DNA of 33,147 nucleotides from a virus: the IMG/VR virus record IMGVR_UViG_3300036766_000314, positions 1 through 33,147 of that record; one strand, 5' to 3'. Under the pieces are notes generated by a model. It did not search any database. It had not been told where the DNA came from and saw nothing but the letters and a program-made list of their open reading frames with translations. Of the stretch, positions 1-33,147 are shown piece after piece (position 1 is the stretch's first letter; each line of letters starts with the position of its first letter). Position numbers and translations under genes: made by a program.

Positions 1-2113
1 AAGCATTATCTGTGCCACCTATAATTAAACTATTTTTAGTTGAAGTTGAATTTAAACTTAACACTTTTAAATCTGTACCACCTGTAAATGCTGGTGTTAT
101 AGGAAGATTAGTTATGTGTGACCCATCTCCATATAGCGTATTTGCATATAAAGTCGTTGCTGTAATTGCAGTGTTATTGTGTAAAACATTAGTAATATTT
201 GTACCATCACCTTTCAAAGTAGTTGCTGAAACTTCACCGAATGATTGTAAGTTTTCGATATAAACAGTATTAGATGTTAAACCGGTTCGTGTGTTACACC
301 CTATCATGTGTGAATTGGTTGCATTCTGATAATTATTTTCACCGCCAATGATACTTGAGTCATTCGAATCGGTTGATTTATTGTTTTCACCACCAATTAA
401 AACGCTTCTATCACTATTTTGACTATTACCATTACCACCCAAGATAACTGAATCAGATACTGAATTTAATGTTGAATTTCTTGTCGCTATTTCTAACGAA
501 TGCCCATTAGTTTTATTTAAACTTAATACTTCTAAATGAGTACCACCGGTAAATATTGGTGTTGGTTCAGGAATCGGAAGATTAATTATGTGAGACCCAT
601 CCCCATATAGCAGATTTGCATGTAAAGTCGTTGCTGTAATTGCAGTGTTATTGTGTAAAACATTGGTGATATTTGTACCATCACCTTTCAAAGTAGTTGC
701 TGAAACTTCACCGAATGATTTCAGATTTTCAACATAAGTTGTATTAGATGTTAAACCGGTTCTTGAGCTGCACCCTATCATGTGTGAATTGGTTGCATTC
801 TGATAATTATTTTCACCGCCAATGATACTTGAGTCATTCGAATCGGTTGATTTATTGTTTTCACCACCAATTAAAACGCTTCTATAACTATTTAGAGTTA
901 GTCCATTACCACCCAAGATAACTGAATCAGATACTAAACCTTCAATAGTTGAATTCCTTGTTGATACTTTTAACGAATCACCAACTGTTTGACTAATTGA
1001 TAATACTTTTAAATGAGTACCACCGGTGTAAATAACATTAGTTAACTGACTACCATCCCCAACAAATGTCGTTGCCGACACTGAACCAAATGATTTTAAG
1101 TTTTCAACATAAGTTGTATCAGGTGTAGTTAATACATCATTTACTCTTGATTTACAACCAATTACTTGTATGTTAGCATCATTATCTACAATATTATTTG
1201 AACCGCCAATCATACTTGAATTACTTGATGATCTTAATTCATTATTATCACCACCAATTAAAGTAGCATTAGCACTACTAAATATTTTCCCTGAATAACC
1301 ACCTACAATAGATGATCTATCACTACCTGTTATAGTTGCACCACTTGCACCTAAGATAGTTGAAGACCATGAATTACCTTCAAGCATGTTAGTATCACCA
1401 CAAAATATACCGGAATGATGTGATGAATCCTGAATAGTTCCTTTTTCACCACCAATAATTGATGCCTTATCTGAATTTTCTATAATTTGATTTGTCTTAC
1501 CACCTGCAACTAAACCATGTTGAACTGTCTGATAGTCTATATCATTATCTTGACCATCTATTATCATACTATAACTACCGTTTGACTGCATAATATAAGA
1601 TGTTGATACACCTTGTGTTGCAGTAATAAAACCAGCTAAAATATTAACGCAAGTTAAGTCTTCAGATAAATCTAAACTTATCAAATCTAATCTTGTTCCG
1701 CCTGAAAAACTATTTGGTAATCCTGTTAAGTGAGATCCGTCACCGTGATATTCAACAGCATACATAGTATCAGCACTTAAATGAATAAAATCTCCATCAT
1801 AACCCCATATCTTTCTTGTAGATACTAAATCTTCAGTTTGGATATTATGCGAATTTTCGATCATATTAGTATATGTTATTAAACCAGGCAGACCGATAGC
1901 ATGGTCAAATATTAATCTAACATCATTAGTTCCGAAAGCATAGTATATTCTATTGTTTAATGTATCAACGAACATTTCTCCTTGATATAAACGATTAACT
2001 GGCCATACTGATGGATTATCGATGTGGTTAGTACCATCTACTAAACAGTAAGGGTATAGCCCTGAGTTACTTCTTTTTATTAAATTTCTTGCATGTAAAT
2101 ATGATAATGCCAT
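1..2113 (-). CDS. Repeat-rich tail fibre protein (3' end outside window)
   Basis: The frame is open from an ATG at 2113 to the left edge, so about 704 residues are visible and the C-terminus is missing. After about 200 residues of unique N-terminus (begins MALSYLHARNLIKRSN), the protein is built of short repeats: SxxSIIGGxNN, DSVILGGNG and HMIGC blocks, then SFGEVSATTLKGDGTNITN lines. The IIGG/ILGG repeats resemble left-handed beta-roll heads of trimeric adhesins. The GDGSxLTN motif is common in phage tail fibres. Two long blocks repeat in tandem (51-1003). It sits last in the leftward tail cluster, after the baseplate-like gene and an HNH gene, and has its own promoter-like TGTTTATATATACAAA about 20 bases upstream. 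A host-binding fibre is inferred; any C-terminal receptor or chaperone domain lies outside the window. Confidence 0.8.
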   Translation of the reverse strand, partial: MALSYLHARNLIKRSNSGLYPYCLVDGTNHIDNPSVWPVNRLYQGEMFVDTLNNRIYYAFGTNDVRLIFDHAIGLPGLITYTNMIENSHNIQTEDLVSTRKIWGYDGDFIHLSADTMYAVEYHGDGSHLTGLPNSFSGGTRLDLISLDLSEDLTCVNILAGFITATQGVSTSYIMQSNGSYSMIIDGQDNDIDYQTVQHGLVAGGKTNQIIENSDKASIIGGEKGTIQDSSHHSGIFCGDTNMLEGNSWSSTILGASGATITGSDRSSIVGGYSGKIFSSANATLIGGDNNELRSSSNSSMIGGSNNIVDNDANIQVIGCKSRVNDVLTTPDTTYVENLKSFGSVSATTFVGDGSQLTNVIYTGGTHLKVLSISQTVGDSLKVSTRNSTIEGLVSDSVILGGNGLTLNSYRSVLIGGENNKSTDSNDSSIIGGENNYQNATNSHMIGCSSRTGLTSNTTYVENLKSFGEVSATTLKGDGTNITNVLHNNTAITATTLHANLLYGDGSHIINLPIPEPTPIFTGGTHLEVLSLNKTNGHSLEIATRNSTLNSVSDSVILGGNGNSQNSDRSVLIGGENNKSTDSNDSSIIGGENNYQNATNSHMIGCNTRTGLTSNTVYIENLQSFGEVSATTLKGDGTNITNVLHNNTAITATTLYANTLYGDGSHITNLPITPAFTGGTDLKVLSLNSTSTKNSLIIGGTDNA
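51..1003. repeat. Two in-frame tandem copies (~474 bp) within the fibre gene
   Basis: The block at about 51-515 recurs at about 516-1003, offset by 474 bases (158 codons) over most of its length; a 9-base insertion in the second copy changes the offset to 465 near its start. The stretch 283-412 is almost identical to 757-886. A third, more diverged partial copy follows up to about 1150. The period keeps the reading frame, so copy number could change by recombination without breaking the protein. Confidence 0.9.
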
Positions 2114-2133
2114 TTTTAATTATTTATTTTTTC

Positions 2134-2160
2134 TTTGTATATATAAACAAAATGAATCTA
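2134..2160 (-). promoter_or_regulatory. Phage-type promoter upstream of the fibre gene
   Basis: On the minus strand this reads TGTTTATATATACAAA, the same 16 bases found before the 986-aa gene (6008-6023) and the 151-aa gene (16296-16311). It ends about 20 bases before the fibre ATG. Unlike those two sites it lacks the upstream A7-CCAT block, so the -35 part is weak. Confidence 0.55.
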
Positions 2161-2186
2161 TAAATTTTCCAACTTATAGATTCATT
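2151..2186 (-). terminator. Hairpin after the HNH gene
   Basis: A perfect 13-bp stem, AATGAATCTATAA with TTATAGATTCATT, encloses a 10-base loop just past the HNH stop. Leftward, only a short T-run follows the stem and then the fibre promoter. It probably ends HNH transcription weakly or insulates the fibre gene. Confidence 0.6.
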
Positions 2187-2194
2187 TATTAAAT

Positions 2195-2560
2195 TTATTT
2201 TATTTTTGATTCGTGATATTTAATTATATTATCCTTATGTGTGATTGCTTGTAAGTTATCAAGTCTTGGATTTGATTTATCATCATCAATATGATCTATA
2301 ACTAAATACCTTCTTTTTACTAAATCGTATAATTCTGGTTTGAATGTCTTAAATACTAGTGAATGAACATTGAATGTTCTAGATTCTGTTTCAGATATTT
2401 TTAATTTAACTGTTAAGTACCCTTGTTTGTTTTTACTTAGTTTCATTATTCTACCAGAAATAAAGCTAAATATTTCACCATCTTTAGATATCATGTAGTT
2501 ATCAAATAAGATAGTATCACCTAATGTGATTGTTTTTTGTTCTGCTTGTTCATTTTTCAT
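2195..2560 (-). CDS. HNH homing endonuclease with NUMOD4-like N-terminus
   Basis: 121 residues. Residues 15-45 (YMISKDGEIFSF) resemble the NUMOD4 DNA-binding motif. The HNH fold follows: VHSLVFKTF (His66), then VIDHIDDDKSNPRLDNLQ (His90, Asn97, Asn102), which fits the usual H...DH..N..N metal-binding pattern. The frame extends upstream to another ATG at 2620, but that leader overlaps a strong phage-type promoter (2582-2615), so the start at 2560, after an A-rich leader, is preferred. The gene lies between two structural genes with its own promoter and 3' hairpin, typical of a freestanding homing endonuclease inserted in a phage late region. It is likely a selfish DNA nicking or cutting enzyme that spreads itself to related phages; the target site is unknown. 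Confidence 0.85.
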   Translation of the reverse strand: MKNEQAEQKTITLGDTILFDNYMISKDGEIFSFISGRIMKLSKNKQGYLTVKLKISETESRTFNVHSLVFKTFKPELYDLVKRRYLVIDHIDDDKSNPRLDNLQAITHKDNIIKYHESKIK

Positions 2561-2581
2561 TTTGTTATTTATTATTTTTAT

Positions 2582-2615
2582 ACTTATATATATTAATACT
2601 AAATAACGTGTTTTT
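2582..2615 (-). promoter_or_regulatory. Phage-type promoter for the HNH gene
   Basis: On the minus strand, AAAAACAC is followed by GTTATTTAGT and then ATTAATATATATAAGT. The A-tract-to-core spacing (24 bases to the end of the TATATA core) equals that of the promoters at 8435-8465, 9480-9512 and 28200-28230. It also rules out the longer HNH start. Confidence 0.65.
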
Positions 2616-2648
2616 GCCAAAATGAAAAAGTTAAGAAATAACTATAAT

Positions 2649-3032
2649 CTATAAATTTCTATAATTATCTCCGTACGGATCTAAGTATTTATTTGACTCC
2701 CACATTGATGGTGAATCACCTACTACTGATAAGTTAGGATCATTTATATGATGTGTAGTAGTCCCTGAATTGCAATCATTCATGTTTTGTGACATCACAA
2801 CTAAACTACTATAATTTACAGTTATATGATCATTAATCCAAACTTGCCCATCGGCAGTAGCAGTACAAGTATGACAATTAATGAATACACAATACTTATA
2901 TGTCTGTGTTTTATTAATTGAATTTAGAAAAATATTATCCTTAATGTCATTATCATTAAAGTTGAATGAATTTAATATTGGTGAATTATTTATATAATTC
3001 CTAATGTGTGATAAGTTTATTTCTTGGCTCAT
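2649..3032 (-). CDS. Hypothetical protein between baseplate and fibre genes (127 aa)
   Basis: The start lies 2 bases downstream of the 986-aa gene's stop, so the two are very likely co-transcribed and perhaps translationally coupled. The protein is soluble-looking, Asn- and His-rich, with Cys at about positions 48, 54 and 56 (CVFINCHTC) and no signal peptide or membrane segment. I do not recognise the family. Its place between a baseplate-like gene and the fibre gene suggests a small tail or fibre-attachment protein; this is inference from context only. Confidence 0.75.
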   Translation of the reverse strand: MSQEINLSHIRNYINNSPILNSFNFNDNDIKDNIFLNSINKTQTYKYCVFINCHTCTATADGQVWINDHITVNYSSLVVMSQNMNDCNSGTTTHHINDPNLSVVGDSPSMWESNKYLDPYGDNYRNL

Positions 3033-3033
3033 T

Positions 3034-5994
3034 TTATATTGTTTTTTTTATTAATGTCATTTTAGACATGAGTTTAAAACTTGCGTTATAAGTTATTATT
3101 TCAATTAACCAATTACAACCATCAAAAAATATAGTATCATGTAAATTAATATCGTGTATATCCTTCGCAGATAAAAATACATCAATAGTTAATCTCATTG
3201 TATTTTTATTTGTTATAGAATTAATATATTTTTTCCAATAAATTTCATACGAATTATTACTTTTAGATCTTTCATCTAAGATATCATTATAGTATGGTGC
3301 GTATTCGATATAAGTACCTGATTTTCGATATGAGTCATAATAAGAATTAAATACTGGTATGTAGTAATTACCGGTACCTGAATCTCTTAATCTAATCCCA
3401 TTTAATATTAAACCATTTTCCATTTTATCAACTGGTGTTAAATCAAAAAATCCGATACTTGGTTTAGGTGCTAATTTGATATCACCACTATAATTATCTA
3501 TTTTTTCTTTATCGTATGAACTACTCCATTTAGTTAGTACTTGGAAATAATCATTTTGGTTAGTTGTAGGTACATATTTAATATCATACAGTGTTCCACT
3601 ATTTTGAACTTTCTTTTCCTTATATGGTTTTCTACAAATAGGAAAAACTGGGTTTAATTTAGATGTTATTGAAACAGGGTTTGAATTCCTAGGATCACGA
3701 TTAAATGCTATTGTATCACTACCATATTTTTTTTGCCATTCTTCAGTCGTAACAACTACATTTTCATAATAGTTTTGCCAAAAATCAGAGTCAGAATCGT
3801 ATGTTAAATTTAATTTTTTGTCCAGTAAATCAGTGTTATTTTTATAAACTACTGTTTGCATATCTACCTTATCAGTTATATCAATTACTCTAACTGCATC
3901 ATTTACATAAAAATCTTCAAATGGGTCAATAGTTATAACAGAACCTTTGACATCAATAAACAAGTTATACTGACTTATGATAGAGTTAAAGAAGTCTGCT
4001 AAATACATGTCAGGAACACAATTTTTAAAATCTACTGTTGTGTTTGGTGTTAATTTATCAGCATAAACATTAAACTTAAAACCAACTGCTGCACCCATCG
4101 CTGAGAAATCATCAGAATGTACCCAAAAATTACCATCAAGTGCGTCCATTAAAAATTTAACAATAATTATATCACCTTTTTCTAATGCCACATTAAATTT
4201 ACAAAATGAATTATTAAATGTATTTCCATCATATTCAAAATCTTGACCATACTCAGACGCTATATCTACATTATAAGTGTTTATACCTGTTCTTTCATCA
4301 ACTATATATTTGTATCCATTATATTCATATAATATAGTTTCTACTGCATTATCTACCGGTATAAACTCTTGAAGACTTGGGTCTAAGTTATCTTTATCCA
4401 TAAAACCTTCCGCTGAAATCTTACAAATTTGAATTGTGAAATTGTTTGAGTAATTTGTTATATGTGTTTCATTTTTTTCTATTCCTGTTAGCATCCACAT
4501 ATATACTTTATCTATTACAAATGAGTATTTACCTGCTTCGGGTACTTCATAGCCTACCCATGGTTTATCTATTGGTTGATTTTCATATCTACCTACATTC
4601 ACATAAGTTTTTTTACTTATTCTACCATATCTTTTTTGTGATTTAAAATAATCTATCTGTGGTGTCAATGAAGATATCATCATCATTGAATTATTAATAA
4701 AATGATTTTCCCATGACACCCCACCAACTTTACTTGGTAGTAATTTATAATTATTGTAGTTTAAGCTATGATTTTTCATATAATATAAAGTAACATCATT
4801 TGAAAAATATAATAGATTTTTCCAATCCTCGCCAGTGTTATCTAAACTAAATACTTTATTACCTAATGAACCTTCACGTGACACATAACCATTACTATAA
4901 CTCAAATACTGATGTTGGAATTTACTTATATCACCAAGAACAGATTGATTATCTAAAAATTTAGAGTCATAGGTATATCCGAAATAACTTATTATTTTTT
5001 TCATCAAATACTGAATGTTTAGGCATGGGAACAAATCACCTGTTATTAAGCCACCTGTATAACTACCTACACTTGAAGATAAGTTATATGGTGCTTTCTG
5101 CCACGATATTATCTCATTTGTATCAGTGTGATATTGGGCAGGTATTTTATTATACAAACTTCTCAGATTTTGACCAAAATCAATTAAAGCATACTTATAG
5201 TTTTGTTGGTCATAATTAAATGTATTAAGCATTGCACCATGAGTTAAAGTATGATTAACATCAGAATAATTTAAATCTGACAATTTTAACTTTTTCATTT
5301 CATCAAATATTGACTTCTTAGTTGAATAGAATGTTGCTTTATAACTATTATTATTTATAATTTTGGTTATTTCGGTAATGTTTATATAACCATACTCTAT
5401 TAAAAAACCATCTGATTTAATTTGACATGGGATACTTGCATAAATTAAACTATTCATTTGGTTATTTAAGAATAAATAGTTCAATAATTTATGGTTGTTT
5501 GGTGTATTTATTATGTTAAAACTCTTTGAAAAATTAGAGCTTTGTTTTCCAACGTTTAAACTATTGGCTAATGTTGAGTTTAATTCTAAATCAAACTCAT
5601 CTACATCTAATTGATATAGTTTATCACTTGCGAAAAATATATCTTTTATGATACCAATTTTATTTCCAGTATAAACTATTTTCGCCTTAGTGTAATTGAT
5701 AGGAACTAGTGAATTATTAGAATACTGTATAGACTGCTTTCCATTAGTTGTTATAGTTCGATGTAATACATTATCAAAGTACACTTTTATTGTTCCACCG
5801 TTAATTTGTGTTACATTAAAATATAGTATAACACCATTTTTAATATTATTGGATGCTTCTAAGTAATCGTTATTATCAAAATTAAAATAATCTACGAAAT
5901 AATATTTATCACGTGTGCCTGTAACACCACTTAATACTAAATCAACGTCATCTATATCTATATTCTTTATTTTCTTTATTAAAAACTCTATCAT
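3034..5994 (-). CDS. Large tail-tip/baseplate structural protein (986 aa)
   Basis: The N-terminal 100-200 residues include SNFSKSFNIINTPNNHKLLNYLF-type sequence (about residues 150-175). This resembles the segment of Bacteroidota phage tail-tip proteins that handles distal-tail attachment. A later stretch, DMYLADFFNSIISQYNLF, followed by VITIDPFEDFY (about 660-690), matches a pattern in the same tail-tip class. No signal peptide or membrane segment is seen; the protein is rich in Asn, Tyr and Asp, as structural proteins of this phage are. It heads a leftward unit (986 aa, 127 aa, HNH, fibre) driven by the promoter at 6008-6042. I infer that it forms the tail tip to which the fibres bind, perhaps with host-range determinants. 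Assignment rests on remembered family resemblance, not a search. Confidence 0.75.
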   Translation of the reverse strand: MIEFLIKKIKNIDIDDVDLVLSGVTGTRDKYYFVDYFNFDNNDYLEASNNIKNGVILYFNVTQINGGTIKVYFDNVLHRTITTNGKQSIQYSNNSLVPINYTKAKIVYTGNKIGIIKDIFFASDKLYQLDVDEFDLELNSTLANSLNVGKQSSNFSKSFNIINTPNNHKLLNYLFLNNQMNSLIYASIPCQIKSDGFLIEYGYINITEITKIINNNSYKATFYSTKKSIFDEMKKLKLSDLNYSDVNHTLTHGAMLNTFNYDQQNYKYALIDFGQNLRSLYNKIPAQYHTDTNEIISWQKAPYNLSSSVGSYTGGLITGDLFPCLNIQYLMKKIISYFGYTYDSKFLDNQSVLGDISKFQHQYLSYSNGYVSREGSLGNKVFSLDNTGEDWKNLLYFSNDVTLYYMKNHSLNYNNYKLLPSKVGGVSWENHFINNSMMMISSLTPQIDYFKSQKRYGRISKKTYVNVGRYENQPIDKPWVGYEVPEAGKYSFVIDKVYMWMLTGIEKNETHITNYSNNFTIQICKISAEGFMDKDNLDPSLQEFIPVDNAVETILYEYNGYKYIVDERTGINTYNVDIASEYGQDFEYDGNTFNNSFCKFNVALEKGDIIIVKFLMDALDGNFWVHSDDFSAMGAAVGFKFNVYADKLTPNTTVDFKNCVPDMYLADFFNSIISQYNLFIDVKGSVITIDPFEDFYVNDAVRVIDITDKVDMQTVVYKNNTDLLDKKLNLTYDSDSDFWQNYYENVVVTTEEWQKKYGSDTIAFNRDPRNSNPVSITSKLNPVFPICRKPYKEKKVQNSGTLYDIKYVPTTNQNDYFQVLTKWSSSYDKEKIDNYSGDIKLAPKPSIGFFDLTPVDKMENGLILNGIRLRDSGTGNYYIPVFNSYYDSYRKSGTYIEYAPYYNDILDERSKSNNSYEIYWKKYINSITNKNTMRLTIDVFLSAKDIHDINLHDTIFFDGCNWLIEIITYNASFKLMSKMTLIKKTI

Positions 5995-6007
5995 TTATAT
6001 ATTTTTA

Positions 6008-6042
6008 TTTGTATATATAAACATTTTACATATGGTTTTTTT
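6008..6042 (-). promoter_or_regulatory. Phage-type promoter for the tail-tip operon
   Basis: On the minus strand, A7-CCATATG is followed by TAAAATG and TTTATATATACAAAT, 13 bases before the ATG of the 986-aa gene. The promoter before the 151-aa gene (16296-16329) has the same A7-CCAT and core sequences, far more than chance similarity in non-coding DNA. Confidence 0.7.
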
Positions 6043-6049
6043 CAAATTA

Positions 6050-6081
6050 AAAACCCTTACACAGTTAAGTATAAGGGTTTT
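6050..6081 (-). terminator. Rho-independent terminator after the lipoprotein gene
   Basis: The stem AAAACCCTTA / TAAGGGTTTT encloses a 12-base loop directly after the lipoprotein stop codon. The A and T tracts on the two sides make it usable in both directions. Confidence 0.8.
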
Positions 6082-6083
6082 TA

Positions 6084-6560
6084 TTAATGTATATAAACAT
6101 AATAGTTATAAATAGGTAAATCTTTTTTAGATATATATAAATCTTTACTATGATAGCTTGTTTCAGTGTATTTATAATAGTCTTCTTTAGTTGGTAGTTT
6201 TATCATGTAATCATAATTATCTATTATTAGATACGGTTTAGTAATTGAATCGTCTAAATGTATTCTAATATCCTGTGGGTAAAATTTAAAAAGATAATTA
6301 TCACCAAAATAATCTTTAAAAGAAAAAACTATAACTTTACCTATTGTTGCATAGTCACTTATTTTAATATATTTCATTGAACTATTTAAAACTAAGTAAT
6401 GCTTACCTTGATATATTTTTTTTAAATTGTACCAACCATTTTGTTCTGTTTTAATAGTTGTAGATTTATTATAAACCTCTTCTTTATTACAGCTTGTGAA
6501 AGTTAAGAAGAATGTTAGTGCTATTGCAACTATTACTATTATTGTGATTATCTTTTTCAT
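6084..6560 (-). CDS. Putative lipoprotein (158 aa)
   Basis: MKK is followed by a long Ile/Val/Leu-rich helix (residues 4-21) and a lipobox-like FTSC, placing the lipidated Cys at position 24. The next residues, NKEE, are acidic, as in the export signal of Bacteroidota surface lipoproteins. The mature part (about 135 residues) is Tyr-, Lys- and Asp-rich and is not recognised. It is the second gene of a two-gene unit behind a host-type promoter (6939-6970), 5 bases after the 115-aa gene, and ends at a strong terminator. That isolation suggests it can be expressed apart from the virion genes. Possible roles are surface modification or superinfection exclusion, or less likely a lysis-related outer-membrane lipoprotein; none is shown by the sequence. 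Confidence 0.8.
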   Translation of the reverse strand: MKKIITIIVIVAIALTFFLTFTSCNKEEVYNKSTTIKTEQNGWYNLKKIYQGKHYLVLNSSMKYIKISDYATIGKVIVFSFKDYFGDNYLFKFYPQDIRIHLDDSITKPYLIIDNYDYMIKLPTKEDYYKYTETSYHSKDLYISKKDLPIYNYYVYIH

Positions 6561-6565
6561 GGATT

Positions 6566-6913
6566 TTATAAATTTAGTAAGTGTAAGTATTCAGTTAAGA
6601 ATTTATAAGTATTATAACAATCTTCACAAGGATGGCAATCACACAAATCATCTAAATCTAATGAATATTTTAAAGTATTAGTACAAAGATAAACATCTTG
6701 ACATTTTTTTATAAAATTAACATTTTTAAATTTAAAAACTTCACACATTAATATTTCTTCTCTATCACCATTTTCATCTATAATACTAAGTTTGTTATTA
6801 TCACAATATTTATATTCAAAACTTCTTGGAAATATTTCATTACTGTTTTTTAACATCAATAAAATACCATTATCATTACCAACAAAATTAACACCTATTA
6901 TTTTATTTTTCAT
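6566..6913 (-). CDS. Hypothetical protein with Cys-rich C-terminus (115 aa)
   Basis: First gene of the unit with the lipoprotein. The C-terminal third contains DLCDCHPCEDC (about residues 91-101), a tight cluster of four Cys and one His that could hold a metal ion such as zinc. There is no signal peptide or membrane helix. The A-rich leader AAAAAAAGAAA precedes the ATG, and a host-type promoter lies about 26 bases further up. I do not recognise the family. With a host-type promoter it is likely made early in infection or from a prophage, so a regulatory or host-interaction role is plausible but unproven. Confidence 0.75.
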   Translation of the reverse strand: MKNKIIGVNFVGNDNGILLMLKNSNEIFPRSFEYKYCDNNKLSIIDENGDREEILMCEVFKFKNVNFIKKCQDVYLCTNTLKYSLDLDDLCDCHPCEDCYNTYKFLTEYLHLLNL

Positions 6914-6938
6914 TTTCTTTTTTTATTATTTTACTATA

Positions 6939-6970
6939 TAAAGATACAACATTATTTTTAATTATGCAAA
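6939..6970 (-). promoter_or_regulatory. Bacteroidota housekeeping-type promoter
   Basis: On the minus strand: TTTG (-33), a 20-base spacer, then TATCTTTA (-7), close to the Bacteroidota consensus TTTG / TAnnTTTG. The spacer ends in AATAATGTTG, shared with the second host-type promoter at 7357-7388. It drives the 115-aa and lipoprotein genes. Confidence 0.75.
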
Positions 6971-6982
6971 TTTTTTTAAAAA

Positions 6983-7024
6983 AAAAGTATAAATGAGAAT
7001 AATCAAAACTCATCTATACTTTTT
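6983..7024 (-). terminator. Rho-independent terminator after the 82-aa membrane protein gene
   Basis: The stem AAAAGTATAAATGAG / CTCATCTATACTTTT has one internal mismatch and T-tracts on both sides. It isolates the 82-aa gene from the next promoter. Confidence 0.8.
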
Positions 7025-7045
7025 CATTTGTAGACCAATACAAAT

Positions 7046-7294
7046 TTATTTTTTATTTAATTTCTTAATTTCTTTTACATAAACTACTAACCATAAAGTA
7101 CAATATATAAAACCTATTATTTGAATAGAACTTAATATTAACAATATAATATTAAATATATGATTAAAATTACAAAGATATAATATATAGATTATAATTA
7201 ATCTAACAGAAATTTCTTTATAACCGTTTAATATATTAATAATATCTCCAATACTTGATGATAATTTACTTATAATTTGTTTATCTGTATCCAT
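7046..7294 (-). CDS. Small membrane protein (82 aa)
   Basis: Residues 1-29 are soluble and could form an amphipathic helix. Residues 30-74 are almost wholly hydrophobic, enough for two membrane helices with a short Asn-Phe-Asn-His turn near residues 42-45. The tail KEIKKLNKK is basic, so it probably lies in the cytoplasm. It has tandem promoters: a host-type one (7357-7388) and a phage-type one (7310-7341), and its own terminator, so it is a stand-alone unit. A holin of the two-helix type is possible, but a clearer holin is at 13555-13998. A superinfection-immunity or host-membrane role is the other option. The family is not recognised. Confidence 0.75.
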   Translation of the reverse strand: MDTDKQIISKLSSSIGDIINILNGYKEISVRLIIIYILYLCNFNHIFNIILLILSSIQIIGFIYCTLWLVVYVKEIKKLNKK

Positions 7295-7309
7295 AATATT
7301 TTCTTTTTT

Positions 7310-7341
7310 ATTTATATATTAATATTTAAAAACTCCTTTTT
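7310..7341 (-). promoter_or_regulatory. Phage-type promoter for the 82-aa membrane protein
   Basis: On the minus strand: AAAAAGGAGTTTTTAAAT followed by ATTAATATATAAAT, with 24 bases from the A-tract to the end of the core, as at the other sites of this class. It lies 16 bases before the ATG, downstream of a host-type promoter. Confidence 0.6.
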
Positions 7342-7356
7342 AAGATTTATATTTTA

Positions 7357-7388
7357 CAAAGATACAACATTATTTTCACATATGCAAA
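7357..7388 (-). promoter_or_regulatory. Bacteroidota housekeeping-type promoter
   Basis: On the minus strand: TTTG, exactly 20 bases, then TATCTTTG, a full match to the Bacteroidota -33/-7 pattern. The TTTGCAT start and AATAATGTTGTATCTTT end are shared with the promoter at 6939-6970. This is the best single sign of the host phylum. Confidence 0.8.
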
Positions 7389-7401
7389 TAAAAATTAAAA
7401 A

Positions 7402-7440
7402 AAGATGGATTAGGGAATAATAAAAAACCCTGTCCATCTT
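7402..7440 (-). terminator. Rho-independent terminator
   Basis: The stem AAGATGGA-C-AGGG / CCCT-AA-TCCATCTT is followed leftward by T7 and more T-rich sequence. It lies 75 bases after the 75-aa gene and about 35 bases after the expected start of the promoter at 7480-7513. Confidence 0.8.
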
Positions 7441-7475
7441 ATATATATATAGTAGATCAACACTGTATATCTTGT
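7402..7475 (-). ncRNA. Possible short transcript between a phage promoter and a terminator
   Basis: A phage-type promoter (7480-7513) starts right at the stop codon of the 75-aa gene, yet the next gene lies beyond a strong terminator. Transcription from it would give an RNA of only about 75 bases containing no ORF. It could be a small RNA or merely a vestige of a lost gene. Confidence 0.3.
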
Positions 7476-7479
7476 TTAT

Positions 7480-7513
7480 GTTAATATATATTAAATCCTA
7501 AAACCCACTTTTT
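7480..7513 (-). promoter_or_regulatory. Phage-type promoter with no gene before the next terminator
   Basis: On the minus strand: AAAAAGTGGGTTTTAGG then ATTTAATATATATTAAC, with the 24-base spacing of the class. It overlaps no coding sequence and begins one base after the 75-aa gene's stop codon. Confidence 0.55.
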
Positions 7514-7514
7514 G

Positions 7515-7742
7515 CTAAAAATCTTCATCCAATTCATTCAAGATGATACCCATGTAAATTCTTTGGTTATTATTTAATGATCTTATCCTTGAATTTATTT
7601 CGTTGATCAATACATCTTCTAGTGAATCATCAAGATAAAGTTCATTAACCATTTTAATGTCTCGAACTAATTTCAAAACAAAATCTAATTCATCTTCGTG
7701 GATAATGTATTCTAGTCTATCCTTTAATGTTTTGTAAACCAT
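7515..7742 (-). CDS. Hypothetical protein (75 aa)
   Basis: A small acidic, helical protein rich in Leu, Asp and Glu (DELDFVLKLVRD, LDDSLEDVLINEI), without membrane segments or Cys clusters. The leader before the ATG is A-rich, and a phage-type promoter (7750-7778) ends about 8 bases upstream. It is one of a run of short, separately promoted leftward genes (7046-8423), a layout typical of phage early genes that act on host proteins. The family is not recognised; a small host-protein inhibitor is possible but nothing in the sequence shows a target. Confidence 0.7.
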   Translation of the reverse strand: MVYKTLKDRLEYIIHEDELDFVLKLVRDIKMVNELYLDDSLEDVLINEINSRIRSLNNNQRIYMGIILNELDEDF

Positions 7743-7749
7743 TTTTTAT

Positions 7750-7778
7750 AGTTATATATTAAATACCAAAACTCATTT
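7750..7778 (-). promoter_or_regulatory. Phage-type promoter for the 75-aa gene
   Basis: On the minus strand: AAATGAGTTTTGG then TATTTAATATATAACT. The A-tract is short, but the GTTTT and the TTTAATATATAA core match the class. It overlaps the last codon of the 63-aa gene, so it re-initiates transcription between two packed genes. Confidence 0.55.
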
Positions 7779-7968
7779 ATTTCGGATCTTCAAATATATG
7801 ATTAGAATCAATTACTGGTGGAAACCTTTTATTAAATTTAATCATTTCATTTCTTGATTTACTAACCATTAAAGTAAGATATTCTAGTCTATTTATATCA
7901 TTTTCATTTGAAGCTTTAAAGTCAATCAATTTAGTCATGTAATTACTGTATGTTAAGTTTGGATTCAT
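7777..7968 (-). CDS. Hypothetical protein (63 aa)
   Basis: A small mostly helical protein (NDINRLEYLTLMVSKSRNEM) followed by a Pro-containing tail (RFPPVIDSNHIFEDPK). A second ATG at codon 11 could also be the start. No domain is recognised. It sits between the 107-aa and 75-aa genes; upstream is a 80-bp dispersed repeat (8015-8094). The minus-strand sequence TATATTATATATATG just before the start may be a degenerate phage-type core. Confidence 0.6.
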   Translation of the reverse strand: MNPNLTYSNYMTKLIDFKASNENDINRLEYLTLMVSKSRNEMIKFNKRFPPVIDSNHIFEDPK

Positions 7969-8014
7969 ATATATAATATAGTTAAGTATTTAATCTTTGT
8001 TTAAAAATAAAACA

Positions 8015-8094
8015 TTGATTCTAAGACACTATTAATTTAATTTAATACATTGATACCAGATAACTATTAAAGTGGCTTAGAATTGATTTGAAGT
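8015..8094 (-). repeat. 80-bp dispersed repeat, copy 1
   Basis: It matches 11001-11079 at roughly nine of ten bases. Both copies start 5-6 bases after the stop of a short leftward gene and end upstream of the next gene. Each can fold with a stem of about ten bases (here CTAAGaCACT against AGTGgCTTAG, where the lower-case pair does not match) around a loop holding TTTAATACAT. A half copy is present at 8817-8836. Confidence 0.8.
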
Positions 8095-8099
8095 GGTTA

Positions 8100-8423
8100 C
8101 TAATTGATTTCTAAATTCATTTCCCTAATTAAAAATTCAATGAAAGATAAATCTTGTTGATCCTTAAACTCGTTAAGTAAGTTAGGTATGTTATTTTCTT
8201 CAATCACATTTTCTCTTAACCACCCTTTAATTTGATAGTAATCTATCCCAAGAATCTGTATAGTATTCATGATGTTATTATTGCTTAGGATTGAATATAA
8301 GACACTCAAAACACATTCAGTATACATTATATCATCTACTTTATAATTTAAGCATGTTAACGTTATTTTAACACATGTCTTAGCTTCTGTAAGTAATTGC
8401 TTTATTAAATTTAATTTTGTCAT
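8100..8423 (-). CDS. Hypothetical protein (107 aa)
   Basis: A helical, soluble-looking protein with four Cys in its first half (TCVKITLTC, TECVLSVL) and an acidic C-terminal half (EENNIPNLLNEF). No signal peptide. It is the first leftward gene next to the 1.2-kb non-coding region and has a clean phage-type promoter 12 bases upstream of its ATG. The short helix-rich form fits small phage proteins that bind host factors, but I do not recognise the family and no motif gives a function. Confidence 0.7.
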   Translation of the reverse strand: MTKLNLIKQLLTEAKTCVKITLTCLNYKVDDIMYTECVLSVLYSILSNNNIMNTIQILGIDYYQIKGWLRENVIEENNIPNLLNEFKDQQDLSFIEFLIREMNLEIN

Positions 8424-8434
8424 GACTTTTTTTA

Positions 8435-8465
8435 TTTATATATTAAAACTATAAACTGTGTTTTT
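8435..8465 (-). promoter_or_regulatory. Phage-type promoter for the 107-aa gene
   Basis: On the minus strand: AAAAACACAGTTTATAG then TTTTAATATATAAA, with the 24-base A-tract-to-core spacing. Its A-tract borders a decayed copy of the small-RNA hairpin element (8463-8498). Confidence 0.65.
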
Positions 8466-8498
8466 GAAGTTTTGGCTTGCCTTGGGGCTACCAACCTA
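8463..8498 (+). ncRNA. Decayed copy of the GC-rich hairpin element
   Basis: The sequence GAAGTTTTGGCTTGCC...TTGGGGCTACCAACC matches the plus-orientation element at 9321-9356, but only a TTGG/CCAA stem of four pairs survives and no terminator follows in the same direction. It is likely a remnant of duplication. Confidence 0.45.
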
Positions 8499-8508
8499 TT
8501 CATTAATT

Positions 8509-8624
8509 AAAAAAAGGGTGCATTCGTTAGTTAAATATATTAAATCGTTTGCACCTTTTTTTTAATTTAACTATAAAGAAGTGGGCAGCCCCAAAGGCAA
8601 GCCCCACTTCAAAACAAAAGATAA
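8509..8624 (-). ncRNA. Candidate small RNA, left inverted copy
   Basis: Read leftward: TTATCTTTTGTTTT, then a hairpin with stem GAAGTGGG / CCCACTTC (8578-8585 with 8603-8610) around a GC-rich loop (GCTTGCCTTTGGGGCTG), then CTTTATAG, then a terminator hairpin AAAAAAAGGTGCA / TGCACC with a T7 tail (8509-8563). The pairing is retained in the copy at 8633-8750, where both sides of the stem have changed together. The elements are strikingly GC-rich in a very AT-rich region. No ORF covers them. The loop of the terminator also contains a TTTAATATATTTAAC core resembling the phage promoter. Function unknown. Confidence 0.6.
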
Positions 8625-8632
8625 TCATATTT

Positions 8633-8750
8633 GGTCCTTTCTATAGTTAAATACATTAAATAGAATGGACCAAATTTAATTAATTTAATTAATCTACACT
8701 ATAAAGAAGTTGGCGGCCCCAAAGGCAAGCCCAACTTCAAAACAAAAGAT
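8633..8750 (-). ncRNA. Candidate small RNA, second leftward copy
   Basis: The hairpin stem GAAGTTGG / CCAACTTC (8706-8713 with 8731-8738) replaces the GAAGTGGG / CCCACTTC of its sister, a matching change on both sides. The flanks (TATAAA on one side, CAAAACAAAAGATAATCATATTT on the other, read on the plus strand) are conserved. Leftward it is followed by another hairpin, GGTCCATTCTAT / ATAGAAAGGACC (8633-8671), with one mismatch but no T-tract; the loop contains TTTAATGTATTTAACT. Confidence 0.55.
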
Positions 8751-8760
8751 AATCATATTT

Positions 8761-9010
8761 ACCCATTTAAGTACATTAAATAAATAAAGTATAGATAGCT
8801 ATCATTCTAGAAAGAAAGTGTCTTAGAATTAATTTAAACAATATCTATCTTGATTACTAACAACTAACTTAACAAACAAAAGAAATACAATATCTAGATT
8901 GTTCAAGTGAAGATAGAGTTTATTTTAGTGAATGTTTTAGATATTGTTGTGAGCTTGTCTCACTACACTTTCTTAAATAGTTAATAAAAATTATGACTAA
9001 AAAATAATTT
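8761..9010. other. Non-coding segment with short inverted motifs
   Basis: No ORF. ACAATATCT occurs at 8838-8846 and 8887-8895 and its inverse AGATATTGT at 8939-8947; ACAATATCTA (8887-8896) and TAGATATTGT (8938-8947) could form a 10-bp stem. GATAGCTATC (8794-8803) is a perfect palindrome. GTGAGcttgtCTCAC (8950-8964) is a small hairpin. These could be operator sites or part of a replication origin; nothing decides between them. Confidence 0.4.
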
Positions 9011-9014
9011 AACT

Positions 9015-9084
9015 AATAAAGTATGTATTGGTTTCAATCCTTCGTCATCCCTGCGGGAATCCTCTGATTTCACAGTACTTTATT
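9015..9084 (+). ncRNA. Candidate multi-branched RNA or DNA structure
   Basis: An outer stem AATAAAGTA / TACTTTATT of nine perfect pairs (9015-9023 with 9076-9084) closes a region with three small hairpins: ATTG-GTTT-CAAT (9027-9038), TCCC-TGC-GGGA (9048-9058) and CTG/CAG (9064-9075). A T-run follows on the plus strand. The inside is much more GC-rich than its surroundings. It is not a tRNA: the arms do not have tRNA sizes and there is no anticodon or T-loop in place. Confidence 0.4.
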
Positions 9085-9089
9085 TTTAG

Positions 9090-9293
9090 ATAACCTATTT
9101 CTTGTTTGTTTATGTTTTTGTTTTTAGTTAAAAAGGTATCAAGCAATATAATTAAGTAATTAAATGGTTTTATTCTAATTAGATTGTTTGATACCTTTTT
9201 TAAGCAATTTAAACGAAGTTAAGTTATTTAAATATAAACACTTATGATTGCTTGATACTTTTTATATAACCTATTTCTTGTTTGTTTATGTTT
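9090..9293. repeat. 28-bp direct repeat (9090-9117 and 9266-9293)
   Basis: ATAACCTATTTCTTGTTTG and the next nine bases (TTTATGTTT) are identical in both copies, 176 bases apart. They bracket the long terminator-like hairpin at 9130-9200, suggesting duplication of the segment between the structured element and the right small-RNA copy. Confidence 0.8.
9130..9200. terminator. Bidirectional terminator-like hairpin with an alternative partner
   Basis: The stem is AAAAAGGTATCAAGCAAT against ATTGTTTGATACCTTTTT, 18 pairs with one G-T wobble, around a 35-base AT-only loop apart from two G pairs. A- and T-tracts allow ending from both sides. GTATCAAGCAAT (9136-9147) also pairs perfectly with ATTGCTTGATAC at 9247-9258, so two folds compete. 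Confidence 0.6.
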
Positions 9294-9310
9294 AGGGTAT
9301 AATGAAAGAT

Positions 9311-9424
9311 TTATCTTTTGTTTTGAAGTGGGGCTTGCCTTGGGGCTGCCCACTTCTTTATAGTTTAATTAAAAAAAGGTGCAAACGATTTAATATATTT
9401 AACTAACGAATGCACCCTTTTTTT
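9311..9424 (+). ncRNA. Candidate small RNA, right inverted copy
   Basis: The plus-strand twin of 8509-8624: TTATCTTTTGTTTT, hairpin GAAGTGGG / CCCACTTC (9325-9332 with 9349-9356), CTTTATAG, then terminator AAAAAAAGGTGCA / TGCACC with T7 (9371-9424). It points towards the 240-aa gene but would end before that gene's own promoter. The Bacteroidota-like TTTATCTTTTG at 9310-9320 could be part of a promoter but has one T too many. Confidence 0.6.
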
Positions 9425-9479
9425 AATTTAAACAATTATCTAAAAATAATATATATGTAGTAAGTATATGATAATTTGG

Positions 9480-9512
9480 AAAAAACACGTTTTTTTCATT
9501 TAATATATAAAT
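9480..9512 (+). promoter_or_regulatory. Phage-type promoter for the 240-aa gene
   Basis: AAAAAACACG, a T-run, then CATTTAATATATAAAT, with the same 24-base spacing. This is the only plus-strand copy clearly tied to a gene, and leaves a leader of about 145 bases before the ATG. Confidence 0.7.
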
Positions 9513-9543
9513 TAGAATTTAAGACATGTTATATGTTTTATTT

Positions 9544-9640
9544 TATCTTGGTAAACCTACAATAAAGCGAGGGCTTAATTACCCCTCGCTAGTAGATGTT
9601 TTAAAAAGATAAAAGAATTCAAAATATATCTACCAAGATA
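9544..9640 (+). promoter_or_regulatory. Structured 5' leader of the 240-aa gene
   Basis: Three nested stems: TATCTTGGTA / TACCAAGATA (9544-9553 with 9631-9640, ten perfect pairs), CTAC / GTAG (9557-9560 with 9592-9595) and AGCGAGGG / CCCTCGCT (9566-9573 with 9583-9590). The structure ends about 22 bases before the ATG. It could be a protein-binding autoregulatory site or an RNA switch. No known riboswitch class is recognised. Confidence 0.55.
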
Positions 9641-9662
9641 TAAATAAAATAATTAAAATGAC

Positions 9663-10385
9663 ATGGACTATCAAAAGACCAATGAAAACTATTATGATAT
9701 AATAGACATCTTAACTTTAATGACTCAATTAAAATTAAAAACAGAATATAGTGATATAGTACAAGGATTTTTCAAACTTGTAGATTATGATATGGTTACT
9801 ATATATTTTAACAAAGATCACAAAATACCTGAACATAGATTAACTAAAGAATTTACTGAAATAATAAATAAATTAATATATTTAAATAAAGATATTACTG
9901 AATTACAAATAATTAGTTATATGTACTATGTTAACATGAAACACACCATAGCTAAAATGAAATTAAAATATTTTTTTACATTCGTTGAAACTGCAATAAA
10001 AAATATAAGAGAATATGGTTTAGATATTAAATTTGATAAAAGACATTATCTTTATCATAATCAAGGTGATTTAAATTACATAATAACTGAAAAAGAAAGA
10101 CAACAATTACAACCTAAAATACAAGGTTGGTTAAAAAGTAATTTAACTATAATAGAAATAAATAATGTTAAAGACGAGTTATACAAAAATAATTTAAAAA
10201 TAACAAATAAAAAAATATCTGAAATACTTAAATGTAGTGTTGATACAATTAAGAGACATAATAAGAAAAAAATAATTAATGTTGATGAAATGGAAATAAT
10301 GTTTAAAGAAGAATTATTAAAATTAAGAGAATTATATAAAAATGTTGATGATTTATATAAATTTGTTGAACAAGATTGGAATTAA
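9663..10385 (+). CDS. Helix-turn-helix protein on the opposite strand (240 aa)
   Basis: Lys-, Ile- and Asn-rich protein, mostly helical. Residues 179-200 (KITNKKISEILKCSVDTIKRH) form a convincing helix-turn-helix of the kind that reads DNA in regulators and replication initiators. The first 170 residues are unrecognised. It is one of only two rightward genes here, with its own phage-type promoter and a folded leader, and faces away from the leftward small genes across the hairpin-rich region. That setting suits a DNA-binding regulator or an initiator acting on the adjacent non-coding DNA. A second option is a homing-endonuclease partner, since a GIY-YIG fragment follows 20 bases later. Function inferred from the motif and position only. 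Confidence 0.75.
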   Translation: MDYQKTNENYYDIIDILTLMTQLKLKTEYSDIVQGFFKLVDYDMVTIYFNKDHKIPEHRLTKEFTEIINKLIYLNKDITELQIISYMYYVNMKHTIAKMKLKYFFTFVETAIKNIREYGLDIKFDKRHYLYHNQGDLNYIITEKERQQLQPKIQGWLKSNLTIIEINNVKDELYKNNLKITNKKISEILKCSVDTIKRHNKKKIINVDEMEIMFKEELLKLRELYKNVDDLYKFVEQDWN

Positions 10386-10405
10386 TAATAAAAATATAAT
10401 GTAAA

Positions 10406-10537
10406 ATGGTAGAAAATATAATTGGAATATACAAAATAGAAAATATTGAAACTGGTATAGTATATATTGGGTCAAGTACAAATATTAAAAGTAGATGGAA
10501 AACACATAGACATAGTTTAAATATGTATATGAAATAA
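10406..10537 (+). pseudogene. Truncated GIY-YIG endonuclease (43 aa)
   Basis: The frame starts MVENIIGIYKIENIETG and continues IVYIGSSTNIKSRWKTHRH. It carries the GIY and YIG motifs and the R..W...H segment that open GIY-YIG nuclease domains. It stops at 43 residues; the domain normally needs about 90, including a catalytic Glu that is absent. Its stop codon lies in the terminator stem, so the 3' part was probably lost when this gene end was rearranged. It is very unlikely to be an active nuclease. Confidence 0.75.
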
Positions 10538-10566
10538 AAAGACGAACTAATTAAAGTTCGTCTTTT
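10537..10566. terminator. Bidirectional terminator between converging genes
   Basis: AAAAGACGAACT pairs perfectly with AGTTCGTCTTTT around a 6-base loop, with A-tract and T-tract giving U-tails in both directions. It serves the rightward 240-aa unit and the leftward endolysin, whose stop codon begins one base further on. Confidence 0.85.
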
Positions 10567-10983
10567 CTATTTCAATTGAAAATGCATCATATCTTTATTC
10601 TTAAAATCACCACCCCAATCAAATCCAGACTCTTTAAAGCACTTAACTAGATCAAGTGATATATCACCATCATCGTTATTTAATTGATTAGTAGAAGCGT
10701 TTATATCAATTGCAACAGCCCAACTGTGTAGACTGTATTGTTGACCATTTCTCATCTTTCTTAAACAGTAGCATCCATCCCATGACTTTATTGTATCAAC
10801 TAAATTCCTTTCTATAATTAATTTGAATGCATTAGTCAATGGCTTAACCATATCTTTATTGCAATAAATTCTTTTAGGTATTTTACCTTTAACTAATTCA
10901 ACAGGAACATTCCATAAAACTAAGAATTTATTCTTATCACTTGGTAAACCATATTTCAATTGACAATTTTGTGGTGTTAACAT
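10567..10983 (-). CDS. M15-family peptidoglycan peptidase (endolysin)
   Basis: 138 residues, the length of a single-domain phage M15 (VanY/D-Ala-D-Ala carboxypeptidase-like) enzyme. The zinc-site motifs are visible: SLHSWAVAIDIN (His86, Asp93) and DMMHF (Asp131, His134). The usual SxHxxGxAxD pattern has Ala89 where Gly is normal. It should cut peptide cross-links of the cell wall at lysis. There is no signal peptide, so release would depend on a holin; a likely one is at 13555-13998. It is the last gene of the long leftward unit and ends at the terminator 10537-10566. The 79-bp dispersed repeat lies just upstream of its start. Confidence 0.85.
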   Translation of the reverse strand: MLTPQNCQLKYGLPSDKNKFLVLWNVPVELVKGKIPKRIYCNKDMVKPLTNAFKLIIERNLVDTIKSWDGCYCLRKMRNGQQYSLHSWAVAIDINASTNQLNNDDGDISLDLVKCFKESGFDWGGDFKNKDMMHFQLK

Positions 10984-11000
10984 GTTATTTTATTTTGTTT

Positions 11001-11079
11001 TTGATTTAAGACACTATTAATTTAATTTAATACATAGATACCAGTTTACTATTAAAGTGTCTTAGAATTGATTTAAAGT
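11001..11079 (-). repeat. 79-bp dispersed repeat, copy 2
   Basis: The partner of 8015-8094. Here the stem is perfect (TAAGACACT with AGTGTCTTA), while copy 1 has one mismatch. It lies between the 59-aa gene, 5 bases after its stop, and the endolysin start, so it forms the endolysin's leader or promoter region. Confidence 0.8.
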
Positions 11080-11083
11080 ATAT

Positions 11084-11263
11084 CTACTTACATCTATTCA
11101 TTATATAGTTACTTACAGAATAATGATGTTGTAATTTCATTGATTTAATATTTTCTTCATATATTTTTTGTTGTTCAAATATGTAATCTTCTAAGAATTC
11201 AGTATAATCCATATACTTATGTTCTTCTTTTTCCCATTTCTTTTGTAAAAAATATCTATCCAT
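11084..11263 (-). CDS. Small hypothetical protein (59 aa)
   Basis: The frame reads MDRYFLQKKWEKEEHKYMDY and ends MNRCK. It is highly charged and Tyr-rich with a predicted long helix (EFLEDYIFEQQKIYEENIK). No membrane segment or known motif. The leader TAAAAGTTTAA before the ATG resembles others here, and TTATATTATATATAGACT (about 11284-11301 on the minus strand) may be a weak phage-type promoter core. It sits between the terminator of the 429-aa gene and the endolysin, so it may be a lysis accessory or a small regulator; the sequence does not say. Confidence 0.6.
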   Translation of the reverse strand: MDRYFLQKKWEKEEHKYMDYTEFLEDYIFEQQKIYEENIKSMKLQHHYSVSNYIMNRCK

Positions 11264-11355
11264 TTAAACTTTTATTATTTTTTAGTCTATATATAATATA
11301 ACAGTTCGCTTATTGTTATTTTTCCGTGAATTTAATATTTTTTTTGTTAAAAATG

Positions 11356-11383
11356 GGTAAGTAGTTTTCATAGTCTACTTACC
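11356..11383 (-). terminator. Rho-independent terminator after the 429-aa gene
   Basis: Nine perfect pairs, GGTAAGTAG / CTACTTACC, with an A/T-tract on each side and a 10-base loop, 9 bases past the stop codon. Confidence 0.8.
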
Positions 11384-11391
11384 TTTTTAGT

Positions 11392-12681
11392 TTATATTAA
11401 AATTGTATTTCGATTACTAATTGTTATATTTAATTGTAGACTGAATAACCTATTTCTAGCAATTGTTTTAGTTATGTATTCAGTATCTTTTAATATACAT
11501 TTACGCCATACATTATCATCAGTAAATTTAACATATATATCGTCTGTGTAAAATATACCTTCTAATCGTTTAGAGTCTTCGTCTAACATCCAATCACTTT
11601 GGATTAAATAATTTTGATCTTGAATAGAGTTAAATGTATTGAATCCGCCCTTAATATTAGAAACTATTTGATTATTTGTACTGTCTACTCTTGTTTCACT
11701 TCTATAATATTTAGATTGATTTAAACTAGTTTTCTTCTCTGAATTTTTTACAAATGACATATATTCAATTCCACCATATAATCCTTTAAATGCTATTTGG
11801 ATAGGTTTCTCAAATCTATTTTTTAAACACTTAACATTGAATGTTTTTATATCTGACATTCTTGTACCACTATTTGATGCTAAATAAATTGAATATTGAT
11901 CATTTTCTGATATAGTATTGTATGTAGTTGTTGGTGTTAAAGTATAATTTACATAATTAACTGTTTCACTATATTTAATTAATGGTGTTGCGTTAAGGTT
12001 ATTAGGTCCTACACCTACATCTAACAGGTTATTATTTAGTGAATATATTAGTGTAGGATTAACAGTAGTACCACTGTAAGGGTTAGTTAAATAATAATGA
12101 TTAATTACACCATCTTCTTTTATGACATCAACATATATCCTCTGTGTGTTTGCACTTGCTGAACCATGATATGAGTTATTGAAAAATCTTAAAGTATAGT
12201 CATCGTTTAAATATAATTCAGTATTAGATTTAGAATTATAATTCATGAATTTATAATTATTGTAATTATCTTTTATATCAGAACTTGATAAAGGCATTTT
12301 GGCATTAAATACATAGTGTAGATTATCATATGTATAACCTGTTCTATCATCACCTAAATTTGGTTTAATACCTACTTTATAAGCATAAAAATCATTTGTT
12401 CCGGTGAAACCTGTTGTTTGCATATTCTCAGTGAATGAAAAATAATTATTCATAACAGGTGCGATATCAAAACTACCAAAGTTATTTTCATTTTTGGCAA
12501 CAGTATTCTCTAGTATTATTCCATCAATTGTAGATAAATTAGTGAAGTATCTAAAATTATAGATGTATGACCAATAATCGGTAAAAGAATAATTACAGTT
12601 ACTACCTATACTATGTACTGTACTAGGCATTTGTGAGAATTGAACAACTAATATTGGATCTGGTAAAATTATATCTGCCAT
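11392..12681 (-). CDS. Structural (tail/baseplate) protein, Bacteroidota phage type (429 aa)
   Basis: No signal peptide or membrane helix; rich in Asn, Thr, Tyr and Ser like the other virion proteins here. The N-terminal part (DPILVVQFSQMPSTV, then YIYNFRYFTNL, and GSFDIAPVMNNYFS about residues 69-82) resembles a structural protein often found in Bacteroidota phages and prophages, in which an NFxY strand is followed by FDI..(I/V)..NY. It follows the gp10-like neck gene by 5 bases and is the last gene before a terminator. I infer a virion role in the tail or baseplate; a precise role cannot be given. Confidence 0.65.
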   Translation of the reverse strand: MADIILPDPILVVQFSQMPSTVHSIGSNCNYSFTDYWSYIYNFRYFTNLSTIDGIILENTVAKNENNFGSFDIAPVMNNYFSFTENMQTTGFTGTNDFYAYKVGIKPNLGDDRTGYTYDNLHYVFNAKMPLSSSDIKDNYNNYKFMNYNSKSNTELYLNDDYTLRFFNNSYHGSASANTQRIYVDVIKEDGVINHYYLTNPYSGTTVNPTLIYSLNNNLLDVGVGPNNLNATPLIKYSETVNYVNYTLTPTTTYNTISENDQYSIYLASNSGTRMSDIKTFNVKCLKNRFEKPIQIAFKGLYGGIEYMSFVKNSEKKTSLNQSKYYRSETRVDSTNNQIVSNIKGGFNTFNSIQDQNYLIQSDWMLDEDSKRLEGIFYTDDIYVKFTDDNVWRKCILKDTEYITKTIARNRLFSLQLNITISNRNTILI

Positions 12682-12686
12682 TTTGT

Positions 12687-13109
12687 TTATTTATTTTTAA
12701 ATTTTGATGATAACATTTCAGTTATATCTACTTTCATCGCACCATATATAGATTTTCTATTTTCATTGAATTTAGCTAATATGTCAAGTCTAGATACCCA
12801 TGGGTGTGCTTTAGTTCCATGAAGCATTATATTCTTCCAAACAGCCCAAGGATTAAGACTAAGACCTTTAACCTGTATCCAATTTACTATTGCTATAATT
12901 GAAAATGGTTCTGATCTAGTTCCTGTTCCTGTATCTACATAAATACCATATTTATTAAATGATAGTTCTATTATATTTTCTTTCATTTCATATTTAATAG
13001 ATTTATATAAATTACCAGTAGCAATATTATCACCTTCTTTTAAATATCCTTGAAGTTCAACTTGAATTCCATCCATTATCTGGTTTATTAATCGATATGT
13101 ATATTCCAT
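12687..13109 (-). CDS. HK97 gp10-like head-tail/tail completion protein
   Basis: 140 residues, typical of the family. It shows the family signature: ATGNLYKSIKY (residues 30-40) and YGIYVDTGTG (54-63), then a basic Trp-containing helix near the C-terminus (HPWVSRLDILAKF). In HK97-like phages this protein sits in the neck or tail end and is needed to join or finish the tail. Its start overlaps the stop of the 148-aa gene in a TAATG, so the two are translationally coupled. The neighbours (portal, connector-like, 148-aa protein) form a head-tail joining cassette. Confidence 0.75.
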   Translation of the reverse strand: MEYTYRLINQIMDGIQVELQGYLKEGDNIATGNLYKSIKYEMKENIIELSFNKYGIYVDTGTGTRSEPFSIIAIVNWIQVKGLSLNPWAVWKNIMLHGTKAHPWVSRLDILAKFNENRKSIYGAMKVDITEMLSSKFKNK

Positions 13110-13555
13110 TAATCAAACATTAAATTATTTTCACAACTTGATTGATCAACACTTACTTTAAAAGTAAATATCCAACCTGCACAATTATGATCTGTTTTAG
13201 TTGTAAATGGTTCACACTTTATTGTTTGTGCATCTATATTATATTGGTCTTCATAATCATAAATATGTTTAGATATAATTGAATTACCAATTTCAAACAT
13301 ATTACTAAGTACTTGAATATCAATTGAATTATCTTCTAATCTTAAATCCATTACATACATTTGAAATGAAAAGAATGCTGACATTGAATTTTCATTAACT
13401 TTTAAATCAGTTGTAACTGGTACTAAATGAACTAATGGGAATAATCTTTCAGTATTTTGAATAGTACTTGGATCACCATTAGTAACTTCATTAACCAATT
13501 TATGTTTTGTAGCAACATATTCTAAAGTTCCTAAAACTTCTTTAATAGTATTCAT
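13109..13555 (-). CDS. Probable tail terminator/completion protein (148 aa)
   Basis: A compact mixed helix-strand protein: N-terminal helix, then RLFPLVHLVPV, a long strand-rich middle and AGWIFTFKVSVDQSSC near the C-terminus. The size, strand pattern and position right before the gp10-like gene suit a tail-terminator or head-closure protein of the lambda gpU/HK97 gp9 kind, often found in Bacteroidota phages. Both ends are coupled by TAATG overlaps, to the holin upstream and the gp10-like gene downstream. No single diagnostic motif; the assignment is from context and size. Confidence 0.6.
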   Translation of the reverse strand: MNTIKEVLGTLEYVATKHKLVNEVTNGDPSTIQNTERLFPLVHLVPVTTDLKVNENSMSAFFSFQMYVMDLRLEDNSIDIQVLSNMFEIGNSIISKHIYDYEDQYNIDAQTIKCEPFTTKTDHNCAGWIFTFKVSVDQSSCENNLMFD

Positions 13556-13998
13556 TATTTATCTTCTTTTTTTTCTAGAACTGAATTCAATTTCTCTGTT
13601 AGCTTTTTAGTAATTTTAGAAAATATAGTTTCACCAGTGATGAAATCCATGTTCTCAGCTATACTTCTTAATTCAACTACTGCAATTGAACCTGCAACAA
13701 ATTTACTAAAATAATATCCATCATTTTTGAATAGTATTTTCTCAACCATACAACAACACATGAAGAATAATATGTAAACAAATTCTTTTGTTATAGTTCT
13801 CTTTAGTAAGGCTGATTTAATTGATCTAAATTTATTAACTATACCTATTACGTTATTTACTTTGAAATATTTCATTATACCAGTTACCAAATCTATATTA
13901 GTCAACACGAAAATTAAAACGAATAACATTTTAAAATCTGTGAAGAATGCTAGTGATGCCAATAATATTGACAATATATATGTTTTCAAATTTTTCAT
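13555..13998 (-). CDS. Phage holin (Phage_holin_4 type)
   Basis: 147 residues. Membrane segments lie at about 6-38 and 74-95 and a weaker one at 100-112. The motifs NIDLVTGIMKYF (residues 34-45) and VELRSIAEN (108-116) match the D..TG...(A/K) and EL.SI.EN signatures of the phi29/Cp-1-type holin family. The C-terminal tail is a charged helix (LEKKEDK). It should form the inner-membrane hole that lets the M15 endolysin reach the wall. The place is odd: it lies inside the head-tail joining cassette with TAATG overlaps on both sides, not next to the endolysin. Confidence 0.75.
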   Translation of the reverse strand: MKNLKTYILSILLASLAFFTDFKMLFVLIFVLTNIDLVTGIMKYFKVNNVIGIVNKFRSIKSALLKRTITKEFVYILFFMCCCMVEKILFKNDGYYFSKFVAGSIAVVELRSIAENMDFITGETIFSKITKKLTEKLNSVLEKKEDK

Positions 13999-14570
13999 TA
14001 ATATTTTTTATAAAATTTCATTCTATTAATTTCACCATTGTTAATATCATTTGGAAATACAATAGGTGATTTATATGCTTTAAAATCAGGTCTTTCATCC
14101 CTTATATGAGATGTATCGGTACAATTCAAGTATGAATCATATATTGTTTGGTTGTCTAATAAGAAATTAACTGTTTTTTTCACCCAATATTCTGCTTTAT
14201 TCTTATATTCTTCCCTTATCATGTTAAATATTTTCAAATCTGTTTGACTTGAATATTCACTTGATTGTTGTGTTACACCTTTTGGCGTTATTTTAAAGTT
14301 AATATGTGGTAAACATTCATAAATAGAATTATATAATAGAATATTCGTAACGAAATTATCAATTAATAGTTCTTGATCAGCAGTTGTTGAACCTGTTCTA
14401 ACTGCAAATTTTAATTCTTCTAGTAATTTCTGCCCAATAGTTTGACTTAATAGACCTTGTGTTGATTCTAGTATAGAAAAATTAATAAACTTTTCTTCAA
14501 TATCAGATAATACAACTGAATTATCTTTAATATATTGGACATCAATAAAATACACATCATTCTTAGACAT
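13998..14570 (-). CDS. Probable head-tail connector (adaptor) protein (190 aa)
   Basis: Mostly helical: residues 1-60 and 70-100 helical, then a mid-section (PHINFKITPKGV) and an acidic C-terminal helix with Tyr (AEYWVKKTVNFLLDNQTIYDSYL). Gene size and place directly after the portal fit the connector/adaptor proteins (Ad1 type) that bind the portal ring. Its ATG overlaps the portal stop by one base (TAATG) and its stop overlaps the holin start. No strong signature, so the role is inferred from position. Confidence 0.6.
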   Translation of the reverse strand: MSKNDVYFIDVQYIKDNSVVLSDIEEKFINFSILESTQGLLSQTIGQKLLEELKFAVRTGSTTADQELLIDNFVTNILLYNSIYECLPHINFKITPKGVTQQSSEYSSQTDLKIFNMIREEYKNKAEYWVKKTVNFLLDNQTIYDSYLNCTDTSHIRDERPDFKAYKSPIVFPNDINNGEINRMKFYKKY

Positions 14571-15829
14571 TATGCGATAGGATTATTTTCATTATCAGTT
14601 GATGTAGTATCATTCTGAATAGTTTGGTCTGCTGTTTCAATAATAGGTAAACCATTAATGGTATCACCAGTTGGTACTTCTGAATAACCTACTTGTTCTC
14701 TCAATTCATTCAATGTTAAAATCTCTTTTAATAAATTTTCTGAAAAATAATTAGTTGTTGGTTTATTGTTAATAATAGATATCTGTTCTAACCCATTGAT
14801 AAACAATAACTTATTAATTTTAATTAAAATAGTTTCTTGATCTTTAACAATAACATTATTAAAATATACAGCATGTGCATTTAAGATATCTTCGCTAGTG
14901 CCAATAGAAAAACCATCTTGTGTAACATTTGCTAAGATTGGACTAATTTGGTGTGTTGATAAGATATTATTAACAACTGATTTATTCAAATCAGCAAACA
15001 TTAAGTGATTATTATTTGAATCAATGACATCAATAACTGGTTTTTCTTCGATGTTATCAACTATATTAACAATGAATTTACCTGCATTATCACTTCCTAC
15101 GAAGTTATTTTTTAAATCTCTTAAAATATCTTGTCTTTCTTCTTCACTTGCATTCGGTGCCTGTAAAGTGACTGCAAGGCTTGGTGTCATACCATTTTCA
15201 ACATTACTTAAATGAAATTTAGATATCTTTCTTGAAAGTTCAATGTAATTAATAGCACCAGAATACATTGGCATAGGGTAATATTTTGCCCCAGGCATAT
15301 AATCAAATACATAATATAATTGGGTCTTATTCTTATTATCTTTTGTGCTGAATGCTGGAACTTCAATTGCTTTCTTGTTTGTGTAAGTACACCATTCATC
15401 TGCCAAATAATAAGATTCAACAATACCCATATCATTTTTGATACCGCTTCTAACTTTTGAAAAATCTTGATGTATAATTTCAGAAATAGCATCACCTTTT
15501 TTATTCCAAATTATTTGTAAAGCAAAACCTTGGAATATAGTGTAATCAATAACTACCTTCTTAATTACATCCTCTAATGTTTCACCTTGACTATTTATAG
15601 TTGAAATGAAATTTAAAGTCTTTTTGTTTACTTTATCAATCCCACTTCCGTAAATTAAATTCTGTCTAGTTTTTAGTATAGCAGAATGAATACCACAATC
15701 AGTGAAAAGTTCTACCAAATATTGTGGATAATTATTCTTATCACCATATTCAACAATTTTCTTTTGTTTATTTTCTTTGAAACTTGGTTTTTCTTCCATT
15801 TCAAAATTCATCTTTATTGTTTTACTCAT
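14570..15829 (-). CDS. Portal protein
   Basis: 419 residues, usual for a portal of this class. Key features are VEYGDKNNYPQYLVELF (27-43), the HSAILKTRQNLIYGSG helix (48-63) that precedes the clip/wing in phage portals, a central strand-rich region with DYMPGAKYYPMP (174-185), and the long C-terminal helix with NHLMFADLNKSVVN and SIGTSEDILNAHAVYFNN, typical of Bacteroidota phage portals. It forms the dodecamer at one head vertex through which DNA enters. Its ATG overlaps the previous gene's TGA in an ATGA. It comes well after the capsid gene instead of right after the terminase, an unusual order. Confidence 0.85.
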   Translation of the reverse strand: MSKTIKMNFEMEEKPSFKENKQKKIVEYGDKNNYPQYLVELFTDCGIHSAILKTRQNLIYGSGIDKVNKKTLNFISTINSQGETLEDVIKKVVIDYTIFQGFALQIIWNKKGDAISEIIHQDFSKVRSGIKNDMGIVESYYLADEWCTYTNKKAIEVPAFSTKDNKNKTQLYYVFDYMPGAKYYPMPMYSGAINYIELSRKISKFHLSNVENGMTPSLAVTLQAPNASEEERQDILRDLKNNFVGSDNAGKFIVNIVDNIEEKPVIDVIDSNNNHLMFADLNKSVVNNILSTHQISPILANVTQDGFSIGTSEDILNAHAVYFNNVIVKDQETILIKINKLLFINGLEQISIINNKPTTNYFSENLLKEILTLNELREQVGYSEVPTGDTINGLPIIETADQTIQNDTTSTDNENNPIA

Positions 15830-16281
15830 CGTTTATATTTGTATATTTTTTTATCAGGTTGGGTATATACTTTTTCTGATAATATATTTGGTATGTCACC
15901 TTTAACCATTAGTTTACCTTTAATTATTTCAATTGAATCATTATAAATAGTAAACATATAATCATCAGAATTTTCTATATCTGTTATATAAGTATAGCCA
16001 GTTAATATACTAGTTCCAGACACACTTAACCAAGTTGAACTTGTTAAAACTATATCAAATTTAGAAAAATAGTTATTATTGGTAGAAGTGTCAGTTAATA
16101 TACTAGTTCCAGAATATGTTAAATTCTCATATGTTAATAAATATGTGTTTGCACTATTCAAAAATGAATTAAATGTTGAACCTGTTGGGTAATTTTCAAT
16201 TGAATCAAACCATAATGGATCAAAATTATCATTTAAGTTGATATTTATATTATTTATTGAATTATTTTTTAAAATCATCAT
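15826..16281 (-). CDS. Hypothetical virion-cassette protein (151 aa)
   Basis: Asn-, Thr- and Ser-rich, likely beta-sheet, without signal peptide or membrane helix. An internal repeat is visible: TYSGTSILTDTS (about 55-66) and VSGTSILTGYTY (about 86-97), also seen as a shared 22-base stretch near 16000 and 16090. It starts a new transcription unit behind a strong phage-type promoter and is translationally coupled (ATGA) to the portal. I do not recognise the family. In related phages small beta proteins in this place are head or tail components. Confidence 0.65.
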   Translation of the reverse strand: MMILKNNSINNININLNDNFDPLWFDSIENYPTGSTFNSFLNSANTYLLTYENLTYSGTSILTDTSTNNNYFSKFDIVLTSSTWLSVSGTSILTGYTYITDIENSDDYMFTIYNDSIEIIKGKLMVKGDIPNILSEKVYTQPDKKIYKYKR

Positions 16282-16295
16282 TAATTTACTTTTTA

Positions 16296-16329
16296 TTTGT
16301 ATATATAAACATTCTCAGATGGTTTTTTT
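16296..16329 (-). promoter_or_regulatory. Phage-type promoter for the portal unit
   Basis: On the minus strand: A7-CCATCTG, AGAATG, then TTTATATATACAAAT, 15 bases before the ATG. Nearly the same as 6008-6042. It follows directly on the terminator at 16356-16391. Confidence 0.7.
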
Positions 16330-16355
16330 CCATATTGATGATAATTTATAATATA

Positions 16356-16391
16356 AAAAGGGTAATAAGATTTTAACCTTATTACCCTTTT
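16356..16391. terminator. Strong two-way terminator after the tail tube gene
   Basis: AAAAGGGTAATAAG / CTTATTACCCTTTT, 14 perfect pairs, 8-base loop, T-tracts on both sides, 18 bases after the stop codon. Confidence 0.85.
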
Positions 16392-16409
16392 TTAATAAAT
16401 CAATTATGA

Positions 16410-16904
16410 TTAAGCAACTGTAAATGAAGTAGAATCAACTTGAATAGGAAGGACACCCTCTTGACTTGATAATTCAATTGTCAAACCACTCATGTCAGTT
16501 AGTGCTTTACCTGATGCAAAACTACCACCGGTTGCTTCAAATCCACGAACATAACCAGCCATCCAAAATGAACCATCCATCAGTTCAACTATGGCAACTG
16601 TGTTACTTTGTGTTAGAATCTGATAAGTATTTCTTTTAGTTGCAGACAATTTACCAAAACTTGCTGATAATTTGTGATCATAACCTACTGAATTATTCTC
16701 AACGTTACCAACAACGGTAACAGTTAAATCAGCCGTATTTTTATTAGGTGTAAAACTGTAAAAAGTCAACCCTGATACTAGATTAACTGTATCACCTGAA
16801 AATGTATATGTGAATCCAGTTGTTAAAGAGGCCAAGTACACACGGTTAATACCACCTTGACTCTTACAATCTTTCTGAATTCCGCTTGTTAATAAACAAC
16901 TCAT
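16410..16904 (-). CDS. Probable major tail tube protein (164 aa)
   Basis: The start MSCLLTSGIQKDCKSQGG, followed by INRVYLAS, and the strand-rich body are typical of the abundant tail tube protein of Bacteroidota siphophages. The middle (KLSATKRNTYQILTQS, then VAIVELMDGSFWMAGYVRG) and the end (MSGLTIELSSQEGVLPIQV) match the pattern where a tube protein measures an element and ends in a 'gltl.l...e..p' strand. It has its own strong terminator, which fits a highly expressed gene. A head decoration protein is the alternative. Confidence 0.6.
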   Translation of the reverse strand: MSCLLTSGIQKDCKSQGGINRVYLASLTTGFTYTFSGDTVNLVSGLTFYSFTPNKNTADLTVTVVGNVENNSVGYDHKLSASFGKLSATKRNTYQILTQSNTVAIVELMDGSFWMAGYVRGFEATGGSFASGKALTDMSGLTIELSSQEGVLPIQVDSTSFTVA

Positions 16905-16930
16905 ATTATATTATATTATTTTTTAATTAA

Positions 16931-16963
16931 AAACTAAACTACTGTATTTCAAGTAGTTAGTTT
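16931..16963 (-). terminator. Terminator after the major capsid gene
   Basis: On the minus strand, AAACTAACTACT pairs with AGTAGTTTAGTTT (one bulged base) and is followed by TTTTTAATT. It lies 17 bases past the capsid stop. Confidence 0.75.
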
Positions 16964-16979
16964 ATATTTGTTTTTGTTT

Positions 16980-17903
16980 TTAGAAATTTGTTGTGATAAG
17001 TCCTTCTTGTGGTGTAATTTGAACACCGATTTTAAATTTAGTATGAAACAAAACTTGTTTTTCATAGAAATCTGCTTTCAAATACAATTTAGAACCATCA
17101 ACTGAATCGTCAGTACCTAAGAAAATATCTGCTGGTCTTGTGATAATAACTTTATTTGAATCACCAATTAAACCGTTGTTTAAAATGATAGTCAAATTAG
17201 GGAAAGCTGGATATTTAATACCTGCACCTGTTGCAGTAGCAGATTGGTTATAATCACCTAATGTACCATAACTTTGTTTCATTGCAATAACGAAAGCAGT
17301 ATAAACAGCAGGAGAAACGATAGCATTCATTGCTTCATATCTAACTTCGTCAGGGAATGCAACAACCATAGAATCAATAACAGACAAAACATTAGCAGAA
17401 GTGATAGTAACACCAGTCACTGCAAGAACTTTATTTCGACCAGTTGCACCAGAAATGATAGTAACCAAACCATTAATCAAATGACCTGAACTAACTTTAC
17501 CGATCATAACTAAATCTTCAACTGAACGATTAATACGAGCAACTTCATCAGCCATGAAAATAGGAGCAAATTCACCAAGACTTGCATCTCTCATTTGTTT
17601 GTATTTGTGTGCAAGATATGTACCTTGTAATTCATCAACACAGAAAGTTTTATCAACTTCAACTTGTGCTACAGTTAAGATTTTTTGATCAAAAGTAGTT
17701 ACACCAGATGGTGACCATGAACAACTTGCAGCCTTTAAGAATGTTTCAGATGTGAAAGTAGGCAAAGCCAAACTTAATCCAACCACATTAGGGATAATCG
17801 TAAATAACTGTTCGAAAGAAGTAGGAACGATTAAATTAGAAATAATATCCATTCTTTGCTCATCAACAAAAGAAGATAGAGCTGAAATATTAAATGTACT
17901 CAT
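16980..17903 (-). CDS. Major capsid protein (HK97 fold)
   Basis: 307 residues with more balanced composition than its neighbours, as expected for an abundant protein. The N-terminal segment (FNISALSSFVDEQRMDI) leads into the DKTFCVDELQGTYLAHKYKQMRD stretch (about 85-107) and helix EFAPIFMADEVARINRSVEDLV, the E-loop/spine region of HK97-type capsids. The A-domain contains MNAIVSPAVYTAFVIAMKQSYG and the C-terminus ends in the strand pair VLFHTKFKIGVQITPQEGLITT. A scaffold-like gene lies 10 bases upstream and a prohead protease is encoded at 22055-22690. It is followed by its own terminator. Confidence 0.85.
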   Translation of the reverse strand: MSTFNISALSSFVDEQRMDIISNLIVPTSFEQLFTIIPNVVGLSLALPTFTSETFLKAASCSWSPSGVTTFDQKILTVAQVEVDKTFCVDELQGTYLAHKYKQMRDASLGEFAPIFMADEVARINRSVEDLVMIGKVSSGHLINGLVTIISGATGRNKVLAVTGVTITSANVLSVIDSMVVAFPDEVRYEAMNAIVSPAVYTAFVIAMKQSYGTLGDYNQSATATGAGIKYPAFPNLTIILNNGLIGDSNKVIITRPADIFLGTDDSVDGSKLYLKADFYEKQVLFHTKFKIGVQITPQEGLITTNF

Positions 17904-17913
17904 TTTTTATTTA

Positions 17914-18315
17914 TTATTTTTTTAAATGATTTCTGAAAGCATTCAGATTATCACTTTTGATATCGGTATCAGCGATAATTATTTGTTTTGACGCTGGTAA
18001 AGAATTAATCAATTCTTCTGCCTTACTCATTAACTCTTTTGTTAATTCAGTGTTTTCATCTTGTTTAGCCATTAATGATTCTTCAAGTTTAATAACTCTA
18101 TCATTAAGAACTAACACTGCTTCTTCTAATGCCATTAAACGATTTTCAACATCTTGTTCATCTGCTGCAACATCTTCTGGTGTTTCATTAGTTTCTTCTT
18201 CTGGTGTTTCAGTAACATCAACAAATTCTTCAATCACTTTTGTTTCAGTTTCTTCAACTTGTGAAAACTCTTCTTTAACTGTTTTTAAAAAATCTAAAAT
18301 TTTATCTTTTAACAT
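17914..18315 (-). CDS. Probable scaffolding protein (133 aa)
   Basis: Very acidic and helical: a Glu/Thr-rich first half (VEETETKVIEEFVDVTETPE) and a coiled coil at about residues 55-98 (ENRLMALEEAVLVLNDRVIKLEE), then a C-terminal basic tail (FRNHLKK) that could dock on the capsid protein. Composition, coiled coil, and place 10 bases before the capsid gene match internal scaffolds that are removed by the protease during head maturation. No enzyme motif. Confidence 0.7.
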   Translation of the reverse strand: MLKDKILDFLKTVKEEFSQVEETETKVIEEFVDVTETPEEETNETPEDVAADEQDVENRLMALEEAVLVLNDRVIKLEESLMAKQDENTELTKELMSKAEELINSLPASKQIIIADTDIKSDNLNAFRNHLKK

Positions 18316-18358
18316 GTTAAATTTATTTTATTTTTAAATACCCCGTTAAGAATATTTT

Positions 18359-18375
18359 AGTTATACATATAAACA
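18359..18375 (-). promoter_or_regulatory. Weak phage-type promoter core before the scaffold gene
   Basis: TGTTTATATGTATAACT on the minus strand differs from the core TGTTTATATATACAAA by a few bases and lacks the A-tract. It may drive the scaffold and capsid genes. Confidence 0.35.
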
Positions 18376-18398
18376 TTTATAAACCAATAAAGTATAAA

Positions 18399-19204
18399 TT
18401 ATTTCATTGATTTCATACTAGCAATTTCGTTATCATTTTGTATTTTTTTCCATAATGCGAAATTCAGAACTTCTGTGATATTCATACTTAATATTTTATC
18501 AACATTAGTTATGTTTTCTGCTAATGCATATATTATATTTAGAAAACCAAAAGATTCTGTCGAAGTTTTTGTATGTATTCTTTCGCCAAAAGTTTTAGAA
18601 GTTCCTTCTGTTTCTTCGTCTTCATCATCTTCATTTCCTTCGTTACTCTCTTCGCTAAATAACTGTTCATAGTGTTCAAGTAAAGTGTTACGATTTTCGA
18701 AAAAAAAACTATGGTCTTATTAACTTGTAGAATATTTAATTTATCATCAAAAATAATAGATCGTCTATTCAAATCATCAGAATCATAATCAACTATCTTA
18801 CCTTTACTATCACATTCACGATATATTATACCTAACATTAAGTGCATGTTATTAATATAGTCTTTACTTAAACTATCCAAATCTACGAATTCATTAGTTT
18901 TCAAATTAGTTATGTTTGTCAACTTATACTTAACACCATCTATTTCAAATTCAGTTATACTGTCTTGAATTATAGGTTCGTGAATGAAATTTATTGAATT
19001 TTGTAGTTTAGTTAAACTAGAATATTCTATTTTAATTAATATATCATAAGGTATATCCAATAAAATAGATAGTAGTGTAACAAAATATGTTATATCACCA
19101 TCTTCAGAATCAATATTAAATATCTTTTTGTATTTTTTTATAGATACATCTTCCCAACTTGTAGGTAAATTGTATTTTTTACCTTCTAATTCTACTTTAA
19201 TCAT
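18399..19204 (-). CDS. Probable tail assembly chaperone with -1 frameshift extension
   Basis: The zero frame starts at 19204 and gives 221 residues, ending at 18539. Its last 50 residues (TKEMKMMKTKKQKELLK) look like out-of-frame sequence. At a T9 run (18700-18708, codons 166-169: GTT TTT TTT TCG) a -1 shift gives an intact 100-residue extension ending at 18399: an acidic linker (FSEESNEGNEDDEDEETEG), then a folded domain (FGFLNIIYALAENITNVDKI and EVLNFALWKKIQ). The full product would be 268 residues. The N-terminus, with LPTSWEDVSIKKYKKI, is seen in proteins next to tail genes of many phages. A short and a -1 extended form is the hallmark of lambda gpG/gpGT-type tail chaperones. It lies between terminase and scaffold, not by the tape measure gene. 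A sequencing error in the homopolymer is the alternative for the shift. Confidence 0.65.
18700..18709 (-). other. Putative -1 ribosomal frameshift site (T9)
   Basis: Minus strand G-T9-C. It contains T TTT TTT, a canonical X XXY YYZ slippery heptamer in the zero frame. The shifted frame has no stop for 100 codons, while the zero frame stops 54 codons later with an implausible Lys-rich tail. A small CGAttttCG hairpin lies just after it. Confidence 0.6.
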
Positions 19205-19219
19205 AATGTTTATTATATT

Positions 19220-20434
19220 TTATATTTTATAGGACTTAAATCCTGTCTTTTTTTGTTCAATTCCTAACTTTTCCATGAAAATATACCTGATTGCATCTAT
19301 TAAGTGATTGTGTTTATCTATTGGAACATTTAGAACATTACCATTTATATCTGTTTTGAACTGATAGTTATTAAATTCCATTAATAAATTAACACTTCTG
19401 AAGTATATATGTATTTTATATCTTTTCATTGTGTTAATGCCATAGACAATCGAACTAACTCTATTATCACCACTTACTTTTTTGACACCTTTAATGTTAT
19501 GTCTCTTTGATTGTAATTCAGCAATCAATCTAGGTTCAGCAGAATCAGCAATTATATCTTCATTCTTTTCACTTATTTCGGTTAATACTTTATCTATGTC
19601 AGTTGTAGTCATACCTTTAGAATAACATCTTTCAATTAAATAAATATTTTCACCTTTCTTATATAATTCAACTATTGCAGTAGGGTCAGATACAAATCCA
19701 AAGTCAATACCAAATGCTCGCCATTCATAATCTTCAAAGTCACTAAATTTAGTAAATGTTTTAAAATTATCAAATATAGCCCCACGAAGTTGACCATATT
19801 GACCTTCACCGTAAACAAGATAAGAATCCATATCTATTTCTTTCAAGTATTCAATTTCACGGACTGATTCTTCAGTTAAGAAAGGATTGTCTCTGAAAGT
19901 AGATACTATAATATCAACATCATCCCTTTGTTCTTCAATAGTTTTAATCCATGAATCACTTGAACTTGGATTGAATGATATAAACATTTGATTAATTTTA
20001 TTATCATTACTTGTACATGTTAAACGAAGCATAAATTGTTTAAAGAATTCATATTCAATACCATCAGCTTCTTCTAACCAGAAATAATTAGATTGAAGTC
20101 CTCTAATCTTCTGGGGGTCATCACAACCAATGAAATCAATCGTAGTCTTCGTTGATTTACAAATAAAATAACATTCAGATTTATTGTGTAGGAATAATGA
20201 ATAAAGATTATGCATAATTAAGAAATCAATGAATTCTTTATAGATAGTCTTCTTAGCAATTGCTAATGATTCACGTGCAATAATTATTCGTTTATTTTTT
20301 TCAGTTAATGCCCGAATAACAAATAATTGAATTAAGCTATATGTTTTGGAACTACGAGATCCACCCCTATTTATAACTATTCTTTTAGTTGATTCATTAT
20401 TTCTTTTAAATACTTCTGTACAAGTTAATTCCAT
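19220..20434 (-). CDS. terL: Terminase large subunit
   Basis: 404 residues, the normal size for the Terminase_3/PBSX-type family. Walker A is GGSRSSKT (24-31); Walker B is NYFWLEEADG (115-124, with Glu120/121 as catalytic acids); the coupling motif SFNP is at 152-155. The nuclease domain shows GIDFGFVSDPTA (Asp243), ADSAEPRLI (Asp296) and HNHLIDAIRY near 375-385, the three acidic sites that hold metal. It is the ATP-driven DNA translocase and headful or site-specific nuclease at the portal. The small-subunit-like gene ends one base upstream of its ATG, so the two are coupled. Confidence 0.95.
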   Translation of the reverse strand: MELTCTEVFKRNNESTKRIVINRGGSRSSKTYSLIQLFVIRALTEKNKRIIIARESLAIAKKTIYKEFIDFLIMHNLYSLFLHNKSECYFICKSTKTTIDFIGCDDPQKIRGLQSNYFWLEEADGIEYEFFKQFMLRLTCTSNDNKINQMFISFNPSSSDSWIKTIEEQRDDVDIIVSTFRDNPFLTEESVREIEYLKEIDMDSYLVYGEGQYGQLRGAIFDNFKTFTKFSDFEDYEWRAFGIDFGFVSDPTAIVELYKKGENIYLIERCYSKGMTTTDIDKVLTEISEKNEDIIADSAEPRLIAELQSKRHNIKGVKKVSGDNRVSSIVYGINTMKRYKIHIYFRSVNLLMEFNNYQFKTDINGNVLNVPIDKHNHLIDAIRYIFMEKLGIEQKKTGFKSYKI

Positions 20435-20863
20435 TTATTTATCTTCATCTTTTTTAACATACTTAACAACTATTTCAGTTAGTTCTGTGTCACTTAAATT
20501 ACTTTCTGGATATAATTTATCCATTAAGAATCTAATGTAATCTAATGCAGTCTTAGCATTCTTAGTTCCATCAGCCAATAAAGAATATAACATTTCATTA
20601 GCTAATGATAATAATTTCTCTTGTGAAAATATAGTAGATTCCTTAATAGTCTTAGTTCTTTGTTCATCTATTCTATCAAATTCAGAATTTAATGCTGCTA
20701 ATTTTCTATCTAATTTTTCATTACCTAATGATGAACCATAACCATTCTTAATTGAAGATTTTCTATCACATATATTATTTTCATAATATTTTAATATATC
20801 TGCATCAACTTCTTGTGGTGTTCTTAGTTTTCGTTTACTTTCTATTTTCTTTGACATATTCAA
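20435..20863 (-). CDS. terS: Probable terminase small subunit (142 aa)
   Basis: Basic N-terminus (MSKKIESKRKLRTPQEVDADI) followed by a helical body (KLDRKLAALNSEFDRIDEQRTKTI, LLSLANEMLYSLLADGTKNAKTALDYIRFLMDKL) and acidic end KKDEDK. The position directly before terL, the size and the helical oligomer-like core fit a small terminase subunit that recognises viral DNA. No clear helix-turn-helix is visible at the N-terminus, unlike many TerS proteins. Met3 is an alternative start. Its start overlaps the 102-aa gene by 29 bases. Confidence 0.65.
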   Translation of the reverse strand: MNMSKKIESKRKLRTPQEVDADILKYYENNICDRKSSIKNGYGSSLGNEKLDRKLAALNSEFDRIDEQRTKTIKESTIFSQEKLLSLANEMLYSLLADGTKNAKTALDYIRFLMDKLYPESNLSDTELTEIVVKYVKKDEDK

Positions 20864-21143
20864 TATACATTAATTTTAATCTATTATATACTGGTGATAT
20901 AACTGATGCGCATGAATTGCACCACCCAAGAACTGGTGATATAAGAATTTCATGAAAGTATCTTAATTTATCTGCATCATTACTTGAACCAGATGCTCTA
21001 CCTTGTAGTCTATCAAAGAATGCAACCATTTCTTTTAATGTTTCAGTTTTTAAATCAAATACAATAGGTTCTGATACTTGTTCTTCTATACCTTGTATAA
21101 ATTCTTCTGTTGAAATAATCTTAGTCTCTTTTTTCTTTGCCAT
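20835..21143 (-). CDS. Hypothetical protein in the packaging cassette (102 aa)
   Basis: Basic N-terminus (MAKKKETK), then a helical body (ETLKEMVAFFDRLQGRASG) and a C-terminal part with two Cys (LGWCNSCASVISPVY). It overlaps the sigma-like gene by 23 bases and the TerS-like gene by 29 bases, so all three are co-translated. The family is not recognised. A DNA-binding or packaging accessory role would fit the place but no motif proves it. Confidence 0.65.
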   Translation of the reverse strand: MAKKKETKIISTEEFIQGIEEQVSEPIVFDLKTETLKEMVAFFDRLQGRASGSSNDADKLRYFHEILISPVLGWCNSCASVISPVYNRLKLMYIEYVKENRK

Positions 21144-21696
21144 TTAGTTTTTTCTTTATTTTTAATTTGATATTTTTAATTGTGTATTTTGCAACCCAAA
21201 TATTACCAATATTGTATTTTTCACTTAATTGTTTATAAGTTAATTTATTGATGTAATGTTCATTGAATATTAGTAAATCAATACCTTTTAAGGTTGAATT
21301 AACATACGATATTACAGCATTATACTTTTCATCAATTAGTGGATCATACTCATTATCAATTACTTCTATATTGTCTATGTTGAAACCAAAGTTTTTTTTT
21401 AATTTGTCAGTTGAACTAGATAAATAGTTGAAACAACATCTATAAAAGAAACTCCTAAAATCATCTAAATATAATTCTGATAATTTTTTATAGTCATGTA
21501 TTCTTATAAAAATGTCATGTAACATGTCAATTGATTCAATTGGGATATTCTTTTGATATTCTGTCTTCAGATCTTCATTTTTATCTATATTGAAACTTAA
21601 TAATTTATAGTTAAATTTATCAGATAGAGAAATTACTATTTTTAAAAGGTCATTATATTCAATAGAAAATAAATTATTCAATTCTTCTTTTGTCAT
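21121..21696 (-). CDS. Sigma-70/ECF-like factor, phage-encoded (191 aa)
   Basis: Residues 57-92 (DMLHDIFIRIHDYKKLSELY, ending FFYRCCFNYL) resemble sigma region 2 of ECF factors. Residues 138-181 (GIDLLIFNEHYINKLTYKQL, followed by SEKYNIGNIWVAKYTIKN) form a clear region 4 helix-turn-helix with its usual Lys-rich end. The two are joined by a linker of about 45 residues, as in ECF sigmas (normally 170-200 aa). It is encoded in the packaging cassette, where sigma-like proteins also occur in other Bacteroidota phages. It could direct host polymerase to the phage-type promoters seen through this window, or alternatively act as a DNA-recognition partner of terminase. The region 2 match is weaker than region 4. 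Confidence 0.65.
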   Translation of the reverse strand: MTKEELNNLFSIEYNDLLKIVISLSDKFNYKLLSFNIDKNEDLKTEYQKNIPIESIDMLHDIFIRIHDYKKLSELYLDDFRSFFYRCCFNYLSSSTDKLKKNFGFNIDNIEVIDNEYDPLIDEKYNAVISYVNSTLKGIDLLIFNEHYINKLTYKQLSEKYNIGNIWVAKYTIKNIKLKIKKKLNGKEKRD

Positions 21697-21711
21697 ATTT
21701 TTTAATTGTTT

Positions 21712-21996
21712 TTAGAAATTCCAATCATCATGGAATAGTTTATTCAATATGTAAGTAGTTGAGTATAAGCTAATTGCCATCATTAAATGACCAAAGACAT
21801 CTTCTGAATAAACATTAAATTTAAAACTGATAAAAAAACCAGCCCAAAAACTGAAACAATTTATACAATTGAATACTTTCAATCTATTTACTATTTTAAT
21901 ATTCCTAAACCATCTAAAAATAAATTCAGTAGTTACAATCCTTGAAATTCCAAATACTAATAAAATTGGAAAAATGATATTACTAATTACATACAT
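21712..21996 (-). CDS. Small membrane protein, DUF1360-like (94 aa)
   Basis: Three hydrophobic stretches: about 3-20, 44-60 and 66-86. The motif FNCINCFSFWAGFF (42-55) fits the CxxCxxFWxG signature of DUF1360-type phage/prophage membrane proteins. No signal peptide. It lies between the prohead protease and the sigma-like gene; a phage-type promoter is 21 bases upstream. Function unknown in the family, and two Cys may be a redox or metal pair. Confidence 0.6.
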   Translation of the reverse strand: MYVISNIIFPILLVFGISRIVTTEFIFRWFRNIKIVNRLKVFNCINCFSFWAGFFISFKFNVYSEDVFGHLMMAISLYSTTYILNKLFHDDWNF

Positions 21997-22016
21997 ACTT
22001 TATTGCTTTTTTACTA

Positions 22017-22043
22017 GTATATATTAAAGTCAGAATATCATTT
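22017..22043 (-). promoter_or_regulatory. Phage-type promoter for the packaging cassette
   Basis: On the minus strand: AAATGATATTCTGAC then TTTAATATATACTAG. The AAATGA...TTTAATATATA layout matches the 7750-7778 site. It would serve the 94-aa, sigma-like, TerS and TerL genes. Confidence 0.5.
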
Positions 22044-22054
22044 ATTTCCATTTT

Positions 22055-22690
22055 TTACAAATTTAATAAATCTAACAAATCACTATCATCTTCTTCAAGT
22101 AATCTAATCAGTTCATCTACTAATTCTATATCAGATAATTCAGTTAAATGATTTTCTAATATTTGTTGTCCCATTCTGACAAGCATTTGATTCATAAAAC
22201 ATTCAATAGAAAATCCATTTAATTCATGATTCTTAATCTTTTCCCACACTTCTAAATCATTTACTTTAAATGAACCAAACCATGTACCTACAGGTAAATT
22301 ATATCCATATATAGCAGACTTATCTTTTGATTGGTCTTCAACAATCCATGATTCAATTAAACTCATTGAACCAATACCATTATCTGAATGGTCAATATTA
22401 GTCGAATCCATTAATTTATTACTCATGAACATCTCCATACATTTCTTTACTGTTAAGACACTAAAAAAAACATAGTAACCATCACTATCATTACTTCTAA
22501 ATATGTTCTTATTTGGTATCATAATCGGACCAGTGATGATTTGCTGATCATTATCTAAACTGAACAACATCTTTTTATCATCTTTATTAAAATACATAGC
22601 ATATTCTTCAATAGCAGGTTCATAAACTAAACTGATTGCCGTTACAGGCATTGTGTTATTTTCATCAATAACTAATTCGTAAATTTTCAT
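22055..22690 (-). CDS. Prohead maturation protease, XkdF type
   Basis: 211 residues. The pattern of the XkdF/S78_2 serine protease family is present: VTAISLVYEPAIEEYAM (16-32), ITGPIMIPNKNIFR (52-65), a possible catalytic His101 (STNIDHSD), LIESWIVEDQSKDKS (111-125), PVGTWFGSFKVNDLEVW (133-149) and GFSIECF (159-165) holding the likely nucleophile Ser161. The C-terminal tail is acidic (LLEEDDSDLLDLL). It should cut scaffold and capsid N-termini inside the procapsid. It begins 2 bases after the tape measure stop, so it is separated from its substrate genes by the packaging cassette. Confidence 0.8.
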   Translation of the reverse strand: MKIYELVIDENNTMPVTAISLVYEPAIEEYAMYFNKDDKKMLFSLDNDQQIITGPIMIPNKNIFRSNDSDGYYVFFSVLTVKKCMEMFMSNKLMDSTNIDHSDNGIGSMSLIESWIVEDQSKDKSAIYGYNLPVGTWFGSFKVNDLEVWEKIKNHELNGFSIECFMNQMLVRMGQQILENHLTELSDIELVDELIRLLEEDDSDLLDLLNL

Positions 22691-22691
22691 A

Positions 22692-25600
22692 TTATATTAA
22701 CGCATTTTTTTGTATCACATTTACATTCTTTTGAGAATCTGTGATTTGTTTCTCTTGTATATATACATTCTTTGAATCTGACTTTGATAAACTATCATTA
22801 ACAGTTGAAACATTAGAACTAACTTTATTAATAGATTGTGCTAATTTATCTACAGTTTGTGATATTTCTAATATTATAGTATTTTGTGTTCCATCAACAA
22901 TTGGTCCAATAAATTTATGTGAAAAAGGTATATTACCACTATTCAAATTTTCCAGTATAGGTCTAAACTTTTGTGTTGAATTTTTATTTATAATAAATTC
23001 ACCCCCTTCAGCCTTAATATCAACACCACCATTTGAACCTTGATGCGATTCACCTTCAATGATACCACCTTTTTCATAAACAGGTACAAATTTCTGTTGT
23101 TTAATTGTTTGTATTTGAACGGCGGCCATTGCCGCACCTGCAATACCACCAATAATTAATCCAGGAAGACCACCTTGTGCAAATGATTGTGCAATACCTA
23201 ATGCTGTTGACATTATAACTTGTGTTATTTGATTTTTTTGTTTTGCATCAAATTGTTTTTTTTCTTCATCTGCTCTTAGTTTTGCATATTTTGTTCTAAT
23301 GTTTTCTTGTGCAATTGAATTACCTTCTGTATCTTTTAATTCACGATTCATTTTAGCATCCTGTTTAGCATTAAACATTTGCATTTCTGCTTCCATTTTC
23401 TTATTTTCGTATTCAACATACATATCGAAACCTTGTTTTGCAAAATCAGCATATACTACTGCTAATTTACCATATCTTTTCATTTGTAAATCGAATAAAA
23501 ATTTATCTTGTTTATCTTCATCCATTAGATCAAAGGTATTTCTATCTTCTAAATCTTTACCTATTAAATTTGTTTTATCCCCTGAAAATTTATCTATTTC
23601 ATTTTGACTTTTTTTGAAATCTGTATATCCAATTTTATTTTGAACATATCCTAACACACCACCACTATTAATATTTTCTTTAGTTCTAACAGCCCCTAAT
23701 AATTTATCTACTTCTGAAAGTTTTGCTTTATTCTCTTCAGTCACAGGTAATTTAGATAATGATTCTTTTAATTCTGTTAAATCTTTTGTCATTTGTTTTC
23801 CAACTGCATTATACATATCTATTGCATATTGCTCATTAAATTTTGCTAAATTATCATAAGACACAGCAGTTTTATTCATAGTATTCTTTATACCATTTCT
23901 TAATTCTGTTGAAAATTTATATAAACTTGCATCAGTATCTCCCATCATTTTAGTTTTACTTCTATTAAAATCTAAACTTTCTGCTAATATTTTCTGATTA
24001 GAATTAATAACATATCCTAACTCTTTATTATATGATGATGCATAAACTTCCTTTGAACTAACATTACCATATTTATCTGTTGGTTGATTAGATATATTTG
24101 AAATAGACCTACGACTTTTAGACATTTCTATCATTTGACCTGCATAAACTTTAGCGGACTCATTAGTTAAATCATACATTTCTTGTAATTCTTTAACGAT
24201 TCGATTGAAAATCATACCTGTTGTATCCTCAATCTTATTCATAGAATCCTCAGGTGAATGTGTTTTAGAATAATTTTCTAATAATTTAAAAGAATTATCA
24301 TTAAATTTCATTATATCAGTTAATCCTTTATTTATATCATCAACACTCATCTTAGTGTTTATATCTTTTAATGCTTCAATATCCTTTTGAATTAGATTAG
24401 CACCTTCTTTAAATGATCCAGTAGTATATTTAATAGGTAACATAGAACCACTTTGAATTGCTTTATATGTATCTCTAATTAACTTTTCTTCTTCTGCTTG
24501 TCTAATAGTCTCATTCTTTTCTTTACTAATTAACAATCTTCTAATGTTATATTGTTGGATTAAATTTTCTTGTTTAATATAAGTATCACCTAAAGATGTT
24601 AATGCATCCATTTCAGATTTAATATTATCTTGTTGTAATTTCATGAAATCTGTATCCCATAACTTACGATACCAAACTTCTTTTTGACTTTCAGTTACAA
24701 CCTTTTCTTTACCTAACCATAAACTATTATCAGCATTAATAGTAGGTGCATTACCTACACCAAATTTTTCATAAGATGATCTATTTAATATCTCTCTATT
24801 AGTTTCATACATAGGATTAGACTTATCAAATACTTGTTGTTTTAAATATAATAATTTTTGATATTCTAATGCTTTAACATCATTCTCATAAGTCTTACCA
24901 TTAATACCATTAGATATTTCAATTGAATTAGTTAACATTTGAATATGTTTATCTAATCTATCCATATTCATTATTTCAATTTGCATATTATCATTTTCAC
25001 GGTATTGTGCTTTTTGCATCTTATTCATACCAGAATAACCATTTGTAGTTCTATCTAATTTTTGTTTTTCAATAATTATTTTTTTATAATCTTCAAATTC
25101 TTTATCACTTAAAACCTTTGATTGAGAATACATAGTTATCTTTTGTTGAAGTTTTAATCTTTCATACTTCAAATTAATTTCTATTTTTCTTTGTTCATAA
25201 TTAATTGTACCTTCTACATCTTCTTTAAATGATTTATCTAACATTGCACGTTCATATTGACGTTGTTGCTCTAAAGTAGCATTACCATATTCAACCATTA
25301 CTGCTAAGTTAGATTCCATTTGCTGTTTTTTCTTAGTTTGATATTTCGCAGTTTCTTCAGTTAGCTTACTAAATTCATCTTGTAGTGCATCAAATTTACT
25401 TACTGGATTTGTAGATGTATCATATTCAGTATAGTCTTTGAACTTATCTAATTGTTGATTCAATCTATCTATGTCAGTAAAGAATTGTTTTGGCATCCAG
25501 CCAATTGTCAACTTATTAAGAAATTTTGTTGTTGGGTCTGCTTTATTTATTTTATCAACCTTAGATGAGATATTATCTAATTGATTTCCCAAATCATCAA

Positions 25601-26990
25601 TAAATTTAGGTGTATTACTATATATCGTAGAAACATCAACAGTTGTTAATCCTAATTGTTTTCTAGTATTAACATCTAATTGCTTTAATATCGCATTATA
25701 TTCAATAGCATCCTTCTTCATTCTTTCTAAATTAGTATCTCTTTCCTTTTTAACAGATTCTAATTCAGCTATTTTAGATTCTTGTTTTAGTATTTCCTCT
25801 AAAACTTTAGAATATGCACCAGCATTTTTTGGAACATCTTTAAACATTTCAGAATACTTAGATTCAATTAATTTCATTATATCTAACTTTTTATCTAGAT
25901 CAGCTTCATTTAGTGAAAACAATAAAGATTGTGCCTCGCCTACATTTTTATAATCACTTTCATTTTTAATTAATTCACCAATATTTACTTTTGGTGGTTT
26001 AGAAAATATATTATATAATGCAACTGCACCTGCCGTTGCTAATGCTATACCAGCAATCCATGGTGCAAAAGGATTAATTGTTGCTAACCATTTCATCACA
26101 CCACCTAAACCTTCGATAATAGTTATAGTACCATCTATTGCTTTACCCAATGCCATAGCATTTGCAATCTTCTTTAACATTTCTTTAGATTCATCAGATT
26201 CATCACCTGCTAATAGAATATATGCTTCGGACAAATCGCCAAACCCTTGCGCTAATTTCTTTGAACCTTCTAATGCTTTCATTCGAATTTCATTAGTCTG
26301 TTCGGTTGTTTGATTTAAACTTCGTAAATGTTCTTCTTGTTCTTGAATAGTACTACTCATCGTGTTAAATTCAGTAGAACCGACCGCCATAGATTGTAAT
26401 TCAAGTTTGTTTTGTTTAATTTCGTCTTGCAATGAATTTAAACTTGTTATATTTGTTTGAACACCTTGATCAAAAGCACCTTGATAATTACCAACACTTC
26501 TTTGGAAGTCACCATAACTTTGTTCTAAATCTTTAATTTCTTGATTTAATTCAGCAGTATTAGTTAATAATTCTCTTCCTATATCTGAATCACGGTCAGT
26601 TGCAGACATTTGTGCAAACTGTTTTTTCAGTTCAGATAAATTATTCCTCATTGCAATTAAAGATGTTTGATCAACTTGAACATTCATCTTAGTCGCAACT
26701 TTCATTTGATCTTGAACTTTCTTAATTTGTGTATTCAAATTCTTAAATGCTTCACCACCTAAATCAGTTTTACCTAATTCTTGTTGTAAACCTTTAAGTT
26801 TTGCTTTCAAACTATTTAAAGTATTTTCCATCTCTACTTGAATACCATCATTAACATCCTTACCGACTGCTTTACCTAATTTAGAATCTTGTTGTATCTT
26901 CTTTAATTTAGATTCAACATCGGTTAATCCTTGTACAAAATTAGAAGTATCTAATTCGATCTTAATTATATATTTTTCTTCATCTTCCAT
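22692..26990 (-). CDS. Tail tape measure protein
   Basis: 1432 residues, by far the longest gene. The start (ELDTSNFVQGLTDVESKLKKI) is the usual opening of Bacteroidota tape measure proteins. Long coiled coils fill residues 20-260 and 390-1250. A hydrophobic region lies around 290-325 (ATINPFAPWIAGIALATAG), and a Gly-rich membrane-like stretch at about 1275-1300 (GGLPGLIIGGIAGAAMAA) is followed by the KGGIIEGESHQGSNGG segment typical of these proteins. Length sets tail length; at about 1.5 angstrom per residue this predicts a tail near 200 nm. The first gene with clear tail function after the fibres, with an NlpC/P60-like gene 4 bases before it. Confidence 0.9.
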   Translation of the reverse strand: MEDEEKYIIKIELDTSNFVQGLTDVESKLKKIQQDSKLGKAVGKDVNDGIQVEMENTLNSLKAKLKGLQQELGKTDLGGEAFKNLNTQIKKVQDQMKVATKMNVQVDQTSLIAMRNNLSELKKQFAQMSATDRDSDIGRELLTNTAELNQEIKDLEQSYGDFQRSVGNYQGAFDQGVQTNITSLNSLQDEIKQNKLELQSMAVGSTEFNTMSSTIQEQEEHLRSLNQTTEQTNEIRMKALEGSKKLAQGFGDLSEAYILLAGDESDESKEMLKKIANAMALGKAIDGTITIIEGLGGVMKWLATINPFAPWIAGIALATAGAVALYNIFSKPPKVNIGELIKNESDYKNVGEAQSLLFSLNEADLDKKLDIMKLIESKYSEMFKDVPKNAGAYSKVLEEILKQESKIAELESVKKERDTNLERMKKDAIEYNAILKQLDVNTRKQLGLTTVDVSTIYSNTPKFIDDLGNQLDNISSKVDKINKADPTTKFLNKLTIGWMPKQFFTDIDRLNQQLDKFKDYTEYDTSTNPVSKFDALQDEFSKLTEETAKYQTKKKQQMESNLAVMVEYGNATLEQQRQYERAMLDKSFKEDVEGTINYEQRKIEINLKYERLKLQQKITMYSQSKVLSDKEFEDYKKIIIEKQKLDRTTNGYSGMNKMQKAQYRENDNMQIEIMNMDRLDKHIQMLTNSIEISNGINGKTYENDVKALEYQKLLYLKQQVFDKSNPMYETNREILNRSSYEKFGVGNAPTINADNSLWLGKEKVVTESQKEVWYRKLWDTDFMKLQQDNIKSEMDALTSLGDTYIKQENLIQQYNIRRLLISKEKNETIRQAEEEKLIRDTYKAIQSGSMLPIKYTTGSFKEGANLIQKDIEALKDINTKMSVDDINKGLTDIMKFNDNSFKLLENYSKTHSPEDSMNKIEDTTGMIFNRIVKELQEMYDLTNESAKVYAGQMIEMSKSRRSISNISNQPTDKYGNVSSKEVYASSYNKELGYVINSNQKILAESLDFNRSKTKMMGDTDASLYKFSTELRNGIKNTMNKTAVSYDNLAKFNEQYAIDMYNAVGKQMTKDLTELKESLSKLPVTEENKAKLSEVDKLLGAVRTKENINSGGVLGYVQNKIGYTDFKKSQNEIDKFSGDKTNLIGKDLEDRNTFDLMDEDKQDKFLFDLQMKRYGKLAVVYADFAKQGFDMYVEYENKKMEAEMQMFNAKQDAKMNRELKDTEGNSIAQENIRTKYAKLRADEEKKQFDAKQKNQITQVIMSTALGIAQSFAQGGLPGLIIGGIAGAAMAAVQIQTIKQQKFVPVYEKGGIIEGESHQGSNGGVDIKAEGGEFIINKNSTQKFRPILENLNSGNIPFSHKFIGPIVDGTQNTIILEISQTVDKLAQSINKVSSNVSTVNDSLSKSDSKNVYIQEKQITDSQKNVNVIQKNALI

Positions 26991-26994
26991 TATA

Positions 26995-27510
26995 TTATTC
27001 TATTATTTTACCTGTTTTGAATTTATCAAATAGTGTTTTACCTGTCACAACAGTTCCATTCAATTCACTTATACCTAACATGTTAAGATAAACATTAAAT
27101 AAATCATAACATATCATCTTAGTTTGATCATTTATGATATTAAATTTAAAGAACTTCCTAAGTATAATTTTCAACAATAATACCTTTTCATATTTTATAT
27201 TTGAATTAAATAAATCATGTATCTTTCTTAATGAATTTCTTTTTAAAATTAATCCTGAATTGATTTTAACTAATGCATAGTCAGTATTCAATTCCATCAT
27301 CTTAGATAAAGGAACTAACTCAATCCCATTAGCCATATCCATTTGAATTAAAACTAATTCATCATCGAATATATCTACAATTGCAATGTGACTATATCTA
27401 CATTTATCTAATAATCTAATTAGTTTAGACACAATACCTTTATTCTTAAATAGTATTGCATCACCTACTTCTATTTCATCTATGTTTAAAATATATTCTT
27501 TACAATTCAT
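26995..27510 (-). CDS. Permuted NlpC/P60-type (YiiX/YebB-like) cysteine hydrolase
   Basis: 171 residues. The order of catalytic parts is circularly permuted, as in the YiiX family: EVGDAILFK...VSKLIRLLDKC opens the fold, RYSHIAIVD gives His41, and the nucleophile Cys134 comes late in KMICYDLFNVYLNMLGI. Asn or Asp residues at about 46-50 may complete the site. In bacteria these enzymes cut peptidoglycan peptide or similar amides. Placed between a 223-aa protein and the tape measure gene, it may be a tail-borne wall hydrolase that helps DNA entry; a role in lysis is less likely with the M15 enzyme present. Confidence 0.7.
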   Translation of the reverse strand: MNCKEYILNIDEIEVGDAILFKNKGIVSKLIRLLDKCRYSHIAIVDIFDDELVLIQMDMANGIELVPLSKMMELNTDYALVKINSGLILKRNSLRKIHDLFNSNIKYEKVLLLKIILRKFFKFNIINDQTKMICYDLFNVYLNMLGISELNGTVVTGKTLFDKFKTGKIIE

Positions 27511-27512
27511 TA

Positions 27513-28184
27513 TTAAATTAATCCTTTTTCAAATGTAACAGATTCAAATACTGCTTCAAATATTGGCAATGCAAGTTTCTGTGTTTCAGATACTTGGAAA
27601 CCATGTCCGATATATTTAATAAAGTAATTATAATTTGTTAAAAGTCCTTGTTTAATTTCTGATGTTTGAACTTGTTTAACTACTGTTTTATAACTTGGAA
27701 CTAATGGTCTTTCATCATCAATATATTGTTGTAATTCACATTGAACTAATTCAGTATGACTAATTGGTTGATTATTTTCATCAACACCATCAGAAATTTC
27801 AATTGTATAAGGTTCAAACCATAATTGATTAATAGATTTAGTTTGTATCCAATTTTCATCAGGTACAAAACAATCAAATACTTGTTCAGATTGTTCAACA
27901 TAAACATAAGGATCATCTACTAATTTACCTGTTGCTTCATATCTATATCTTGTATCATCTGCAAATATAGACCATTGTTTATCAAATCTCCATATTCCAT
28001 CAGGAAATAAAATATCATCTTTAATTACAACATCTATTCTTCTTTCATATGTGTTAAAAGTTAATTGAACAGCATAACTCCTGTAATCTACATTATCTTT
28101 AGTGTAATAAATACATGGCATATCACCATAATTACTATCTTCAATTAAATGTTTATTTACTAATTTTAAAAATGTTTTTCTCAT
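27513..28184 (-). CDS. Hypothetical protein upstream of the tail hydrolase (223 aa)
   Basis: A mainly beta protein rich in Tyr, Asp and Gln (DTRYRYEATGKLVDDPYVYV, NYFIKYIGHGFQV), no signal peptide or membrane helix. It starts a unit behind the phage-type promoter at 28200-28230, running into the hydrolase gene with 2 bases between. The family is not recognised. Between fibres and tape measure, a tail structural part is the simplest guess. Confidence 0.65.
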   Translation of the reverse strand: MRKTFLKLVNKHLIEDSNYGDMPCIYYTKDNVDYRSYAVQLTFNTYERRIDVVIKDDILFPDGIWRFDKQWSIFADDTRYRYEATGKLVDDPYVYVEQSEQVFDCFVPDENWIQTKSINQLWFEPYTIEISDGVDENNQPISHTELVQCELQQYIDDERPLVPSYKTVVKQVQTSEIKQGLLTNYNYFIKYIGHGFQVSETQKLALPIFEAVFESVTFEKGLI

Positions 28185-28199
28185 TTATCTATTTTTATT

Positions 28200-28230
28200 T
28201 TATATATTAAATAATTAATATGTGTTTTTT
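28200..28230 (-). promoter_or_regulatory. Phage-type promoter for the tail unit
   Basis: On the minus strand: AAAAAACACATATTAAT then TATTTAATATATA, with the class's 24-base spacing. It lies between the fibre gene stop at 28234 and the 223-aa gene's ATG. Confidence 0.65.
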
Positions 28231-28233
28231 CTA

Positions 28234-30603
28234 TTATGTTATTATTGTGCCACCATTATTATTAATAGTGTTAGTTGGTGTATATCCATTCTTATTTAAT
28301 GTACCACCTGAATTAACATTAACAATAGATGTTCCTAATGCATTATTACCTATAATTAATATAGTACCTTCATTAATATCTATTGTTCCAGTTAAAGTAT
28401 TAGTTCCTGATAATGTTTGAATACCTGTTCCTGATTTAATAATTGATACAGCACCACTGATAACAGAATCTGCTGTATAATTAGAACTATTATTTATAGT
28501 TAGTGTTGCTGAACCTGTTGTTACATCAACTTTAACACCTGTACTTATACCTTTTATAGTTTGATCAAATGCTGATGTGTTCGCCATATTACTCAATCTT
28601 AATATACTACCTGCTGTACCAATAATAATACCTGTTGGTGATAATGTATTTAATGCACCACAATAAACAAATCCACTTGAATTAGCAATATTTAATGTAC
28701 CATAAGTATTTGCAGTATTACTAAATTCTATTCTTGCTGAATCTAATGTTTGAAGTTGCCCTGTTGATAATGATATCTGCCCTGTAACTTTACCATAACT
28801 ACTACCACCCCTTAACACAAATGCTGGTGTTACTGTTCCTAATACTGAAAATCCTATATTACCTGAAATTATACATGGTGTGGATGATCCACCTGCAAAA
28901 GCAATTGATGATTGACCATTATTTGATGTGTTATCTACAGTTACATTACCTGATATTGTAGAACTTGCACCTAATGAAATAGTTGCTCTATAACTTGAAC
29001 CATAACCTCTAATCATAGTTATATTATTAGAAATAGTTAAACCTGATGAAAACTGTATGCTATTATTAAACATGTTAGTACCATAAATAGATATATCACC
29101 ATAACCAAATGCTCTACTTGTATTTGCAAATATTGAAGTAACATTAGCACTTGGTTTTATTGAAGTATTACCACTGTATGTATTATTACCATTGATGGTT
29201 AATTGTCCGCTACTTGTATAGTTAAAATTACCTGTACCACTAATGATACCTGATAGTGTTTGATTTGTTGAACTATTAAATTCGAATGTACCATTGTTTA
29301 TAATATTACCACTGTATGTTGTACCATTAAATGTTGCACCACTACTAAGTTTAAATGTTCCTTGATTAATTGTTGTTGTACCATTATATGTATTTCCTGA
29401 ATTATTTAGTGTTAGTGTTGATGTACCTGATTTTACTAACATACCTGTTGCACCACCCAATATACCACTTAATATTTGTTCACTTGAACTTAACCATTTA
29501 AACACATTATTTGTACCATTAAAATTTATATTACCAACATAATTAGCTGTAGTTCCACTACCTAAACTTGAACTACCTTTAAATATTAAAGTTGAACCTA
29601 AACCATACATTATAAGATTAGAAGTGTAACCACTTGACTGACTTGTTATAGCAAGAGAACCACCATTTATAATACCGATACTTGGATTTAAACCCCTATC
29701 TAATAATTCACCATTAATCGTTAAATCTCCTGTTGAATTTAATGTACCAGCATATGCTGAAAACAAAGTAATGTATTGACCAGGATATATTTTAATATTA
29801 GAATCTATAATTGTACCACTCGCACCTGCATTAATAAATACATGATTCATATTACCATCATACCCATGTAATCTAGCATAACCTGTTGAACCTGACATTC
29901 TTATTATTGTTGGGTTATCAATAACGCATATAGCATTTGCTGAACAATTCCATAAAACACCACTATTTAAATAGATCCCTGATGTTGAACCTGTACCATT
30001 ACCATAACAAACAATATAGCCTTTTGATGCACTTCCACCGACATTACCTTGATTATTAGTTGTATTTAATAATAATGTTGAATTTTTATTAACATAAATA
30101 TAATCACCAAAACTTGCTTTAAATAGAGAGTAATCTATTTTTACATTACCTGTTGTAAATGGGCTACCGTTACTTCCAACATATAAATTACCAGTCACTC
30201 CTGTTGGATTACCACCTAACGTCAAATAACCATTCCCTAAGACAGTTAAACCTGTTGTTGATACAAGTTCACTATTTATTGTTGCCGATTGATTACAGTA
30301 GATATATGGTGTATTCTTATTGATTGTTCCACCACTTATATTAAATGTTCCAACTGCGGTTGAATTAAATGTAATATCATTAACTGTTGGATTAGTTGTA
30401 AATCCATTCATAGTTATTGTACCTGCTGTTATAGCATAATTACTTGGAAATATTAAATTTTTATTATTAATGTATGCAGTAGTAGTTTGACCACTTGTTA
30501 ATGACCAAAACTTACTACCACTATCCCATATTGAACCATTATCATTCCATTGTAAATAACTAATTAAAGTTGATGGATTTATACTTGAATTATATTTTAT
30601 CAT
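28234..30603 (-). CDS. Beta-helix fibre with autotransporter-type repeats (789 aa)
   Basis: Almost wholly Gly, Asn, Ser and Thr. Repeats such as LTINGNNTYSGNTSI, LTLNNSGNTYNGTTTINQGT, LSGTNTLTGTIDINEG and IISGTGNFNYTSSG (from about residue 390 on) match the autotransporter-associated beta-strand (PATR) repeat, a right-handed beta-helix rung normally found in secreted bacterial adhesins. The N-terminus (MIKYNSSINPSTLISYLQWN) may attach to the tail. There is no signal peptide and no autotransporter barrel, so it is a phage structural protein or fibre using this fold. It follows another fibre 19 bases downstream of that gene's stop. Confidence 0.7.
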   Translation of the reverse strand: MIKYNSSINPSTLISYLQWNDNGSIWDSGSKFWSLTSGQTTTAYINNKNLIFPSNYAITAGTITMNGFTTNPTVNDITFNSTAVGTFNISGGTINKNTPYIYCNQSATINSELVSTTGLTVLGNGYLTLGGNPTGVTGNLYVGSNGSPFTTGNVKIDYSLFKASFGDYIYVNKNSTLLLNTTNNQGNVGGSASKGYIVCYGNGTGSTSGIYLNSGVLWNCSANAICVIDNPTIIRMSGSTGYARLHGYDGNMNHVFINAGASGTIIDSNIKIYPGQYITLFSAYAGTLNSTGDLTINGELLDRGLNPSIGIINGGSLAITSQSSGYTSNLIMYGLGSTLIFKGSSSLGSGTTANYVGNINFNGTNNVFKWLSSSEQILSGILGGATGMLVKSGTSTLTLNNSGNTYNGTTTINQGTFKLSSGATFNGTTYSGNIINNGTFEFNSSTNQTLSGIISGTGNFNYTSSGQLTINGNNTYSGNTSIKPSANVTSIFANTSRAFGYGDISIYGTNMFNNSIQFSSGLTISNNITMIRGYGSSYRATISLGASSTISGNVTVDNTSNNGQSSIAFAGGSSTPCIISGNIGFSVLGTVTPAFVLRGGSSYGKVTGQISLSTGQLQTLDSARIEFSNTANTYGTLNIANSSGFVYCGALNTLSPTGIIIGTAGSILRLSNMANTSAFDQTIKGISTGVKVDVTTGSATLTINNSSNYTADSVISGAVSIIKSGTGIQTLSGTNTLTGTIDINEGTILIIGNNALGTSIVNVNSGGTLNKNGYTPTNTINNNGGTIIT

Positions 30604-30622
30604 GTTTATATATATTAAAATT

Positions 30623-33147
30623 TTAAATTGTTAAATCACCAAATAATATATTATTTCCAACTGCTGTTGTAATTATATTTAATGGACTACCAACTGTTCT
30701 TGATTTATATAATCCAAATGAATTTAAAATAGTTCCTGTAAATGTTACTTGTCCATTACCATTTTGAATTAATAAAATATTATATCCTGATGGTAAGTTA
30801 TTTGGAACTGTTACTGTTACAGGTGAATTACTTGTAAATGATATAATAGTTGCAGTATCTTTTGCTTCAATTGTATAAGTTGTCCCTGTTACTACATCTA
30901 TATTAACATTACTCGAATTTAAAATAACATTACCATTTGCATCTAAACCTAATTTTAAACTTGAAGTTAAACTTGGTGTTGATGGTGTTGAACTTGAATT
31001 CATGTTACCAAACTTTAAACCTGATTCACCGATTACACTTGAAGTAATTATTTCATTAGTAGAAAATAAAGTAGTTGCAGTAATTGTAGAATTATTATTT
31101 GCTTTCAATTGTAATGCATCATAAATAGCATTCTGAGAAGGTGCTCTATCTACTATACCATCAGTAATTGAATCATCAATTTTACTTGATATTACACCAC
31201 CCGCACCAGTTGAACCAGCAAATTTACCAGTATTAATTAATAAAGCATCATTATTATTATTTAAATTTGAACATGACCCATTTGTAATTATATATGATTT
31301 AAGTATTGCACCATCGAAGAAATCTGTCTCTAAATTAAATATAACAGTATTGATTGAATCTTTTGCTTCTGAAATAGAAGAGTATTGATTCTTACCATAG
31401 AATATATAATTAGATTGTGTTCTAGGAAAATAGAAATGTCTTTGGACTGTAAATTTATTGTTTGATGTATTACCTAGGGTTGAATTACCTAAATCATAAA
31501 ATTGTGGCTGAATGCCAGTTGCACCAGTTATATATAATACACCACCACCAACTTTTTGTTGACAGTATATTGGTGAAATGTTAAATTGTTCTGGTTCAAT
31601 TGTATAACTTGGATTACTTCTGTCTATATCTGAATTAATAAAGAAACGATAACATGTTCCAGCATTCTTATTTATATTTAATGTATTACCACTTGGTGAA
31701 ATTATGTTACCACTTATATTTAATGTGCCAATTGCAATTGTTAAGTCATTCATATTAGCCATTACTTCTTGCCAATACAATTTGAAGTTTCTTATATTAG
31801 TTATCTTACTACCAGATCTATGCGCTACTTTACTTATATAACAATAGTTTCTCATATTACCATCAATTGGATCTGATGTAAATAAAACTGGTAAACCATT
31901 TATATCTATACTAACATAAGTTGCATCATAACCATTACCAATATTAGTTGATAAACTAACACCACTATAAGATGGAAAATCAACAACAGTTTTAATATTT
32001 GTAGCTGAATTATATATTTCACATTGACCACTAGTTATAGCAATAGTTGTATCATTAATTTTAGAAACATCACCACCATAATTTAGATGTGTACCTTCTA
32101 ATCCAGCATCTGCTTTCTTATCATTTAATTCTTCTATTGCTTTTTGAACTGTTGTTGAATGAATGTTAGCATAAGGTACAAATGTTTGTGCTGAATTAAC
32201 GGCTTGTGTGTATGTATTAGCAGATATAACATTAACTTCTGTTTTAGTATAAGCATCAGTAATACCAAATCCACTTACAGTAGTTGGTTTATTATTTAAA
32301 TAATTATAGTTTAAATCACCATGTAATGTAGTTGCTGATAAAGTATTTGCATAAGTTGTACCTGACAAATAAATATCAGCACTATTTATTGTAATCTTAC
32401 TGCTTAAAGTATCAATATTTATATATCCAAAAGTACCATTAATATCTTCTTTATAATCTGTTTGATAACCTAATTTAATTGCACCATATGAAGAACCTAT
32501 ATTGACTCCAGCATCACCAAATAACCCTAATATATCATCTTTTGGTTCTGATACAACAACATAACCATTATCACCAAATTTAATAGTTCCACCATGTTCA
32601 AAACTTCCTGAACTTCCTAATATTTTTAATGTTGAATCTGTTGAAACTGATTTAAGATTTAACACACCATCATTGTTAGATGCTGTCATTCCAGAATTTT
32701 CAACCATTGTTATTTTACCGAATGTAGTTCCACCACTTAAATTTAAATAATTAGTTAATTTTGCATTAGTATATGTTTGTGCTGAACTAACTGAATTATT
32801 ATAAACATTTGTATCAGCATTAATTGTTTGTGCAGATGTGTAATAATTAAGTAATTTTGTATTAGTATATGTTTGTGCTGAACTAACTGAATTATTATAA
32901 ACATTTGTATCAGCATTAATTGTTTGTGCAGATGTGTAATAATTAAGTAATTCTGTATCAGTATATTGATTTGCATTACTTAAAGTATTTGCAGATATTG
33001 AATCCACTTCTAACAAAGTATAATAATTAAGTAATTTTGTATTAGTATATGTTTGTGCTGAACTAACTGAATTATTATAAACATTTGTATCAGCATTAAT
33101 TGTTTGTGCAGATGTGTAATAATTAAGTAATTCTGTATCAGTATATT
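30623..33147 (-). CDS. Trimeric tail fibre with helical repeats (5' end outside window)
   Basis: The frame is open to the right edge, so at least 841 residues are present and the real start is outside. An apparent start at a TTG near 33016 lies inside a repeat and is not a start. The visible N-terminal part consists of heptad-like repeats (SAQTINADTNVYNNSV, SSAQTYTNTKLLNYYT). Next come beta-rich segments with IKLGYQTDY and LSATTLHGDLNYNYLNNKPT. The C-terminal part has KADAGLEGTHLNYGGDVS, IDDSITDGIVDRAPSQNAIY (a common phage-fibre motif) and a beta end (VTVPNNLPSGYNILL, then QNGNGQVTFTGT). A host-binding or fibre-shaft role is inferred. The repeats give it a close formal resemblance to the fibre at the left edge. 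Confidence 0.75.
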   Translation of the reverse strand, partial: YTDTELLNYYTSAQTINADTNVYNNSVSSAQTYTNTKLLNYYTLLEVDSISANTLSNANQYTDTELLNYYTSAQTINADTNVYNNSVSSAQTYTNTKLLNYYTSAQTINADTNVYNNSVSSAQTYTNAKLTNYLNLSGGTTFGKITMVENSGMTASNNDGVLNLKSVSTDSTLKILGSSGSFEHGGTIKFGDNGYVVVSEPKDDILGLFGDAGVNIGSSYGAIKLGYQTDYKEDINGTFGYINIDTLSSKITINSADIYLSGTTYANTLSATTLHGDLNYNYLNNKPTTVSGFGITDAYTKTEVNVISANTYTQAVNSAQTFVPYANIHSTTVQKAIEELNDKKADAGLEGTHLNYGGDVSKINDTTIAITSGQCEIYNSATNIKTVVDFPSYSGVSLSTNIGNGYDATYVSIDINGLPVLFTSDPIDGNMRNYCYISKVAHRSGSKITNIRNFKLYWQEVMANMNDLTIAIGTLNISGNIISPSGNTLNINKNAGTCYRFFINSDIDRSNPSYTIEPEQFNISPIYCQQKVGGGVLYITGATGIQPQFYDLGNSTLGNTSNNKFTVQRHFYFPRTQSNYIFYGKNQYSSISEAKDSINTVIFNLETDFFDGAILKSYIITNGSCSNLNNNNDALLINTGKFAGSTGAGGVISSKIDDSITDGIVDRAPSQNAIYDALQLKANNNSTITATTLFSTNEIITSSVIGESGLKFGNMNSSSTPSTPSLTSSLKLGLDANGNVILNSSNVNIDVVTGTTYTIEAKDTATIISFTSNSPVTVTVPNNLPSGYNILLIQNGNGQVTFTGTILNSFGLYKSRTVGSPLNIITTAVGNNILFGDLTI
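32749..33147. repeat. Tandem repeats (96-bp and 180-bp periods) in the fibre shaft
   Basis: GTATATGTTTGTGCTGAACT occurs at 32769, 32865 and 33045: steps of 96 and 180 bases (32 and 60 codons). A 127-bp block is identical at 32841-32967 and 33021-33147. Perfect identity at DNA level points to recent duplication. The array runs over the window edge, so its full size is unknown. Confidence 0.9.

Follow-up and report, generated by a model that had tools for sequence, protein, structure and literature searches.

The window, here the whole stretch of DNA that was analysed, is a virus record of 33,147 bases with 27% GC. It encodes a tailed-phage structural module, on the minus strand almost throughout, including the following genes:

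14570-15829: portal
16980-17903: capsid candidate, assigned from gene order
19220-20434: terminase large subunit
22692-26990: tape measure

The best phage matches of the terminase are Bacteroides phages (approximately 33% identity) and that of the portal and capsid candidate is Nonlabens phage P12024 (approximately 27%), so the host is probably a member of the Bacteroidetes. Among IMG/VR terminases, the closest of the matches listed are approximately 40-45% identical, with a maximum of approximately 45% to the relatives aligned, and, with portal and capsid candidates at approximately 27% to the nearest named phage, this phage is distant from well-studied ones. A 789-aa predicted protein (28234-30603), adjoining repeat-rich fibre-like genes, contains PATR (passenger-associated-transport) repeats (Pfam E 2e-11).

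An unusually long gene-free stretch of 1,239 bp (8424-9662) separates two divergent genes, 8100-8423 on the minus strand and 9663-10385 on the plus strand, and holds no ORF of 60 or more amino acids. Within this gap lie three intact copies of a structured unit and a fourth, decayed copy; the first-pass annotation had placed four related elements, one of them decayed, in a gene-free region of about 1.2 kb, and inspection of the sequence together with a repeat search confirms both their positions and the gap. In each unit a linker joins a GC-rich imperfect hairpin, hereafter A, to another hairpin, B, and A points toward B in all four copies:

8463-8498, plus strand: decayed hairpin A (hairpin approximately 8468-8498), facing hairpin B of unit 2 from the opposite side
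8505-8624, minus strand: unit 2, with hairpin A at 8578-8610 (arms GAAGTGGG/CCCACTTC), a linker and hairpin B, the terminator, at 8517-8555, with T-runs on both sides
8633-8752, minus strand: unit 3, with hairpin A at 8706-8738 (arms GAAGTTGG/CCAACTTC, a changed stem pair), a longer linker and hairpin B at 8633-8671, without a T-run
8753-9310: core of the gap, lying between the divergent units and holding neither a gene nor an ORF of 60 or more amino acids
9311-9428, plus strand: unit 1, with hairpin A at 9325-9356 (arms GAAGTGGG/CCCACTTC), a linker and hairpin B, the terminator, at 9378-9416, with a T-run

The main pair, units 1 and 2, is separated by 687 bp and, as the first-pass annotation had it, the two are directed away from each other, unit 1 outward on the plus strand and unit 2 outward on the minus strand. 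Unit 3 lies in tandem with unit 2 and upstream of it, and the decayed copy (from 8463, plus strand) and unit 2 (8624-8505, minus strand) converge on one terminator, 8517-8555.

Hairpin A reads GAAGTGGG-GCTT-GCC-loop-GGC-TG-CCCACTTC, with 61-64% GC, and is predicted to fold into an 8-bp stem, an asymmetric internal loop and a 3-bp apical stem. The letters of the loop and the internal loop are kept between copies, and hairpin A is conserved more strongly than the linker and B. When up to 3 mismatches are allowed, the window contains its core 4 times, where 0.11 occurrences would be expected. None of 200 shuffles folds as well as the intact units (z of -2.9 to -3.9 as RNA and -4.8 to -6.2 as DNA); the decayed copy, taken alone, folds no better than shuffles. 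A covariance model built from the three intact copies recovers these with E values of 1e-22 to 1e-23; the decayed copy follows at 4e-5 and the next match in the window at 0.03. Small ORFs overlap the units, and we rejected a coding reading: no frame is retained between copies, and a 1-nt difference in apical-loop length between near-identical copies shifts all frames, which makes the units unlikely to be coding.

Units 1 and 2 are 97.5% identical over 120 columns in inverted orientation, a further inverted match spans 64 nt, and the pair reads as a recent or homogenised inverted duplicate. Their differences are confined to the apical loop, the linker and an A-run, leaving the stems unaffected. 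Among 145 sequences totalling 1.41 Mb, namely the window plus 144 loci of related phages, the window alone has an inverted repeat of at least 40 nt at E 1e-6. At this identity the pair provides no independent covariation, and what covariation there is comes from unit 3. Compared with unit 2, it carries 3 changes in the 63-nt block formed by A and its flanks, two of which exchange G-C for U-A and so compensate each other; divergence is much greater in its linker and in B, the latter with two compensated pairs. For the earlier claim that the two sides of the stem change together between copies there are three doubly changed pairs (1 in A, 2 in B), all of them from unit 3, and 28 of 500 shuffles reach that number. 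Matched stem changes can in principle be good evidence of structure; here three of them in a single divergent copy are suggestive, not decisive, and cannot distinguish RNA from DNA hairpins.

Hairpin B takes two forms. At 8517-8555 and 9378-9416, a GGTGCA/TGCACC stem encloses a partly paired 27-nt loop and is flanked on both sides by T-runs, so that a G+C-containing stem followed by a T-run, the form of an intrinsic (Rho-independent) terminator, is present on both strands and each of the two is predicted to be a bidirectional terminator. At 8633-8671, the stem is GGTCC/GGACC with no T-run, and unit 3 (8752-8633) would therefore have no termination of its own. The description of two copies as followed by a textbook terminator holds for the GGTGCA stem and the T-runs, but the 27-nt loop is unusually long (a standard terminator scan, covering short loops only, does not list either site), the terminators are bidirectional, and one of them is shared by the decayed copy. 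Both sit just upstream of a promoter-like motif that recurs ahead of several genes of this phage and consists of GAAAAAACAC or a variant, a spacer and then TTTAATATATAAAT or TTTATATATACAAAT:

2587-2615, 6002-6048, 7304-7341, 8428-8465, 9479-9515, 16290-16336 and 28192-28231: promoter-like motif sites, upstream of genes
8428-8465, minus strand: putative phage-type promoter, just past the unit 2 terminator and upstream of gene 8100-8423
9479-9515, plus strand: putative phage-type promoter, just past the unit 1 terminator and upstream of gene 9663-10385

Immediately ahead of the units there is no phage-type motif. Unit 1 is preceded by a TATAAT (9298-9303), but this hexamer occurs 124 times in the window; the conserved flank TATCTTTTG differs by a single base from the Bacteroidetes -7 box TAnnTTTG, and that box turns up here about once per kb per strand. 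Elsewhere in the window, gene 21121-21696 has a weak match to transcription regulators and might encode a sigma-like factor for the recurrent motif.

The gap and its surroundings contain further structured elements. A 73-nt hairpin element (AAGACACT ... AGTGTCTTA) flanks the whole region, at 8022-8094 and 11007-11079 (93% identity, 3 kb apart), and part of it is also found at 8791-8847. Inside the gap there are a 35-nt direct repeat (9083-9117 and 9259-9293, 97%), a terminator-like hairpin (9130-9200) and a long hairpin (8887-8949). A GC-richer segment at 9015-9084 reads GTTTCAATCCTTCGTCATCCCTGCGGGAATCCTCTGATTTCAC and lies between AATAAAGTA and TACTTTATT; it ends in GTTTCAATCC, as some CRISPR repeats do, but we rejected a CRISPR-repeat reading of the element (9024-9085) after a scan of 395 genomes of the class gave four short matches and no array. 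The leader of gene 9663-10385 (9534-9650) has a strong branched fold with a TATCTTGGTA/TACCAAGATA closing stem and a GC-rich inner hairpin (9566-9590), with a folding z of -5.1 over 9515-9662 and no Rfam match; the AlphaFold model of the protein itself is unusable (pLDDT 34). Beyond this gene, a 43-aa ORF (10406-10537) matches only the start of the GIY-YIG endonuclease domain (Pfam E 9e-8) and is a remnant.

The units have so far been found in this phage alone. No Rfam 15 family matches at the gathering threshold, in line with the earlier statement that no described RNA has this core, and the sub-threshold matches, mostly to microRNA models, were taken as chance; our literature search found no description of the hairpin A/B element. 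The core pattern has at least 119 scattered matches in IMG/VR, and among the matches listed the stem of A is found only in the window and its own loci; stricter patterns gave no matches or matches inside genes. A half pattern (stem and core) gave 11 IMG/VR loci, 0 of 11 with ACTTC at the 3′ side, three being one HEARO-like element. A DNA similarity search of phages and plasmids returned chance-level matches only. Covariance models, which the first-pass annotation had proposed for a search of related phages, recover all four copies in the window. In 100 related phage records and 13 genomes they gave weak matches, none of those in the phage records credible; the matches inspected were driven by the AT-rich flank or fell on a terminase gene. 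The same models gave 16 weak matches in 399 Flavobacteriaceae genomes, none credible and the best six mutually unlike, and the exact core pattern occurs in 0 of the 399; the phage and genome collections searched may leave out near neighbours of the record.

Several known systems invite comparison. GibS of Bacteroides thetaiotaomicron is an intergenic small RNA with its own intrinsic terminator (PMC7366714) and, like such Bacteroidetes small RNAs, the units are intergenic, with a predicted length of about 100 nt and a 3′ terminator hairpin; unlike them, the phage units are multi-copy in one gap, carry a GC-rich imperfect hairpin and are known from sequence alone. RNA anti-CRISPRs (Racrs) are solitary CRISPR-repeat units in phages (PMC10651486). 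A short, structured, phage-encoded non-coding RNA is likewise conceivable here, but a scan of 399 Flavobacteriaceae genomes, outside which the true host may lie, did not show hairpin A as a repeat. A third comparison, with HEARO (the IscB-associated RNA, RF02033), stems from a 19-20-nt string, TTTTGAAGT(G)GGGGCTTGCC, that hairpin A has in common with a HEARO-like element of three viral contigs from other phages, L357, L359 and L361. There the string pairs with an upstream arm, whereas in the units it pairs with a downstream arm; since the pattern searched for included the string and the two folds differ, we treated it as chance. Unit 1 has no RF02033 match up to E 10, and the window's HNH gene (2195-2620) belongs to the NUMOD4/homing type and lies 6 kb away, so that the RF02033 match with adjacent iscB expected of a HEARO/IscB locus is not found. 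The HEARO-like sequence itself (L361 3874-3938, also in L359 and L357) scores 23 of 83 bits, below the Rfam gathering score, and no HNH or IscB gene was recognised by eye among the ORFs listed for L361. Finally, neither gene beside the gap, 8100-8423 or 9663-10385, has the toxin match (Pfam and PHROGs, up to E 10) expected beside a type III toxin-antitoxin RNA, a repeat RNA that precedes a ToxN-type toxin gene.

We favour, at about an even chance, the reading that the phage transcribes the units into short non-coding RNAs, divergently and with terminators closing each side. The small-RNA proposal of the first-pass annotation is plausible and the best single explanation, with transcription and function both read from the DNA. 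The fixed A-to-B orientation, the strong folding and the terminator form of B ahead of promoters on both sides argue for it, as do the conservation of A and its flanks in unit 3 while linker and B diverged and the loss of any coding frame. Against it count the origin of the paired changes in one divergent copy, with shuffles that do equally well, the promoter candidates at the units being of kinds common by chance, and the failure of every collection searched to yield a relative. Transcripts would start in the gene-free core and proceed outward both ways, as the terminator at each end of the core suggests: the rightward one through unit 1 to the terminator near 9424, the leftward one through the tandem units 3 and then 2, stopping at the terminator near 8509. 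The GC-rich hairpin A, presumably the active part, would be present in each RNA, whose end would lie at B; B would close the unit and shield the next phage promoter. The role of the units is much less certain than their transcription. The likeliest role, though at low odds, is that of a trans-acting structured RNA in which hairpin A binds a host or phage protein, with B closing and shielding as above; the retention of the letters in both loops and the presence of several copies speak for it. At similarly low odds the units may belong to a new family of structured small RNAs in a phage of Bacteroidetes type, comprising a homogenised divergent pair and a tandem copy, in which A would act in trans, for example as a multi-copy protein decoy or counter-defence RNA.

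That A and B together form a compound cis-acting terminator or insulator against stray transcription between the divergent promoters, with any RNA a by-product, is possible, if on the unlikely side. B is bidirectional and on each side stands just before a phage-type promoter, and the order terminator, promoter, gene recurs in this phage at 6079/6043 and 16389/16330, so that B looks like one of its ordinary boundary terminators; A, read toward B, is itself followed by a weak U-rich stretch, CUUUAUAGUU. Yet an A-like hairpin is absent from the remaining terminators of this phage (the model of A finds its four copies only), the conservation of the loop and flanks of A exceeds what a terminator stem needs, and unit 3 lacks a T-run.

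We regard as distinctly unlikely an origin at the DNA level without RNA function, whether through inverted duplication mediated by a palindrome, through gene conversion or through a miniature mobile element of the REPIN or MITE type. The near-identity and length of the inverted copies, including the second 64-nt match, fit such an origin, as do the good folding of the hairpins as DNA on both strands and the further duplicated pieces (9083-9117/9259-9293 and 8022-8094/11007-11079). Against this, the copies are confined to one gap with none elsewhere in the window, no such element appears in the hosts or phages searched, and units 1 and 2 differ only outside the stems. REPINs are REP doublets in inverted orientation (PMC3116915), and the units resemble them as GC-rich imperfect hairpins between genes, some of them inverted. 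Unlike the dispersed paired REP hairpins with a RAYT transposase that define REPINs, the units number only four and share one gap, with a terminator-type hairpin after each, and the main pair stands 687 bp apart and does not form one hairpin; no RAYT or other transposase was recognised among the window proteins and ORFs searched, in a record that may be incomplete. A replication origin or other DNA-structural site, with hairpins serving initiation or strand exchange, would suit a long AT-rich gene-free stretch with many inverted repeats beside gene 9663-10385, which has a weak helix-turn-helix match, but is very improbable, as the searches run with window proteins brought up no recognisable replication gene and the skew profile, dominated by gene orientation, has no clear turning point.

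For RNA mapping the gap offers a compact target, with several other unexplained structured elements beside the units. If transcribed, the units would represent a family of phage small RNAs with no known relatives; if not, they would be an instructive example of how terminators can multiply and invert between promoters that diverge.
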